Source: Perlucidibaca sp.
Lineage (GTDB): Bacteria; Pseudomonadota; Gammaproteobacteria; Pseudomonadales; Moraxellaceae
Direction: 5' to 3'
DNA: 64,000 bases
NCBI GenBank assembly: GCA_023265995.1
Contig: JAHFSA010000001.1
Location: 62,001-126,000, forward strand
Shown one piece after another: positions 1-64,000 of this stretch (position 1 is the first letter of the stretch; every line of letters starts with the position of its first letter). The notes under the pieces were generated by a model, which was given only the letters and a program-made list of their open reading frames with translations, had not been told where the DNA came from and made no database searches. The translations under genes and the position numbers were made by a program.

Positions 1-1404
1 ATCGGGCAGCGTGTGGACACGCACCATGTCGGCATGCGGCACATCGGCCGGCGCCTCCTGCCCGATCAGGATGAGGTTGAAGCCGCTGTCATCGAGCCGG
101 GCAAAACCATCCTCGACCTCGCCGCCCGGCCGCAGGACCAGCCGCAACCAGGGCCAGCGCTCGCCCGGACGCGGCCCCTGCGCCGGCATATCCGCGGCGG
201 CGCAAGCCAGGCTGCTGTCACGATAGGCAATGCCGATCTGCGAAATGGTGCGGAACGCCAGCAGCCTGACACGCTCGGAGCGCATGGCCAGCGCCACGAC
301 CCTGGCCAGCAGACGGGTGCGCAGCAAGGCCGCGATCCGGCGCTCGGAGACGATCAGCGAAAACGCCCTGTCCGTGGTCTCCAGCAGACGCCGCGCCACC
401 GGCAGGCGCTCGGCCTCATAGGACTCCAGCAAGGCCTCGCCGGCCCGCCCGGACACCACCAGCGCCAGCTTCCAGGCCAGGTTGTAGGCGTCCTGCAGGC
501 CGGTGTTCATGCCCTGGGCGCCGACCGGGCTGTGAATGTGCGCGGCATCGCCGAGCAGGAAGCAACGGCGGTCGCGGAAGCGCGACGCGCAGCGGTGATG
601 GATGCGATAGACCGAAAACCAGCTGCAGGCATGGAAGCTCAGGCCGGCGCCGGCCTCGCGCAGCAACGCCGGCAGCACATCGGCCATGGCCAGGTCAGGC
701 TTGTCGCGCAACTCCGGCGGCACGATGCCGACCAATCGCCAGTGGTCCTGCCCGCGCATGGGAAAGAACAGATGGAAGCGCTGGTGCCAGAGAAAGACAT
801 TGAGCTCGTCCGGCACCATGTCGCCGCTGAGCTGCACGTCGGCGACGAAGAACACCTGCTCGTAAGGAGCGCCCGGAAAGTCCATGGCGTTGAGATGGCG
901 CACCGCGCTGTGCGCACCGTCGCAGCCGGCCACCCAGACCGCCGAGACCTCGCTCCAGTCGCCATCGCTCGTACGCAGCGTGGCGCGGACATGGTCCGGG
1001 TACTGCGTCAGCGCCGTCAGCTCGGTGTTCCAGCGCACCTCCCCGCCCAGCTCGCGCAGCTTCTCGCCCAGCAGACGCTCGTTGTCGTCCTGGCCGAGGA
1101 TGAAGAGATAAGGATAGGGACTGAGGTCGCGGCCTATGTCACCCAGCGGCACGCGCGCGGCGTGACGGCCCAGCGACCAGAGGTTGGCGGCCTCGGCGCG
1201 CTGGCCCAGCGCCAGCGCCTGTTCGACGATGCCCAGGCGGGCGTAGATCTCCAGCGTGCGCGCCTGCACACCCAGCGCCCGCGTTTCGCGGGCCGGCCCG
1301 GCATGACGGTCGATGATGAGCGCACGCACGCCCCGGCGGGCGAGCTGGCAGGCCAGCATCAGTCCGGTCGGTCCGGCTCCGACGATGAGGACGTCAGTAT
1401 CCAT
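1..1404 (-). CDS. FAD-dependent aromatic-ring monooxygenase (PheA/TfdB / UbiH-like), 3' end cut by window edge
   Basis: Reverse-strand reading from ATG at 1404: MDTDVLIVGAGPTGLMLACQLARRGVRALIIDRHAGPARETRALG...; contains GDAAHIHSPVGAQGMNTGLQDAYNLAWKL. Not in the ORF track because it runs off the window. Confidence 0.87.
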   Translation of the reverse strand, partial: MDTDVLIVGAGPTGLMLACQLARRGVRALIIDRHAGPARETRALGVQARTLEIYARLGIVEQALALGQRAEAANLWSLGRHAARVPLGDIGRDLSPYPYLFILGQDDNERLLGEKLRELGGEVRWNTELTALTQYPDHVRATLRTSDGDWSEVSAVWVAGCDGAHSAVRHLNAMDFPGAPYEQVFFVADVQLSGDMVPDELNVFLWHQRFHLFFPMRGQDHWRLVGIVPPELRDKPDLAMADVLPALLREAGAGLSFHACSWFSVYRIHHRCASRFRDRRCFLLGDAAHIHSPVGAQGMNTGLQDAYNLAWKLALVVSGRAGEALLESYEAERLPVARRLLETTDRAFSLIVSERRIAALLRTRLLARVVALAMRSERVRLLAFRTISQIGIAYRDSSLACAAADMPAQGPRPGERWPWLRLVLRPGGEVEDGFARLDDSGFNLILIGQEAPADVPHADMVRVHTLPD

Positions 1405-1462
1405 GGACGCATCCCCCCGATGCTTGATCGTGGCACAGGGGATGGATGCGGTAAACGGGGGA

Positions 1463-1834
1463 TCAGAGCAGGCCGGCGCGACGCGCGCAGATGAGCGCGC
1501 CGGAACGGTTACGGGCGCCCAGCTTGCCGTAGATATTGTGCAGATGCCATTTGAGCGTGCCCTCGGAAATGAAGACCGACTCGGCGATTTCGCGGTTGCT
1601 CATGCCGGAGTCCAGCCGCTTGAGCAGCTCTATCTCGCGCTTGGTCAGCTCGCCAAGCAGACCTTCCTGCCGTGGCGCCACGGCAGGCGTGGCTGTGGTC
1701 CGGGCACGAAGGAGACGACGGACCAGGGGCAGCGCTTCGGCATGCTGACGCCGACAATGAAGATCCGTCGCAATGTTCTCGAAAAGCAGTACGAGCAGAA
1801 CTTCGAGGATTGGCAGGGTCGCGGACGCAAGGTG
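1463..1834 (-). pseudogene. Truncated LuxR/MalT-type regulator (C-terminal HTH only)
   Basis: LTKREIELLKRLDSGMSNREIAESVFISEGTLKWHLHNIYGKLGARNRSGAL is a LuxR HTH. The same frame reads upstream (ILEVLLVLLFENIATDLHCRRQHAEALPLVRRLLRAR) to the MAPEG stop codon with no N-terminal domain. Confidence 0.7.
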
Positions 1835-1854
1835 CTGTGGGTCTGATCGAGCTT

Positions 1855-1878
1855 GAGCCGGCGTCCTGACGCCGGCTC
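1855..1878. terminator. Terminator-like hairpin at the 3' end of the MAPEG gene
   Basis: Perfect inverted repeat GAGCCGGCGTC-CT-GACGCCGGCTC overlapping the MAPEG stop; no T-run. Confidence 0.4.
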
Positions 1879-2308
1879 AGGCCACCAGCCCTGCCTGGCG
1901 GACTATCATGCCGACCAGTATCAGAAAGCCGATCACCTGCATGAAGAACAAGGTGAAGCGCAGTGCGGCCACGGCATTGGTCTGGACCAGGCACACGTGC
2001 ACCAGCGATTGCAGGATGCGCGCGCCCAGAATGCCGATGCAGACGTGATTCACCACCGGCCCGCCGACCTGGCTGACGAACAGCGCGAACACGATGACGG
2101 CGAACACCGGCAGGTTTTCCACGCAGTTGGCGTGCGCCCGCATGGCGCGCCGATACCACTCTTCACCCTCCACCTTGTCAGCGCAAAAACCGCTGATCGG
2201 CACCCGCCCGGTCAGAATCCGGCTCCAGCGATAGACGCCGATCGTGAACATCAGCAGCAGTACGGTCCAGGTCGCGAACCCGAGCAACGTCCAAAGCGGC
2301 ATGGTCAT
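1877..2308 (-). CDS. MAPEG-family membrane protein
   Basis: 143 aa, four hydrophobic segments, RAMRAHANCVENLPVFAVIV and GILGARILQSLVHV motifs. Confidence 0.85.
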   Translation of the reverse strand: MTMPLWTLLGFATWTVLLLMFTIGVYRWSRILTGRVPISGFCADKVEGEEWYRRAMRAHANCVENLPVFAVIVFALFVSQVGGPVVNHVCIGILGARILQSLVHVCLVQTNAVAALRFTLFFMQVIGFLILVGMIVRQAGLVA

Positions 2309-2346
2309 CTGTCGACTCCCGAAAGCTTGTCTGGCGACAGCCGCAC

Positions 2347-3072
2347 TCAGCGCCTGCCCCGCAGGGCCGCCCTGACACCCACGCGCAGGGCATCGAGCAG
2401 ATCCAGCGGCACGCTGCGACGGATGTAACGGATCAACGACTGGCGTATGCGCCGCTTGGAAGCAGTATGTGCCGGCATGTCGAGTTTGGCGAACTCGCTC
2501 GCCAGTTCTCGGGCGCGCGGCATGAGCAAGGCAGCCTCGCTCAGCTCATCGAAGAAACCCGCCTTGAGGGCATCCTCGACCGGGAAATATCTGGACAGCG
2601 TCACCGCCGTCTGGAAATCGGCAGGAGTCAGCCGGTGTCGCAGCATCGCCGCGGCCACACGCGGGATGGTCAGCCCGATGGCGACCTCGTTGGCGGCAAT
2701 GCGGAACTCGCCGCGAGTCCCGATCACATAGTCGGCCGAGAGCATCAGGAACACGCCCATCGCCAGCACATGGCCGTTGCAGGCGGCGATCACCGGATAG
2801 GGATAGGCCATGACCCGCGCCGTCAGCGAATAGCCGGCATGCAGCATGCGCAGGGCATCCAGCGGCGCCCCCTTCATCACCTTGAGATCGAAGCCGGCAG
2901 AGAACACCTGCTCCCTGCCGGTGATGATGACGATGGCACGATCCGCTTCGGCGCGATCGAAGGCGGCATAGATCTGTCGGAACATTGCCGGCGACAGCGC
3001 ATTGCGGTTGCCGTCGTCGAGCTGAATGGTGGCGACGCCATTGGCGAGACTGTAGTGAACGAGATCGGTCAT
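2347..3072 (-). CDS. Crotonase/enoyl-CoA hydratase family protein
   Basis: 241 aa; VIITGREQVFSAGFDLKVMKG and ACNGHVLAMGVFLMLSADYVIGTRGEFRI crotonase signatures. Confidence 0.88.
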   Translation of the reverse strand: MTDLVHYSLANGVATIQLDDGNRNALSPAMFRQIYAAFDRAEADRAIVIITGREQVFSAGFDLKVMKGAPLDALRMLHAGYSLTARVMAYPYPVIAACNGHVLAMGVFLMLSADYVIGTRGEFRIAANEVAIGLTIPRVAAAMLRHRLTPADFQTAVTLSRYFPVEDALKAGFFDELSEAALLMPRARELASEFAKLDMPAHTASKRRIRQSLIRYIRRSVPLDLLDALRVGVRAALRGRR

Positions 3073-3099
3073 GGCGTTGCGAATCTCCGGCGGTTCGAG

Positions 3100-3585
3100 T
3101 CAGCCGCGAAGCGCGGCCTCAATGGCACTGACATCGATTTTTGTCATTTCCATCATGGCATCGAAGGCGCGCCGGGCAGCAGCCGGATCGGGGTCGGCAA
3201 TGGCTCGCATCAGCACCACCGGGGTGATCTGCCACGACACACCCCACTTGTCCTTGCACCAGCCGCAAGCGCTTTCCTGACCACCACTGCCAACGATCGC
3301 GTTCCAGTACCTGTCCGTCTCGGCCTGATCCGTGGTCGCCACCTGGAACGAAAACGCTTCGCTTTGCTTGAATGCAGGCCCGCCGTTGAGTCCGAGGCAC
3401 GGGATACCCATGACCGTGAACTCCACGGTCAACACGTCGCCCTGCTTCCCCGACGGAAAGTCTCCCGGCGCCCGGTACACGGTGCCGACGAAGGAGTCCG
3501 GAAAGGTATCGGCGTAGAACCGCGCGGCAGCTTCAGCATCGCCGTTGTACCAGAGGCAGATCGTGTTCTTTGCTGGCGTGGTCAT
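3100..3585 (-). CDS. VOC-superfamily / PhnB-like protein
   Basis: ICLWYNGDAEAAARFYADTFPDS...LNGGPAFKQSEAFSFQVATTDQAETDRYWNAI...CGWCKDKWGVSWQITP. Confidence 0.88.
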   Translation of the reverse strand: MTTPAKNTICLWYNGDAEAAARFYADTFPDSFVGTVYRAPGDFPSGKQGDVLTVEFTVMGIPCLGLNGGPAFKQSEAFSFQVATTDQAETDRYWNAIVGSGGQESACGWCKDKWGVSWQITPVVLMRAIADPDPAAARRAFDAMMEMTKIDVSAIEAALRG

Positions 3586-3601
3586 GTCACTTCTCCCCCC
3601 C

Positions 3602-5581
3602 TCAGAAATGCTTGCCCTTCAGCACGTTGGCCAGCACGGTCTGCTCCAGCGTCGGCTTCTCGCCGGCACGCCGACCCTTGGCCGCGGTCGATGACGGGAA
3701 GGCCCGGAAGGTGCGGTTGAGCACGGTGTCGTTGATGCGCGGCCAGAGCGCGTAGGACAGCTGCGCGGCCGTGCCCAGCGCGGTCGCCACCGACTTCGGG
3801 CGGTTCAGGATGGCCTTGAGCACGGTATCGGCGGCGTGCTCCGGGCTCCAGGCCGGCGCGTAGTCGTAGACCTTGGTGGGCGCGATCATGGGCGTGCGCA
3901 CCAGCGGCATGTAGATGGCGGTGACCTCGATGTTCTTGTGCTTGACCTCGGCCGACAGGCAGCGCCCGAAGGCATCGAGCGCGGCCTTGCTGGCGACGTA
4001 GGCGGAGAAGCGCGCGGCATTGGTGAGCACGCCTATGGAGCTGATGTTGACGATGTGTCCGCTCTTCTGCGCCGTCATCGACGGCAGCAGATTCATGATC
4101 ATGCGGATGGCGCCGAAGTAGTTGAGCTGCATGGTGCGCTCGAAGTCGTGGAAGCGGTCATAGGACTCGACCACGGCACGGCGGATGGAGCGCCCGGCGT
4201 TGTTGACCAGCACATCGACATGGCCGAAGTCGGCCAGCACCTGCTGCGCGCACTCGTCGATGGCTTCCATGTCGTTGAGGTCACAGGAATAGACATGAGC
4301 CTCGCCACCGGCCATCTCGATGATGCGCTTCGTTTCTTCCAGCTTGTCGCGGTTGCGCGCCACCAGCACCACGCGGGCGCCGGTGGCGCCGAGCTTCTTG
4401 GCGACATGGAAGCCGATGCCGGAAGACGCGCCGGTGACCATCACGACCTTGCCGGCGAGGTCGCGCACGGCGCGCCGGCTGACCTTGGCGTGAATGTCGA
4501 GATAGAGCTCCCAGTACTGCCAGAGCTTGTCGGCGTAGTCGCGGATGTCCGGGCATTCGATGCCGCTGCCGGCCAGCGCCGCGCGCGCCTGGCTGTCGTC
4601 GTATTCGGTCTGCGCGAAGCCGGCGGTGATGACCGAGGGCGGTGCGCCGACGAGACGCTGGAAGACCTTGTCGAAGGCCGGCAGGCGCTGGCTGAGGCTG
4701 CCGGTGACGCGACGCATGGGTGTGTGCAGCGCCTTGATGCTGAAGTTGCGCGCCACGTCGGGACCGTGCGCGGCCTCGAGCAGGATCTGCATCATCTGCC
4801 CCATGGTCGGCGACGGCGACTGGATGAGGAAGAAAGCCTTGCCGTCGAGACCGGGCTTGTGGGCGATGTGGTCCATGGCGGCGGCGACATAGTCGACCGG
4901 CACCAGCGTCACGCGCCCGCCCTGCACGCCGAGCAGCGGCAGCCACTTGGGCACGGCGTAGCTGAGCCGCTGGATGGTCTTGAAGAAATAGTAGGGGCCG
5001 TCGATCTTGTCCATCTCGCCGGTGCGCGAGTCGCCCACCACGGCACCCGGCCGGTAGATGCGGAACGGCACTTTCGCCTCGTCGCGCACGATCTTCTCGG
5101 ACTGGAACTTGGTGCGGTAGTACGGGTGATGCAGCGGCTGGCCCTCGTCGAACATGTCCTCGCTGAAGCGGCCGACGAAGTCCTCGCCGGCGACCGCGAT
5201 CGACGACACATGATGCAGACGGACATCGCCGCCCAGCGAGTTGGCGAAGGCCACGACATTGCGCGTGCCCTCGTTGTTGACGCGATCCGCCGTGGCGTCA
5301 TCCATGGCCATGTCGTAGACGGCGGCGAGATGGAAGACATGATCGATGTTGCCGGCCAGACGCACGAAGTCGGCGGGAGCGACAAGGCCGGGCACGGTGA
5401 TGTCGCCGCTGACCAGATGCAGGCGTCGCGACAGCTCGCCATAGCGCTCGCAGAGGTGAACGAACTTCTCCTCCGAACCCTCGCGCACGAGCACGTGGAT
5501 GTCGGCATCCGGCCGCGCCAGCAGGCGCTCGAGCAGGAACTTGCCGATGAAGCCGGTGGCACCGGTGACGAAGTAATTCAT
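3602..5581 (-). CDS. Two-domain fatty acyl-CoA reductase (extended SDR + classical SDR), Marinobacter FAR-like
   Basis: 659 aa; N-term MNYFVTGATGFIGKFLLERLL...GNIDHVFHLAAVYDM...RTKFQSEKIVR...FRIYRPGAVVGDS...GEMDKIDGPYYFFK; C-term KVVMVTGASSGIGFHVAKKL...DVLVNNAGRSIRRAVVESYDRFHDFERTMQLNYFGAIRMIM. Size and motifs recall the Marinobacter FAR. Confidence 0.85.
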   Translation of the reverse strand: MNYFVTGATGFIGKFLLERLLARPDADIHVLVREGSEEKFVHLCERYGELSRRLHLVSGDITVPGLVAPADFVRLAGNIDHVFHLAAVYDMAMDDATADRVNNEGTRNVVAFANSLGGDVRLHHVSSIAVAGEDFVGRFSEDMFDEGQPLHHPYYRTKFQSEKIVRDEAKVPFRIYRPGAVVGDSRTGEMDKIDGPYYFFKTIQRLSYAVPKWLPLLGVQGGRVTLVPVDYVAAAMDHIAHKPGLDGKAFFLIQSPSPTMGQMMQILLEAAHGPDVARNFSIKALHTPMRRVTGSLSQRLPAFDKVFQRLVGAPPSVITAGFAQTEYDDSQARAALAGSGIECPDIRDYADKLWQYWELYLDIHAKVSRRAVRDLAGKVVMVTGASSGIGFHVAKKLGATGARVVLVARNRDKLEETKRIIEMAGGEAHVYSCDLNDMEAIDECAQQVLADFGHVDVLVNNAGRSIRRAVVESYDRFHDFERTMQLNYFGAIRMIMNLLPSMTAQKSGHIVNISSIGVLTNAARFSAYVASKAALDAFGRCLSAEVKHKNIEVTAIYMPLVRTPMIAPTKVYDYAPAWSPEHAADTVLKAILNRPKSVATALGTAAQLSYALWPRINDTVLNRTFRAFPSSTAAKGRRAGEKPTLEQTVLANVLKGKHF

Positions 5582-5689
5582 GACGCTAACCTCAAGACAG
5601 TCTTGTCCCGATTATTGGTGAGGCGACATTCACTCCACAGCGGGAGGCAGGCCAGAAAGCTGTCTTTTCAGGCCAGCCACCGCCCGCGC

Positions 5690-6088
5690 TCAATGCGCCT
5701 CGCCAGCTCCCAGCTCATCGAGTATCGGACATTCCGGCCGGAAGTCGCCATGACAGCGTGCGGCCATGTCGGCAATGGCATCACGCATGCGGGTCAGCTC
5801 GGTGATGCGGGCATCGAGCTCGGCCACCTGCTGCAGGGCCAGCGCCTTGACGTCGGCGCTGCTGCGCTGGCGATCCTGCCAGAGCGACAGCAGCGCGCGG
5901 ATGGTGTCCAGCCCGAAGCCCAGCGTGCGCGCCTGATGCACGAAGCGCAGGGTGTCGATATCGCCCGTGCCGTAGTCGCGATAGCCGCTGTCGCGGCGCG
6001 TCGGTGCCGGCAGCAGGTCTATGCTTTCGTAATAGCGGATCATCTTGGCGGAGAGGCCGGAGGCGCGGGCGGCGGCACCAATGTTCAT
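5690..6088 (-). CDS. cueR: Cu(I)-responsive MerR-family regulator CueR
   Basis: [27 protein letters not shown]...; C-terminal [12 protein letters not shown] metal-binding loop; adjacent to copA. Confidence 0.9.
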
Positions 6089-8271
6089 GACGGCTTCTCC
6101 GTCCTGCCGGCCTGGCCGTGCCAGTCGCGCAGCAGCAGGGCATTGCTGATGACGCTGACGCTGGACAGCGCCATGGCCGCGCCGGCGATCACCGGCGAAA
6201 GCAGGCCGAAGGCCGCCAGCGGAATGCCGACGATGTTGTAGATGAAGGCCCAGAACAGGTTCTGGCGGATCTTGGCGCGGGTGCGTCGGGAGATGTCGAT
6301 GGCATCGGCGATCAACGCCGGATTGCCGCGCATGAGGGTGACGCCGGCGGCCTGCATGGCGACATCGGTGCCGCTGGCCATGGCCAGACCAATGTCGGCG
6401 GCGGCCAGGGCCGGCGCATCGTTGACGCCATCGCCGACCATGGCGACGCGGCGACCGTCCTGCTGCAGGGAGCGGATGACGGCTGCCTTGTCTTCCGGCA
6501 ACACGTCGGCAATGACCCGGTCCAGCCCCAGCGCCTGCGCCACCGGGCGTGCCGCGGCTTCACGGTCGCCGCTCAGCAGCACGGTCTCCAGCCCCATGGC
6601 CTTGAGCGCGGCAACGGCGGCCGGCGCCTCCGGGCGCAGACGGTCGGCAAAGGCCGCGACCGCCAGCAGGCGGGCCGGACCGGCGGTCGTCACCTCGGCC
6701 AGCCAGGACAGCGTGGCAGCCTCCCCGCCCGCCGACGGCAGCTCTTCCGTCAGACCGAGCTCCTGCATCAGGCGGCGATTGCCCAGGCGCAGGGTTCGGC
6801 CGGCCACTGTCGCGGCCATGCCACGACCAGGCAGGGCACGCAGCCCGGTCGCCGTCTGCAAGATCACACCGGCGGCCTCGGCATGACGCAGCACGGCACG
6901 CGCCAGCGGATGCTCGCTGCCCTGTTGAATGGCCGCGAACAAGGCCAGCGCCTCATCCGCGCCGGCCGCCACAGTCTTCAGCTCGACCAGTTCGGGCCGG
7001 CCTTCGGTGAGCGTACCGGTCTTGTCCAGCACCACCACCTGCACGCCCTGCAACAGCTCCAGCGCTTCGGCATCGCGGATCAGGATGCCGCGTCGCGCCG
7101 CCACCCCGGTGCCGGCCATGAGCGCCGCCGGGGTCGCCAGACCGAGCGCGCAGGGGCAGGCAATGACCAGCACGGCAACGGCATGGATGATGGCCGCCTC
7201 CAGATCCCCAAGGCGCAGCCACCAGCCCAGACCGGTCAGCACAGCCAGCACCAGCACCACCGGCACGAACACCGCGCTGATGCGATCGACCAGGCGCTGG
7301 ATGGGCGCCTTGCCGGCCTGGGCGTTCTCGACCAGCCGGATGATGCGCGCCAGCGCGGTCTCGGCGCCGATGGCCAGCACCTCGACGAGCAGCCTCCCCT
7401 CGCCATTGATGGCGCCGGCCGTGACCCGCTCGCCGCCATGACGCGCCACCGGCAGGCTCTCGCCGGTGATCAGCGACTCGTCGACATGGCTGGCCCCGTC
7501 ACGGATGACACCATCCACCGGAATCCGCTCGCCCGGCAGAATGGCCACCTGATCGCCAACGGCAATGCGCTCCAGCGGCACTTCCTGCTCGCCCCCGGCA
7601 GTGACCAGACGCGCGCTCTCCGGGCGCAAGGCCTGCAAGGCCCGGATGGCCGCCGTGGTCTGGCGCTTGGCACGGCTCTCCAGCCACTTGCCGAGCAGGA
7701 CCAGGGTGATGACCACCGCCGAGGCCTCGAAATACAGATGCTCATGTCCCCTGAGCAGCAGCCACAGCGACAGCCCGTAGGCCGCCGAAGTGCCCAGGGC
7801 CACCAGCAGGTCCATGTTGCCGCTGCCGGCACGCGCGGCGCGCCAGCCGGAACGGTAGAAGCGCGCGCCCAGCCAGAACTGCACCGGCGTGGCCAGCAAC
7901 AACTGCAGCCAGCCCGGCGGCATGACATGGATGCCGAACAGCCCGGCCAGCATGGGCACGATCAGCGGCAGGCTGAGCGCGGCCGCCAGCGCCACGCGCC
8001 AGCCATCGCCAGTCGGCTCGGCACGCGGAGGAGCCACCGACAGATGCACGCTGGCCTCGTAACCGGCCGCCGTCACCGCCGCGATGAGATCGCTGGTCGC
8101 GACATCGCTGCCGGCGCGGACACTGGCAGTCTCGGTGGCCAGATTGACACTGACCTCGCGCACGCCGGGCACGCGCTGCAGCGCCTTCTCGACATGCGCC
8201 ACGCAGGAGGCGCAGCTCATGCCGGTGATGTCGAGCTCGACCACCGCGGCGGCCACGGCAGTATCAGACAT
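6085..8271 (-). CDS. copA: Copper-translocating P-type ATPase
   Basis: GMSCASC HMA motif, [46 protein letters not shown]; overlaps cueR by 4 bp. Confidence 0.95.
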
Positions 8272-8476
8272 GACTGTTGTCCGCTGTCGCGGCCTCGTAG
8301 CCCTGGGCCCGGATGGCCGCGATCAGCTCGGCCTCGCCGGCACGGCTGGCTATCTCGACCTGACGACGGTCCGTGCTGAAACGCAGACTGGCGGCGGCAT
8401 CCAGCGCCTGCACCGCACGCGTGATGCGAGCCTCGCAGCTGCCGCAGCTGACACCGGAAAGAGTGAGTGTGGTCAT
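8264..8476 (-). CDS. copZ: Heavy-metal-associated domain copper chaperone
   Basis: [33 protein letters not shown]... from ATG at 8476; overlaps copA start. Confidence 0.85.
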
Positions 8477-8510
8477 GACGTCTGCCTCTATGGTGAGTGG
8501 ATACATATAC

Positions 8511-8541
8511 ACCATCCACCTTGCCATGATGGGAAGGTCAA
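8511..8541 (-). promoter_or_regulatory. CueR-type promoter of copZ-copA-cueR
   Basis: Minus strand TTGACC-TTCCCATCATGGCAAGGTG-GATGGT: -35 at 8536-8541, 19-bp spacer with ACCTTCC..GCAAGGT dyad, -10 at 8511-8516, as in characterised MerR/CueR promoters. Confidence 0.85.
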
Positions 8542-8582
8542 GCCGCCGGGTCAATTTTGCGGCATGCCCGTATCACGCGCGC

Positions 8583-8615
8583 AAAAAAAAGCCCGGCGGG
8601 GAGGACCCGCCAGGC
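8583..8615 (-). terminator. Rho-independent terminator
   Basis: GCCcGGCGGG-GAGGA-CCCGCCaGGC hairpin preceded on + by A8 (T8 on minus), downstream of the 8733-9194 gene. Confidence 0.7.
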
Positions 8616-8732
8616 AACAAACCTTCACACCCGGTTCAGCGGACATGTATTCAGTAAGCTTGGGGTCAGTCTACTGATTCCGGGCTTATTGATAAGGCGC
8701 AAAAAGTGCACTGCACTGTTGCGCGATGAGCA

Positions 8733-9194
8733 TTAATCGCGCGGTTCGTTATCTACCCGCGAGCTCAGCACCTCACCCTCTATGGTGCTGCCCTGTCCAC
8801 CCGCGGCGGAACCCGGGCCTTGCTGGCCAGACTGCTCGCGACCATGTGTGCCGGCGCCCCATCCACCCTGCCCGCCCATGCGCTGCAGCTTGCGGCGGAA
8901 CACCAGCGCCGAGAGCACGCCGGCCGTGCCGACGCCGACCAGTGCCGCCAGCGACAAGGCCAGACCGGGCAGGAAGACGATCAGCGCCAGCCACCAGGAC
9001 CAGGCCCAGACCTTGATGGCGCCGATGAAGCCGAGCACGGTCGCCACCAGCGGCAGGAAGGCCACCAGCAGCACCGAGACCACGGCCGAGGCAAAGCTGC
9101 CCCAGCCCAGGTATTGCGAGAAATAGGCGAGCAGGCCGGCCATCTGTATGACCAGCACGGCGAAACGGAGCAGCAGGAACAGGACGGCGCGCAA
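8733..9194 (-). CDS. Hypothetical membrane protein
   Basis: 153 aa with three hydrophobic stretches; RFAVLVIQMAGLLAYFSQYLGWGSFASAVVSVLLVAFLPLVATVLGFIGAIKVW. Confidence 0.7.
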   Translation of the reverse strand: MRAVLFLLLRFAVLVIQMAGLLAYFSQYLGWGSFASAVVSVLLVAFLPLVATVLGFIGAIKVWAWSWWLALIVFLPGLALSLAALVGVGTAGVLSALVFRRKLQRMGGQGGWGAGTHGREQSGQQGPGSAAGGQGSTIEGEVLSSRVDNEPRD

Positions 9195-9235
9195 GGCGTT
9201 TCCCCGACAGTGACGAAAAGCCGATTCTAGCGCAG

Positions 9236-9916
9236 TCAGGCGGACGTTGCCGGACGCCAGCCCTGACGCCCCAGCTCGACGGCGCGCCAGAGGTACCAGG
9301 CCGCGACCGAGCGATACGGGCTCCAGGCCTCGCCCAGCGCCGCCAGCTGCTTCGGTTTCGGCTGTTCATCCATGCCCTTGAGCAGGCGCCAGCCCTCGCG
9401 CACGCCGAAGTCGCCAACCGGCAGCACGTCGGGACGACCCAGGGTGAACATCAGCAGCATCTCGACAGTCCAGCGGCCGACGCCGCGCAGGGCGGTGAGG
9501 CGTTCGATCAGCACCTCGTCCGCCAGCGTGGCCGCTTCCGCCGCCGTCGGCACCAGACCGCTGCGGGCGCCATCGGCGATGCCGATGATGGTGGCCACCT
9601 TGCTGCCGGAGAAGCCGCAACCGCGCAGGACATCAGGATCGGTACCCAGCACCTGCTCGGGAACGGGGAAGTATCCCGGACCGGCATCCGCGCCGTAGAG
9701 CGCCAGGAAGCGGCCCAGTATGGCCTCGGCGGCGCGACCGTGGATCTGCTGGTAGGCGATGGCGCGCACCAGCGCCTCGTAGGGCTCGCACTCGGACTTG
9801 AGCGCGAGGCCGCAGGGGCCGACCTGGTCAATGAGCGCCGCCCAGAGCGGATCGGCGGCGGCCAGATGGCGAGCAGCGGCAGCCTGCTGCCGGGATGACC
9901 AGAGTGCTGTCGACAT
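9236..9916 (-). CDS. alkA: DNA-3-methyladenine glycosylase II-like protein
   Basis: HhH-GPD features: ALVRAIAYQQIHGRAAEAI...LTALRGVGRWTVEMLLMFTLGRPDVLPVGDFGVREG. Confidence 0.88.
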   Translation of the reverse strand: MSTALWSSRQQAAAARHLAAADPLWAALIDQVGPCGLALKSECEPYEALVRAIAYQQIHGRAAEAILGRFLALYGADAGPGYFPVPEQVLGTDPDVLRGCGFSGSKVATIIGIADGARSGLVPTAAEAATLADEVLIERLTALRGVGRWTVEMLLMFTLGRPDVLPVGDFGVREGWRLLKGMDEQPKPKQLAALGEAWSPYRSVAAWYLWRAVELGRQGWRPATSA

Positions 9917-9942
9917 GCCCGCCTCCTGGTGCTGCCGCCGAC

Positions 9943-10716
9943 TTACTTCTCGACGAAGGCGCGTTCGATGACGTAGTCACCCGGGGCATGGCTGGTGCCC
10001 TCGACGAAGCCCCTGGCTTCGAGGATGTCGACCAGATCCTTGAGCATGCTCGGGCTGCCGCAGATCATGATGCGGTCGTTGGCCGGATCGAACGGCGGCA
10101 GACCGATGTCCTTGAACATCTCGCCGGACTCGATGAGGTCGGTGAGACGACCCTGCTGATCGAAGTCTTCGCGCGTCACCGTCGGGTAGTAGATCAGCTT
10201 CTCGCGCACCAGCTCGCCGAAGTTCTCGTCTTCCGGCATGTCTTCGGTGATGTGCTCGAAATAGCCCAGCTCGCTTTTCCAGCGCACGCCATGGGTCAGC
10301 ACGATCTTGTCGAAGGCTTCGTAGAACTCGGGGTCGCGGATCACGCTCATGAACGGCGCCAGACCGGTGCCGGTGGAGAGCAGATAGAGGTTCTTGCCGG
10401 GCTTGAGGTTGTCCATGATCAGCGAGCCGGTGGGCTTGCGCGATACCAGCAGGGTGTCACCAACCTGGAGATGCTGTAGGCGCGAGGTCAGCGGACCGTT
10501 CTGGACCTTGATGCTGTAGAACTCGAGATGGTCGCTGTAATGGGCGCTGACCACCGAATAGGCGCGCATCAGCGGCTTGCCTTCGACCTGGAGGCCGATC
10601 ATGACGAACTGGCCGGTCTTGAAACGCAGGCTCTGGTCACGCGTGGTGGTGAAGCTGAACAGGCTGTCATTCCAGTGATGGACTGACAGCACCTTTTCCT
10701 CGTTGAACGCCGACAT
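9943..10716 (-). CDS. fpr: Ferredoxin--NADP(+) reductase
   Basis: MSAFNEEKVLSVHHWNDSLFSF...MRAYSVVSA...LLSTGTGLAPFMSVIRDPE...ICGSPSMLKD...GDYVIERAFVEK. Confidence 0.92.
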   Translation of the reverse strand: MSAFNEEKVLSVHHWNDSLFSFTTTRDQSLRFKTGQFVMIGLQVEGKPLMRAYSVVSAHYSDHLEFYSIKVQNGPLTSRLQHLQVGDTLLVSRKPTGSLIMDNLKPGKNLYLLSTGTGLAPFMSVIRDPEFYEAFDKIVLTHGVRWKSELGYFEHITEDMPEDENFGELVREKLIYYPTVTREDFDQQGRLTDLIESGEMFKDIGLPPFDPANDRIMICGSPSMLKDLVDILEARGFVEGTSHAPGDYVIERAFVEK

Positions 10717-10770
10717 GTCTTTCCTCGAACGTATTGAACTGTGCCGCACTGCGGGGGGTTGCGGCATATT

Positions 10771-11532
10771 TTACGACAAGTCGGCATCGCTTAGCCCATC
10801 AAGATCCTGCAAAGCATTACCAGCAAGTTGCACAAGGTGTGCCCGGCGTTGGCGCAGACGTGCCGAAGCCGCTGCGGTCAGGCTGCCGGCCTCGGCCAGC
10901 GCCACCCGCAGCAGATCGAGGTCGCGCAGGTCGCCGAGCACCTGCTGCGCCGCGCGCAGGGCCGGCAACGCCGGGGCTTCCAGAGACTCGATCAGATAAC
11001 GCAGGTGCTTGCAGTCCAGGCGCAGGACATGGATGGCATCGGGCAGTTGCAGCAGCAATGCGGGCTGGCCGAGGGCACACTGGATGCGGAAAAGCAGGCG
11101 CCGGGCATGGGCGTCGCGGACGGCGATCAGGTCGTCGGCATCCTGATCGCGCCAGATCCTGGCGAGCCGGCGGTTCAACCGGGCCAGCAAGGAATCGGGG
11201 ACATCGGGCGCAGGGCGCAGGGCCGTCGTCACCGTCATGGCGGTCGCTGCAGCCGGCGACAGCAGTTCGCGCAGGCCCTGCTGCTGCACCTCGCGATCAC
11301 GCAAGCGCCCGCTGCCGGCCATGGCCCGCGCGAGTTCGCGCAAGGGTCGGCGCAAGCTGCGAAAGCCGCGCCGGTCGCGCCACGGCGCCAGGCTGGCACG
11401 CAGGCGGCGGACGGCGACACGCACATCATGCAGAGCCATGGCATCGCCAAGCCGCAGGCGCAGCAGGCTGTCGCGCAGGACCATCACGCGTGCCGCCAGC
11501 ATTTGCTCCAGCTGCTGCCTGCCATCGTTCAT
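10771..11532 (-). CDS. CHAD domain-containing protein
   Basis: AMALHDVRVAVRRLRASLAPWR...LRDREVQ...LDCKHLRYLIESL: conserved-histidine helical pattern. Confidence 0.8.
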   Translation of the reverse strand: MNDGRQQLEQMLAARVMVLRDSLLRLRLGDAMALHDVRVAVRRLRASLAPWRDRRGFRSLRRPLRELARAMAGSGRLRDREVQQQGLRELLSPAAATAMTVTTALRPAPDVPDSLLARLNRRLARIWRDQDADDLIAVRDAHARRLLFRIQCALGQPALLLQLPDAIHVLRLDCKHLRYLIESLEAPALPALRAAQQVLGDLRDLDLLRVALAEAGSLTAAASARLRQRRAHLVQLAGNALQDLDGLSDADLS

Positions 11533-12965
11533 GCCGTCATTCTAGGCCCCGGCTGCGGCAACGGGAAATGCTCCTGCAAGCGCCGGCCGAGAGCCAGCAG
11601 ACGCAGGTCATCGCCCATGGCCCCGTGAATCTGCACGGCAATCGGCAGGCCGCTGCGCGCCACCCCGATCGGGAATGTCAGCGTCGGCGTGCCGAGAATC
11701 GACGTCGGCAGCAGGAAGCCGCTGAGGAACACCGAATAGTCCCAGGAGCGGCCCTCGAACGGTATGGGGTGGCCGATCTTCTGATGCAGGATGGCCTCGC
11801 CCGGGGACACCGGGGTTATCCAGAAATCATGATCGCGGTAGAAGCTCTGGTATTGCGCCTGCAAATGCTCGCGCAGGGCCATGTCGTCGCGGTAGCTGTC
11901 GCTGTCGCGGCTGCGCCGCAGCCCCTCGACATAGCTGTCGACCACCCGGCTGTTCTTCCAGAAGGTCCAGCGGAACGAGCTCGAAATGATCTGGCGCAGC
12001 AGGCGGGTGCGGAACACGGCGGGATAGAAGCTGATCGACTCGGTGCCGGCCATGCGCCCCCATAAATGGAAGGCGGTTTCCATGTCGAGCTCGGGCGCCG
12101 CTTCCGTCACCGTCAGGCCCAGCGCCGGCAGTCCGGCCACGAAGGCCTCGATCATGTCGCGGGTTTCACTGCCGGCGGCGACAAAGCCGAAGGAAGTGGC
12201 GTAGGCGATGCGGCCGCCATCCGGCTCGCGCGACAGGGCGGCATGGCGCTGCGGATCGGCGACCGCGCGCAGGCCGAGATCAAGGTCCTCCATGCTGCGC
12301 GCCAGCGGGCCGTTGACCAGCGAATGCTGCCAGGAATTCTTCACCAGCGGCGGCAAGGTGCCCTCGTTGGACACCAGATCATCGCTGGGACGCAGGCCGT
12401 AGACGCCGCAGCAATGCGCCGGATAGCGGATGGAGCCGCCGACATCGCTGCCTATCTCCAGCGGCGTCATGCCGGCGGCCAGCGCGGCGGCGGCGCCACC
12501 AGACGAGCCGCCGCAGGTGCGCGAGACATCCCAGGGGTTGTGGGTGAGACCGAAGATGGGGCTTTCGCACTGCCAGTCGAAACTGTAGATGGGCACGTTG
12601 GTGCGCCCGATGATGATGGCCCCCGCCGCCCGCAGCGCCGCGCTGACGGCCGAATCGGTGCGCGGCTTGTAGTGCGAGAGCATGGGAATGCCGTAGGTGG
12701 TGCGCACGCCGGCGAGACGGGTGGCGTCCTTGAGCGTCATCGGCAGGCCTTGCAGAAGCTGCGTCGGACCGTCGCGGTCGAGCGCCAGGTCAGCCTTGCG
12801 GGCCGCCGCCAGGGCCTGCCGGCGCAGCACCGTGGGCACGGCATTGAGCCTGCCGTCGACGGCGGCAATGCGGTCGAGACAGGCACGGGTGACCTCCAGC
12901 GAGGTCAGTTCACGTCGATGGATGCGTTGCAGCAGCGATGTTGCCGAATCGAACAGATAGTCCAT
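11529..12965 (-). CDS. Amidase
   Basis: Amidase signature: TYGIPMLSHYKPRTDSAVSAALRAAGAIIIGRTNVP...GGSSGGAAAALAAGMTPLEIGSDVGGSIRYPAHCCGVYGLRPS. Confidence 0.93.
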   Translation of the reverse strand: MDYLFDSATSLLQRIHRRELTSLEVTRACLDRIAAVDGRLNAVPTVLRRQALAAARKADLALDRDGPTQLLQGLPMTLKDATRLAGVRTTYGIPMLSHYKPRTDSAVSAALRAAGAIIIGRTNVPIYSFDWQCESPIFGLTHNPWDVSRTCGGSSGGAAAALAAGMTPLEIGSDVGGSIRYPAHCCGVYGLRPSDDLVSNEGTLPPLVKNSWQHSLVNGPLARSMEDLDLGLRAVADPQRHAALSREPDGGRIAYATSFGFVAAGSETRDMIEAFVAGLPALGLTVTEAAPELDMETAFHLWGRMAGTESISFYPAVFRTRLLRQIISSSFRWTFWKNSRVVDSYVEGLRRSRDSDSYRDDMALREHLQAQYQSFYRDHDFWITPVSPGEAILHQKIGHPIPFEGRSWDYSVFLSGFLLPTSILGTPTLTFPIGVARSGLPIAVQIHGAMGDDLRLLALGRRLQEHFPLPQPGPRMTA

Positions 12966-13037
12966 GTCGCCTCCTGGGTTTCGGAGACGATGCTAGAAGG
13001 CAAATATGTCGGAATGACTGCCTGGCAGTCCGCGGCC

Positions 13038-13304
13038 TCAATCAGGGGAGGAAGTCAGTGTCGACACCGGACGTTCCTGGCCGCCACGGGACTCGGGCAC
13101 GCTGCCGGTGAGCAGGTAGTTGAGAATGCGCCGGGAGGCGAAAGCCGGCAGATTGGCCGCGCGCATGTACTCCAGGGCCACCACGGCGATATCCGCCCGG
13201 CGCAGGCTTTCCTGATGCCGCTCGGACCTGGCGCCTTGCAGATGACCGAAGAGATAGCCCGCCAGAGCGAGCGCCACGCATGCGATTGCCCATTCGATTG
13301 TCAT
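13038..13304 (-). CDS. Small membrane-anchored hypothetical protein
   Basis: 88 aa, single N-terminal TM helix (IEWAIACVALALAGYLFGHL). Confidence 0.5.
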   Translation of the reverse strand: MTIEWAIACVALALAGYLFGHLQGARSERHQESLRRADIAVVALEYMRAANLPAFASRRILNYLLTGSVPESRGGQERPVSTLTSSPD

Positions 13305-13418
13305 CGTTGTCTGCCCTGCCCGGTGTATATGAAAGCGGAATGGCTAAAAGGTAGCCGCTGGGCAGGCAGATGTGGATTCGAGTTGGGTAGGCTTTTACGA
13401 GCTTTGTGTTGCCTCGCG

Positions 13419-14261
13419 TCAGCCGATGTATGTGGCTTGCACCAGGCTGTAATCGACCAGACCCGAACGCTGCAGATAGCGACAGAAGTCGGCGCTCAGG
13501 CTGATCTTGCGCCAGCCCGGTGACAGTCGCCTGTACCACGGCAGAGCCGGCCCGCGCCGGGCCGCGAAGGCGGCGAATCCGCCCAGGACCTCGGCATTCA
13601 GATGACTGATGCCGACATTGGCGAAGCCCTGCCGCGTCAGGTCATCGGCGAGAGCGGTCGGCGCGGCCAGGCTGGCCGCGGGCACACCCGCCAGCGCCAG
13701 CAAGGTGCGCAGACGCCGGCGCTGCCAGCCGCTCGCGGCCTCGCCTGCCGGCGCCAGGGTCAGCGTGGTGAAGGCCAGGCGGCCGCCTGTGCGCAGGCCG
13801 GCGGCGGCATGCGCGGCAAAACCGGCCAGGCTGTCGGCATGGTAGGCGGCATCGACACAGACAACGGCATCGAAGCCATGGGCCGGCACGCCGTCCGGCA
13901 ACGGCAGACGATCGAAGCGACCGGCATGCATGCCGGCCAGCGCCGCCGGCGGCTGCGCCCGTATGGCCTCCACGCAGGCGAGCTGATGCTCGATGCCGGT
14001 CACCGCCTGCACGGCGAAGGCCTGCGGCCACAGATGCAGGCTGGCGCCCCGGCCGCAGCCGACATCCAGCACCCGGTCACCCGCGGTCAGCGCGGCCGCC
14101 TTGCCGACCCGCAGCGCCAGCTCGCGACAGGCCTCGACATAGCCCGCCTCGCGGCCATCCGTGGGCCAGCAGCCGAGATTGGCCCAGCCACCGGCACCCT
14201 CGTCAGCCAGCAGGTCGCTGGCAATGGCAAAGCGGCTGCCGTCATCCGGGGAGGCCGACAT
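13419..14261 (-). CDS. SAM-dependent methyltransferase
   Basis: From MSASPDDGSRF...; DRVLDVGCGRGASLHLW, FDAVVCVDAAYHADSLAGFAAHAAAGLRTGGRLAFTTL. Confidence 0.85.
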   Translation of the reverse strand: MSASPDDGSRFAIASDLLADEGAGGWANLGCWPTDGREAGYVEACRELALRVGKAAALTAGDRVLDVGCGRGASLHLWPQAFAVQAVTGIEHQLACVEAIRAQPPAALAGMHAGRFDRLPLPDGVPAHGFDAVVCVDAAYHADSLAGFAAHAAAGLRTGGRLAFTTLTLAPAGEAASGWQRRRLRTLLALAGVPAASLAAPTALADDLTRQGFANVGISHLNAEVLGGFAAFAARRGPALPWYRRLSPGWRKISLSADFCRYLQRSGLVDYSLVQATYIG

Positions 14262-14265
14262 GCGC

Positions 14266-15537
14266 TCAGCCTGCCGCGAAAGCGACCGGCACCTGCAGAT
14301 GCCCGGCCACGGCCATGGCCGAACGCACGGCCGACTCCAGCAGCGGCACGCCCTGGTAAGCCCAGGAGCCGCAGAAGAACACGCGCCGGCCCGGCTCGGC
14401 ATGCAGCGCGGCCAGCCCGGCCTGGGCCTGGCGGGTACCGGTGTGCACCACCGCGCGCGCCAGCGGCACGTTCGCGATGACCTTGTCCGGATCGGGCGGG
14501 AACAGCGGATTCCAGGTCTGCAGCACCGGCGGCGCATGCGCGATGCTGGGCTCCACGGCATTGACCCAGACCGTGAACATGGCCTCGCCGAGATCCTCGC
14601 GCATGAGGTAGTTGAGCGCCGTCCAGTCGGCACGACGCGCCGGCAGGAAGCGCGTGTCGCTGTGCACCACCAGTTCGCCGTGATCGAAGCGTATGGCCTT
14701 CAGCGCCGCCAGCTCGCGGGCATATTGATGGCTGTCGAGGAAACCGAGCTGGTTGGCCTGGGTGGCGACAATGACGCGGTCGAAGCAGCCGCCCTCGCCG
14801 CGCTGGTTGAGCAGATGCACGCCGTGCTCATCCTGGCGCACCTGGATGACCGGGCTGCCGCTGACGAAATCGAGACCGCGGGCGAGACCGTCGACCAGCG
14901 CCGGGGTGCCGCCGCGCAGGCGCAGCAAGGTATCGCCGTGGATGATCTTTTCCAGCAGCGTCAGCAGGTCGAGCGCCGGCCAGGCCAGCAGATGCTCCTC
15001 GCGGCAGGTGCAGATGGTGGTCAGCACCGGCAGCACCAGACCGCGCCAGAACAGGTCATCGAAAGGATTGGCGGCGAGAAAGCCGGCCAGTGTGATGTCG
15101 CTGTCCTGCTCGCGCTTGAGCGCCTCCACGGCGCGCGAGAGCTGCATGAAGCCGCGTGCTATGCGCAGCGACTTGCCGTTGAGGTAGCGCCAGGAACCGA
15201 TCATGGGCCAGCCCGTGAACGGCACCCGGCTGCTGCGGAACCAGGTGCGCTGGTCGAGCCAGCTGCAGGAGGTGAAGGTATCGACCTCGAAGGTATCGAC
15301 ACCGACCTGTGCCGCCAGCGCCAGCACGCTGCGCCAGGCCAGCGGGCTCATGACACGCAGCGGCACATCGACGAGACCGCCGTGCAGATGCACCGTGTGC
15401 GCATCCATGCCGCGTTGCGATTGCGCCTCGAAGACCGTGACGCGATGCCCGCCATCGTGGCAGATCCTGGCGGCGGCCAGGCCGGCCATGCCACTGCCGA
15501 TGACAGCTATCGACTCTTGCATATCGGGTTTCCACAA
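14266..15537 (-). CDS. NAD(P)/FAD-dependent amine-oxidase-like protein
   Basis: IAVIGSGMAGLAAARICHDGGHRVTVFEAQSQRGMDAHTV...FFCGSWAYQGVPLLESAVRSAMAVAGHL; adjacent to methyltransferase. Confidence 0.85.
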   Translation of the reverse strand: MWKPDMQESIAVIGSGMAGLAAARICHDGGHRVTVFEAQSQRGMDAHTVHLHGGLVDVPLRVMSPLAWRSVLALAAQVGVDTFEVDTFTSCSWLDQRTWFRSSRVPFTGWPMIGSWRYLNGKSLRIARGFMQLSRAVEALKREQDSDITLAGFLAANPFDDLFWRGLVLPVLTTICTCREEHLLAWPALDLLTLLEKIIHGDTLLRLRGGTPALVDGLARGLDFVSGSPVIQVRQDEHGVHLLNQRGEGGCFDRVIVATQANQLGFLDSHQYARELAALKAIRFDHGELVVHSDTRFLPARRADWTALNYLMREDLGEAMFTVWVNAVEPSIAHAPPVLQTWNPLFPPDPDKVIANVPLARAVVHTGTRQAQAGLAALHAEPGRRVFFCGSWAYQGVPLLESAVRSAMAVAGHLQVPVAFAAG

Positions 15538-15625
15538 AGGTGGTTATTCATGGCTGGAGATTATGGCAGGGATTGCGCGGCCCTGCCGACATGGCAGCAT
15601 AGGCGGACACCCCACGGGAGTTCGC

Positions 15626-16564
15626 ATGCCCTCGCCTCGCCGCCCCGTCCAGAACCTGTTGCAGAAGCTGCTCATGCTGCCTCTTCTGCTGCTGTCGCCT
15701 GCCGACATGCCGGCGCACGCCTCCACGACAGCGGCCGTCAGCACATACCGCATCGACACCCGGGTCATCAACGAGTCGAGCGGGCTGGCGCGTTCGCAGC
15801 GCCGCTCCGATCTGCTGTGGACGCTCAACGACAGCGGTGGCGATGCGGCTCTCTACGGCATCACGACACACGGACATCATGCCGTGACCCTGCAGCTGCA
15901 AGGCGACCAGGTCGGCAACATCGACTGGGAGGACCTGTCCAGCTATCGGCGCGACGGCCACGACTACGTGCTGATCGGCGACATGGGCGACAACTTCGCC
16001 TTCCGCTCCAGCCTCGTCTTCTATCTGATACGCGAGCCCCGCCTGGGCCACCTGCCGGCTCGGGTACGCAACCTGCCCGTCAGCGTGCAGCAGCGCTACG
16101 AAGTGATCTATCCCGATGGCGCGCGTGATGCCGAGGCGCTGGCCGTGGACGGTCGCGAGAACATGGCCTATGTCATTTCCAAGCGCGCCGAGCGGCCCGC
16201 GCTCTACCGCTTTTCGCTGCGCCCCGGCCAGACCATGCCCATCACCCTGGAGAAGCTGGCCGAGATAGACATTCCGCGCGCGCCGGCCGACTACCCCGGC
16301 AACCCGAACTCGTTCAACTGGGTCACTGCCATGGACTTCGACGATGCCCTCGACCGCGCCTATGTCGGCACCCTGACCACCGGCTACTTCTATGACCGTC
16401 GCCCCGACGAATCCTGGGCGCAGGCCCTGTCGCGGCCACCCCGGGCCTTCGATCTGCCGGAATTCCCGCAGATCGAGGGTGGCTGCTTCGGACGTCGCCA
16501 GCGCGACACGGTCTACATCAGCAGCGAGCAGCTGCCGGCACGGATGGCGCGGCTGCGGCCCTGA
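15626..16564 (+). CDS. Secreted protein, beta-propeller-like hypothetical
   Basis: MPSPRRPVQNLLQKLLMLPLLLLSPADMPAHA signal-like N-terminus; INESSGLARSQRRSDLLWTLNDSGGDAALYGI. Confidence 0.7.
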   Translation: MPSPRRPVQNLLQKLLMLPLLLLSPADMPAHASTTAAVSTYRIDTRVINESSGLARSQRRSDLLWTLNDSGGDAALYGITTHGHHAVTLQLQGDQVGNIDWEDLSSYRRDGHDYVLIGDMGDNFAFRSSLVFYLIREPRLGHLPARVRNLPVSVQQRYEVIYPDGARDAEALAVDGRENMAYVISKRAERPALYRFSLRPGQTMPITLEKLAEIDIPRAPADYPGNPNSFNWVTAMDFDDALDRAYVGTLTTGYFYDRRPDESWAQALSRPPRAFDLPEFPQIEGGCFGRRQRDTVYISSEQLPARMARLRP

Positions 16565-16601
16565 GCGGCCACCTGTCCGTGGCGACCGCCACCGCGCGTG
16601 C

Positions 16602-17249
16602 TCAGTCGGCGCAGCGGAAAGTGAGGTTGATGCGCTGCTCGCCGAATAGCGGATGCCGGCCCGGCTTCAGCGCCAGCACGCCATGAAAGCGCAGGCGCGC
16701 CGGACCGCCCCAGACCAGCACGTCGCCATGCTGCAGCGGCACCCGTGCCGAGCGCTCGCCACGCGTCATGCCGCCGAGGAGAAAGGTGGCCGGCAGACCC
16801 AGTGACACCGAGACGATGGGCTGCTCGAAGTCACGCTCGTTGCGATCCTGATGCAGCGTCATGCGCGCGCCCGGCCGGTAGCAGTTGAGCAGGCAGGCAT
16901 CCGGCCGGAAGCCGGCAAAGCCGGCCTCGGTCGCCGCCGTCACGGCCAGCGTCCGCAGCAGCTCGGGCAGCGCCGGCCAGGGCCGTCCGCTGTCGGGATC
17001 GATGGCATCGTAGCGATAGCCGTGGCGATCGCTGACCCAGCCCAGGTCGCCGCAATTGGTCATGGCCACCGACATGGTGAAGCCGCCGGGCGTGACCATG
17101 TGGCGCAGCGGGGCCTGAAGCATGATCTCCGCCAGAGCCCGCGCCAGCGCGGCCTCGTCAGCGAGGGCAAAGCCGCGCAGCAGCACGACGCCCGGCGCCA
17201 GCAGCTCGCGCGCGGGCAGGCTGTCATGGCCGAACAGGTCCGCGTTCAT
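16602..17249 (-). CDS. alkB: Alpha-ketoglutarate-dependent alkylated-DNA dioxygenase AlkB
   Basis: LLNCYRPGARMTLHQDRNERDFEQPIVSVSLGLPATFLLGG...GDVLVWGGPARLRFHGV...RINLTFR. Confidence 0.95.
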   Translation of the reverse strand: MNADLFGHDSLPARELLAPGVVLLRGFALADEAALARALAEIMLQAPLRHMVTPGGFTMSVAMTNCGDLGWVSDRHGYRYDAIDPDSGRPWPALPELLRTLAVTAATEAGFAGFRPDACLLNCYRPGARMTLHQDRNERDFEQPIVSVSLGLPATFLLGGMTRGERSARVPLQHGDVLVWGGPARLRFHGVLALKPGRHPLFGEQRINLTFRCAD

Positions 17250-17279
17250 GATGCGCTGCTCATGATGCTCTCCCCGGCC

Positions 17280-18491
17280 TCAGGCCCAGCCGTCGAAAAG
17301 GCCGGGCTGCTGCCGTTCCGGCAGACTGTCCGCGACCGCCTGCTGGCCCGGGCGCGCCAGCGAGCCGACGCGCACACCGAGCAGTCGCAGGCGGCGATCC
17401 AGCGGCACCCGCTTCAGGCATTGCCCGGCCAGCGCGCGTATGGTGCGGGCGTCGGCGGTATGGCACTCGACCGAATGATCGCGCGTGGCGGTCTTGAAGT
17501 TGTCGTAGCGGATCTTGATGCCTATGGTGCGGCCGACGTAGCCCTTGCGCTCCAGGTCCGCCGCCAGGCGCTCGCACAGCCGGGTGAAGATGGCGCCCAG
17601 TTCGGCCTTGTCATGCACGGCATGCAGATCACGGCCGAAAGTGGTCTCGCGGCTGATCGACACCGGCTCGCCATGACCCTGCACCGGGCGCTCGTCGCGA
17701 CCTTGCGCGGCCTCGTGCAGCCAGGCACCGTAACTGTTGCCGAAATGCTCGCGCAGCCACTCCGGCGCTCGCGCCGCCAGCTCGCCTATGGTGGCTATGC
17801 CGAAAGCCTGCAGCCTGTCGTCGGTCTTCGGGCCTATGCCGTTGATCTTGCGGCACGGCAGCGGCCAGATCGCGGCCTCCAGATCGGTCTCGTGCAGCAG
17901 GGAAATGCCGTTGGGCTTGTTGAACTCGCTGGCCATCTTGGCCAGCAGCTTGTTGGGTGCGACACCGATCGAGCAGGTCAGCCCGGTCGCCGCCAGAATG
18001 GCCGCCTGCAGGCGCGCGGCCAGGACACGTCCGCCCTCTTCCTGACCACCCTCGGCCGCGCCGAAGTCGATGTAGACCTCGTCGACACCACGATCCTCCA
18101 TGACCGGCGCGAGCTGACGGATCTCGGCCTTGAACAGCCGCGAGTAGTGCCGGTACTGGTCGAAATCGACCGGCAGCAGAATGGCGTCGGGACAGAGCTT
18201 CGCGGCTTTCATCAGCCCCATGGCCGAACCCACGCCGAAGCTCCGGGCGGCATAGGTGGCAGTGGTGATGACGCCGCGCCCGACATAGTCACGCAGGCGC
18301 GGAAAGGCCGCGACCGGGATCTCGTGCAGGGCATCGGCGCCATGAGCGGCGAGCAGCTCCTCGTCGGCCGGGCGCCTGCCGCCGCCGATCACCACCGGCA
18401 GACCGCGCAGCTGCGGATAGCGCAGCAGCTCCACCGATGCATAGAAGGCATCCATGTCGAGATGGGCAATACGGCGTGGAAGCGCGCTCAT
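17280..18491 (-). CDS. dinB: DNA polymerase IV (Y-family)
   Basis: IAHLDMDAFYASVELLRYPQLRGLPVVIGG...EDRGVDEVYIDF...CSIGVAPNKLLAKMASEFNKPNG...INGIGPKTDDRLQAFGIATIGEL. Confidence 0.95.
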   Translation of the reverse strand: MSALPRRIAHLDMDAFYASVELLRYPQLRGLPVVIGGGRRPADEELLAAHGADALHEIPVAAFPRLRDYVGRGVITTATYAARSFGVGSAMGLMKAAKLCPDAILLPVDFDQYRHYSRLFKAEIRQLAPVMEDRGVDEVYIDFGAAEGGQEEGGRVLAARLQAAILAATGLTCSIGVAPNKLLAKMASEFNKPNGISLLHETDLEAAIWPLPCRKINGIGPKTDDRLQAFGIATIGELAARAPEWLREHFGNSYGAWLHEAAQGRDERPVQGHGEPVSISRETTFGRDLHAVHDKAELGAIFTRLCERLAADLERKGYVGRTIGIKIRYDNFKTATRDHSVECHTADARTIRALAGQCLKRVPLDRRLRLLGVRVGSLARPGQQAVADSLPERQQPGLFDGWA

Positions 18492-18507
18492 GAGGCCACA
18501 CGAATCA

Positions 18508-18523
18508 CTGTCATTAAGAACAG
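18508..18523. promoter_or_regulatory. LexA/SOS box
   Basis: CTGT-CATTAAGA-ACAG, matches CTGT-N8-ACAG, 17 bp upstream of dinB. Confidence 0.85.
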
Positions 18524-18663
18524 TATATTACTGTCATGGCAAAACCGGAACCATCACCCGGAACATGACCATGAAACGCTGATCGGCTAGCTCTTGCCAC
18601 CTGCCGGGAGAGCACATCATCATGGCTGCTTCGTGACCAAGACCGCCACCACAGGAGTCCGCC

Positions 18664-19983
18664 GTGCGCACCACGCCGCTCAATCATCTGGATGATGCCT
18701 TCCTCAACATCGAACGCGCGGAAGATCCATGGAGCGTCCATCTCGAAGTCCGCGTCAGCGGCCGCATTGACGAACAGCGCCTGCGCCAGGCCCTGGCGGC
18801 CACACTGGCCTGCCACCCCATGGCGAGAGCGCGCCTGCAGCCCTATCACGAAGGCACCTCGATCTATCAGTGGGAAATCGCCGACGACTGGGACCGCCTC
18901 GGCCTCGACGTGGTCGATGCCGCCAGCATGGCCGACATCGCCGCCGCGCGCGAACGCCTGATCAGCATCAAGATCCCGGTCACCGTGGCGCCCGGCTTCT
19001 ACACCACCCTGGTGCACCATGCCGATGGCGACTGGCTCATGCTCAGCGTCAACCACACCCTCGCCGACGGTCTCTCGACCTTCCGCCTGATGACCTCCAT
19101 CCTGCGTCGCTACGCCGGCCAGGATGACGTCGTGCCGGCCTTCGACCCGCTGCGGGTGCGCAACCTCAAGGACCTCGCCGGCGCCAAGTCCATGCCCGAG
19201 CGCATCGAACGCATCAAGCACCTGCTGACCTATCTGCGCGATGCCGCCACCACGCCGCCAACGCGCGTCAGCGGCAACGCCGGCGTGCGCGAGCACCTGA
19301 TCACCAACCTGCGCGGTTACGGCACGGTGCAAATGGCGCTGAGCGCCGAAGCCAGCGCCAGCATCATGGCCTTGCGCGAAAAGCCGGCGACCATCAACGA
19401 CCTGCTGCTGGCCGCGCTGGCGCTGACCATACAACGCTGGAACCGGCAGCAAGGCGAGGATGGCGGTCGGGTCTCCATCATGATGCCGGTCAACCTGCGA
19501 CCCCAGGCCTGGTGGTACGAGGTGGTGAGCAACTTCTCGTCCTATGTCACCGTGTCGCTGCCCGACAACAACGCTGGCAGCCTGAGCTCGGCCATGCGCG
19601 AGATCACCGCGCAGACCCAGCGCCTGAAGGAGGCCGGTGCCGCCGGCACCCTCATCGACCTGCTCGATCTGCCACGCTGGATGCCGGCCATCCTCAAGGC
19701 GCGCCTGCGCGACATCCTGCCCATGGTGCGCAAGAGCCTGGTCGAGACCACCTGGCTGTCCAATCTCGGCCGCCTCGCCGAAGCACCGGACATGGGCGAT
19801 GCCGGCCGCGTGCAGGAGCTCTTCTTCTCGCCGCCGGCGCCGCTGCCCATGGGCGTGTCGCTGGGTGTCGCCAGCGTCGGTGACCGCCTGTTCCTGACCC
19901 TGCGCTACCGCAAGGCCCTGCTCGACCAGGGCATGGCTGAAGACTTCGCGCGCATGCTGCGCGAACAACTGGGCGTGAGCTGA
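18664..19983 (+). CDS. Condensation-domain / PapA-WS-like acyltransferase
   Basis: LNHLDDAFLNIERAEDPWSVHLEVRVSG...LMLSVNHTLADGLSTFRL...VSIMMPVNLRP; HHxxxDG variant NHTLADG. GTG start. Confidence 0.75.
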   Translation: MRTTPLNHLDDAFLNIERAEDPWSVHLEVRVSGRIDEQRLRQALAATLACHPMARARLQPYHEGTSIYQWEIADDWDRLGLDVVDAASMADIAAARERLISIKIPVTVAPGFYTTLVHHADGDWLMLSVNHTLADGLSTFRLMTSILRRYAGQDDVVPAFDPLRVRNLKDLAGAKSMPERIERIKHLLTYLRDAATTPPTRVSGNAGVREHLITNLRGYGTVQMALSAEASASIMALREKPATINDLLLAALALTIQRWNRQQGEDGGRVSIMMPVNLRPQAWWYEVVSNFSSYVTVSLPDNNAGSLSSAMREITAQTQRLKEAGAAGTLIDLLDLPRWMPAILKARLRDILPMVRKSLVETTWLSNLGRLAEAPDMGDAGRVQELFFSPPAPLPMGVSLGVASVGDRLFLTLRYRKALLDQGMAEDFARMLREQLGVS

Positions 19984-19990
19984 GCGCGCA

Positions 19991-21340
19991 CTACTCCTCG
20001 GCGCGGAACCGCAGTATCAGCACCTGGAAGCTCTGGCGAAACAGCGTCGGATCGGCGGGTACCGGCAGGGGGCTGGCCCGCTGCACGGCCTCCACGACAC
20101 TGGCATCGAGCTCGGGGCTGCCGCTGCTGCGCGCCACCGCGACCTCGCGCACCGCGCCGGATGACATCAGCGCCACGCGCAACTCGGTGGCCTGGGCGGC
20201 TTTCGCCTGCTCGGGAACATGCCAGTACGAACGCACCTTGCTCATGATCTGCAGCGACAGGTCGCGCACCTGCTGCGCCTGCTCGCGGCTCATGCCCTGG
20301 CGCACCATGTCGAGCAGCTGCCAGCGCCGGGCAGCCTCCAGATGGCCACGGGCCCGGGCCTTGTCGAACCAGACCAGCGCCTGGCCGGCATCGGCCCTGG
20401 TGCCACGCCCCTCTTCGTAAGCGCGCCCGGTCAGGAACTGGGCATCGACATCGCCCTGCTCGGCCGCGCGCAGATACCACTGGAAGGCCAGGACAGCATC
20501 CTGTGCAACGCCAATCCCGCGCTCATGCAGCTGGCCGAGATGGAGCTGCGCCACGGCCAGCCCCTGACCGGCCGCCTTGCGCAACCAGTCGGCTGCCAGA
20601 ACAGGATCGGCCGTGGCGCCGCCTTCACCACGCAGCAGCATGAGCCCGAGATTGAACTCGGCCGATGCTTCGCCCAGCGCCGCCGCCTTGCGATACCACT
20701 GCAAGGCCTTGGCGGGACTGGGACGGGTGCCCTGACCGACGTAGTACATGTAGCCCAGATGCACCATGGCCATGACATGGCCCTGCTCGGCGGACTTCAG
20801 ACGCCAAGACAGCGCCTCGTCATAATCCTGGGGAACGCCGACACCATCGTTGTAAAGACCGGCGAGCAGCTCCTCGGCATCGGCATTACCCTCGCGGGCG
20901 GCCTTGGCGGCCCAGTAGGCCCCTGCCTTCTCGTTCTTGTCGGTGCCCAGACCGAGCAGATAGGACAGCGCCAGATTGAACTGCGCGTCGGCTTCATCCT
21001 GGCGGGCTGCCAGGTAATACCAGCGGGTGGAGAGAACCGGGTCGGCGCTGACACCCAGACCCTTGCGATAGAGATAGCCGGCGACATTGCGGGCACGGGC
21101 ATGGCCCTGCTCGGCGGCCTTGAGAAACCATTTAGCGGCCTCGACGTAGTCCTGCGAGGCGAAGAGCATGCCGAGCCGGTACTGCGCCTCGACATCGCCA
21201 GCTTCGGCCAGCGGCCGCCACTCCGCCTCGGCACGCACATAATCGTTGCCGGCGAAGGCCTCCAGGCCTTCCTTCAAGCCAGCCCCGGCATGGCCGGCAA
21301 GAGCCAGCAGCACGGTCAACAGCAGAATCCTTGTCTGCAC
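19991..21340 (-). CDS. Sel1-like repeat protein with TonB-type C-terminal domain
   Basis: Repeated AEAGDVEAQYRLGMLF.. / A..QGLAVAQLHLGQLHERGIGVAQD motifs; C-term ELRVALMSSGAVREVAVARSSGSPELDASVVEAVQRASPLPVP. Confidence 0.85.
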   Translation of the reverse strand: MQTRILLLTVLLALAGHAGAGLKEGLEAFAGNDYVRAEAEWRPLAEAGDVEAQYRLGMLFASQDYVEAAKWFLKAAEQGHARARNVAGYLYRKGLGVSADPVLSTRWYYLAARQDEADAQFNLALSYLLGLGTDKNEKAGAYWAAKAAREGNADAEELLAGLYNDGVGVPQDYDEALSWRLKSAEQGHVMAMVHLGYMYYVGQGTRPSPAKALQWYRKAAALGEASAEFNLGLMLLRGEGGATADPVLAADWLRKAAGQGLAVAQLHLGQLHERGIGVAQDAVLAFQWYLRAAEQGDVDAQFLTGRAYEEGRGTRADAGQALVWFDKARARGHLEAARRWQLLDMVRQGMSREQAQQVRDLSLQIMSKVRSYWHVPEQAKAAQATELRVALMSSGAVREVAVARSSGSPELDASVVEAVQRASPLPVPADPTLFRQSFQVLILRFRAEE

Positions 21341-21449
21341 TGGTCACCCCTGACAACACGTCGACACGGCCTCTGCCCGGCCGGCATCTTCATCGTTGCA
21401 TAGAAGTGTTCAGCGCAAAAGATGGCAGGCGCCCGGCCCTGCCGCAGGC

Positions 21450-22319
21450 TCAGGCGCTGACGGCATCCATGGCCAGGAGGTCGTCGAGCAGAGGCTGCCA
21501 GCTGGCCAGCAGCTCGCTGTCGTCAACATTGCCGGGGTGGAAGTCGCGCCGGAAGAAAGCCAGGTAACCGGGCAGCGCACGCCGGAAATAGCCGGCCTGA
21601 CGGCCGCTGCCGAACATCCACCACAGGCCGCGCGCGATGGCGCGGAAATCGCGGATGGAGCCATCCTGCCACATGAAGATCAGCTGTCCGCGCGCGACCA
21701 GCGACATGACAAGCAGCGTCGCCCTCAGCAGCCCGAGCACGCGCTGAAGATAGTCGCCATCCAGCGCCTCGTAGAGATCGTAGGCCACGGCCTTGTGCTC
21801 CAGCTCCTCCAGCGCATGCCAGACAAACAGCGGGCGCAGCGCGGGATCGACCAGCTCGGCGACCTCGGGATGGCGCATGACCAGCTCGCCGAACAGGGCC
21901 GTGAAATGCTCGACCGCACCGGTGACGGCCACGCGTTGCCGTGGCGGCAGCGCCCGCATCCGCTCCAGTACCTGCGTGGCCATGCGCTCCAGACGATCTA
22001 TCGATACCCCCATGGCCTGAAATCTGGCATTGGCCTCGCGATGGGCACGGGCATGGAAAGCCTCCTGGCCGATGAATCCGGAAATGTCCGCCTGCAACGG
22101 GTGTTCGGGCGGCAAGCTGGCACGACTGTCACGCACGCTGTCGATCATGAAGCGCTCGCCTTCCGGCAGGATGGCCGAAAAGGCATTCATGAAGTGCGTC
22201 AGGAACGGATTGCCGGCAAACCAGTAGCGCGGAATCTCCACGCCCGGGCGCAGGACATAAGGCCGTGGCTTGAGTCCGGATTGCTGGCGTGCGTTGTGCA
22301 TGGCATGTCCTCTGATCAT
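21450..22319 (-). CDS. Predicted metal-dependent hydrolase (PF10118-like)
   Basis: FIGQEAFHARAHREANARF, VEHFTALFGELVM, WHALEELEHKAVAYDLYEAL; paralogue of 35995-36867. Confidence 0.85.
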   Translation of the reverse strand: MIRGHAMHNARQQSGLKPRPYVLRPGVEIPRYWFAGNPFLTHFMNAFSAILPEGERFMIDSVRDSRASLPPEHPLQADISGFIGQEAFHARAHREANARFQAMGVSIDRLERMATQVLERMRALPPRQRVAVTGAVEHFTALFGELVMRHPEVAELVDPALRPLFVWHALEELEHKAVAYDLYEALDGDYLQRVLGLLRATLLVMSLVARGQLIFMWQDGSIRDFRAIARGLWWMFGSGRQAGYFRRALPGYLAFFRRDFHPGNVDDSELLASWQPLLDDLLAMDAVSA

Positions 22320-22339
22320 GACGAAACAGCAAGTAAAAC

Positions 22340-22355
22340 ACAGTTATTACACTGT
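22340..22355. promoter_or_regulatory. Candidate operator between divergent hydrolase and TetR genes
   Basis: ACAG-TTATTACA-CTGT dyad in an AT-rich intergenic region. Confidence 0.4.
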
Positions 22356-22408
22356 TATAGCACTATGATGCGCAGTGTCAAGCCGCCACATAATGCAGGA
22401 GATCGCAA

Positions 22409-22981
22409 TTGCCCAAGTCCCAGTCGAACATGACTGACCGCCGTGAACGCCTGATCAACAGCGCCCGCGACCTGGTGCGTCAAGGTGGTCTGGCGGCACT
22501 CAGCATGCGCGTTCTGGCTGACCGTGAAGACACCTCCACGCAGGCGATCTACACGCTTTTCGGCGGCAAGAGCGGTCTCCTCCAGGCCGTCTACAGCCAC
22601 TGGATGGATGATCTCGAACAAGGCCTGCTCACGGCCGCCATGGCCGGCCACCCGCCCGAGGTCATGATCTGGCTCAGCGCCCGCCTCTATCGCGAGCATG
22701 CCCTGTCCGATCCGGCCCTGTTCCTGGCTGGCTGCACCGACAAGGATGTGTTTGCCCTGCTCACCCGCTCCAACGCCTTCCGCGCCTTCGCCGCGCTGGT
22801 CAGCGCCGGCATCGCCAGCGGCGCCCTGCGTCACAATGACGACCCGGAGGCCACCGCCTGCGCGCTGTGGAGCGCGGCCCATGGCGCCGTGCTGTTCGAG
22901 ATCCAGTCCGGCGGCAGGAGCTATCTGGAAGAACTGCTGCAGGCGCTGCTGCGCGGCATCAGTGCCCCCTCGCCGGCCTGA
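22409..22981 (+). CDS. TetR/AcrR family regulator
   Basis: RRERLINSARDLVRQGGLAALSMRVLADREDTSTQAIYTLFGGKSGLLQAVYSHWM. Confidence 0.88.
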   Translation: MPKSQSNMTDRRERLINSARDLVRQGGLAALSMRVLADREDTSTQAIYTLFGGKSGLLQAVYSHWMDDLEQGLLTAAMAGHPPEVMIWLSARLYREHALSDPALFLAGCTDKDVFALLTRSNAFRAFAALVSAGIASGALRHNDDPEATACALWSAAHGAVLFEIQSGGRSYLEELLQALLRGISAPSPA

Positions 22982-23000
22982 AGCGGACAACTCAGCCGCC

Positions 23001-23402
23001 ATGCCGGGCCCCTGGCTGTCACTACACCGCTGGCTGCAAGCCATCCTGCCCGGGCGCGGCGCCAGTCGGCGCCAGGCCAGACTCGACGCTGCTGTCCGGC
23101 ACTTCCGGCCCGGGCAGGATGCCCCGGCACGTAGCGACCTGCCTGTAGTGGACTGCATCGATCCCGCCCTGCTGCAACTGGAGCGCGACAAGGCCTATTT
23201 CTGGTGTACCTGCGGGCGCTCGCGTCAGCAGCCCTTCTGCGATGGCAGCCATGCCGGCACCGGGTTGCAGCCGCTGCGTTTCTCGCCGGCGAAAAGCCAG
23301 ACCTTCTGGCTGTGCAACTGCAAGTACACGCGCACACCCCCCTATTGCGATGCCGCCCACAACCGGCTGGTGGAGCTGCGGGCACGGCGCGCGGCCCCGT
23401 GA
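23001..23402 (+). CDS. CDGSH iron-sulfur domain protein (two CDGSH-type motifs)
   Basis: YFWCTCGRSRQQPFCDGSHAGTG and FWLCNCKYTRTPPYCDAAHNRL. Confidence 0.85.
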   Translation: MPGPWLSLHRWLQAILPGRGASRRQARLDAAVRHFRPGQDAPARSDLPVVDCIDPALLQLERDKAYFWCTCGRSRQQPFCDGSHAGTGLQPLRFSPAKSQTFWLCNCKYTRTPPYCDAAHNRLVELRARRAAP

Positions 23403-23590
23403 CAGGAGCGGACTGGTCACCCTGACGCACAGGACAGACACCTGAGCTGTCACTATTTGCCCCTTTTTTGGCACTAGACGCACTCTACAAGCGCAGCCCG
23501 AAATGCGACCGTCCGGTCATGACGTGCTGACCACCCGCCGTGCCGCCCTCGGCATGCCCCTCCCGCTACGGCCAGCACGGGAGATCCGAC

Positions 23591-25024
23591 ATGATTCACG
23601 AGCAAGCGCTGCAAAGTCCGGACATTGCCGCCCTGGAGGCGACCTTCCTGCGTCAGCAGGCAGCTTTCGCCGACAGCCCCTTCTTCACCGCCGAGCAGCG
23701 CATCGCGCATCTGCGCGCGCTTGATGGCGCCATGCGCAAGCATCAGGACCATCTCGCCGCCGAACTCAGCGCCGACTACGGTCACCGCTCGCTGGACGAA
23801 TTCAAGATGGCCGAAATGCTCTTCGGCCTCGAAGGCATCAAGTACTGCATCAAGAACGTGAAGCGCTGGATGCGTGCCGACAAGCGCCATGTGCCGGCGC
23901 TGCAGATGCCGGCCAAGGCCCGTGTCGAGTACCAGCCGCTGGGTGTGGTCGGCATCATCGTGCCGTGGAACTACCCGGTGTTCCTCGCCGTCGGCCCGCT
24001 CATGTACGCGCTCGCCGCCGGCAACCGCGTCATGATCAAGATGTCCGGCTACACGCCGCGTCTGGCCCAGGCCTTCAAGGCCATGCTGGCCGAGATCTAC
24101 GACGAGGATCATGTCGCCGTCATCACCGGCCAGGGCGCCATTTCCGAAACCTTCCCCAGGCTGCCGTTCAACCAGATCACCTTCACCGGCTCGACCAACG
24201 TCGGCCGCATCGTCATGCAGGAGGCCGGCAAGAACCTGACGCCGGTGCTGCTGGAGCTGGGCGGCAAGTCGCCGGTGCTCATCCACTCCTCCTTCCCGAT
24301 CGAGGATGCGGTCGCGCGCCTGGCCTTCGGCAAGTGCTGGAACGCCGGCCAGACCTGCGTGGCAGCCGACCATGCCTACCTGCCGACGGGCAAGGAAGAG
24401 GAGTTCATCAGCAAGTTCAGCGCGCAGATCCGCGAGATGTACCCGACGCTGCTTAACAACCCGGACTACACCTCGGTCATCAACGACAAGCAGTACCGGC
24501 GCCTCCAGGGCTATCTGCAGGATGCCCGCGAGCGCGGCGCCCGCATCATCGAGATCAACCCGGCCAACGAGGACTTCAGCGGCAGCCGCAAGATGCCGGT
24601 GACGCTGGTCACCGGGGTCACCCGCGACATGCAGCTCATGCAGAACGAGATCTTCGGGCCGGTGCTGCCGCTGCTCGAATACAGCGACATCAACGAGGTG
24701 CTGAAGTACATCAACAGCCAGCCACGTCCGCTCGCCCTCTACTACTTCGACTACGACAGAGCGCGCATCGAGCATGTGATCGCCAACAGCCACTCTGGCG
24801 GCGTCACCGTCAACGATGTCATGAGTCATGTCGCCGTCGACGACCTGCCCTTCGGTGGCGTCGGTGCCTCGGGCATGGGCAAGTACCACGGCCACGAGGG
24901 CTTCCTGGCCATGTCCAACGCCCGCAGCGTGCTCATCAAGTCACGCTTCAACGGCCTGAAATACATCATGCCGCCGTTCAACAAGCCCGCACACGGCTTC
25001 ATCAAGCGCTTCCTGCTGAGCTGA
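23591..25024 (+). CDS. Coniferyl/fatty aldehyde dehydrogenase
   Basis: VGIIVPWNYPVFLAVGPLMYALAAGNRVMIKMSGYTP...LLELGGKSPVLI...GQTCVAADHAYLP...NDVMSHVAVDDLPFGGVGASGMGKYHG. Confidence 0.92.
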   Translation: MIHEQALQSPDIAALEATFLRQQAAFADSPFFTAEQRIAHLRALDGAMRKHQDHLAAELSADYGHRSLDEFKMAEMLFGLEGIKYCIKNVKRWMRADKRHVPALQMPAKARVEYQPLGVVGIIVPWNYPVFLAVGPLMYALAAGNRVMIKMSGYTPRLAQAFKAMLAEIYDEDHVAVITGQGAISETFPRLPFNQITFTGSTNVGRIVMQEAGKNLTPVLLELGGKSPVLIHSSFPIEDAVARLAFGKCWNAGQTCVAADHAYLPTGKEEEFISKFSAQIREMYPTLLNNPDYTSVINDKQYRRLQGYLQDARERGARIIEINPANEDFSGSRKMPVTLVTGVTRDMQLMQNEIFGPVLPLLEYSDINEVLKYINSQPRPLALYYFDYDRARIEHVIANSHSGGVTVNDVMSHVAVDDLPFGGVGASGMGKYHGHEGFLAMSNARSVLIKSRFNGLKYIMPPFNKPAHGFIKRFLLS

Positions 25025-25069
25025 GCCCGGCAGGCCACGAAACACGAGATCCGAGATCCGAGAACAGAC

Positions 25070-25867
25070 ATGAGCAAGACCGTACTCATTACAGGTGGTG
25101 CCGGCGGCATCGGCCGCGAATTCTGCAAGCTCTTCGCCCGCGACGGCTATCGCGTGGTGGTGTTCAGCCTGCTGCAACACGAGCTCGACGAGCTCGGCCG
25201 GCTACTGCAGCAACAGACGCCCGGCTGCAGCTATCTGCCGGTGCAGATGGACCTGTCCGCAGCCGACGCCGCCAGCCGCATCCACGCCTGGCTCCAGGAA
25301 CAGAAGATCACCCTCGACGTGCTGGTCAACAACGTCGGCTTCGGCCTTTTCGGCGAGCACGTCGAGCTCGATGCCGAGCGTCTCGGCAAGATGCTGCAGA
25401 TCAACAACTCGCTGATGAGCCAGCTCTGCGTGCTGATCGGACGCGACATGAAGCGGCGCGGGCGCGGCCACATCCTCAATGTCGCTTCGCTGGCCGGTTT
25501 CTCGCCCATGCCGTTCTTCGCCGCCTACAGCGCCAGCAAGTCCTATGTGGTGTCGTTCAGCGCCGCGCTGGAGCAGGAGCTCAAGGAGTTCGGCGTCGGC
25601 GTCACCTGCCTCTGTCCGAGTACCACGCGCACGCAGTTCCTCGACACCGCCCAGGGCAAGCACCAGTCCAGCCAGGGCATCACTCGCTTTGTCTCGGCCA
25701 GCATCGCCACCCCGGCCTCGGTCGCGCTGGCCGGCTATGACGGCATGAACAAGGGCAAGGGCATTGTGCTGCCGACGTCGGCGCTGACGCTGCAAAGCAT
25801 CATCATCCGCCTGCTGCCGCTGCGCCTGATGGCCTGGTTCGTCTACCTGCAAGCCAAGAGGGCCTGA
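25070..25867 (+). CDS. SDR family oxidoreductase
   Basis: KTVLITGGAGGIGREFCKLFARDGY...DVLVNNVGFGLFG...YSASKSYVVSFS. Confidence 0.9.
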   Translation: MSKTVLITGGAGGIGREFCKLFARDGYRVVVFSLLQHELDELGRLLQQQTPGCSYLPVQMDLSAADAASRIHAWLQEQKITLDVLVNNVGFGLFGEHVELDAERLGKMLQINNSLMSQLCVLIGRDMKRRGRGHILNVASLAGFSPMPFFAAYSASKSYVVSFSAALEQELKEFGVGVTCLCPSTTRTQFLDTAQGKHQSSQGITRFVSASIATPASVALAGYDGMNKGKGIVLPTSALTLQSIIIRLLPLRLMAWFVYLQAKRA

Positions 25868-25872
25868 GCGCC

Positions 25873-27093
25873 ATGACACAACCGATCCGCCGCGCCAACC
25901 AACTCTTCCACGACACCTGGCTACCGGAAGAAACCCGCCGCATTCGTGCCGAAGTGCGCGAATTCGCCGAGACCCATGTGCGCCCGGTCGCGCACCGCCT
26001 CAACACGACACCGGAGTCACGTGACGCGTTCCCGCGCGACGTGTTCAATGCCATGGCCGCCGCCGGGCTCTACCAGATTCCCTTCCCAGCCGATGTCGGC
26101 GGTCGCGGTCTGGAGTTCCCGACCCTGGCGACACTGACCGTGCTCGAAGAACTGGCCTACTACTCGCCGGGTCTGGCCTCGGCGCTCTACGACGGCCAGG
26201 CCATCCTCGTCGGCAAGACCCTGGAGCGTGCCCAGGAACCGCTGCGCAGCCGCTATCTCTCGGCACTGGTGCGCGGCGAGTTCGTCGGCTCCTTTGCCAC
26301 CAGCGAACCGGCCGCCAGCACCGATCTGTCGGCAGCCTCCATGCAGACCATCGCCACCCGCGTCGAGGGCGGCTACCGCCTGAGCGGCCAGAAGCGCTGG
26401 ATCACCAACTCGGTCGCGGCCGATCACATCGTGGTGCTCTGCCGCAGCGGCGAGCGCCTGACCATGTTCCTCGCCGACATGCATGCCGAGGGCGTGCGCG
26501 TCGGCGAGCCTGATCGCAAGATGGGCAACCACGCCCAGCTCACCGCCGACGTCCATTTCGACAACGTCTTCGTACCCGAGGACCACGTCATCGGCAGCGA
26601 TGGCGGCGGCCTGCGCGTGGCCCTGGGTGCGCTCATGCTCGGCCGCATGGGCATTGGCGCCATCGGCGTCGCCATGGCCCAGGCCGCCTTCGACTTCTCC
26701 GCCGACTACATGAGCAAGCGCAAGGTCTTCGGTCAGGAGCTGGCGCGCTTCCAGCACTGGCAGTTCACCTTCGCCGAGCACGCGCTGGGCATCGAGAACG
26801 GTCGCAACCTCTATCAGAAGGCGGCCTACCGCTACGACCGCGAGGGCGACGCCGACATCGAGGCGGCCATGGCCAAGTTCTTCGGCAGCCGTCTCGCCGT
26901 CGATGTCGCGCGCGATGCCATCCAGGTCTGCGGCGCCTACGGCTTCGTGCGCGAGCTGTCGGCCACCGGCGAGACCTTCCCGCTCGAAGCCATCTATCGC
27001 GATGCCAAGATCGGCGAGATCTACGAGGGCGCCAACGAGATCCAGCGCTGGGTCATTGCCCGTCACATCTTTGGTCGCGAGCTGGCGGGCTGA
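25873..27093 (+). CDS. Acyl-CoA dehydrogenase
   Basis: FVGSFATSEPAASTDLSAASMQT...GQKRWITNS...RMGIGAIGVAMAQAAFDFSADYMSKRKVFGQELARFQHWQF...IYRDAKIGEIYEGANEIQRWVIARHIF. Confidence 0.93.
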   Translation: MTQPIRRANQLFHDTWLPEETRRIRAEVREFAETHVRPVAHRLNTTPESRDAFPRDVFNAMAAAGLYQIPFPADVGGRGLEFPTLATLTVLEELAYYSPGLASALYDGQAILVGKTLERAQEPLRSRYLSALVRGEFVGSFATSEPAASTDLSAASMQTIATRVEGGYRLSGQKRWITNSVAADHIVVLCRSGERLTMFLADMHAEGVRVGEPDRKMGNHAQLTADVHFDNVFVPEDHVIGSDGGGLRVALGALMLGRMGIGAIGVAMAQAAFDFSADYMSKRKVFGQELARFQHWQFTFAEHALGIENGRNLYQKAAYRYDREGDADIEAAMAKFFGSRLAVDVARDAIQVCGAYGFVRELSATGETFPLEAIYRDAKIGEIYEGANEIQRWVIARHIFGRELAG

Positions 27094-27120
27094 GCCGCCG
27101 GCAGGCATGAGGAGCCGTCC

Positions 27121-27909
27121 ATGGCCCTGGTAGAACTCGAACGCGATGCCGCCACCGGCATCGCCACCATTTCCTTCAATCGCCCCGAAGTGCTCAATGC
27201 CCTCGACGTGCCGACCACGCGTGCCCTGCACGACGCCGTGCTGCCGCTCAAGGGCGACAGCAGCGTGCGCTGCATCATATTGCGCGGCAATGGCCGGGCC
27301 TTTGTCGCCGGCGGAGATCTGACCGGCTTCGCGGCCGACTTCGATGCCGCCGCGACCGTGGTCGATGACATGCTCGATGCCCTGCATCCGGTCATAGAGA
27401 TTCTGGCCGCGCACAATGCCCCGGTGCTGGCCAGCGTGCATGGCGCGGTCGCCGGCGCCGGCCTCAGCCTGATGGCCGGCTGCGACCTCGTCATCGCCGC
27501 CGAAGGCACGCGTTTCATGATCGCCTATGACCGCATCGGCGCCGCACCGGACTGTGGCGGCACCTATTACCTGCCGCGCCGCCTCGGTCTGCGCCGCGCC
27601 GCCGAGTTCATGCTGCTGGGCGAAACCTGGGATGCCGCCACCGCCGAGCGCCATGGCCTGATCAACCGTGTCGTGCCGGCCGAGGCACTGGCTGCGGAAA
27701 CCGCGCTGCTGGCACGACGCCTGGCCTCCGGCCCGACCCTGGCCTACGGACGCTACAAGCGCCTCGCCGCCAGCGCTCACACCCTGCCTCTGGACGAACA
27801 GCTGGAGCTGGAACGCAAGGCCTTCAAGGCCGGCACCAGCAGTCACGACTTCCGCGCCGGAGTCACTGCCTTCCTGGACAAGACCAAAGCCGACTACCAC
27901 GGTCGCTGA
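27121..27909 (+). CDS. Enoyl-CoA hydratase/isomerase
   Basis: CIILRGNGRAFVAGGDLTGF, ASVHGAVAGAGLSLMAGCDLVIAAEGTRFMIAYDRIGAAPDCGGTYYLPRRLGLRRAAEFML. Confidence 0.92.
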   Translation: MALVELERDAATGIATISFNRPEVLNALDVPTTRALHDAVLPLKGDSSVRCIILRGNGRAFVAGGDLTGFAADFDAAATVVDDMLDALHPVIEILAAHNAPVLASVHGAVAGAGLSLMAGCDLVIAAEGTRFMIAYDRIGAAPDCGGTYYLPRRLGLRRAAEFMLLGETWDAATAERHGLINRVVPAEALAAETALLARRLASGPTLAYGRYKRLAASAHTLPLDEQLELERKAFKAGTSSHDFRAGVTAFLDKTKADYHGR

Positions 27910-27925
27910 CAGGCTTCAGGCTGCA

Positions 27926-27980
27926 GTCATTTATTCACATGAAATGCCAATTTCATTATCATGCCATGTGAATAAACGAC
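27926..27980. promoter_or_regulatory. Nested inverted repeats upstream of the SulP gene
   Basis: GTCaTTTATTCACATG ... CATGTGAATAAAcGAC (16-bp arms, one mismatch), inner ATGAAAT-gcca-ATTTCAT, and AATTTCATTATCAT (27949-27962). Confidence 0.65.
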
Positions 27981-28008
27981 TGCGCCGTCGTCGGCGTCCG
28001 GGGAACTC

Positions 28009-29652
28009 ATGATCGCCATACTGGAAGCCCGCCGCGCCGGTCTGCTGCAGCGCCGTCACTGGGCCGGCAATCTGGTCGCCGGCGTCATTGTCGGCGTGGT
28101 CGCGCTGCCGCTGGCCATGGCCTTTGCCATCGCCAGCGGCGTCAAGCCTGAACAGGGTATCTATACCGCCATCGTCGCCGGCCTGCTGGTGGCCCTGCTC
28201 GGCGGCAGCCGGGTGCAGATCGCCGGCCCGACCGGCGCCTTCATCGTCATCCTCGCCGGCATTACCGCGAAGCACGGCATCGACGGCCTGCAGATCGCCA
28301 CGCTGATGGCCGGCATCATGCTCATCCTGCTCGGCGTCGCGCGCCTCGGCAGCATCATCAAGTTCATTCCCGACCCGGTCATCGTCGGCTTCACCACCGG
28401 CATCGGCGTCATCATCTGGGTCGGCCAGTGGCGCGACTTCCTGGGCCTGCCGGCCAGCGGCGGCGAACACTTCCACGACAAGCTGCTGAACCTGCTGCAG
28501 GTCATGCCGCAGCTGCATCCGGCCACCGCCCTGCTGGGCTGCCTGGGACTGGCGCTGGTGCTGCTGGCACCGCGCCTGCCCGGACTGACACGCGTTCCCG
28601 GGCCGCTCACCGCCATGGTGGTGGTCACCCTGCTGCAAGCCTGGCTCCAGTTCGATGGTGTCGCCACCATAGGCAGCACCTTCGGCGGCATTCCGCGCAG
28701 CCTGCCCTCGCCGGCACTGCCCGAGGTCACCCTGACACGCGTCATCGAACTGATCGGCCCAGCCTTCACCATCGCCATGCTGGGCGCCATCGAGTCACTG
28801 CTCTGCGCCGTGGTCGCCGACGGCATGGCCGGCACCCGCCACGACTCCAATCAGGAGCTGATCGGCCAGGGCATCGCCAATGTCGTGACTCCCCTGCTCG
28901 GCGGCTTTGCCGCCACCGGAGCCATCGCCCGCACCGCCACCAATATCCGCAACGGCGGCACCAGCCCGCTGGCCGGCATCACCCATGCCGTCACGCTGGT
29001 GCTCATCGTGCTCTGCCTGGCGCCGCTGGCTGCCTACATACCGCTCGCCGCACTTGCCGCCATCCTTTTCGTGGTGGCCTGGAACATGAGCGAGCTGCCG
29101 CACTTCCTGAAAATCGTGCGCAAGGCTCCGCGCAGCGATGTCGGCATCCTGCTGGTGACCTTCGGACTGACCGTGTTCGCCGACCTGGTGATTGCCGTCA
29201 ACATCGGGGTGGTGCTGGCTTCGCTCATGTTCATGCGGCGCATGGCCGGCGCCGTCGATGTGCATGCCCAGGACGAGGCCACGCTGAGCCACGAACTGCA
29301 TGACGCCGGCCTCGACAGCCTGCCGCCGGGAGTCATGGTCTATTCGATCGAAGGGCCGTTCTTCTTCGGCGCGGTGGAGCACCTGGAGCGCAAGCTGGTC
29401 GAGACCCACACCGAGCCTGGCCGCCTCATCATCCGCCTGGGTCGCGTGCCCTTCATGGATGCCACCGGCCTGCAGGCTTTCGAGGAGGCCCTGGACCTGT
29501 TCCACCGGCGCGGCACGACGGTCGCGATCAGCGAGGCCGGCACGGCGGTGCTGCGCAAGCTGGCTAAGTCGGGACTGGTGGAGAAGATAGGTCGGGAAAA
29601 CTTTCACGCCAGCCTGGCCGGCGCCCTGCGTCAGCCGGCGGCAGCGCCATGA
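28009..29652 (+). CDS. SulP family inorganic anion transporter (STAS domain)
   Basis: GNLVAGVIVGVVALPLAMAFAIASGVKPEQGIYTAIVAGLLVALLGGSRVQIAGPTGAFIVI; C-terminal STAS (RVPFMDATGLQAFEEALDLFHRRGTTVAI). Confidence 0.93.
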   Translation: MIAILEARRAGLLQRRHWAGNLVAGVIVGVVALPLAMAFAIASGVKPEQGIYTAIVAGLLVALLGGSRVQIAGPTGAFIVILAGITAKHGIDGLQIATLMAGIMLILLGVARLGSIIKFIPDPVIVGFTTGIGVIIWVGQWRDFLGLPASGGEHFHDKLLNLLQVMPQLHPATALLGCLGLALVLLAPRLPGLTRVPGPLTAMVVVTLLQAWLQFDGVATIGSTFGGIPRSLPSPALPEVTLTRVIELIGPAFTIAMLGAIESLLCAVVADGMAGTRHDSNQELIGQGIANVVTPLLGGFAATGAIARTATNIRNGGTSPLAGITHAVTLVLIVLCLAPLAAYIPLAALAAILFVVAWNMSELPHFLKIVRKAPRSDVGILLVTFGLTVFADLVIAVNIGVVLASLMFMRRMAGAVDVHAQDEATLSHELHDAGLDSLPPGVMVYSIEGPFFFGAVEHLERKLVETHTEPGRLIIRLGRVPFMDATGLQAFEEALDLFHRRGTTVAISEAGTAVLRKLAKSGLVEKIGRENFHASLAGALRQPAAAP

Positions 29653-29694
29653 GGCCGGGCGCTGCGACCAGACAGTGAACCGTTACCGGCGCGC

Positions 29695-29889
29695 TCAGGA
29701 CTTCCTGGCGCTGGCCGGACTGCGCGAGGCGTAGGAAACGCCATGCTGGTCGAGATAGTCGCGGATGAGCTGGCGCACCACCTGCGAAGGCGTGATGTCC
29801 TGCGCGCTGCAGAGGGTCTCGAAGGCCTGCTTCTTGTCCGGGTCGATCAGGACAGTCAGGCGCGCGGTCTTCTTTTCCATGGCACTCAT
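29695..29889 (-). CDS. Ribbon-helix-helix (CopG-like) regulator
   Basis: KKTARLTVLIDPDKKQAFETLCSAQDITPSQVVRQLIRDYLDQHG; start ATG 29889 or 29880. Confidence 0.75.
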   Translation of the reverse strand: MSAMEKKTARLTVLIDPDKKQAFETLCSAQDITPSQVVRQLIRDYLDQHGVSYASRSPASARKS

Positions 29890-29917
29890 GATAATCAAAT
29901 TACAATTTGATTATCAT
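29888..29917. promoter_or_regulatory. Perfect palindromic operator at start of RHH gene
   Basis: ATGATAATCAAATT-AC-AATTTGATTATCAT, 14-bp perfect arms. Confidence 0.75.
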
Positions 29918-29975
29918 AATTTCGAGCTGATGTCCGGGCAAGCCCCCTCCCTCCGATCGGCCTGTGCGCAGTGAC

Positions 29976-30584
29976 TCAGCCCCGGTTCTCCGTCCAGTCG
30001 AAATCCATCTGGCGCGCCGTCCGCTCGGCCAGATCGCGCCCGGCAAGACGCGCGACCAGATGCAGGCTCATGTCGATGCCGGCCGAAATGCCGGCGGAGC
30101 TGACGATCTCGCCCTGATCCACCCAGCGCACGCCGGTGCGCACATCCAGGCCGGGGCACATGGCGCGCAGGTCGGCGACATCCTCCCAGTGGGTGGTGAC
30201 GACCTTGCCGGTCAGCAGCCCGGCCCTGGCCAGCAGGAAGGCTCCGGTGCACACCGAAGCCGTGATGACCGCGCCCTCGGACTGGCGAGCCAGCCAGGCA
30301 ATGACCTCGGGCTGCTCCAGCTCGGCATCGACCACACCACCGGGCACGATCAGGACATCGATATAGGGGTGCTCCGCCATGGCATGATCCGGCAGCACCA
30401 CCAGCCCCGCCCGCGCCAGCACCGGTACCCGCTCGCTGGCCACGGTGAAGACCGCGAAGGGCAGCTCGTCCTGCGGATGCAGCCGCCCGAACACGCGATT
30501 GGCCGTGGTGAAGACCTCATAGGGGCCGGCGAAGTCGAGGACCTCGACATCCGCATACAGATGAATGGCAACGGCAAGGGTCAT
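29976..30584 (-). CDS. DJ-1/PfpI (GlxA-like) family protein
   Basis: VEVLDFAGPYEVFTTANRVFG...DVLIVPGGVVDAE...ITASVCTGAFLLARAGLLTGKVVTTHWEDV...VSSAGISAGIDMSLHLV. Confidence 0.88.
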   Translation of the reverse strand: MTLAVAIHLYADVEVLDFAGPYEVFTTANRVFGRLHPQDELPFAVFTVASERVPVLARAGLVVLPDHAMAEHPYIDVLIVPGGVVDAELEQPEVIAWLARQSEGAVITASVCTGAFLLARAGLLTGKVVTTHWEDVADLRAMCPGLDVRTGVRWVDQGEIVSSAGISAGIDMSLHLVARLAGRDLAERTARQMDFDWTENRG

Positions 30585-30701
30585 GATGCGGTCATCCCTG
30601 ATGCACTGGGCACACTGTCTCCGCAACCGCCCATGGCCAGCAGCAGCTCCGTCAGTACTTGGACATTGCCCGCTTTCTCCTCCTGGCGCCAGAGCCGCCG
30701 G

Positions 30702-30734
30702 GTCACGTCACGTCACGTCGCGACGCGACGCGAC
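30702..30734. repeat. Short tandem pentanucleotide tract
   Basis: (GTCAC)3 GTCGC (GACGC)2 GAC. Confidence 0.8.
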
Positions 30735-30765
30735 AAGCAGATCATGCACACTGAGCCGGGCCGGC

Positions 30766-31392
30766 TTACTTGCCGGCGGTCAGCGTGCTGAAGCTGGTCA
30801 TGAGGTTGCGGTAGTCCGGGATGTGGCTGGAGAACAGCGCACCCAGGCCTTCGATGTCATTGCGCCAGTCGCGATGCAGCTCGCAGGCGGCACCGAACCA
30901 GGTCATCAGCTGTATCCCGGCAGCCTCCATGCGGCGCCAGGCGGAATCACGGGTGATCTCGTTGAAGGTGCCGGAAGCATCGGTGATGACGAAGACCTCA
31001 AAGCCCTCCTCGATGGCAGACAGTGCAGGAAAAGCCACGCAGACTTCGGTGACGACGCCGGCAATGATCAGCTGTTTCTTGCCGGTGGCCTTCACGGCCC
31101 TGACGAAGTCCTCGTTGTCCCAGGCGTTGATATTCCCCGGACGGGCAATGTAGGGCGCCTCCGGAAACTGCTCTTTCAATTCCGGCACCAGCGGGCCGTT
31201 GGGACCGGTCTCGAAGCTGGTGGTGAGAATGGTCGGCAGCTTGAAGTATTTGGCGAGATCGCCGAGTGCCAGCACATTGTTCTTGAACTTGTCGGGATCA
31301 ATGTCACGAACCAGCGACAACAGGCCGGCCTGATGATCAACCAGCAGAACAGCGGCATTGTTCTTGTCGAGACGGACGTAGGGTTTGCTCAT
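30766..31392 (-). CDS. Isochorismatase-family hydrolase (YcaC-like)
   Basis: AAVLLVDHQAGLLSLVRDIDPDKFKNNVLALGDLAKYFKLPTILTTSFETGPNGPLVPEL...GVVTEVCVAFPALSA. Confidence 0.9.
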   Translation of the reverse strand: MSKPYVRLDKNNAAVLLVDHQAGLLSLVRDIDPDKFKNNVLALGDLAKYFKLPTILTTSFETGPNGPLVPELKEQFPEAPYIARPGNINAWDNEDFVRAVKATGKKQLIIAGVVTEVCVAFPALSAIEEGFEVFVITDASGTFNEITRDSAWRRMEAAGIQLMTWFGAACELHRDWRNDIEGLGALFSSHIPDYRNLMTSFSTLTAGK

Positions 31393-31498
31393 GAAGATGC
31401 TCCGGAAGGTCAGCGAGCGGCGTGAGGTCACCGGTCGCAAGTGCCTGGAAAATCTATTCCTTTGCCATCAAAGTCTGTAGCCGCCAGGACGAGAACAC

Positions 31499-31521
31499 GG
31501 TGTTCGGCAATCCGGAACACC
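31499..31521. promoter_or_regulatory. Candidate LysR-type operator
   Basis: GGTGTTC-GGCAATCCG-GAACACC between divergent isochorismatase and LysR genes. Confidence 0.45.
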
Positions 31522-31574
31522 ATTCGCCGCACCGTTCCGTCACCATGTGGCCGACCGCACAAACAGGAGCTGAC

Positions 31575-32489
31575 ATGCGCTTCCGACTCAACGACATAGA
31601 AGCCTTCATCACTGTCATGGAGGCCGGCAGCTTCAGTGCCGCCGGGCTGAGGATGAATCTGTCCAAGTCCGTCATCAGCAAGCGTATCGGCGACCTCGAA
31701 CGAGCACTGGGCGCGCAGCTGCTAAGCCGCTCCACACGTGGCGTGCATGCGACCGACTCGGGCCAGGAGTTCTACCTGCGCGCACGCGACCTCATGCAAC
31801 AGCTCGATGACGCCGTCGAGTCGACCATGGAAAACAAGACCCGGCTGTGCGGGCAGCTGAAGATCTCTGCCCCCATGAGCTTCGGCACCATGCATCTGGG
31901 CCCCATCCTGTTCGAGTTCCTGAGCCGGCACCCGGAGCTGGAGCTGTCACTGCATCTCGATGACCGCAAGACCGACATCGAGGCCAGCGGCTTCGATCTG
32001 GCCATACGCATCACACAGATGAAGGACTCCACCCTGATTGCGCGCCATTTGACCGCAAGCCGGCGTGTGGTCTGCTGCAGCCCGGGTTATGCCGCCAGGC
32101 ACGGACTGCCGGACTGCGTCGAGGACATCGTCAACCATCGCTGCATCGGCTACAGCAATGTCTACTCCGGTCAGCTCTGGCAATTCGAGCCGGCCGCCGG
32201 CAGCGAACGCACACGCTCAATCCCGGTCAAGGCCGGCTTCGTTTTCAACAATGGCGAAAGCATGCGCGATGCCGCTATTGCCGGTCTCGGTCTTACCCTG
32301 CTGCCACGCTTCATAGTCGCCGATGCCTTGCGCGACGGCCGTCTGATCAATGCCACCCCAAACGACGAGCCAACCGCGGACACCATCTATGCCATGTATC
32401 CGCAACAACGCTACCATCCACGCAAGGTACGCGCCGTCATTGATCATCTCGCCGCCAGCTTCGCGCAGACTCCGGCCTGGGAGCGCTGA
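31575..32489 (+). CDS. LysR family regulator
   Basis: MRFRLNDIEAFITVMEAGSFSAAGLRMNLSKSVISKRIGDLERALGAQLLSRSTRGVHATDSG. Confidence 0.92.
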   Translation: MRFRLNDIEAFITVMEAGSFSAAGLRMNLSKSVISKRIGDLERALGAQLLSRSTRGVHATDSGQEFYLRARDLMQQLDDAVESTMENKTRLCGQLKISAPMSFGTMHLGPILFEFLSRHPELELSLHLDDRKTDIEASGFDLAIRITQMKDSTLIARHLTASRRVVCCSPGYAARHGLPDCVEDIVNHRCIGYSNVYSGQLWQFEPAAGSERTRSIPVKAGFVFNNGESMRDAAIAGLGLTLLPRFIVADALRDGRLINATPNDEPTADTIYAMYPQQRYHPRKVRAVIDHLAASFAQTPAWER

Positions 32490-32564
32490 GCCATCCTGTG
32501 GCAACAGGTGCCGTGCAGCTCCCGGCAATATCCGCATAGCGCTGCCGCGACAGGAATCGCTGCC

Positions 32565-33419
32565 ATGAAAAATCTCGCCTTTGTACAACGCAACGATGCG
32601 CGCTCGGCCGTGGGAGACTTCTCACCCGTGCTCTCGGTCTTCTCGCATTACGACTTCGGCAACACCATCTCCCCGTTCCTGCTTCTCGATCACATCGGCC
32701 CCGGCCGGCTGCTGCCATCAACCCGGCGCAAGGGCGTCAACGACCACCCGCATCGCGGCTTCGAGACCGTCACCATCGTCTACGAAGGCGAAATCGAGCA
32801 CCGCGACTCGACCGGTGGCGGCGGCGTCATTCATGCAGGTGACGTGCAGTGGATGACGGCGGCGGCCGGCATAGTGCACAGGGAGTTGTTCAGCGAGGCG
32901 TTCTCGCAACGTGGCGGGCGATTTGAAATGGCGCAGCTCTGGGTCAACCTGCCGGCGGCCGACAAGATGAGCCCGGCCGGCTATCAGAGCCTCTCCAGTG
33001 CCGACATTCCGAGAGTCGAGCTGCCCGCGGGCGCAGGCTTTGTCCGGGTCATCGCCGGTCAGTTCCAGGACACCTCAGGGCCTGCCAGGACACATACCCG
33101 CATGAACGTCCTGGACGGACAGCTGGGCGCGGGCCACGAGTTGATCTTTGACACCGAGGCCGGCGATACCGCCCTCGTGTTCCTGCTTTCCGGGCGCCTG
33201 CAATTTGCCCCGGACGAAGTGCTGGAAGAAGAAGGACTGGCCGTCATGTCGAGCCGTGAGGCCGGGTTTGCGATGACCGCGCTGGAAAACAGCCGCTTCC
33301 TCGTGCTCACCGGTGCACCGCTCAACGAACCCATCAACGGCCACGGCCCTTTTGTCATGAACAGCTACGAAGAGATTCTTCAGGCCTATGATGACGTAAA
33401 GAACGGCCGTCTCGGCTAG
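32565..33419 (+). CDS. Pirin family protein
   Basis: FLLLDHIGPGRLLPSTRRKGVNDHPHRGFETVTIVYEGEIEHRDSTGGGGVIHAGDVQWMTAAAGIVHREL. Confidence 0.93.
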   Translation: MKNLAFVQRNDARSAVGDFSPVLSVFSHYDFGNTISPFLLLDHIGPGRLLPSTRRKGVNDHPHRGFETVTIVYEGEIEHRDSTGGGGVIHAGDVQWMTAAAGIVHRELFSEAFSQRGGRFEMAQLWVNLPAADKMSPAGYQSLSSADIPRVELPAGAGFVRVIAGQFQDTSGPARTHTRMNVLDGQLGAGHELIFDTEAGDTALVFLLSGRLQFAPDEVLEEEGLAVMSSREAGFAMTALENSRFLVLTGAPLNEPINGHGPFVMNSYEEILQAYDDVKNGRLG

Positions 33420-33441
33420 CCACCCATATCGGAGAAGTGCC

Positions 33442-34374
33442 ATGAGCCACTGGACCCCCGCCCGGATACCGGACCTCAGTCACAAGATAGCCATGGTCAC
33501 CGGTGCCAACAGCGGCCTCGGCTACCACACCGCCACCGAACTCGCCCGTCATGGCGCGCATGTCGTGCTCGCCTGCCGCGCGCGTGAAAAGACCGAAGCC
33601 GCCATGCGCCAGATCCGGCTCGCCGTGCCGGACGCCAGCCTGGAGTTCATGCGCCTGGACCTCGCCGACCTCGATGCCATCGCGGGCTTTGCCACCGACT
33701 TCAAGAGTCGCCATCCGCAGCTCGACATCCTGCACAACAACGCCGGCGTCATGGCACTGCCGCTGGTGCGCACACGCCAGGGCTTCGAGATGCAGATCGG
33801 CACCAACCACCTCGGCCACTTCGCGCTCACCGGCCATCTGCTGGCCGCCCTGCAGGCCACTCCCGGCTCGCGCGTCGTCACCACCTCCAGCATGGCGCAC
33901 ACCTGGACGCGCGGCATGGATCTCGACGACCTCAACTGGGAGCGCAAGCGCTATCGGAAATGGGATGCCTACGGCAAGAGCAAGCTCGCCAACCTGCTCT
34001 TCGCCTACGAGCTGAGACGGCGTCTGGACAACGCGAAATACCCGATCAGCGTCGCCGCGCATCCGGGCTACGCCGCCACCAACCTGCAGAGCGCCGGCCC
34101 CGAGATGGCGAAGTCGACACTGGCTGGTGTGTTCATGCGTGTCGGCAACACCCTGCTGGCGCAGCCGGCGGAAATGGGCGCCTTCCCGCAGCTCTATGCC
34201 GCCACCATGCCGGATGTGCACAACGGAGATTTCTACGGTCCCGGCGGACTCGCCGGCATGCGCGGATACCCGGTGCAGGCCCGCTCCAACCGCGCCTCGC
34301 ACGACCCGGACGTGGCAAACCGACTGTGGGCGCTGTCGGAAAAACTGACCGGCGTGCGCTACCTCAGCGACTGA
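33442..34374 (+). CDS. SDR family oxidoreductase (retinol dehydrogenase-like)
   Basis: KIAMVTGANSGLGYHTATELARHGAHVVLACRAREKTEAAMRQI...LHNNAGVMALPLVRT...YGKSKLANLLFAYELRRRL. Confidence 0.92.
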   Translation: MSHWTPARIPDLSHKIAMVTGANSGLGYHTATELARHGAHVVLACRAREKTEAAMRQIRLAVPDASLEFMRLDLADLDAIAGFATDFKSRHPQLDILHNNAGVMALPLVRTRQGFEMQIGTNHLGHFALTGHLLAALQATPGSRVVTTSSMAHTWTRGMDLDDLNWERKRYRKWDAYGKSKLANLLFAYELRRRLDNAKYPISVAAHPGYAATNLQSAGPEMAKSTLAGVFMRVGNTLLAQPAEMGAFPQLYAATMPDVHNGDFYGPGGLAGMRGYPVQARSNRASHDPDVANRLWALSEKLTGVRYLSD

Positions 34375-34377
34375 AGC

Positions 34378-34407
34378 CGGCAGCCCCCGGAGACACGGGG
34401 GCTGCCG
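34378..34407. terminator. Bidirectional terminator-like hairpin between convergent genes
   Basis: CGGCAGCCCCCG-GAGACA-CGGGGGCTGCCG, 12-bp perfect arms. Confidence 0.65.
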
Positions 34408-34414
34408 CGAGCCG

Positions 34415-35320
34415 TCACGGATAGAGCAGTTCGCCCACGCCCATCTTGATGACATGGCCGCCAATGCGGCAACGCACTTCCCTGCCCGGACGCTTGTCGA
34501 ACTCGGCGTGCAGGATGCTCTTGCGCGACGTCAGGCTGCCGCGATCAATGGAAAAGATGTGCGTGCCCGGTGTCGTGTCCGGCTGTTCGGCGAGGTAGGC
34601 AATGAACTCCGGCATGATGCTGCCGATGGGCGGAATAACATCCCGGCCCAGATCGAGATTGAGCAGGCGGCCGTGGAACTGCGTCTGCCCGGTGATGCTG
34701 CCGGGAGCGAACAGGAACAGCTGCGGGGTGTAGACATGGCCGGCCAGATCGGCCCAGCGCTCGGCATTGAGGCTGGCGGCCAGCACATGCTCGGGGCGGG
34801 TGAACGGAATGATCAGCACCGGGTGATCGACACTGACCACCATGGGCTTGTACTTGCTGAACGAGATATGACGCTCCTCGGTGTTCAGCATGGCCGCCAG
34901 CTGCGTAATTTCCGGCGTGTAGCGATCGATCGTCGGCGTCAGCGTGCGCGAGAACTGGATGGCACCGGGACCATCGTCAGCCTTGTCGATGAAACTGTCG
35001 ATGACCTGCTTCTGCTGCGTGAATGACAAGGTGCTGTACTTGCCCTTATCCGTCACCAGGCCTTTCTCATAGGCCATGTAGGAAGCGGCGAGAATGGTGT
35101 GCGCGCCAAACAGGCAGCGCCCCTTGCTGTTGTAGACGCTGGCAGTCTCGCCCTGGGATGTGGGATCGATGAACACCGTCTCGGTTTGCAGGAACTCGCT
35201 GGCCAGAGCCTGCTTGTGCTCATCGGACAGCGTGTGGCCATTGAGCCATACCACCGGAACCTGCACGCCCTGGAAAGGCGAATCGGCAAAGACATCCAGC
35301 AGGGAGTACGCAAGCGCCAT
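34415..35320 (-). CDS. PhzF-family protein
   Basis: SLLDVFADSPFQGVQVPVVWL...FLQTETVFIDP...LFGAHTILAASYMAYEKGL...EFIAYLAEQP...RGSLTSRKSILHAEFDKR. Confidence 0.75.
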   Translation of the reverse strand: MALAYSLLDVFADSPFQGVQVPVVWLNGHTLSDEHKQALASEFLQTETVFIDPTSQGETASVYNSKGRCLFGAHTILAASYMAYEKGLVTDKGKYSTLSFTQQKQVIDSFIDKADDGPGAIQFSRTLTPTIDRYTPEITQLAAMLNTEERHISFSKYKPMVVSVDHPVLIIPFTRPEHVLAASLNAERWADLAGHVYTPQLFLFAPGSITGQTQFHGRLLNLDLGRDVIPPIGSIMPEFIAYLAEQPDTTPGTHIFSIDRGSLTSRKSILHAEFDKRPGREVRCRIGGHVIKMGVGELLYP

Positions 35321-35462
35321 GATTTACATCCTGAGTTATTGCTGTTGTTCGGACCCTGACTGAATGTAGCAGCCCTGTTCGCGGCAAGGAATGCATTCCA
35401 CCGGCCAGTTGATGTCTGGTCGTCTGATCAGGCGCCTGGAGGCTTTCCCTGCATGCCATATC

Positions 35463-35480
35463 AGTTCCTATATGGAACCA
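35463..35480. promoter_or_regulatory. Palindromic operator copy 1 (AGTTCCWAWATGGAACCA)
   Basis: AGTTCCTATATGGAACCA; 16/18 identical to 39341-39358. Confidence 0.6.
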
Positions 35481-35528
35481 GTCATGCTAAATACGACGCC
35501 AGCACATGTTTCCACCGGAACCCAGGAC

Positions 35529-35984
35529 ATGATCAGAACCGCTCGCGCCACGCTATTCATCGCCGCCCCGCCCGAACTCGTCTTCGATGTTTTCACGCAC
35601 CATGAGACCTATCGCGAGTTGAGCATCGTGCGCGGCACCACACTGATCGCACCTGGCAGCCCCGAGGCGGCAAACGGCACCGGCGCCATCCGCGAACTCG
35701 ATCTCGGCATGGCCCGCATGCGTGAACTGGTCACCGACATGCAGAGACCCTCGTACTGGGATTACCGCTTCATCGCATGGCCGCTGCCGCATAGCCATCA
35801 GGGCGGGCGCATGAGTTTCGAGGCCGAGGCCGGCGGTACGCGCCTGACCTGGGTGTCCACCGTGGAGGCCGACGGCCCGCTGGGCCTCACCGTGCCGCTG
35901 CTGGCATGGAGCAGCAGCGCCGGACTGTGGCTGCTGGCCTGGCAGATGCGGCGCATAGTCATGCGCCGCCTGCGCGAGCGCTGA
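35529..35984 (+). CDS. SRPBCC-family (polyketide cyclase/START-like) protein
   Basis: IRTARATLFIAAPPELVFDVFTHHETYRELSIVRGTTLI...RMSFEAEAGGTRLTWVSTVEADGPLG; start may be at 35484. Confidence 0.75.
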   Translation: MIRTARATLFIAAPPELVFDVFTHHETYRELSIVRGTTLIAPGSPEAANGTGAIRELDLGMARMRELVTDMQRPSYWDYRFIAWPLPHSHQGGRMSFEAEAGGTRLTWVSTVEADGPLGLTVPLLAWSSSAGLWLLAWQMRRIVMRRLRER

Positions 35985-35994
35985 ACCGGGAGGC

Positions 35995-36867
35995 TCAGGC
36001 CACCAGCTTCTCCTGCTCCGCCAGGAAGGCGTCGATCTGCAGCAGATACTCGCGGTTGTCGTGATCCCAGGGATGGAAGCTCGGGCGGTAGTAGTCGATG
36101 TAGTCGCGCAGCTGAATGCGCAACAGACCGACATCGCCCAGGATGAAGGTGTAGAACTTGCGCCAGGCCTTGACGTCGGTGAGCTTGCCCTCGGTGCGCA
36201 GCACCTCCAGGAAAGCCGGGATGACCAGGGCCCAGAAGATCACCGTGGCCGCCGTCATGCCGAAGGCGCGGATGGCGTAGGCTCCGGGACCACAGCCCAT
36301 GACCGCGGTCCAGGTATCGAAAGCCACCGCCTTGTGCTCGGTCTCCTCCAGCGCATGCCACTTCCACAGCGCGCTGTAATGCGGCTCGACATCCGTGGTC
36401 AGGCGCGGCTCGCGCAGCACGCTGTCGGCCAGCAACGCGGTGAAGTGCTCGAGCGCGATGGTGGCGCTCAGGCCGAAAGGCTTGGGCAGGTATTTGGTGA
36501 CGCCATCGAGGATGCCCTTGACCATACGCTCGAACTTCGGCGCGACCGGTGCGACCGCGAACAGCGCGTTGTTGTACTCCTCGTGCTCGCGGCCGTGCAT
36601 GGCCTCCTGGCCGATGAAGGCGGTGATGGCCTGCTTCAGCTCGGGGTCGGTGATCTGGTCACGGTAGGCGCGCACGCTGTCGATGAAGAAACGCTCGCCG
36701 ATCGGCAGCACGATGGAAAAGGTGTTGAGGAAGGCGGTGAAGATGGGACCGCCGGCATAATGCCAGTCGCTGATCCTGTCAGCCGGCAGATTGAATTTCA
36801 GGTCGCGACGGATCGGCAGGATGGCCGGCAGGCCTCCGAACAATGCAGCAGTCTTTGCAGAACTCAT
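35995..36867 (-). CDS. Predicted metal-dependent hydrolase (PF10118-like)
   Basis: FIGQEAMHGREHEEYNNALF, LEHFTALLADSVL, WHALEETEHKAVAFDTW; paralogue of 21450-22319. Confidence 0.85.
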   Translation of the reverse strand: MSSAKTAALFGGLPAILPIRRDLKFNLPADRISDWHYAGGPIFTAFLNTFSIVLPIGERFFIDSVRAYRDQITDPELKQAITAFIGQEAMHGREHEEYNNALFAVAPVAPKFERMVKGILDGVTKYLPKPFGLSATIALEHFTALLADSVLREPRLTTDVEPHYSALWKWHALEETEHKAVAFDTWTAVMGCGPGAYAIRAFGMTAATVIFWALVIPAFLEVLRTEGKLTDVKAWRKFYTFILGDVGLLRIQLRDYIDYYRPSFHPWDHDNREYLLQIDAFLAEQEKLVA

Positions 36868-36923
36868 GTGAATCAACCCTGTGTGAAGATGGAGAAATTT
36901 AATAACCTGGCGGACTGAGCCAG

Positions 36924-36974
36924 TGACCAATGAGTCAGTCACAGTTCCTGTTCATTTTCAACCGCCATTGGTCA
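36924..36974. promoter_or_regulatory. Candidate spaced operator upstream of PF10118-like gene
   Basis: TGACCAATG ... CATTGGTCA, perfect 9-bp arms 33 bp apart. Confidence 0.35.
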
Positions 36975-37000
36975 TTAAATATCCATCTTCACTCATCGCC

Positions 37001-37567
37001 TTACAGGGGCAGCACGATATTGGTCAGGCGCCAGCTCAGGCCATCGCGCGTCAGCACGAAGTCCAGCGGCCTGCCCTTCCTGTCCGTGACACGCGCGACA
37101 AACCTGCTCGTGCTCCTGAAGTGATAGGAGGCATCCGCCAGGAGCTCCTTCTGCTCGGTGGGCTGATCCCCGGTCTCGCTCTTCTGCGCGCCGCCAGTCT
37201 CACCGTCCTGCTCGCCACCTTTGGCCGGCCGCACGGGCACTTTCTCGCCGGCCATGAGGCGCGCCAGACTCGCCGGCGTCACCAGCGAATCGACCATGAC
37301 ATCGACCAGCTTGTCGGCCAGCATCATGCCGAACATGGCGAAGGCATCATTCGACTTCGACGACGCCATCTCGCCCATCAGCTGCCCATTGAGCTGCTCC
37401 TTGAGATTGCCGCGCAGAACAGGGAAGTCGACATGTTCAGCCAGGGCCTCCTGGTCGCGCTCCTTGATGGCGCCCTTGATCTGGTAGACCGCGAGGAACG
37501 GCCCGGCCATGACGTAGCCGATCAGCAGGACGAGAACACCCGCAGCAACCCAAATGCCCTTCTTCAC
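37001..37567 (-). CDS. DUF2939-like membrane-anchored protein
   Basis: (V/M)KKGIWVAAGVLVLLIGYVMAGPFLAVYQIKGAIKERDQEALAEHVDFPVLRGNLKEQLNGQL; GTG start. Confidence 0.75.
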   Translation of the reverse strand: MKKGIWVAAGVLVLLIGYVMAGPFLAVYQIKGAIKERDQEALAEHVDFPVLRGNLKEQLNGQLMGEMASSKSNDAFAMFGMMLADKLVDVMVDSLVTPASLARLMAGEKVPVRPAKGGEQDGETGGAQKSETGDQPTEQKELLADASYHFRSTSRFVARVTDRKGRPLDFVLTRDGLSWRLTNIVLPL

Positions 37568-37699
37568 AGGCCGCTCCCTGTCATCGTGATGGACCGAGCA
37601 TGCCATGCTTTGGTATGGAGACATATTGCCGCCCAGAGGCTGTTCGCCTCTCCCGATGGAAGCGTTAAGCTCATTCTTCCTCGACAGCAAGGACACGCC

Positions 37700-38131
37700 A
37701 TGAAAACCAGTGCACGCAACCAGCTGCAAGGCACCGTGATCGCCATTCATCGTGGCGCCGTCAATGACGAGATCGAGCTGGAGCTGCTCGGCGGCACCCG
37801 CATCGTCTCCATCATCACGCATCGCAGCACCGAGGCCATGGGGCTGACCATGGGCTCGACAGCCATCGCCCTGATCAAGGCACCCTGGGTCATCCTCGCC
37901 ACGGACCTGAGCGATGTCGTGCTGTCCACGCGCAATGTCCTCACCGGCACGGTGTCTGTCCTGCAGCCGGGCGTGATCACCAGCGAGGTGCATCTGACCC
38001 TGAGCAAGGGCGGCACCATCGTCGCCATCGTGACCAATGACAGCGTTGCGGAGCTGGACCTGAAGGTCGGGCGGGAAGCCGCCGCCCTGTTCAAGGCATC
38101 ACACGTCATTCTGGGTGTGCGCCGGACGTAA
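37700..38131 (+). CDS. Molybdopterin-binding (Mop/TOBE tandem) protein
   Basis: SARNQLQGTVIAIHRGAVNDEIELELLGGTRIVSIITHRSTEAMGLTMGSTAIALIKAPWVIL followed by a second copy NVLTGTVSVLQPGVITSEVHLTL...KVGREAAALFKASHVIL. Confidence 0.88.
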   Translation: MKTSARNQLQGTVIAIHRGAVNDEIELELLGGTRIVSIITHRSTEAMGLTMGSTAIALIKAPWVILATDLSDVVLSTRNVLTGTVSVLQPGVITSEVHLTLSKGGTIVAIVTNDSVAELDLKVGREAAALFKASHVILGVRRT

Positions 38132-38133
38132 CG

Positions 38134-38844
38134 TCAGGGAGCCTTGACCCTGTCGAGCCAGGCGGCCAGATACGGACGACGTTGCAGCTCGGGGCGCAGG
38201 CGACTGCTCGTGCGCTGTATTTCCAGCAACTGGCTGCCGACAGCGATGTCGGCGATTGTCTTCGCCGTGCCCACCAGCCAGACCGAGTGACTCAGCACTG
38301 TCTCGATGCGGTCCAGATGACGCAGGAGTTCGGCCCCCACATCCTCCGGCTGCATGCGCCCCAGCCCCTGGCTGTTCAGCTGGAGTCGCAGCCCGAGCCT
38401 GAGAGCGAGCTTTATCGGCAGCCGCTCGACAGCCGGCCGGCCGGCGCAACTCATGCGCACGGCCTCGTCCAGCGCCTCGGGGTCGTTGACACGGAAATAG
38501 ACCTCGAACCAGTACAGCAGTTCGTCTGCCCAGTCCTCCCACAGCTCAACCTGCGCACGCTGCTGCGCGTCAGCCGGATACAGCGATGGGTACGGGTGAG
38601 GGAAATTCGCGTCCAGCCAGCGCGCAATACGAGTGCTGTCCTGAATGCTCTGCCCGTCGACATCCAGCACCGGCAACTTGCCCACCTTGCTGAGGCGACC
38701 GACCTTGGCACCGAGCAAGCCGTTGTAGTTGACCGTCTCGAAAGCCAGCCCCTTGTGCCGAAGCGCGCGTGCAACCTTCTGGCAGAAGGGAGAAATCTCC
38801 CACTGGTGCAGCACGATGCTGGCGGGCATCTGATTGAGCTCCAT
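38134..38844 (-). CDS. Glutathione S-transferase family protein
   Basis: IVLHQWEISPFCQKVARALRHKGLAFETVNYNGLLGAKVGRLSKVGKLPVLDVDGQSIQDSTRIARWLD. Confidence 0.88.
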   Translation of the reverse strand: MELNQMPASIVLHQWEISPFCQKVARALRHKGLAFETVNYNGLLGAKVGRLSKVGKLPVLDVDGQSIQDSTRIARWLDANFPHPYPSLYPADAQQRAQVELWEDWADELLYWFEVYFRVNDPEALDEAVRMSCAGRPAVERLPIKLALRLGLRLQLNSQGLGRMQPEDVGAELLRHLDRIETVLSHSVWLVGTAKTIADIAVGSQLLEIQRTSSRLRPELQRRPYLAAWLDRVKAP

Positions 38845-38859
38845 GACGACGGCCCGCCC

Positions 38860-39300
38860 TTACACCGAAGGACGGCTGATCAGGCACGTTGTCGTGCCAT
38901 GGGCCAGCAACTTGCCATCCTGCCTGCGGATCGTGCCTTCGGCGACCGCCATGCGTTTGGAGACATGGACAACGCGAGCCTCGGCGTACACCTCTTCATT
39001 CATGGGCATGGGTGCCAGCATTTTCACCGCGAGATCGACGGTACCGTAACCGGCGCCCGGCTCCAGCTCCGTGAAGATGGCGTTGCCCAGCACGGAGTCG
39101 AGCACCGTGGCGAAGAAGCCGCCATGCACACCACCAGCCGGATTGAGATGACGCTTGTCGGCCCTGGCCGTGAACTTCACGAAGCCCTTGCCCAGCTCGG
39201 CGATCTGCATGGGCATGATCTCCGCGATCGAAGGCGCCGGGATCTTGCCGGCCGCGATGGCCTGGAGAATTTCCAGCCCGGTCATTTCGGATGGTTTCAT
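38860..39300 (-). CDS. PaaI-type hotdog thioesterase
   Basis: NPAGGVHGGFFATVLDSVLGNAIFTELEPGAGYGTVDLAVKMLAPM. Confidence 0.9.
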   Translation of the reverse strand: MKPSEMTGLEILQAIAAGKIPAPSIAEIMPMQIAELGKGFVKFTARADKRHLNPAGGVHGGFFATVLDSVLGNAIFTELEPGAGYGTVDLAVKMLAPMPMNEEVYAEARVVHVSKRMAVAEGTIRRQDGKLLAHGTTTCLISRPSV

Positions 39301-39340
39301 GAGGAGTCCTGCAGGTTGTTGTCAGCGATGGGCAATATTA

Positions 39341-39358
39341 AGTTCCAAAATGGAACCA
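39341..39358. promoter_or_regulatory. Palindromic operator copy 2 (AGTTCCWAWATGGAACCA)
   Basis: AGTTCCAAAATGGAACCA upstream of the thioesterase gene. Confidence 0.6.
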
Positions 39359-39407
39359 TGTAAAGCGCAGTGGACAGTCACTACCGCTCTCCCGTGGCGA
39401 CTGACGC

Positions 39408-39908
39408 CTACATCCGGGTGCCGAAGACCTGGGTCCAGTAGAGCGCGGGCTCGTCATTGGATCGAGCCACGGCCACTCCCGTTTCGCGCAGGGAGCAATC
39501 GACGATATTGGCCCGGTGGTGAGGGCTGCTCATCCAGCGGCTCACGACTTCTTCGGCATCCATCTGGCCGGCGGCGATGTTCTCGGCCACAGCCAGGTAG
39601 GCATACCCGACATCCTCGAGCCGGGCCGCGAGCTGCTTGCCGTCGTGGCTTTCGTGGCGCAGCTCATGATAGCGCGCCATGTCATCGCTCTGCCGGCGGG
39701 CCACCAGGGTCAGCGTGCTGTCGGGACGCATCGGCAGGCAGCCGACCTGCTGGCGTTTGGCGTTGATCAGGACGAGAACCTGATTGGCGAGGATCAGCAT
39801 TTCCCGGTCGACGAATACCGTTGCCGATGTGTTCGGATAGGGGTCGGCTGCGTGACTTTGTCCGCCTGCCAGCAGCAGCACGCACAGCAGCATGGTCAGG
39901 TGTTTCAT
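39408..39908 (-). CDS. Secreted CAP-domain protein
   Basis: MKHLTMLLCVLLLAGGQSHA signal peptide; SHDGKQLAARLEDVGYAYLAVAENIAAGQMDAEEVVSRWMSSPHHRANIVDCSLRETGVAV. Confidence 0.88.
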   Translation of the reverse strand: MKHLTMLLCVLLLAGGQSHAADPYPNTSATVFVDREMLILANQVLVLINAKRQQVGCLPMRPDSTLTLVARRQSDDMARYHELRHESHDGKQLAARLEDVGYAYLAVAENIAAGQMDAEEVVSRWMSSPHHRANIVDCSLRETGVAVARSNDEPALYWTQVFGTRM

Positions 39909-40296
39909 GAGTGGTCTCGGACGGCGCGAAGCCCTAACCCTTGGTGGTGCAGACATGGAGCAGCTGCGCCCCCCCTGGCATCACGCAGATTCTCGAGGAT
40001 CGCGATCAGCACTTCAAGATTGTGACGCGTCCAGTGCAGCTGGGCACTGCTGGCGCGACTCAGCCACCCGGCATCGTTGCGTTTGCACGGGGTTCTATGC
40101 GTGCATTCGGAGGTGACACCAGACCCGGAAGGTCGGGATGGATCTCCCTAAGTACTGACGACCACCGTGACTCCGGGAGGCTACCGGCTCTCAACATGAG
40201 CCTGATCAGCGGGGGAGACACATCACCCAGCTGGCTCTTTGCAAGATCTGCATTAGCCTCCCTTGAGTTCCTCATCAGCTGATGGCAACCACATAA

Positions 40297-40314
40297 ATAT
40301 TACAACCATCATAT
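40297..40314. promoter_or_regulatory. Operator-like site A (ATATKAYAACCATCATAT family)
   Basis: ATATTACAACCATCATAT, 16/18 identical to 42790-42807. Confidence 0.5.
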
Positions 40315-40358
40315 TAATGGATGAAAAAATGGCACCCCCGTCGCAGATGCCATTACGA

Positions 40359-40943
40359 TTACTCTGGAGCCAAGTGCTTAACCGCTGCCTTGAGCAACCC
40401 ATCAGAAAGACTGGCGTCATCGACAGCACGCGACAAAATCAAAGCTCCCACCATAGTGGACAGCGTCGCAAGCGCCTCCTCATGCGCAGCGGGCGTCCCC
40501 CAACCCTGCGACTGACGGGCAACCACATCAATCATCTCCTTGATGCGGCGCGTAGCAGCACGTCGGACTTCAGGTGCCTGGCGAGGCATTTCCGAACCCA
40601 AAGCTGCCACAGGACAGCCAACCTCGACGCCTATCCGATGTGCCTCGGAGAGATACGCACTCACTAGTGCATGCAACTCCTGTCCCGGAGGAGCGGCATT
40701 GGCAATCCCGGCCGCCAACGAAACTGCTTCGGCTCCAGCATGATCTGCCGCCTCGGCAAGCAATGCCTCGCGGGATGCAAAATGGGCGTAAAAGCCGCCA
40801 TGTGTCAGGCCCGCCGACTTCATGAGGTCCGCGATACCCGTCCCGTCGTATCCGCCTCGACGAATAGCTCGCGATGTCACCTCGACGATCCGATCGTGCG
40901 AGGCCTGCTTGCGATTAGTGCCGCTTGAGCCTGATGTCTTCAT
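40359..40943 (-). CDS. TetR/AcrR family regulator
   Basis: SHDRIVEVTSRAIRRGGYDGTGIADLMKSAGLTHGGFYAHFASREALLAEAADHA. Confidence 0.92.
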   Translation of the reverse strand: MKTSGSSGTNRKQASHDRIVEVTSRAIRRGGYDGTGIADLMKSAGLTHGGFYAHFASREALLAEAADHAGAEAVSLAAGIANAAPPGQELHALVSAYLSEAHRIGVEVGCPVAALGSEMPRQAPEVRRAATRRIKEMIDVVARQSQGWGTPAAHEEALATLSTMVGALILSRAVDDASLSDGLLKAAVKHLAPE

Positions 40944-40956
40944 GACGGTCATCATA
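40939..40956. promoter_or_regulatory. Operator-like site B upstream of TetR gene
   Basis: Minus strand ATATGATGACCGTCATGA, 14/18 identical to the 42790 site, at the TetR start codon; coordinates approximate. Confidence 0.5.
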
Positions 40957-41049
40957 TACGCTTTTATATTGGACGCAATATGGTCTCACCCAGCCCACGC
41001 TGGTCAGGGTGCATCAAGAAACTGCCGCTCAACCGGCGTCACCACCACA

Positions 41050-41679
41050 TCAAGGCTTCGACCCACCCTGCACCTTCAGGTATGCCACAGTCTCGATGGC
41101 CTGGACCTTGATATTCACTTTGAGCTCATCACTGACAATGGGCGCGTACTTACCCATCCCGAAGTCTGAACGCTTGAAACTGGTATTCGCCTCGAAACCC
41201 ACGGCTTGGGCACCCTCATAGGGCGGAGATGGCGGGCGCATGTCTAGCTTGGTCGCCAAGGTGACAGGCCTCGTGATGCCGTTAACGGTCAGATCACCAA
41301 CCACAGTGAACGTACCTCGGCGAACATCACCATCGGTAATCGCCCTGCTCTTGAATGTCAGCTCCGGGAACTGCTGACTTTTGAAAAACTCACCGGAATT
41401 GACCAACAAGTTGTTGAGCGTGGAAAAGGACGTATCCAGTGACTTCACCTTCATGACGACCTCGGCCCGGGAAAGCTCTGGATGATCCTGATTACCCCAG
41501 ATAGCCCCCGAGACAGCCTTGAAGACGCCACCCGATGTGGTAATGCCCCCATCGCGCCACGTGAAGCGAACCTGGGTATTGGCCGGATCTATGGTGTAGA
41601 CCACGACCCGGTCAGCGTGAGCCGACATGGCTGCCAGCACCAGGGCAGCAGCCGTCAACAGCTTCGAAATCACATTCAT
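41050..41679 (-). CDS. YceI family protein
   Basis: Signal peptide; YTIDPANTQVRFTWRDGGITTSGGVFKAVSGAIWGNQDHPELSRAEVVMKVKSLDT...FPELTFKSRAITDGDVRRGTFTVVGDLTVNGITRPVTL. Confidence 0.93.
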   Translation of the reverse strand: MNVISKLLTAAALVLAAMSAHADRVVVYTIDPANTQVRFTWRDGGITTSGGVFKAVSGAIWGNQDHPELSRAEVVMKVKSLDTSFSTLNNLLVNSGEFFKSQQFPELTFKSRAITDGDVRRGTFTVVGDLTVNGITRPVTLATKLDMRPPSPPYEGAQAVGFEANTSFKRSDFGMGKYAPIVSDELKVNIKVQAIETVAYLKVQGGSKP

Positions 41680-41687
41680 GCAACCTC

Positions 41688-42689
41688 TCACCGCATCTTG
41701 ATGACGACCTTACCTTTCGCACGCCCTGACTCCGCGTAATCCAAAGCATCCTTGGTCGCTGCAAACGGCACGACCCTATCAATGGTCGGCTTGATGATGC
41801 CGGCATCGATGAGCGACGTAATTTGGCTGAGCTGATCCCCACTGGCGCGCATGAACAGGAACGAATAACTGGCATCACGTCGCTTCGCTGCACGCCTGAC
41901 ACCGTAGCTCAATATGCTGAATACAAACTTGAGGAACCACGGCGCGCCGGATGCATCCGCGAAATCGGGGTCAGGCGGCCCTGCGATCCCGATGACCTTG
42001 CCACCAGGCTTGAGCACTTGCAGAGACTTCTTGAGCGTCTCCCCACCTTGCGTATCCAGCACCACGTCAAAGTCTTTCAGGACAGCGGCAAAATCGTCCT
42101 TCTTGTAGTCGACGACGATATCTGCACCAAGACGCTTGAGCATATCGGTGTTCGACGCACTCGCAGTGGTCGCAACGGTAGCGCCCAAATGCTTGGCCAG
42201 CTGAATGGCAAAAGTACCAACGCCACCAGAGCCGGCATGAATAAGGACTTTTTGCCCTTTCTTCAGCTTGCCCTTCTCAACCAGTGCCTGCCAGGCGGTC
42301 AAACCCACCAGAGGAATAGAGGCCGCCTCCTCCATGGATAGGGCCTTGGGCTTGAGAGCCAGGTCATCCTCCTTGATGGCAATACGCTCGGCAAAGGTAC
42401 CGATACGATCCTGATGCGGTCGTGCATAGACCTCATCACCCGGCTTGAATCGTTTGACTCGCGGCCCGACACGCACAACAACCCCTGCGAAATCATTCCC
42501 CATGATCAGCGGCAGGCGATAAGGCAAAAGCAGCTTGAAGGCGCCGTCCCGGATTTTCAGGTCGAGCGGGTTGATGCTCGCCGCATGGATCTCGACCAGG
42601 ACATCGTCAGCCTGCAATGTTGGCTCTGGCATCTCTGCCAGGTGCACCACATCTGCTTTGCCATATTTTTCAATGATGAATGCTTTCAT
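41688..42689 (-). CDS. NADP-dependent zinc-independent quinone oxidoreductase
   Basis: MKAFIIEKYGKADVVHLAEMPEPTLQADDVLVEIHAASINPLDLKIRDG...VLIHAGSGGVGTFAIQLAKHLGATVATTAS. Confidence 0.93.
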   Translation of the reverse strand: MKAFIIEKYGKADVVHLAEMPEPTLQADDVLVEIHAASINPLDLKIRDGAFKLLLPYRLPLIMGNDFAGVVVRVGPRVKRFKPGDEVYARPHQDRIGTFAERIAIKEDDLALKPKALSMEEAASIPLVGLTAWQALVEKGKLKKGQKVLIHAGSGGVGTFAIQLAKHLGATVATTASASNTDMLKRLGADIVVDYKKDDFAAVLKDFDVVLDTQGGETLKKSLQVLKPGGKVIGIAGPPDPDFADASGAPWFLKFVFSILSYGVRRAAKRRDASYSFLFMRASGDQLSQITSLIDAGIIKPTIDRVVPFAATKDALDYAESGRAKGKVVIKMR

Positions 42690-42789
42690 TAAGTGATCTC
42701 TACTCGCTAACGACTTTGTGCTCATCTTGCCCAACCGACGCCGATGAAAACCTCCATCACCTGCGTTTGGGCGAAGCGCTTACCAAGAA

Positions 42790-42807
42790 ATATGATAACC
42801 ATCATAT
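42790..42807. promoter_or_regulatory. Operator-like site C upstream of quinone oxidoreductase
   Basis: ATATGAT-AACC-ATCATAT, perfect 7-bp arms. Confidence 0.6.
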
Positions 42808-42914
42808 AAAATGTCAATCAGAAAAGCCGCCACTCATCCATAACGCACCATCAACCAAGATGAATCCATTGCCCGACCCTCGGTCTGCATGACCAACACT
42901 CACCTACTTCCATA

Positions 42915-42929
42915 AATAACCAAGTTATG
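42915..42929. promoter_or_regulatory. AATAACCAAGTTATT operator, site 1
   Basis: AATAACCAAGTTATG, 13 bp upstream of TetR ATG (42943); 14/15 match. Confidence 0.75.
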
Positions 42930-42942
42930 ACACCATGCCTGC

Positions 42943-43632
42943 ATGCTTACAGATAACACCTCCACTGATGTTCGTACTCGTCTCGTTGACGCGACGATCC
43001 GCGTTCTGGCAACGCACGGCCCCTCCGAGATCAAAGCGCGATCGGTCTCGAAAGAGGCCGGCCTCTCGACCATGGGTGTCTATACCTATTTCGGGGGCGT
43101 TCCAGAGCTTCTGCAGGCCGCTGCAGATGAGGGATTCAAGCGTCTGGCTACTGTCTTCGAGCGGTCCCTGACCACAAGCAATCCTGTAACCGACCTCTGC
43201 GCCATGGTGTTGGCTTGCCGCACGTTTGCTCGCCGCAATCCTCATCTGTATGACTTGATGTTTGGTCTGTCCATTGATGGCAGGTATAGCTCCTCGCATG
43301 GCAGCTCTGCGATGACGCCAGGGCAGTCCGTAGCATTCAGAGCGACCTATACAGTGCTGGTCGATGCCTGCACCCGTTTGGTAGATAGCGGGTTTGTTCC
43401 CAAGGTCGACCCGGTCTTGATCGCACTTCAGCTGTGGAGCGCCGCGCATGGCTTCATCATGCTTGAGCTCTCCGGTTACTTTGCTGATGTCATTGATCCG
43501 CCGGCGGAGATTCTGGTGCCGATGTGCAACCACGTAGTGATCGGCATCGGCGCAAATCCGGAAACGGTAACATCTGCCACTGCCGCCGCACTCTCCAGCC
43601 TGCAGGCCGAGCTCAATACCATACCAACCTAA
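42943..43632 (+). CDS. TetR/AcrR family regulator
   Basis: RTRLVDATIRVLATHGPSEIKARSVSKEAGLSTMGVYTYFGGVPELLQAAADEGF...IALQLWSAAHGFIMLELSGYF. Confidence 0.92.
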   Translation: MLTDNTSTDVRTRLVDATIRVLATHGPSEIKARSVSKEAGLSTMGVYTYFGGVPELLQAAADEGFKRLATVFERSLTTSNPVTDLCAMVLACRTFARRNPHLYDLMFGLSIDGRYSSSHGSSAMTPGQSVAFRATYTVLVDACTRLVDSGFVPKVDPVLIALQLWSAAHGFIMLELSGYFADVIDPPAEILVPMCNHVVIGIGANPETVTSATAAALSSLQAELNTIPT

Positions 43633-43645
43633 TATGCACAGCCTC

Positions 43646-43669
43646 GGCATGACTTCCCGGAGTCATGCC
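43646..43669. terminator. Hairpin between convergent TetR and GMC genes
   Basis: GGCATGACT-TCCCGG-AGTCATGCC, perfect 9-bp arms. Confidence 0.5.
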
Positions 43670-45261
43670 TCCGGGATCTGTGCCATCGCATACTCGGCCA
43701 GTGCCGTAATCGTCAGCGCCGGATTGACCCCAGGATTCGCCGGCATCGCCGCCGCATCACACACCAGCAAGTTCTGGTAGCCAAAGACACGCAGGTTTCG
43801 ATCAATCACACCGCTGGAAACATCACTCCCGATGACAGCCCCACCCAGCATGTGAGCAGTGGTCGGAATGTTTCCCAGCGCCTCGAGCACGTTGCTTTGG
43901 GCAATGCCACCCGTGTGCTGCGCCAACCATTGAGCGGCCTGGTTCCCGGCCTCGATGTATGTCGGATTTGGCTTGTCGAGGCTCTGCTCAGTCGCCATGC
44001 GGTAGCCTCGCCCAAACCAACGCTTGCGCGCACGCAATGCGATCGCGTTATCCAGCGTCTGCATAACCAGCAACAGCACCGTGCGGCGACTCCAGCCACC
44101 AGGCCACAGCGTCTCCAGCCATTGAACCGGATGCCGCAGGATGCGACCCAGCCACTTGAGCGGCCGGGTGAGGCGATTACCCTCTCCCACCAGCACCGTG
44201 TAAAGCAGACTCAGGAAATCCGCATTACGACCGTAGGTGAGAAACTCGATGTGGGTGTCCTGATTGACATGCACGCTGCTACTGGCGGTGACGTCATTCC
44301 AGGTTTGCCGATCCTCAGGCAGGCGCACGGTCAGGATGGATTCACTGTTCGTGCGAACCAACTCACCGAGGCGGTCACTGATTCGGGGTAATGAGCCGCC
44401 ATGCTTGCAGTTGGCCAGCAGTTCGTTGGTACCCAGTGTTCCACCCGCGAAAACCACACCGCGGGCAGTATGGGTCTGTCGCCCAGTGGCAAACCATTTG
44501 CCCGGTCGCTGCGTGGTCACGCGATAGCCATCACTGCCATCGGTGGCACCGATCGGCGTCACGTCAACGACCTCGCGCTCGGCCAGTATCTGCACGCCGC
44601 GCTTTTCTGCGAACCACAGATAGTTCTTCGTCAGTGTGTTCGCGGCACCCGTACGGCACCCCACCAGGCAGGCACCACAACGTGTGCAGCCGGTACGATC
44701 AGGCCCCTCTCCGCCGAAATACGGATCCTTTACGGTCTTGCCCGGCTCGCCAAAAAACACACCCGTGGGTGCCCGGGTAAACGTGTCCGCACTCCCGAAA
44801 TGCTCTGCCATCTCACGGATCAGTTGCTGGTTTGGCGAGTCGAAAGACACCGTCCTGACGCCAAGCATATGCTCGGCCATGTCGTAGTGCGGCTGCAGTT
44901 GCCCACCCCAATCACCCAGCATGTTCCATTGCGCGTCCTCAAAGAACTCCGGCTTGGCGCGAAGCAAAACGCCACCGTATACAACGCTGCCACCACCCAC
45001 GGCGATCTGGCAAAACGTGAACACATGACGAAACATCCGCATGCGCATGATGCCTTTCATACCCAGCAGAGGCGCCCAGAAGTATTTGCGGAACTGCCAG
45101 GTCGACTGAGGCAGGTCTTCGTCACGGTAGCGCCGCCCGCGCTCCAGCACGCCAACGCGATAGCCCTTCTCCGCAAGGCGCAGGGCGGAAACACTGCCTC
45201 CAAAGCCGGAGCCAATCACCAGCCAATCAAAGTCAAAAGCACTGCTTGTCATCATGCACAC
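43663..45261 (-). CDS. GMC family oxidoreductase, cholesterol oxidase (ChoD)-like
   Basis: FDWLVIGSGFGGSVSALRLAEKGYRVGVLERGRRYRDEDLP...YFGGEGPDRTGCTRCGACLVGCRTGAANTLTKNYLWFAEKRG...VCDAAAMPANPGVNPALTITALAEYAM. Confidence 0.9.
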   Translation of the reverse strand: MCMMTSSAFDFDWLVIGSGFGGSVSALRLAEKGYRVGVLERGRRYRDEDLPQSTWQFRKYFWAPLLGMKGIMRMRMFRHVFTFCQIAVGGGSVVYGGVLLRAKPEFFEDAQWNMLGDWGGQLQPHYDMAEHMLGVRTVSFDSPNQQLIREMAEHFGSADTFTRAPTGVFFGEPGKTVKDPYFGGEGPDRTGCTRCGACLVGCRTGAANTLTKNYLWFAEKRGVQILAEREVVDVTPIGATDGSDGYRVTTQRPGKWFATGRQTHTARGVVFAGGTLGTNELLANCKHGGSLPRISDRLGELVRTNSESILTVRLPEDRQTWNDVTASSSVHVNQDTHIEFLTYGRNADFLSLLYTVLVGEGNRLTRPLKWLGRILRHPVQWLETLWPGGWSRRTVLLLVMQTLDNAIALRARKRWFGRGYRMATEQSLDKPNPTYIEAGNQAAQWLAQHTGGIAQSNVLEALGNIPTTAHMLGGAVIGSDVSSGVIDRNLRVFGYQNLLVCDAAAMPANPGVNPALTITALAEYAMAQIPEA

Positions 45262-45274
45262 CCCGTATTAAGTG

Positions 45275-46747
45275 CTAGTTTCCAGCCACCGCATGCTCTG
45301 ACTTCCACAGGCCTTTCAACTTCATCTTGTCGATCTTGCCCACGGCATTCTTGGGCAGTGCCTCGATGATGCAGATCTTCGAAGGCCTCTTGAAACGTGT
45401 CAGTCGGTCGGCACAGTGTTCACGCAGTACTTCCGCAGTCACCGTGAACCCAGGGCGAGGCGCGACAAAGGCCACCACGGTTTCACCGAATGTCGCATCG
45501 GGAACGCCGATCACCCCTGCCTCGAGCACACCTGAAAACTCGGACAGTGCATCCTCGATTTCCTTGGGATAAATGTTCTCGCCACCACGAATGATCATTT
45601 CCTTCAGGCGCCCGACGATCGAGAGATAGCCATCCTCGTCGATACGCCCAGTATCTCCCGTTCGCAGCCAGCCATTGACGATGGTCTTCGCCGTTTCTTC
45701 GGGCTTGCCCAGATAGCCGCGCATGACATTCGCCCCTTGCACCAGAATTTCGCCAACTTCTCCTTGTGGCAAATGCTTGCCGTCGGGATCCGCAATCGCA
45801 ATGCGCTGGCCAACGAAGGGCAATCCAACGGTGCCGACTTTGCGCAGGCCATCGAAGGGGTTGATGGTGGATGCGCAGGTGCCTTCCGACAGGCCATAAC
45901 CTTCCACCAGCGGGAAGCCGTAACGTGTCTCGAAGCTCTTGAGCAGCTCCGCCGACGCAGGCGCCGCCCCGCAGATACCGTAGCGAAGGCTGGACGTGTC
46001 TGGCTTGATCTCGACCGGCAGTGCATTGAGCAGCGTGTAAATTGTCGGCACGGCAGAGAAATAGGTCGGGCGCAACTGCTCGACATCCTGGAAGAAGGTG
46101 TTGAGGCTGAAACGTTCCCTGATCGTGACGTGACCGCCAGCGGATAACGGCGTCAGGATGCTCACCACGATGCCATTGACATGAAACAGCGGGAGCACCA
46201 GCAAGCAATGGTCGGCCCGCGTGATCTTGAGTGATTGCCGTCCCATCTCCGACATGGCTTCGATGTTGGCATGGTCAAGCATCACACCCTTCGGCAGGCC
46301 GGTGGTGCCACTGGTGTAAATCAGCAGCGCCAGCGCATCGCTGTCCTCGACTGGCGCTCCCCTATGAGCAGGCCCGACGGCCAGCCAGGCAACCGGCAAG
46401 GACTTCACTTCTGACGAGGCGAGCTGGTCGCCATCATGGACGACAAGCTTCGAACCTGAGTCGATGATCTGATGGGTAGCCTCCTTGACGGTCAACCCGG
46501 GATTGATCGGCGTGACCGCTGCACCCAGCCGCCAGGCGGCAAACATCGCCACCACAAACTCCACCTGGTTGGGCAACATCAGAGCGACAACATCGCCAGC
46601 TCCGATACCCAGCCCGGAAAACACTCCCGCCGCCGCCAGCACCCTGGAATGAAATGCGCTGTTGGACAAGGTCGTGCTGGCATCTGCAATACACGGCGCA
46701 TCAGGCGCGGACGCTGCACGCCAATCCGATAGCTTTGAAAATCGCAT
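45275..46747 (-). CDS. AMP-dependent acyl-CoA synthetase/ligase
   Basis: LLIYTSGTTGLPKGVMLDHANI...GYGLSEGTCASTINP...WLRTGDTGRIDEDGYLSIVGRLKEMIIRGGENIYPKEIEDAL...LPKNAVGKIDK. Confidence 0.94.
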   Translation of the reverse strand: MRFSKLSDWRAASAPDAPCIADASTTLSNSAFHSRVLAAAGVFSGLGIGAGDVVALMLPNQVEFVVAMFAAWRLGAAVTPINPGLTVKEATHQIIDSGSKLVVHDGDQLASSEVKSLPVAWLAVGPAHRGAPVEDSDALALLIYTSGTTGLPKGVMLDHANIEAMSEMGRQSLKITRADHCLLVLPLFHVNGIVVSILTPLSAGGHVTIRERFSLNTFFQDVEQLRPTYFSAVPTIYTLLNALPVEIKPDTSSLRYGICGAAPASAELLKSFETRYGFPLVEGYGLSEGTCASTINPFDGLRKVGTVGLPFVGQRIAIADPDGKHLPQGEVGEILVQGANVMRGYLGKPEETAKTIVNGWLRTGDTGRIDEDGYLSIVGRLKEMIIRGGENIYPKEIEDALSEFSGVLEAGVIGVPDATFGETVVAFVAPRPGFTVTAEVLREHCADRLTRFKRPSKICIIEALPKNAVGKIDKMKLKGLWKSEHAVAGN

Positions 46748-46770
46748 GCTGACTCCCTCCTCGCTCCGGC

Positions 46771-47706
46771 TCAATTGGCAACCCCAAGCAGATGCTTCGT
46801 CAGGAACGCGGTCTGATCCGTTGCCAGCTCCTCAAAGGCCTCGCCCAGGTAGAACGCGAAGTGGCCTGCGGAATACCGCTTGATTTCGCCATGTGGCGCA
46901 CGACTCGCGAGGGCGATTGTCTGCTCCGGTGGCGTCACCGTGTCGGTGGTGCTGACACAGAACAGGATGGGCATTTTGACTTTGGCTGCAGAGCGCCCCG
47001 GCCGATACGTGGCAATCTCCGGAATCACTCGGGCGGCGACATGATTGACGAACTTATGTCCCTTCGGAATGAGCGCCAGGTAACCCTCAAGGGCATCATG
47101 TGCATTCATCAAGGCAGGCTGTCCCGGTGCAGCGGCAATCGGCACCATCACCGGCGGCCGCCCAAACAGCTTGGCCGCATAATCGCGAAAGATGACGGGC
47201 ATCATTTTTACGGACTCGCCAAAACCCAATGCGGCTGCTGACGCCAGCCCGTCAGTGAACGGGCACTGGCTGATGGCTGCCTTGAGTTCGGGATGTTTGC
47301 TGGCCACTTGAATCGCATGACCGCCACCAAACGAGCTCCCCCAGACTGCGATGCGACTACCGTCGACATCAGGGTAGCCTTTGACATAGTCCAGAGCTGC
47401 ATCCCAGTCTGCCAACTGACGCTTCACGGACATCAGCTGACGTGGGGTACCGCCGCTGTCACCAAAATAGCGGTACGTGAATGCCAGGGAAGCGATCCCT
47501 GCTGCGGCAAATCGCTCAGCATAGGCATCCAGACGCATTTCGCGAACCGCACCCAGGCCATGGCCAAGAACAACAACCGGTGGCCGCTTGACGCCTGCCG
47601 GCAGGTATAGCCATGCCGAGCAATAGGTCTCACCCGAATTGAAGCGGATGTCCCGACGCGTGAACTCGCGGGGAGCCTGGCTCCCGTTTTTCTGAGATTT
47701 GGTCAT
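46771..47706 (-). CDS. Alpha/beta hydrolase (dienelactone-hydrolase-like)
   Basis: PPVVVLGHGLGAVREMRLDAYAERFAAAGIASLAFTYRYFGDSGG...RIAVWGSSFGGGHAIQVA. Confidence 0.9.
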   Translation of the reverse strand: MTKSQKNGSQAPREFTRRDIRFNSGETYCSAWLYLPAGVKRPPVVVLGHGLGAVREMRLDAYAERFAAAGIASLAFTYRYFGDSGGTPRQLMSVKRQLADWDAALDYVKGYPDVDGSRIAVWGSSFGGGHAIQVASKHPELKAAISQCPFTDGLASAAALGFGESVKMMPVIFRDYAAKLFGRPPVMVPIAAAPGQPALMNAHDALEGYLALIPKGHKFVNHVAARVIPEIATYRPGRSAAKVKMPILFCVSTTDTVTPPEQTIALASRAPHGEIKRYSAGHFAFYLGEAFEELATDQTAFLTKHLLGVAN

Positions 47707-48677
47707 TGCTCACTCCCGTTGCTTATCGAGGAAAACCGACCGCCATTCAACACAGCGTCATAGGTGGCCGGGGTATACAGCGGCAAGTCACCACGGCGAT
47801 CGGTGTCCGCCATGTAGTCGAGCATCAGGTCCTGCGCCTCTTTGGTCGGCAGCACCTTGAGGAACTCGGTACGCTCCACATGCAAGCCCTCCTCAAGCGA
47901 CATAAATCCGCCGATGTTCACCGAGCGCTTGATCGCCGTTATCCCCCCTCTCGGCCTCGAGCCCAGGTATTGCCCAAGAGCAACAGCCCGCTCGATCAGC
48001 TCTGCCGGCGCCACCACTTCGTCGACATAGCCAATCTCAAGCGCCTTCTGGGGAGATGCAGGGCGCCCCTCAAGCATCATCATGAGGGCCCGGTGGGCAC
48101 CGATCAGTCGCGGCAGACGTTGGGTACCGCCACCGCCAGGATTGAATCCAAGGAGAATCTCGGGCTGGCCGATGAAGAAATCCCCATCCGCCATCAGACG
48201 CACGTCGCAAGCCAGAGCAAGCTCGCTCCCGATCCCCAATGCCGAACCGTTAAGGGCCGCGATGAAAATGACGCCGCTGGTGTTCATGCGGAAAAGTGTG
48301 TTGTGAAACCGATCAAGCTCCACCGCGCCCGATAGCGGCGTCATGGCTGCCACCGCCGATAACCCTGGTGTCCGGCGGACCGTGGAGGCCGTCCGGGCAA
48401 TCGCCGATGCCGCGCTACGCCCAACGATCGGAGTGGCCTTGCCTCCCTCTTGCAGCCAGCGAACATCGGCGTGGCCAATGAAACGACCAGGATGTGTCCC
48501 GGTCAGAATCACCGCCGAAACGGATGTATCAGACTCGACCCGGTCCACCAGCGTGGTCAGCGCATTGGCAATGTCTGGCCCCAACTCTCCACGAGGGCCT
48601 CCATCCAGTCTTGCGATCAGAACAGAGCCTCGGGTCTCTAAAGCAATCGGCCCTAGCTGTGTATGTGTCTTCGTCAT
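47703..48677 (-). CDS. Enoyl-CoA hydratase/isomerase
   Basis: IFIAALNGSALGIGSELALACDVRLMADGDFFIGQPEILLGFNPGGGGTQRLPRLIGAHRALMMMLEGR; overlaps hydrolase start by 4 bp. Confidence 0.92.
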   Translation of the reverse strand: MTKTHTQLGPIALETRGSVLIARLDGGPRGELGPDIANALTTLVDRVESDTSVSAVILTGTHPGRFIGHADVRWLQEGGKATPIVGRSAASAIARTASTVRRTPGLSAVAAMTPLSGAVELDRFHNTLFRMNTSGVIFIAALNGSALGIGSELALACDVRLMADGDFFIGQPEILLGFNPGGGGTQRLPRLIGAHRALMMMLEGRPASPQKALEIGYVDEVVAPAELIERAVALGQYLGSRPRGGITAIKRSVNIGGFMSLEEGLHVERTEFLKVLPTKEAQDLMLDYMADTDRRGDLPLYTPATYDAVLNGGRFSSISNGSEQ

Positions 48678-48737
48678 GTCTTCGATCCTCTTGTTGGGAG
48701 AGCCCTACGCCCTCCTTGGATAACTCACTGCCTTCGA

Positions 48738-48781
48738 TCATGAATAACTTGGTTATTTGACAATAACCAAGTTATTCATGA
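48738..48781. promoter_or_regulatory. AATAACCAAGTTATT operators, sites 2 and 3, in a perfect inverted repeat
   Basis: TCATGAATAACTTGGTTATT-TGAC-AATAACCAAGTTATTCATGA, 20-bp perfect arms; 15-mers at 48743-48757 and 48762-48776. Confidence 0.85.
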
Positions 48782-48809
48782 AATGCAACATGCCCGCCAT
48801 AACGCACGC

Positions 48810-50225
48810 TTATGCAACTTTTGGGGCGCCTGCACCGACGTAGAGCGCCTCCAGGCGATCAATAGCCTGGCCGATGCCGACCGCCATCTGCTGCATATGC
48901 GGCAGGCTGTCGCGGCAAGCCGTCAGGCCGAAATTGAGCGTTCCCGCATGGCTTAGGCAGGTGACATTCAGCGCCACACCGTGAAAAGGGATGCTCACCG
49001 GATAGATATGAGCCAGGCGCGCTCCATAGAGATAGCGATCCTCACTCGTACCAGGGACATTCGACACCATGACGTTGAAGCTGGGCCGGATGCGCCCGCC
49101 CAGCCCCGTCACCAAAGAGGCAATGAACGGCGAGAAGACGAGAGAGACCTGGGTCTTGCGCAATGCCGGCGGCAATTTCTGCAAGCGTGCCTTGGCATTC
49201 GCTGCCGACGCCTTGATGACTTCAAGCCGTTTGCGATCATCCGCAATGTGGGTGCCCAGGCTGGCGAAAATCATGGCCACGGCATTGCCGGCACTCTGAT
49301 CATCGGCATCACGAAGCGAAACAGGGATGGATGCCACCAGTCCTGTACCTGGCAGCGCATCACGATCCGTCAAATAATTGCGCAGCGCCATGCCGGTTGC
49401 TGCCAGCACGATGTCGTTGAGCGAGGCATCCGCTGCCTTGGCAATTGCCTTCAGGCGAGAGACCGGCTCGGCATGAGTCGCAAAGCGACGCTCCGCATGC
49501 ACACGCTCATTGAGAATGGATCGAGGCGCTGTGCGCAAGCTCACATCATGGTCATCTCCGCGCGCAAACCAGATGCGCCCCGCCTCACGAACGAGCGTTG
49601 CATAATCACCCAGCTTGATCGGCGCAGGCTTTACAGAGGACGCTTTGAGGCCGCCCGCACGCTCAGGCGTCTGAACAGCCCAAAACGGCAACTGATCCGG
49701 ATCATCGGCACGGGTTGTCAGGGCACGCAACAACATGCGAGTCGCCGACACGCCATCCGCCATGCAGTGGTGAAGCTTCAGATAGATCGCAAAGCGTCCC
49801 GCAGACAGTGGCGAGCCACGGACTGGATCAATGGCCGCACCCAGCCCCTCAATGATATGGCACTCCCAGAGCGGCTTCCTAAGATCCATGGCCTGGCTAT
49901 GCAGACGCGCGATCAATTGCCCCAGCTCACGCTCTCCCCCTGGACGCGGCAATGCCAGGTGTCGAACGTGATACTCCATGTCCAGGTCATGTACCTCATG
50001 AACCCTTGTCAGCAACTGCCGGCGACGTGGCGTTACCAATGCCTTGTTCCAGGGTGCCGTGAAGACCGTACTGGCACGGAAACGCTGCACGATGCCAGCC
50101 ACAAAGTCAGCATCAGCACCCTCCGGAAGATCGAACACCATAAGGCCAGCGACGTGCGTTGGCGTTGCATCCGACTCGACCTGCAGAAATGCGGCATCCA
50201 GCGGTGAAAGCGCGCTCAGCTTCAT
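48810..50225 (-). CDS. Wax ester synthase/diacylglycerol acyltransferase (WS/DGAT)
   Basis: LSPLDAAFLQVESDATPTHVAGLMVF...LKLHHCMADGVSATRMLLRAL...VMVSNVPGTSEDRYLYGARLAHIYPVSIPFHGVALNVTCLSHAGTLNFGLTACRDSLPHMQQM. Confidence 0.94.
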   Translation of the reverse strand: MKLSALSPLDAAFLQVESDATPTHVAGLMVFDLPEGADADFVAGIVQRFRASTVFTAPWNKALVTPRRRQLLTRVHEVHDLDMEYHVRHLALPRPGGERELGQLIARLHSQAMDLRKPLWECHIIEGLGAAIDPVRGSPLSAGRFAIYLKLHHCMADGVSATRMLLRALTTRADDPDQLPFWAVQTPERAGGLKASSVKPAPIKLGDYATLVREAGRIWFARGDDHDVSLRTAPRSILNERVHAERRFATHAEPVSRLKAIAKAADASLNDIVLAATGMALRNYLTDRDALPGTGLVASIPVSLRDADDQSAGNAVAMIFASLGTHIADDRKRLEVIKASAANAKARLQKLPPALRKTQVSLVFSPFIASLVTGLGGRIRPSFNVMVSNVPGTSEDRYLYGARLAHIYPVSIPFHGVALNVTCLSHAGTLNFGLTACRDSLPHMQQMAVGIGQAIDRLEALYVGAGAPKVA

Positions 50226-50295
50226 ATCGTTTCTCCTGACATTTGACGTAACTCGGGCAGCTGTCTCCCAGACACTTCACAGGCAGCAAAAATAT

Positions 50296-50330
50296 AATAA
50301 CCAAGTTATTGCTACAATAACCAAGTTATC
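50296..50330. promoter_or_regulatory. AATAACCAAGTTATT operators, sites 4 and 5
   Basis: AATAACCAAGTTATT (50296-50310) and AATAACCAAGTTATC (50316-50330) between divergent WS/DGAT and SDR genes. Confidence 0.85.
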
Positions 50331-50410
50331 GTACGGTGGCAAGCCTACCCATCCAGCCCTTCTGACCGGCACCTCATTGAGGTGACGACCCGAAGAACAA
50401 GAAGGAAAAA

Positions 50411-51259
50411 ATGATGAACCCGCAGACTGTCAGGAAGCCGTACGCACAGATCCCCACCACAGATGGCCTCGTCTCCCCAGGAAGGCGACCGGCGATCTTT
50501 GTGACAGGTGCTGCATCAGGCATCGGCCGTGCCTGTGCCGAGCTGTTTGCCCAGCGCGGCTGGTTCGTTGGTCTTTACGACATCAACGCGGATGGTGTTG
50601 CCGCCATTGCCGCCTCCCTCGGTCAGGGCAATGCAACCTACGGCGTGCTTGATGTAAGCGACGCAGATGCATGGCAACAAGCACTTGCCGACTTCTGGAC
50701 ACAAAGCGGACAACGACTCGACGTACTGATCAACAACGCCGGGATACTCTCTGCGGGATCGTTTGCAGCAGTGCCGCTGGCAAAGCACTACGCCATGCTT
50801 GATGTAAATATCCAAGGGGTCGTCGCGGGCTGCCACTGCGCCTTCAACTATCTGCAGCGCACACCGGGCGCCCATGTCATCAACATGGCCTCGGCCACTG
50901 CAATTTATGGACAGCCTGATCTTGCAACCTACTCGGCAACCAAATTCGCTGTCCGCGGCCTGACCGAAGCACTGGATCTGGAGTGGAGCAAGTTCGATAT
51001 CCGCGTCAGCGCCATCTGGCCCAGCTTTGTCAGAACCGCAATGGCTGATGGCTTCGAACAGATGCCCAGTGCCAAATCCCTTGGCATCCGGCTCACACCA
51101 GCTGACGTGGCATCGACCGTATGGGCATGCGTTACGGAAAAGAGATTAGTTCACAAGACTCACTGGACCGTCGGCCTGCAGGCCGGGCTGTTGTCACTCG
51201 CCACACGTCTCGCGCCATCGGCACTGAGTCGGTGGGTTGTACGACACATCGCACGATAG
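50411..51259 (+). CDS. SDR family oxidoreductase
   Basis: PAIFVTGAASGIGRACAELFAQRGWFVGLYDINADGVAAIAASLG...DVLINNAGILSAG...YSATKFAVRGLTEAL. Confidence 0.93.
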   Translation: MMNPQTVRKPYAQIPTTDGLVSPGRRPAIFVTGAASGIGRACAELFAQRGWFVGLYDINADGVAAIAASLGQGNATYGVLDVSDADAWQQALADFWTQSGQRLDVLINNAGILSAGSFAAVPLAKHYAMLDVNIQGVVAGCHCAFNYLQRTPGAHVINMASATAIYGQPDLATYSATKFAVRGLTEALDLEWSKFDIRVSAIWPSFVRTAMADGFEQMPSAKSLGIRLTPADVASTVWACVTEKRLVHKTHWTVGLQAGLLSLATRLAPSALSRWVVRHIAR

Positions 51260-51262
51260 CAA

Positions 51263-51937
51263 TCAGCGCCTTGTGGTCAAGCCTGTGTATCCCAGGATGC
51301 TGAAGGCACGAACAAATTGCGAGACCGTGCCCACCTGAATCACTGCCCGCTGCTCGAGCACTGCCTGCTCGGGCGCGAGCTCACGCAATGCCAGCGCCAT
51401 GAAGGTTTCAATGTCGCATACCACGGATACATCGGCACCCGAGGGCGCCGAGCCGGCGCGCGGCAGTACACGGCCATCATCCACGATGAAATGAAGCCTC
51501 TCATCCCCGACATGAAACTCGTAGACCTCATGAACCCCGACGCTCGTCGAGGCCCCGACCGCACCCGCCAGGCTCAGAGCGATGAGCTCCGCCCGGGCAC
51601 TCGCCGCCTCGATTCTTTCATCCACCGGGAGCTTCAACCCCCACAGACTGAGTGCAATCAGCGGATCGCGCAGTTGCTCACCCAGCTCGGTCAGCTCGTA
51701 AACAGGCATCGACGCAGGCGGCGGGAGAACCGACTTTTTGACCACGCCATCGGTTGTCAGGGAGGCGAGCCTCTCTGACAACCGGTTGGTACCCATGGCA
51801 GGCAGCACGGCCAGCAGGTCCTTGAACCTTCTGGGGCCGAGCAACAGCTCTCTGATGACAAGCAGCGTCCAGCGCTCACCAAGCACATCCAGACTTCGCG
51901 CAAGAGGACACAACTGACCATAGGTTTTGTTCGACAT
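51263..51937 (-). CDS. HxlR family regulator with extra C-terminal domain
   Basis: CPLARSLDVLGERWTLLVIRELLLGPRRFKDLLAVLPAMGTNRLSERLASLTTDGVV. Confidence 0.92.
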   Translation of the reverse strand: MSNKTYGQLCPLARSLDVLGERWTLLVIRELLLGPRRFKDLLAVLPAMGTNRLSERLASLTTDGVVKKSVLPPPASMPVYELTELGEQLRDPLIALSLWGLKLPVDERIEAASARAELIALSLAGAVGASTSVGVHEVYEFHVGDERLHFIVDDGRVLPRAGSAPSGADVSVVCDIETFMALALRELAPEQAVLEQRAVIQVGTVSQFVRAFSILGYTGLTTRR

Positions 51938-51957
51938 GGGCTAATTATGACGCCTTC

Positions 51958-52665
51958 TCAACGAGTGACACCAGCAAGGTAGACGGGTTGGGCCGTCGAC
52001 AGGCTCTGCTTGACCTGCTGCGTGATCTCATCCGCCAGAACCTCTTCCGCACCCGACTCCAGGCCGTCGAAGGCAGCAGCCACCACATCTGCCGGACTCG
52101 ATTTGGGTGACGGAATATCCCGGGTCAAATCAGTATCGACAAACCCCACATGCAAGCCCACGACCTGAGTGCCCTGCCCATTCAACTCCAGGCGCAACGC
52201 GTTGGTCAGGCTCCATGCCGCCGACTTGGTGGCACTGTACGCCGCCAACATCGGGGAGCTCAGCCAGCTCGCGACCGAAAGCACATTCAGCACTGCGCCT
52301 CCGCCATTGGCCGCCAGGATCGGCGCAAAGGCTTGCGTCATCCGCAACGGGCCATAGAAGTTCGTTTCCATCTGCGCGCGCGTCGACTCGATGCTCCCGG
52401 GCTCGAGGAAACTCCCGGGCTGGGCAATACCTGCGTTGTTGATCAGCAGCGTCACATCGGCACATTGACTCAACAGTGCCGTGATACTTTCAGGCTGGGT
52501 GACATCCAGACGCACCGGAACCACACCCGGCAGATCGACGGTCGCCGGATCACGGGCAGCGGCATAAACCTTGCGCGCACCCCGCTCAAGCGCGGCCCTG
52601 GCGAAGGCCCTGCCAATACCACGATTGGCGCCGGTGACGAGAACCACGGAATCTTGAATCTGCAT
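51958..52665 (-). CDS. SDR family oxidoreductase
   Basis: SVVLVTGANRGIGRAFARAALERGARKVYAAARDP...TLLINNAGIAQPG...YSATKSAAWSLTNALRLEL. Confidence 0.93.
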   Translation of the reverse strand: MQIQDSVVLVTGANRGIGRAFARAALERGARKVYAAARDPATVDLPGVVPVRLDVTQPESITALLSQCADVTLLINNAGIAQPGSFLEPGSIESTRAQMETNFYGPLRMTQAFAPILAANGGGAVLNVLSVASWLSSPMLAAYSATKSAAWSLTNALRLELNGQGTQVVGLHVGFVDTDLTRDIPSPKSSPADVVAAAFDGLESGAEEVLADEITQQVKQSLSTAQPVYLAGVTR

Positions 52666-52717
52666 TTTCCTGCTCCAGGTTAGAAATGGCCTGCTTGCTC
52701 AAGCATGCTGGCCATCA

Positions 52718-53125
52718 TCAGTGGGTTGAGAAAATCGAGCGCGCGTAGGGAGATATGACTTTCGGAGGCTGCAGGAACTCTGTCAGGCCCTGAAACCACA
52801 TCACCTCCAGAAAGTCGCCGCTGATGACCAGGTCACGTTTGCCCAGGCCTCTAAGGAATGCAGGCTGGCTATCTTTCGCCGACAAGATCGCGAACCCCTT
52901 GGCTGCATCCTTGAACGTCAGGGTGAAGCCGGGATCTGCAGTCAGTCCGGCGAATGAGCGTATCTCGCCATTACCAATGACGAAGTAACGGCCAACGCCA
53001 CTACTTGTCCTGATTTGGAAAGTCAGCTTTTTCCCTGCAATGTACTTGGCGCAATCAGGGTTCTTTCTGACTTCCCTCCGCAACAACTGAGTGAAGGCCC
53101 AGAGCAGAAATTTGAACTTGAGCAT
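52718..53125 (-). CDS. SCP2/sterol-carrier-like hypothetical protein
   Basis: AKYIAGKKLTFQIRTSSGVGRYFVIGNGEIRSFAGLTADPGFTLTFKDAAKGFAILSAKDSQPAFLRGLGKRDLVISGDFLEVMWFQGL. Confidence 0.6.
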   Translation of the reverse strand: MLKFKFLLWAFTQLLRREVRKNPDCAKYIAGKKLTFQIRTSSGVGRYFVIGNGEIRSFAGLTADPGFTLTFKDAAKGFAILSAKDSQPAFLRGLGKRDLVISGDFLEVMWFQGLTEFLQPPKVISPYARSIFSTH

Positions 53126-53198
53126 GAAGTGCTACCTCTTTTGTGCCGGCCTCAAGAAAGTGGACGACTAGTGAAAACCTTGCCGTGCACGCCGCCCT

Positions 53199-54053
53199 TT
53201 ACTCGCCCAGGAACTGAATGGCGTGCTTCAGGAAGCGCTCCGGGCACTGGAACTGCGCTGCATGGCCACAATCCGGATAAATGAACAGCTGAGCATTCGG
53301 GATGTTTCTGGCCATGTAGAAGGAATTGACCGTCGCGACCATCACGTCGTTCACGCCATTCAGGATGAAGGTCGGCTGCCTGATATCGCGCAGATGGGCA
53401 AAGGGATCCTCCTCTGACAGCCTCGGCAGGTAGAGCATGTTCGCCTCTACTTGCGCCTGCGCGACAGCCATAGACGATGGCGGATCCTGATCCACCCGTT
53501 GGTGGCGACGCTCCCAGAATTCGCGCGCGGCCCGCTTGGCATCGTCTGAGCGGCCAAAGAACAGATACTGAAAGTCTTCAAAGACAGGAACAGGCCGAGG
53601 CGCCGTCTCCAGCACGGCATGCTCCATCTCCGGGTCGCCGCCACGAGGGCCTGTGCCCAGCAACATGAGCTTGCGCACAAGATCAGGATGGCGTCTGGTC
53701 AGATCCTGAGCCTGAAAGCCACCCAGAGAAAAACCCAGCACATCCACTTTGCTCAAGCCCAGTGCGCGAATGACAGCGGCAGCATCATCCGCCATGTCTT
53801 CGATCCGGCGACGCGGCTCGCCGGACGATGAGGCCACCCCACGGCCGTTATAGAGAATGACCTCCCGGCTCTCCGCCAGGCCATCCGTCATGAGCGGATC
53901 CCAATGATCCATGCCGCCACGGAAGTGCTGGAGGAAAAACAGGGGCGGCTGATCTGTGCTGGCATTGCCCCAGCGACGATAGGCAAAGCGATCTCCGTCC
54001 ACATCAATGAACTGCGTCCGGACGGTCAGATGAGTAGCGGTCATGTGCATCAC
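53199..54053 (-). CDS. Alpha/beta hydrolase
   Basis: VDVLGFSLGGFQAQDLTRRHPDLVRKLMLLGTGPRGGDP...FILNGVNDVMVATVNSFYMARNIPNAQLFIYPDCGHAAQFQ. Confidence 0.92.
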   Translation of the reverse strand: MMHMTATHLTVRTQFIDVDGDRFAYRRWGNASTDQPPLFFLQHFRGGMDHWDPLMTDGLAESREVILYNGRGVASSSGEPRRRIEDMADDAAAVIRALGLSKVDVLGFSLGGFQAQDLTRRHPDLVRKLMLLGTGPRGGDPEMEHAVLETAPRPVPVFEDFQYLFFGRSDDAKRAAREFWERRHQRVDQDPPSSMAVAQAQVEANMLYLPRLSEEDPFAHLRDIRQPTFILNGVNDVMVATVNSFYMARNIPNAQLFIYPDCGHAAQFQCPERFLKHAIQFLGE

Positions 54054-54119
54054 CTCTTATGCGATCAATGCTTGACGCCAACACCCGCCAAACCTCAGCA
54101 CGCATCAACGCCGCAAAAT

Positions 54120-54165
54120 CACTATACGAAAGATATAGCATTAATGCAATACATATCGTATAGTG
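54120..54165. promoter_or_regulatory. Palindromic operator region between divergent hydrolase and OYE genes
   Basis: CACTATACGA ... TCGTATAGTG (10-bp perfect arms) around GCATTAATGC palindrome. Confidence 0.7.
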
Positions 54166-54195
54166 AAATCGTCAATCCACTCGCGAGCAACCGCC

Positions 54196-55473
54196 ATGGC
54201 CGAATCCGCCCAGTTCATATTCAACCCATTGAGCCGCCCCCTCCCCTTGAAGAGCGGCCGCGTTCTGCGCAACCGCCTTGCCAAGGCCGCCATGAGCGAA
54301 GCCTTTGGCACCTACGACAATCATCCGACGGCAAAGCATGTCGAGCTGTACCGACGCTGGGCCTCATCCGGGATCGGTCTCGTCATCACCGGCAATGTCA
54401 TGATCGATCGCCGTGCCCTGGGCGAGCCGGGCAATGTGGTTATCGAGGACGAACGCAGCCTGCCCACTCTCAAACAGTGGGCGCGAGCAGTCACTGATCA
54501 GGGTGCCGATATCTGGGTGCAGCTCAATCACCCGGGCAAGCAGGCAACCAAGGGCCTGAATACCGGCACGATTGCGCCCTCCGCTGTTCCGTTCCGTGAG
54601 GATATGCAGGCGCTGTTCGAGACGCCGCGTGCAGCCACCTCCGCAGAAATTGAAGACATTGTTCAGCGCTTCGGGCGTAGCGCCGCCATCTGCAAGAAAG
54701 CCGGCTTCAGCGGCGTGCAAATCCATGCCGCGCACGGCTACCTGATCAACCAGTTCCTGTCACCGCACCACAACACACGCGAAGATGAATGGGGCGGCAG
54801 CCCGGAAAAGCGCCGCCGTTTCGTATTGGCCGTCTATGCCGAAATACGACGCCAGGTCGGTCCGGACTTCACCGTAGCGATCAAGATCAACTCCGCTGAC
54901 TTTCAGCGCGGTGGATTCACCGAAGAGGAGTCCATGGCCACGATCCAGGCGCTCGCCGATGCCGGTATTGATCTGATCGAGATCTCAGGTGGAACGTACG
55001 AAGCACCCGCCATGAGCGGCACGCTCGAGAAGGAGAAAAAAGCATCCACCGCTACCAGAGAGGCCTACTTCCTGGAGTTTGCCGAAAAGGTGCGCGCCTC
55101 GGTGAAGGTGCCCTTGATGGTGACCGGCGGCTTCCGCTCCGTCGCCGGCATGAACGCCGCCCTGAACTCGGGAGCTCTTGATCTGGTCGGCGTCGCGCGC
55201 CTGCTCGCCATCGACCCGAATGCCCCGGCGAAGCTGCTGCAGGGTCAGGACAGCACGCATCAGGTCAGGCCGATCAAGACCGGCATCCCACCGATCGACC
55301 GCATGGGTGTCATGGAAATCTTCTGGTACACCCTGCAGCTCAACCGAATGGGCAAGGGAGGCAACCCGAAACCCCATGAGAGCGGGCTGCTGGCATTCCT
55401 GAAGTCGCTGCTCCGAAGTGGCTGGGGAACTTTCCGCACGCAGCGCATGCGCCCCAGCTCAAAGGCTGCCTGA
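54196..55473 (+). CDS. NADH:flavin oxidoreductase/OYE-like
   Basis: RVLRNRLAKAAMSEAFGTYDNHPTAKHVELYRRWASSGIGLVITGNVMID...VQIHAAHGYLINQFLSPHHNTREDEWGGSPEKRRRFVLAVYAEI. Confidence 0.93.
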   Translation: MAESAQFIFNPLSRPLPLKSGRVLRNRLAKAAMSEAFGTYDNHPTAKHVELYRRWASSGIGLVITGNVMIDRRALGEPGNVVIEDERSLPTLKQWARAVTDQGADIWVQLNHPGKQATKGLNTGTIAPSAVPFREDMQALFETPRAATSAEIEDIVQRFGRSAAICKKAGFSGVQIHAAHGYLINQFLSPHHNTREDEWGGSPEKRRRFVLAVYAEIRRQVGPDFTVAIKINSADFQRGGFTEEESMATIQALADAGIDLIEISGGTYEAPAMSGTLEKEKKASTATREAYFLEFAEKVRASVKVPLMVTGGFRSVAGMNAALNSGALDLVGVARLLAIDPNAPAKLLQGQDSTHQVRPIKTGIPPIDRMGVMEIFWYTLQLNRMGKGGNPKPHESGLLAFLKSLLRSGWGTFRTQRMRPSSKAA

Positions 55474-55505
55474 GACCCCTTCCTTACTGTCAGAAATGGG
55501 GTCTC
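55472..55505 (+). other. Intra-operon RNA hairpin candidate overlapping the RBS of the second GMC gene
   Basis: GAGACCCC ... GGGGTCTC, 8-bp perfect arms, ending 3 bp before ATG at 55509. Confidence 0.45.
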
Positions 55506-55508
55506 TCA

Positions 55509-57164
55509 ATGCAATCGACTTACGACTTTGACTACATCGTCATTGGCTCGGGCTTCGGCGGCAGCGTATCTGCTCACCGGCTGACAGAAAAAGGCTACGC
55601 CGTTGCCGTCATGGAAATGGGGCGGCGCTGGAAGGCGGAAGACTTTCCCAAAACCAACTGGGACACGCGCCGCTGGATGTGGCGGCCCGGACTGAAAATG
55701 TTCGGCTTCTACAACATGCGCATGTTTCGCCACGTGATGGTCGTCAGTGGCAACGCCGTTGGCGGGGGCTCCATAACCTACGCCAACGCCTTGCTCACGC
55801 CAGCAGACAAAGTCTGGGACGAAGGATCATGGGCCGGCCTGGCTGACTGGAAGCAGATCATGCCGCAGCACTACGCCACGGCGGAGAAAATGCTGGGTGT
55901 GACCGAAAGCAAGATCATGGGCGAGGCTGATCTGCGACTCCGGAAAATGGCAGAGCTGCATGGCGTGGCGGATACCTTCCATCCGCCACGCGTCGGAACC
56001 TTCTTTGCGGCCGATGGCGAGGAAAGTGGCAAAACCTATCCGGACCCTTACTTCGGCGGCGAAGGCCCGGATCGCGGCACCTGCGTGGGGTGTGGCGGCT
56101 GCATGATGGGCTGCCAGCACAATGCCAAGAACACCCTCGACAAGAACTATCTCTACCTCGCCGAAAAGCGGGGAGCGAAAGTCTTTGCCGAAACCCGAGT
56201 GGTGGATGTCCGCCCATTGAATGGCAAGCCGGATGGCAGTGACGGCTATGAAATCCACACAGAGTGCTCGACATCCGGACTCGACAAGAGGCGGCAGGTT
56301 TTCCGTAGCCGTGGCGTGATCTTCGCCGCCTCTTCGCTGGGCACCATGGAGTTGTTGTTCAAGCTCCGGGACAAGGGCTCATTACCGAGGATCAGTGAAG
56401 ACCTGGGCAAGCGCGTCCGCACCAACGCAGAGTCGCTCATCGGTATCCGCTTTCCTGCCGGGGACAAAAGCATGTCGCCGGGGCTGGCTGGTGGCGCCAG
56501 CTTCCACCTGGATGAGCGCACGCATATCGGCGTCGTGCGCTACCCGGAAGGATCGGATGCCATCGGACTGATGATGACCGTGCTGAGCGGTGGACGGGCC
56601 GGCTGGAATCGCATCCTGGTCTGGCTGCTGACGCTGCTGCTACATCCGTTGAATGCCTTGCGCGTACACAATCCCATCGGCTTTGCGCGTCAGACCATGT
56701 TGCTGCTGGTCATGCAAACGGCCGATGCCCATCTCGACATGCGCATGAAACGTCGCTGGTACTGGCCATTCGGAAAGCAGCTGGCTACCGAAGGCGGCCC
56801 CATTCCCACCTTCATCCCTGAGGCGAATGCCTTCGCAGAAAAGAGCGCCAAAGCACTCGGCGGCATCGCGACCACCATGTTGACCGAGATTCTGTTCAAC
56901 ATCCCGACCACGGCGCACTGCATGGGCGGTTGTGCGATGGCGGACTCTCCGGAGCGCGGGGTGATGGATGTGAAAAACCGCGTTTTCGGCTACCAGAACA
57001 TGCTCATTTGTGATGGCTCGATGCTCAGCGCAAACCTGGGCGTCAATCCCAGTCTGACCATCACCGCGCTGACCGAATATGCGATGTCGCACATTCCGAT
57101 CAAGTCAGCGGATTGGTCACGCCCTCAAGAGAGCTCACACATAACCAACCGCTCCATGGAGTAA
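55509..57164 (+). CDS. GMC family oxidoreductase, cholesterol oxidase (ChoD)-like
   Basis: FDYIVIGSGFGGSVSAHRLTEKGYAVAVMEMGRRWKAEDFPKTNWD...YFGGEGPDRGTCVGCGGCMMGCQHNAKNTLDKNYLYLAEKRGAKV...CDGSMLSANLGVNPSLTITALTEYAM. Confidence 0.92.
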   Translation: MQSTYDFDYIVIGSGFGGSVSAHRLTEKGYAVAVMEMGRRWKAEDFPKTNWDTRRWMWRPGLKMFGFYNMRMFRHVMVVSGNAVGGGSITYANALLTPADKVWDEGSWAGLADWKQIMPQHYATAEKMLGVTESKIMGEADLRLRKMAELHGVADTFHPPRVGTFFAADGEESGKTYPDPYFGGEGPDRGTCVGCGGCMMGCQHNAKNTLDKNYLYLAEKRGAKVFAETRVVDVRPLNGKPDGSDGYEIHTECSTSGLDKRRQVFRSRGVIFAASSLGTMELLFKLRDKGSLPRISEDLGKRVRTNAESLIGIRFPAGDKSMSPGLAGGASFHLDERTHIGVVRYPEGSDAIGLMMTVLSGGRAGWNRILVWLLTLLLHPLNALRVHNPIGFARQTMLLLVMQTADAHLDMRMKRRWYWPFGKQLATEGGPIPTFIPEANAFAEKSAKALGGIATTMLTEILFNIPTTAHCMGGCAMADSPERGVMDVKNRVFGYQNMLICDGSMLSANLGVNPSLTITALTEYAMSHIPIKSADWSRPQESSHITNRSME

Positions 57165-57167
57165 CCG

Positions 57168-58031
57168 ATGACCAATTCCAAGAAGTACCCTGAGTCGGGT
57201 ACGACCTACGCCAACGCCGCAAACCAATCCATCCATGTGGGAGGGACTGTGTTCGCGTACCGTGACCTGGGGCCTCGCAAGGGAGTACCACTGATTCTCC
57301 TCAACCATTGGGGTGCGGTGCTGGACAACTTCGACCCACGCATCATTGATGGCCTTGCCAAAGAGCATCGCGTCATCGCCACCAATTATCGCGGGATCGG
57401 TGCATCGGGCGGATCAGCCCCCGTGACTATCGATGAAATGGCACGGGATGCGATCGCGCTGATCCACGCACTAGGCTTCGAAAAAGTGGATCTCCTCGGA
57501 TTTTCCCTCGGAGGATTCGTGGCACAGGATATCGTGCTGAAGGCACCAAACCTGGTACGCAGGCTCATTTTGACAGGTACGGGTCCGGCAGGCGGCACCG
57601 GCATTGCAAAGATAACAGCAGTCTCCTGGCCATTGATGCTCAAGGGCTTGCTGACGCTTAGAGACCCAAAGACCTACCTGTTTTTCACATCCACGGCCAA
57701 TGGTCGCCAGGCCGCGCAGGCCTTCCTGAAGCGGCTGAAAGAGCGCAAGGTGAACCGGGACAAAGGACCAACTCCCAGAGCCCTTCTGCGGCAGCTGAAA
57801 GCAATCATTGCCTGGGGTCAGCAAGCAGCCCAGGATCTCGGCAGCATCCGAATCCCGGTGCTGATCGCAAATGGTGACAACGACATCATGGTGCCAACCA
57901 GCAACAGCACCGATATGGCACGCCGCATTCCGAACTCGCAACTGGTCATCTATGAAGATGCAGGGCATGGCGGGATATTCCAGAACCACGCCAATTTCGT
58001 ATCGACAGCCCTGTCCTTCCTCAAGGACTGA
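57168..58031 (+). CDS. Alpha/beta hydrolase
   Basis: VDLLGFSLGGFVAQDIVLKAPNLVRRLILTGTGPAGGTG...VLIANGDNDIMVPTSNSTDMARRIPNSQLVIYEDAGHGGIFQN. Confidence 0.92.
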   Translation: MTNSKKYPESGTTYANAANQSIHVGGTVFAYRDLGPRKGVPLILLNHWGAVLDNFDPRIIDGLAKEHRVIATNYRGIGASGGSAPVTIDEMARDAIALIHALGFEKVDLLGFSLGGFVAQDIVLKAPNLVRRLILTGTGPAGGTGIAKITAVSWPLMLKGLLTLRDPKTYLFFTSTANGRQAAQAFLKRLKERKVNRDKGPTPRALLRQLKAIIAWGQQAAQDLGSIRIPVLIANGDNDIMVPTSNSTDMARRIPNSQLVIYEDAGHGGIFQNHANFVSTALSFLKD

Positions 58032-58038
58032 CAGAGAA

Positions 58039-58491
58039 CTACTCCCGGCGGCGCGGGACCACGAGGTTGCCCACGGACACCTGGACGACCTCATCGCGCT
58101 GGTTCAATGTCGTCGTGCGCACCTTGACCAGGCCCTGCTCTGGTCGCGACTTCGACGGACGCACTTCCAGCACTTCGCTTTCCACCCGCAGCTCATCGCC
58201 GGGATATACCGGGCGCGGCCAACGCAACTCGTCGAATCCTGCGCCGACGATGCCGCCAGCCGGCTGGAAGTCGCTGTCCACAAGCAGTCGCATCGTGACC
58301 GCCGCCGTGTGCCAACCGCTCGCGGCAAGGCTACGGAAGATCGAGGCGCTCGCAGCCAGCTCATCAAGATGAAATGGCTGGGGGTCGAACTCAGCGGCAA
58401 ACGCCTTGATCCGATCCGTCTCAACTCGCAACCGTGTGCTTCCGAGGAATCGCTGCCCCGGGGCAAGGTCATCAAGGTAATGCAGGCTCAT
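58039..58491 (-). CDS. MaoC family dehydratase
   Basis: LAPGQRFLGSTRLRVETDRIKAFAAEFDPQPFHLDELAASASIFRSLAASGWHTAAVTMRLL...WPRPVYPGDELRVESEVLE. Confidence 0.92.
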   Translation of the reverse strand: MSLHYLDDLAPGQRFLGSTRLRVETDRIKAFAAEFDPQPFHLDELAASASIFRSLAASGWHTAAVTMRLLVDSDFQPAGGIVGAGFDELRWPRPVYPGDELRVESEVLEVRPSKSRPEQGLVKVRTTTLNQRDEVVQVSVGNLVVPRRRE

Positions 58492-58505
58492 TACTGTCTC
58501 CTTCG

Positions 58506-59690
58506 TCAGATCATTTCAAGCGCGAGTGCGATGCCTTGGCCACCACCAATGCAAAGGGTCACGATGCCACGCTTCAACCCGTCGCGCCGCATCGAGTGCA
58601 GCAATCGCGTGGTCAGCACCGCACCCGTGGCACCAATCGCGTGGCCATGAGCAATCGCCCCACCCTCGACATTGACAATGTCTTCCGGCAACTCGAGTTC
58701 GCGTAGACATGCCAGACTGATCGCTGCGAATGCCTCGTTGATTTCCACGCGATCAATGTCCGAGCGCTTCCAATTGGCGCGCTCCAGGACTCGCTGAACA
58801 GCCGGGATCGGCCCGAGGCCGAACATGCCCGGCTCGACCCCCACAACGCTATGGGAGACCAGTCGGGCTAAAGGCAGGAGTCCGTGCTTTTCTGCGAAAC
58901 CTCGCTCCGCAACAATCATTGCCGCTGCGCCACTGTTCAGCCCAGGCGCGTTGCCCGCAGTGATCGTGCCATCCTTGCGGAATGCGGGCTTGAGTCCGGC
59001 CAGCGTTTCCGCTGTCGTGTCCGGTCGGTTGGCCTCATCCCTGGAGAAGCTCATCAGCCCTTTACGACTCGACAATTTGATCTCGACGATCTCCTCGTCA
59101 AACTTTCCTGCAGCCTGGGCCGCACTGAATCGCTGCTGCGATCGTGCAGCCCAACGGTCCTGATCCTCACGGGTGATACCGTACCGGCTGACCAGGTCCT
59201 CGGTGTGCCAGCCAGAATGCTGGCCGCTGAAGGCATCATTCAGGCCGTCGCGCAACAGACTATCGAGCGCCAGCGCGTCGCCCATGCGATAGCCCCAGCG
59301 CCCACCGGGAATCAGATAAGGCGCCTGGTCCATGTTCTCCATGCCGCCAGCGATCACGACCGAGGCGTATCCCGCCGCGATCTCCTGGGCCGCGCTCGCG
59401 ACCGCCTGAGCACCCGAGCCACACACACGATTCACCGTCAGAGCAGGAACCACCACCGGCAGACCTCCACCAATGGAGGCTTGCCGTGCAGGGTTCATCC
59501 CGGCACCGGCCTGGATCACCTGCCCCATGACAACCGTATCGATGACATCCGCCGAGATACCTGAGCGTCGGATCGTCTCGCGGATCACCGCAGCTCCAAG
59601 ACTGGACGCAGGCCTGTCCTTCAATGCACCGCCAAGCGTGCCAATAGCCGTACGGACAGGACTGCAAATTACGATTTCGGGCTGAGACAT
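58506..59690 (-). CDS. Acetyl-CoA C-acyltransferase (thiolase)
   Basis: VNRVCGSGAQAVASAAQEIAAGYASVVIAGGMENMDQAPYL...EINEAFAAISLACLRELELPEDIVNVEGGAIAHGHAIGATGAVLTTRLLHSM...TLCIGGGQGIALALE. Confidence 0.95.
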   Translation of the reverse strand: MSQPEIVICSPVRTAIGTLGGALKDRPASSLGAAVIRETIRRSGISADVIDTVVMGQVIQAGAGMNPARQASIGGGLPVVVPALTVNRVCGSGAQAVASAAQEIAAGYASVVIAGGMENMDQAPYLIPGGRWGYRMGDALALDSLLRDGLNDAFSGQHSGWHTEDLVSRYGITREDQDRWAARSQQRFSAAQAAGKFDEEIVEIKLSSRKGLMSFSRDEANRPDTTAETLAGLKPAFRKDGTITAGNAPGLNSGAAAMIVAERGFAEKHGLLPLARLVSHSVVGVEPGMFGLGPIPAVQRVLERANWKRSDIDRVEINEAFAAISLACLRELELPEDIVNVEGGAIAHGHAIGATGAVLTTRLLHSMRRDGLKRGIVTLCIGGGQGIALALEMI

Positions 59691-59705
59691 GAGTATTCTC
59701 TAAAA

Positions 59706-59918
59706 TCAGCGTGGACTTCGATGGGAGCGTGCCCCTGACAGCTGGTTCAGCTCACGCTCGAGCAGCTGAACTCTGCGCTCCAGGCGCTCGAGAGGCGAAA
59801 GGCCAGAGTCCTCAACCGCCAATTTCAACCGGTCCCAGAACCCGGAAACAGCGTGATCATCCTGGGAGTCTCTTTTGTGCATTTCATTAACCTCTTGCAT
59901 GGAAATGAAGCCCGCCAA
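59706..59918 (-). CDS. Small hypothetical protein
   Basis: 70 aa; DRLKLAVEDSGLSPLERLERRVQLLERELNQLSG coiled-coil-like; in operon context. Confidence 0.45.
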   Translation of the reverse strand: MAGFISMQEVNEMHKRDSQDDHAVSGFWDRLKLAVEDSGLSPLERLERRVQLLERELNQLSGARSHRSPR

Positions 59919-59935
59919 GTACTGCCTTCGAGTCT

Positions 59936-60751
59936 CTAAGCCGGCAGCCTGCTGAACTTTCGAAGCCCCTTGTCGACCATGGACTCAGGGAAGAAACGGC
60001 GCATGAAACGAATCTGGTTCGCCTTTTTGCCAGCGGGATAGCGCCTTTTCGGCAAGGCATCCGTGGCAGCCCTCAGCACGGTATCTGCCACAACCTCAGG
60101 CGAATCACCGGACTCAACCACCTGCCGCATCAACACCTCAATGCGAGAGCGCATCGCGTCGTAAACAGGTAGCGGCTGATCAGGTCTGATGATGTTTTCT
60201 TCGAACGCTGTACGCGTAGCACCCGGCTCGACGAGCACAACCCGAATACCCAGCGTACGAACTTCGTGGTCCAGCGACTCGGAATAGCCTTCGACAGCGT
60301 GCTTGGTCGATGCATACAGCGCATTGTAGGGAGACGGTATCAGCCCAAACACGGAGCTCATGTTGACGACCCGGCCCCGCCCTTGCTTGCGCATGACTGG
60401 CAGCACCGCATTGGTTACACGGATGACGCCGAAAACATTGACGTTGAACAATGCCTGGGCTTGTGAAATGGAAGACTCTTCAGCGCCAGCAAGCAGGCCA
60501 ATGCCGGCATTGTTGACCAGCAGATCGATGCGCCCTGCCCGCTTCAACAGCTCTGCCAGCATGCTCTGTACCGAAGCATCGTCAGTCACATCGCAAACCA
60601 GCATCTCAAGGCCATCAGCACCGTCGGCCACTGCCTTGCGGCTGGTGCCGAACACACGGTAACCCGCCTGTCTAAGCGCCGTGGTCGTTGCCCGCCCGAT
60701 GCCGGAGGATGCCCCTGTGACCAGGGCTACGCGCCTATCGTTCTTGCTCAT
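59936..60751 (-). CDS. SDR family oxidoreductase
   Basis: RVALVTGASSGIGRATTTALRQAGYRVFGTSRKA...DLLVNNAGIGLLAGAEESSISQAQALFNVNVFGVIRVTNAVLPVMRKQGRGRVVNMSS. Confidence 0.94.
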   Translation of the reverse strand: MSKNDRRVALVTGASSGIGRATTTALRQAGYRVFGTSRKAVADGADGLEMLVCDVTDDASVQSMLAELLKRAGRIDLLVNNAGIGLLAGAEESSISQAQALFNVNVFGVIRVTNAVLPVMRKQGRGRVVNMSSVFGLIPSPYNALYASTKHAVEGYSESLDHEVRTLGIRVVLVEPGATRTAFEENIIRPDQPLPVYDAMRSRIEVLMRQVVESGDSPEVVADTVLRAATDALPKRRYPAGKKANQIRFMRRFFPESMVDKGLRKFSRLPA

Positions 60752-60787
60752 GAATCAGATCTCATGCGAAGTGGCTTGTGTACCGTC

Positions 60788-60822
60788 GATAGTGTTACTA
60801 TCATTTCGATATCAACACTATC
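60788..60822. promoter_or_regulatory. Operator region between divergent SDR operon and HxlR gene
   Basis: GATAGT-GTT-ACTATC perfect dyad (60788-60802), plus outer GATAGTGTT ... AACACTATC perfect arms. Confidence 0.7.
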
Positions 60823-60855
60823 ACCACCCTCAAGGCAAGTCACTATCAGAACAGT

Positions 60856-61299
60856 ATGAACAAAGAAAATAGTTGTGATGACCCCTGCCCGATCGCCCGC
60901 AGCCTGGCCTGCGTTGGTGATTCATGGAGCATTTTGATCCTTCGGGACGCACATGCTGGTCTCACGCGCTTTGACCAGTTCCGCAAGAGTCTTGGTATCG
61001 CACCAACGATCCTGACGCGGCGACTGGCCGCCCTGACCGAAGAAGGGTTGCTGGAAAAGCAGCTCTACTCTGAGCGCCCTCCGCGTGAGGAGTACTTGCT
61101 GACTGCCGCCGGCCGCGACTTTCTGCCAGTGCTGTTCATGATTGGAACATGGGGACGCCAATACCGTGGCGGAGGTGAGTTGATACGCTTCCTTGATGCT
61201 GAAGCCGGAACGGAGATCAAGGCGGTGGTTGTGGATGAGGTCACAGGCGCAAAGATCGGGACTCGCCCGATACGCATCGTGACACCCCGGGAAGATTGA
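60856..61299 (+). CDS. HxlR family regulator
   Basis: CPIARSLACVGDSWSILILRDAHAGLTRFDQFRKSLGIAPTILTRRLAALTEEGLLEKQLYSERPPREEYLLTAAGRDFLPVL. Confidence 0.93.
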   Translation: MNKENSCDDPCPIARSLACVGDSWSILILRDAHAGLTRFDQFRKSLGIAPTILTRRLAALTEEGLLEKQLYSERPPREEYLLTAAGRDFLPVLFMIGTWGRQYRGGGELIRFLDAEAGTEIKAVVVDEVTGAKIGTRPIRIVTPRED

Positions 61300-61329
61300 G
61301 ACTCCACTTGCAATAGATCAGGAACCATC

Positions 61330-61869
61330 ATGGCACTCAATCGTCTCGCCGAGTCCGAGGCCGTAACACGAGCTGAACTCATCAAGGCAGCTCGTCAGCT
61401 GTTCATCAGCGACGGCTATGACGCCACACAAATGACCAAGATTGCTGTCAGTGCTGGTGTCGGGCCAAATGCCATCTACTGGTATTTCGCGGACAAGGAT
61501 GCGCTGCTACTGGCGGTGCTCAATGAGGTGCTGGTTGAAGGCCTGAAGGAACACGAGGCCCGTGAACATCTCACAGCGATTGAGCAGCTTGTATGGCTGG
61601 TGGAAAACCTGCGCCACATCAGCCAACTGGTCTCTGTCGTACACAACCGCCTGACGCTGTCGCCGCAACTACGCGAATGGCATGACCGTTTCCATGCCTT
61701 GCTGGAAGGACTGATTGCAGCTCGGATGATGGCCGACACGCAGCTGGCTGATGTTGCCATCGAAGCACGCATAGCTGCGTATACCATTGAAGGACTGATA
61801 AGCCATGGGGATGACCCTCAAACCATTCAGCGTGCGTGTGTAGCGTTAGCTAAATACTGTGCCGCTTGA
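61330..61869 (+). CDS. TetR/AcrR family regulator
   Basis: RAELIKAARQLFISDGYDATQMTKIAVSAGVGPNAIYWYFADKDALLLAVLNEVL. Confidence 0.92.
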   Translation: MALNRLAESEAVTRAELIKAARQLFISDGYDATQMTKIAVSAGVGPNAIYWYFADKDALLLAVLNEVLVEGLKEHEAREHLTAIEQLVWLVENLRHISQLVSVVHNRLTLSPQLREWHDRFHALLEGLIAARMMADTQLADVAIEARIAAYTIEGLISHGDDPQTIQRACVALAKYCAA

Positions 61870-61934
61870 TATGGGCTCTACCCCTGGATCAGAGGTGGCT
61901 GGTTGCAGTAAGCCACCATGCCATGAGTATCTGG

Positions 61935-62402
61935 CTAGACCGCATCCATCACCTGCGGCCATCGCTCCTGGACGTGCCTGAACTCTTCTGGCGCATCGAC
62001 TGTCACCACATAAACGCGCTGCTCATTTCCCCAGGCTGCCAAAAGCCCCTGTAGGTGAGCACCCTCGCCGGCCCTCACCCAATACGGCTTGCCGCACTTC
62101 ACCATCGCGTAGCAGGACGGGCAGCTGTACCTCATGATCTTTCCACAGGTGCATCTGCTCTTGGTACTCGATACCGCTACACATCAGCCAACCATATCGA
62201 GCGGATGTGGTGGCTCCTGATCAGGCATCGGCGCCTCAGCAATGTCGAGCGCGTCGGGCACATACAGCAGCCAGCCGGGCCTTCGCTGTGCACGGCTTTG
62301 AAGCAGGCATGGGGAGTCAGCATGGCGGACGCGCCCGCACGCTGATGCAGGAAAAGCACAAACGCATCTTCGGTCAGTCGATAGCTGAGGACTGCCTGAC
62401 AC
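61935..62402 (-). pseudogene. Decayed small-ORF module (fragments in overlapping frames)
   Basis: 62402-62184 ...PGWLLYVPDALDIAEAPMPDQEPPHPLDMVG*, stop overlaps ATG of a 53-aa frame (62184-62023) MCSGIEYQEQMHLWKDHEVQLPVLLRDGEV..., which overlaps 62135-61935 ...VRAGEGAHLQGLLAAWGNEQRVYVVTVDAPEEFRHVQERWPQVMDAV. Confidence 0.4.
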
Positions 62403-62507
62403 GTGGGAATGGCATTGGCACCATTTATCTCCTAGTTGTCCGCATCCATGCTCACGGCTAGATCAGCTTCCATAGGACAGTCGATGCATCACAGGAGGAG
62501 CCCTGAC

Positions 62508-63371
62508 ATGAAAAACAATCAAGCTGCCCCGGTCGATGACTCGGCCACCCTCCTGCGCTCGCTGCGCACCCCGCCACCGGTTTCCTGGCCTGCGGTCATC
62601 ATCATGATCGTCGCCAATCTGCTCATTGCCTGCATCAGCGCGCTCTGCGTCCTGGGCTATCTGCCGCTGTGGGCCGGCACGGTGATCAACTCCATCGCCA
62701 TCTACCTGCTGTTCACGCCGGCCCACGAATCCATGCACCGCTCGGCATCGAGCAACCCCAGGCTCAATGAGCTCATCATGGCGGCCAGCACCTTCATCGC
62801 CATCCCGTTCGGCAGCGGCCGCTTCATGCGCATCATGCACATGCGTCACCACCGCTTCACCAACGAAGAGAACGACCCGGATCACTTTCTCTCCAGCCAC
62901 TTCAAGCTGCTGCCGCTCTGGGGTTTCTGGCCCTTTCTCTATCTGTTCCAGTTCGCCCGTGACCCGAAGAAATTCAGCGGCATCGATGCCCGTGGCACCT
63001 GGCGTGAGGTCATCGTCGGTCTCGGCACCGTCACCGTGCTGTTCTTCATCGCACCGGAACAGATGCTCTGGCTCTGGCTCATCCCCATCTATGTCGGCTT
63101 CTTCCTGATGTGCCTGGTGTTCATGGTGCTGCCGCACTACCCGGCCATCGTGCGTGAAAGCGAGAACCCCTATCGCGCCACTCTGCTGCGCCAGGGTGCT
63201 GAATGGCTGCTGACACCGGTGCTGATGTACCAGAACTATCACCTGGTTCATCACCTCTATCCGACCGTGCCTTTCTACCGCTACGGCAAAGCCTGGAAGG
63301 CGCGCCTGGCGTATCACCAGTCCCACAACCCTGCGGTGGTCGCTCCCTTCGGCATCGGGCCCCGCCAATGA
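62508..63371 (+). CDS. Membrane fatty acid desaturase/hydroxylase-like protein
   Basis: TPAHESMHRSASS, MHMRHHRFTNEENDPDHF, YHLVHHLYPTVPFYRY histidine boxes; several TM segments. Confidence 0.88.
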   Translation: MKNNQAAPVDDSATLLRSLRTPPPVSWPAVIIMIVANLLIACISALCVLGYLPLWAGTVINSIAIYLLFTPAHESMHRSASSNPRLNELIMAASTFIAIPFGSGRFMRIMHMRHHRFTNEENDPDHFLSSHFKLLPLWGFWPFLYLFQFARDPKKFSGIDARGTWREVIVGLGTVTVLFFIAPEQMLWLWLIPIYVGFFLMCLVFMVLPHYPAIVRESENPYRATLLRQGAEWLLTPVLMYQNYHLVHHLYPTVPFYRYGKAWKARLAYHQSHNPAVVAPFGIGPRQ

Positions 63372-63603
63372 CAACGGCGACCCAACCGCGGCGCGGGCGC
63401 ATCTCGACGAGACGACGCTGAGCATCAGCGAAATTGGTTTCATGCTGGGCTTCGGCAGCACCGGATCCTTTCAACACACCTTCAAGCGCTGGACCGGCCT
63501 GGCGGTGGGAGAGCATCGCCGCCGCATCATCGAAAAGCGCAGGCAACGCATGCTGCAGAGTCCGTTACAGCTACCGGCCACAGTCATGACCAGGCCGGCG
63601 TAA
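63369..63603 (+). pseudogene. Truncated AraC-family regulator (C-terminal HTH remnant)
   Basis: In-frame ANDNGDPTAARAHLDETTLSISEIGFMLGFGSTGSFQHTFKRWTGLAVGEHRRRIIEKRRQRMLQSPLQLPATVMTRPA*, no start or N-terminal domain; not in the ORF track. Confidence 0.75.
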
Positions 63604-63616
63604 TGCGCTCCCCTCT

Positions 63617-63650
63617 GCCCTGCCGTGATAGCGCAGGATCACGGCAGGGC
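63617..63650 (-). terminator. Strong hairpin at the 3' end of the second WS/DGAT gene
   Basis: GCCCTGCCGTGAT-AGCGCAGG-ATCACGGCAGGGC, 13-bp perfect arms, abutting the stop codon. Confidence 0.6.
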
Positions 63651-64000
63651 TCATAGCGCGATGCCCAGTGCGGCTTCGAGCTCCTCCAGTGCCTCGCCGG
63701 TGTATACCGCCAGGCGCTGCATGCTGGGCAGCGAACTGCGGCAGCCGGTGAAGCCGATATTGATCTCGTCGACATAGCTGGACATGGTGATGTTGAGCGC
63801 CTGCCCGTGAAACAGCACGGAAGGTCCGTAGATCTGTTCGACGCGGGCACCGTTGAAATAGAGCCGCTGCCGCGGGCCGGTGACATTCGAGATCACCAGA
63901 TTGGCGGATGGTCTGAGGTATCCGCCGAGGCCGAGAATGATCTGCATCATGTAAGGACCGACGAGCAGCAAGGTGAAGGTATCGATGGCGCTCGCCGGCA
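63651..64000 (-). CDS. WS/DGAT acyltransferase C-terminal part (5' end beyond window)
   Basis: ASAIDTFTLLLVGPYMMQIILGLGGYLRPSANLVISNVTGPRQRLYFNGARVEQIYGPSVLFHGQALNITMSSYVDEINIGFTGCRSSLPSMQRLAVYTGEALEEL. Confidence 0.88.
   Translation of the reverse strand, partial: PASAIDTFTLLLVGPYMMQIILGLGGYLRPSANLVISNVTGPRQRLYFNGARVEQIYGPSVLFHGQALNITMSSYVDEINIGFTGCRSSLPSMQRLAVYTGEALEELEAALGIAL

Follow-up and report, generated by a model that had tools for sequence, protein, structure and literature searches.

A putative double TetR operator, formed by a perfect 44-bp inverted repeat, in the predicted promoter of a catabolic operon of Perlucidibaca sp.

The longest perfect-arm inverted repeat in the window (the whole 64-kb stretch of Perlucidibaca DNA analyzed here) lies beside the end of a WS/DGAT acyltransferase gene, which raises the question of whether it serves a DNA-binding regulator or the 3' end of that gene's transcript. 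The repeat spans 48738 to 48781 and has no strand of its own; its 20-nt arms (48738-48757 and 48762-48781) are 100% complementary and flank a 4-nt loop. Among perfect-arm repeats with loops of up to 10 nt, the runner-up reaches 13 bp per arm, and the maxima in order-1 Markov resamplings of the whole window were 9 to 12. Two palindromes, AATAACTTGGTTATT (48743-48757) and AATAACCAAGTTATT (48762-48776), are contained in the repeat, 19 bp apart from start to start, and both fit ATAAC-NNN-GTTAT. Some of the symmetry follows automatically from the two palindromes; the surplus consists of the opposed CAA/TTG centers and the outer TCATG/CATGA bases. The original prediction had described this nested structure, and its sequence and coordinates proved exact, as did the spacings that it gave (19 bp here, 20 bp for a second pair at 50296). 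The WS/DGAT gene does end nearby: its last base is at 48810, leaving 28 nt in between. The gene occupies the right-hand side and reads toward the repeat.

Our analysis indicates that the repeat is very probably a double operator for the TetR-family repressor encoded at 42943 to 43632 (plus strand), located within the promoter of a minus-strand operon for a hydratase, a hydrolase, a ligase, and a GMC oxidoreductase. The regulator matches the TetR_N (PF00440, 25.3 bits; cutoff, 24) and TetR_C_33 (PF13305, 63.6 bits) profiles, with the helix-turn-helix at its N terminus. Five sites lie within one mismatch of AATAACNNNGTTATT in the whole 2.64-Mb assembly, and we propose that this protein binds all of them. 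They fall within 7.4 kb (42915-50330), around tetR and its probable target operon, so that the palindromes occur nowhere but at the regulator gene and neighboring genes; at up to two mismatches, the window holds seven sites versus 0.11 expected. Reading on the minus strand, pair A (the repeat) comprises operator A1 (48762-48776, AATAACTTGGTTATT in this orientation) and operator A2 (48743-48757). Pair B, located between the WS/DGAT gene and an SDR oxidoreductase gene, comprises B1 (50316-50330, one mismatch to AATAACNNNGTTATT) and B2 (50296-50310), again on the minus strand. The fifth site, a single one on the plus strand (42915-42929), precedes the start codon of tetR by 27 nt; in homologous loci this is where the proximal member of a pair lies, and the distal partner is absent here.

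All five sites share an asymmetric CAA/TTG center, whereas orthologous loci have variable centers: mostly RNY in Pseudomonas and Burkholderiales and mostly TTC, GAA, or CAA in actinomycetes. Recent duplication and shifted specificity are both possible sources of the uniform center.

Four genes make up the operon proposed to be under pair A, all on the minus strand: an enoyl-CoA hydratase/isomerase-family gene (47703-48677), followed by genes for an alpha/beta hydrolase (46771-47706), an AMP-binding acyl-CoA ligase (45275-46774), and a cholesterol oxidase-like GMC oxidoreductase that scores under the NCBIfam cutoff (43663-45261). The operon is probably a catabolic one of the lipid, sterol, or terpenoid type. 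Upstream of the hydratase gene come the WS/DGAT gene (48810-50225, minus strand) and, divergent from it across pair B, the SDR gene (50411-51259, plus strand). A second GMC oxidoreductase gene (55509-57164) scored 955.7 bits, above the NCBIfam cholesterol oxidase cutoff of 850; no site for the 42943 TetR was found near it.

Searching about 85,000 species genomes for relatives of the 42943 TetR yielded 78 loci. Orthologues with 60 to 69% identity occur in Pseudomonas and Burkholderiales (Variovorax, Paraburkholderia, Cupriavidus, Rugamonas, Duganella, and Collimonas, among others), and most of the remaining loci carry relatives with 43 to 55% identity, largely in Actinomycetota. The recognition-helix region, LSTMxVYxxFGG, is nearly invariant among these relatives, which fits retention of the motif across phyla. 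Homologues of the hydratase, hydrolase, and AMP-ligase genes occur together in 68 of the 78 loci, and ATAACNNNGTTAT sites are paired beside tetR and beside the hydratase gene. With up to one mismatch allowed, we found 58 site pairs 14 to 60 bp apart, in 46 of the 78 loci; the spacing is 20 to 24 bp in 52 and 21 to 22 bp in 47 of these pairs, although the loci share ancestry, so that such counts are not phylogenetically independent. Four control patterns, the reversed motif among them, gave zero pairs across the 78 loci. Simple counts of ATAACCAAGTTAT at one mismatch across relatives stayed at background level and were uninformative. The 19-bp spacing of pair A falls just outside the relatives' 20- to 24-bp range; this, like the CAA/TTG center in place of the RNY centers common in the Pseudomonas and Burkholderiales orthologues, counts against the double-operator reading. 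In Pseudomonas marginalis (L055:9951-11821), two tandem tetR copies precede the hydratase operon, and each copy is preceded by a ATAACNNNGTTAT site or sites of its own.

The conserved pairs keep a consistent register with a predicted promoter. Each of the 38 unique pairs found upstream of a hydratase homologue has a TTG that starts 11 to 14 nt before operator 1; the distance is 13 nt in 26 of them. A −10 hexamer begins with the three bases that end operator 1 and takes in the three that follow (TATNNT in 37 pairs, TACAGT in 1). A TTG at 13 nt gives a 17-nt spacer, ideal for σ70-type promoters, and operator 2 covers the expected start site. Pair A matches this layout on the minus strand only: the predicted −35 element (TTGCAT, 48783-48788) lies 13 nt upstream of A1 with a 17-nt spacer, the predicted −10 element (TATTGT, 48760-48765) takes its TAT from the end of A1, and the start site extrapolated from the −10 position falls near 48753, under A2 and ahead of the hydratase start codon at 48677. 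A simple σ70 scan called no promoter at pair A, because its −35 element is weak. We also considered a plus-strand promoter beginning with TTGACA in the loop and rejected it, as inspection by eye revealed no acceptable −10 element at 16 to 18 nt. At pair B, the layout points toward the WS/DGAT gene (−35 TTGCCA, 50337-50342; −10 TATTGT, 50314-50319), for which we predict a promoter there; a promoter-like CAGACA-18-TATAAT at 50269 to 50298, ahead of the SDR gene, overlaps the same pair. Judged by this shared layout, the 44-bp repeat is part of the predicted hydratase-operon promoter and does not belong to the WS/DGAT gene end; the putative operators are thus conserved with orthologous regulators and overlap a predicted promoter.

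Putative operators paired in a promoter are a switch of a familiar type, and the layout recurs in related clusters of two phyla. One TetR dimer would bind each ATAACNNNGTTAT palindrome; with A1 filling the space between the −35 and −10 elements and A2 covering the expected start, a pair of dimers roughly two helical turns from each other would sterically block RNA polymerase and so repress, rather than activate, transcription. The ligand that frees the dimers would probably be a lipid-like pathway intermediate, for example, an acyl-CoA or a lipid acid.

The original prediction of two opposed TetR operators on nearly one helix face is well supported by the closely spaced, promoter-locked pairs beside TetR orthologues, as is occupancy by two dimers, and the cooperative binding that was also predicted is plausible from the conserved spacing. 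A variant of the double-operator reading, in which the dimers bind independently, without contact, and the spacing is set by the need to cover the −10 region and the start site, seems to us only slightly less probable than an even chance. Promoter placement alone could fix the positions of both sites, and the 19- to 24-bp range of spacings is loose for direct contact, but the concentration of pairs at 21 to 22 bp, about two helical turns, is what would be expected if same-face placement matters. That another regulator binds the sites, either the 35%-identical paralogue of the 42943 TetR encoded elsewhere in the genome (contig C1) or the product of the second TetR gene (40362-40955), 2 kb away, is extremely improbable: the sites accompany orthologues of the 42943 TetR through two phyla, including positions just before the regulator's own start codon, and the second TetR has a distinct candidate palindrome of its own.

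The repeat had also been proposed as a cruciform or terminator after the WS/DGAT gene, and one rival reading is a hairpin that terminates this mRNA or stabilizes its 3' end. The stop codon lies 28 nt upstream on the minus strand, and the 44-nt minus-strand RNA directly after it would form a 20-bp stem of −26.7 kcal/mol (stem folding energies, −25 to −27 kcal/mol). We nevertheless consider this role highly unlikely. No U tract follows the stem on either strand, a terminator scan made no call, and the combination of a GC-rich stem and a U run that marks intrinsic terminators was not found; moreover, a terminator here would sit inside the hydratase promoter, and relatives that have no WS/DGAT gene carry the same paired sites. 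Comparison of the 47 unique homologous pairs points in the same direction: only 6 have complementary centers, and the outer flanks are complementary at a mean of 1.84 of 6 positions versus 1.5 expected, and therefore the stem is not the conserved feature. With stem pairing beyond the palindromes not conserved and the U run missing, a terminator or attenuator role was dropped.

Returning to the double operator, the lack of conserved pairing outside the palindromes makes the nested perfect symmetry, as far as these comparisons reach, peculiar to the copy at 48738 to 48781; the pairs of its relatives are mostly imperfect as inverted repeats. That the centers and outer flanks match here as well is most likely incidental, and template-switch correction of a quasi-palindrome may be the cause, although this is a guess.

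The nearest described functional parallel is AtuR/RdmA of Pseudomonas, a TetR-family repressor of acyclic terpene and DSF catabolism that binds two palindromic sites beside the −10 region of its target promoter and is released by a lipid-like ligand; its sites are 13 bp long (AGCAAGCGCTTGG / CCAAGCGCTTGCT) with a 40- to 42-bp spacer (PMC9973270). Both systems place a TetR-type repressor by a lipid or terpene catabolic cluster and two palindromes near a −10 element. However, the motif here is ATAACNNNGTTAT, with 19 to 24 bp from start to start, and two copies of AGCAAGCGCTTGG 40 to 42 bp apart were not found, so we rejected membership in the AtuR/RdmA group. TetR of Tn10 represses its target and its own gene through two palindromic tet operators that overlap promoters and bind one dimer each; its effector is tetracycline, and it controls efflux. 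The proposed arrangement resembles this one in having two palindromic operators over promoters with one dimer on each, but the Tn10 operators have another sequence and a wider spacing, and the proposed system also differs in effector and in governing catabolism rather than efflux. KstR controls sterol and lipid catabolism in actinomycetes and, together with Rv1816 and SCO4313-type TetR proteins, provides the nearest solved structures, all of them distant (E values, 4e-11 to 1e-4); at 28.2 bits versus the NCBIfam KstR equivalog cutoff of 280, the 42943 TetR falls outside that family. Several spellings of the motif of the five sites retrieved no relevant paper from the open-access literature; within the scope of these open-access papers, the regulon may be new.

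How the WS/DGAT gene came to lie between two operator pairs can be approached through the homologous loci. In Pseudomonas, a single pair separates the hydratase and SDR genes, whereas in the Perlucidibaca window the WS/DGAT gene intervenes and there is one pair on each side. None of the Pseudomonas and Burkholderiales loci has a WS/DGAT gene at this position, and only 1 of the 78 loci, that of an actinomycete (L119), gave a WS/DGAT hit at all. We propose, with confidence evenly divided for and against, that a TetR subfamily found in both Pseudomonadota and Actinomycetota has a fixed two-dimer operator in the core promoter, where the end of operator 1 supplies the −10 element, and that here the WS/DGAT gene joined the regulon by gaining a promoter-operator copy, which would couple wax or fat ester synthesis to the catabolic signal. 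The insertion is thus a candidate case of regulon entry through copy gain. The analysis also defines a motif, a promoter layout, and a regulon for a TetR subfamily that lacks a description in the open-access literature searched; the paired sites offer clean DNA targets for ligand finding, and the natural series of spacings from 19 to 24 bp is suited to testing whether paired TetR dimers cooperate.

Third-position GC content drops from about 0.8 to 0.9 before 36 kb to about 0.6 to 0.75 in most genes between 38 and 62 kb, and no close orthologue of the 42943 TetR turned up among 77 related genomes and 368 others sampled from the class. Therefore, the cluster was probably acquired by horizontal transfer, with 38000 to 62000 constituting a lipid/sterol-type catabolic island. 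Plasmid records contain only 40 to 49% identical relatives of the TetR, in Rhodococcus.

The second TetR gene of this region encodes an LmrA/YxaF-like protein. Another palindrome, ATATGATAACCATCATAT, lies at 42790 to 42807, upstream of a run of zinc-dehydrogenase, YceI, and TetR genes (41050-42734 and 40359-40955); its perfect copy is the only one genome-wide, and a copy with two mismatches is found at 40297 to 40314, just beyond the end of the second TetR gene. ATATGATAACCATCATAT is probably the operator of this second TetR and is offered here as a candidate.
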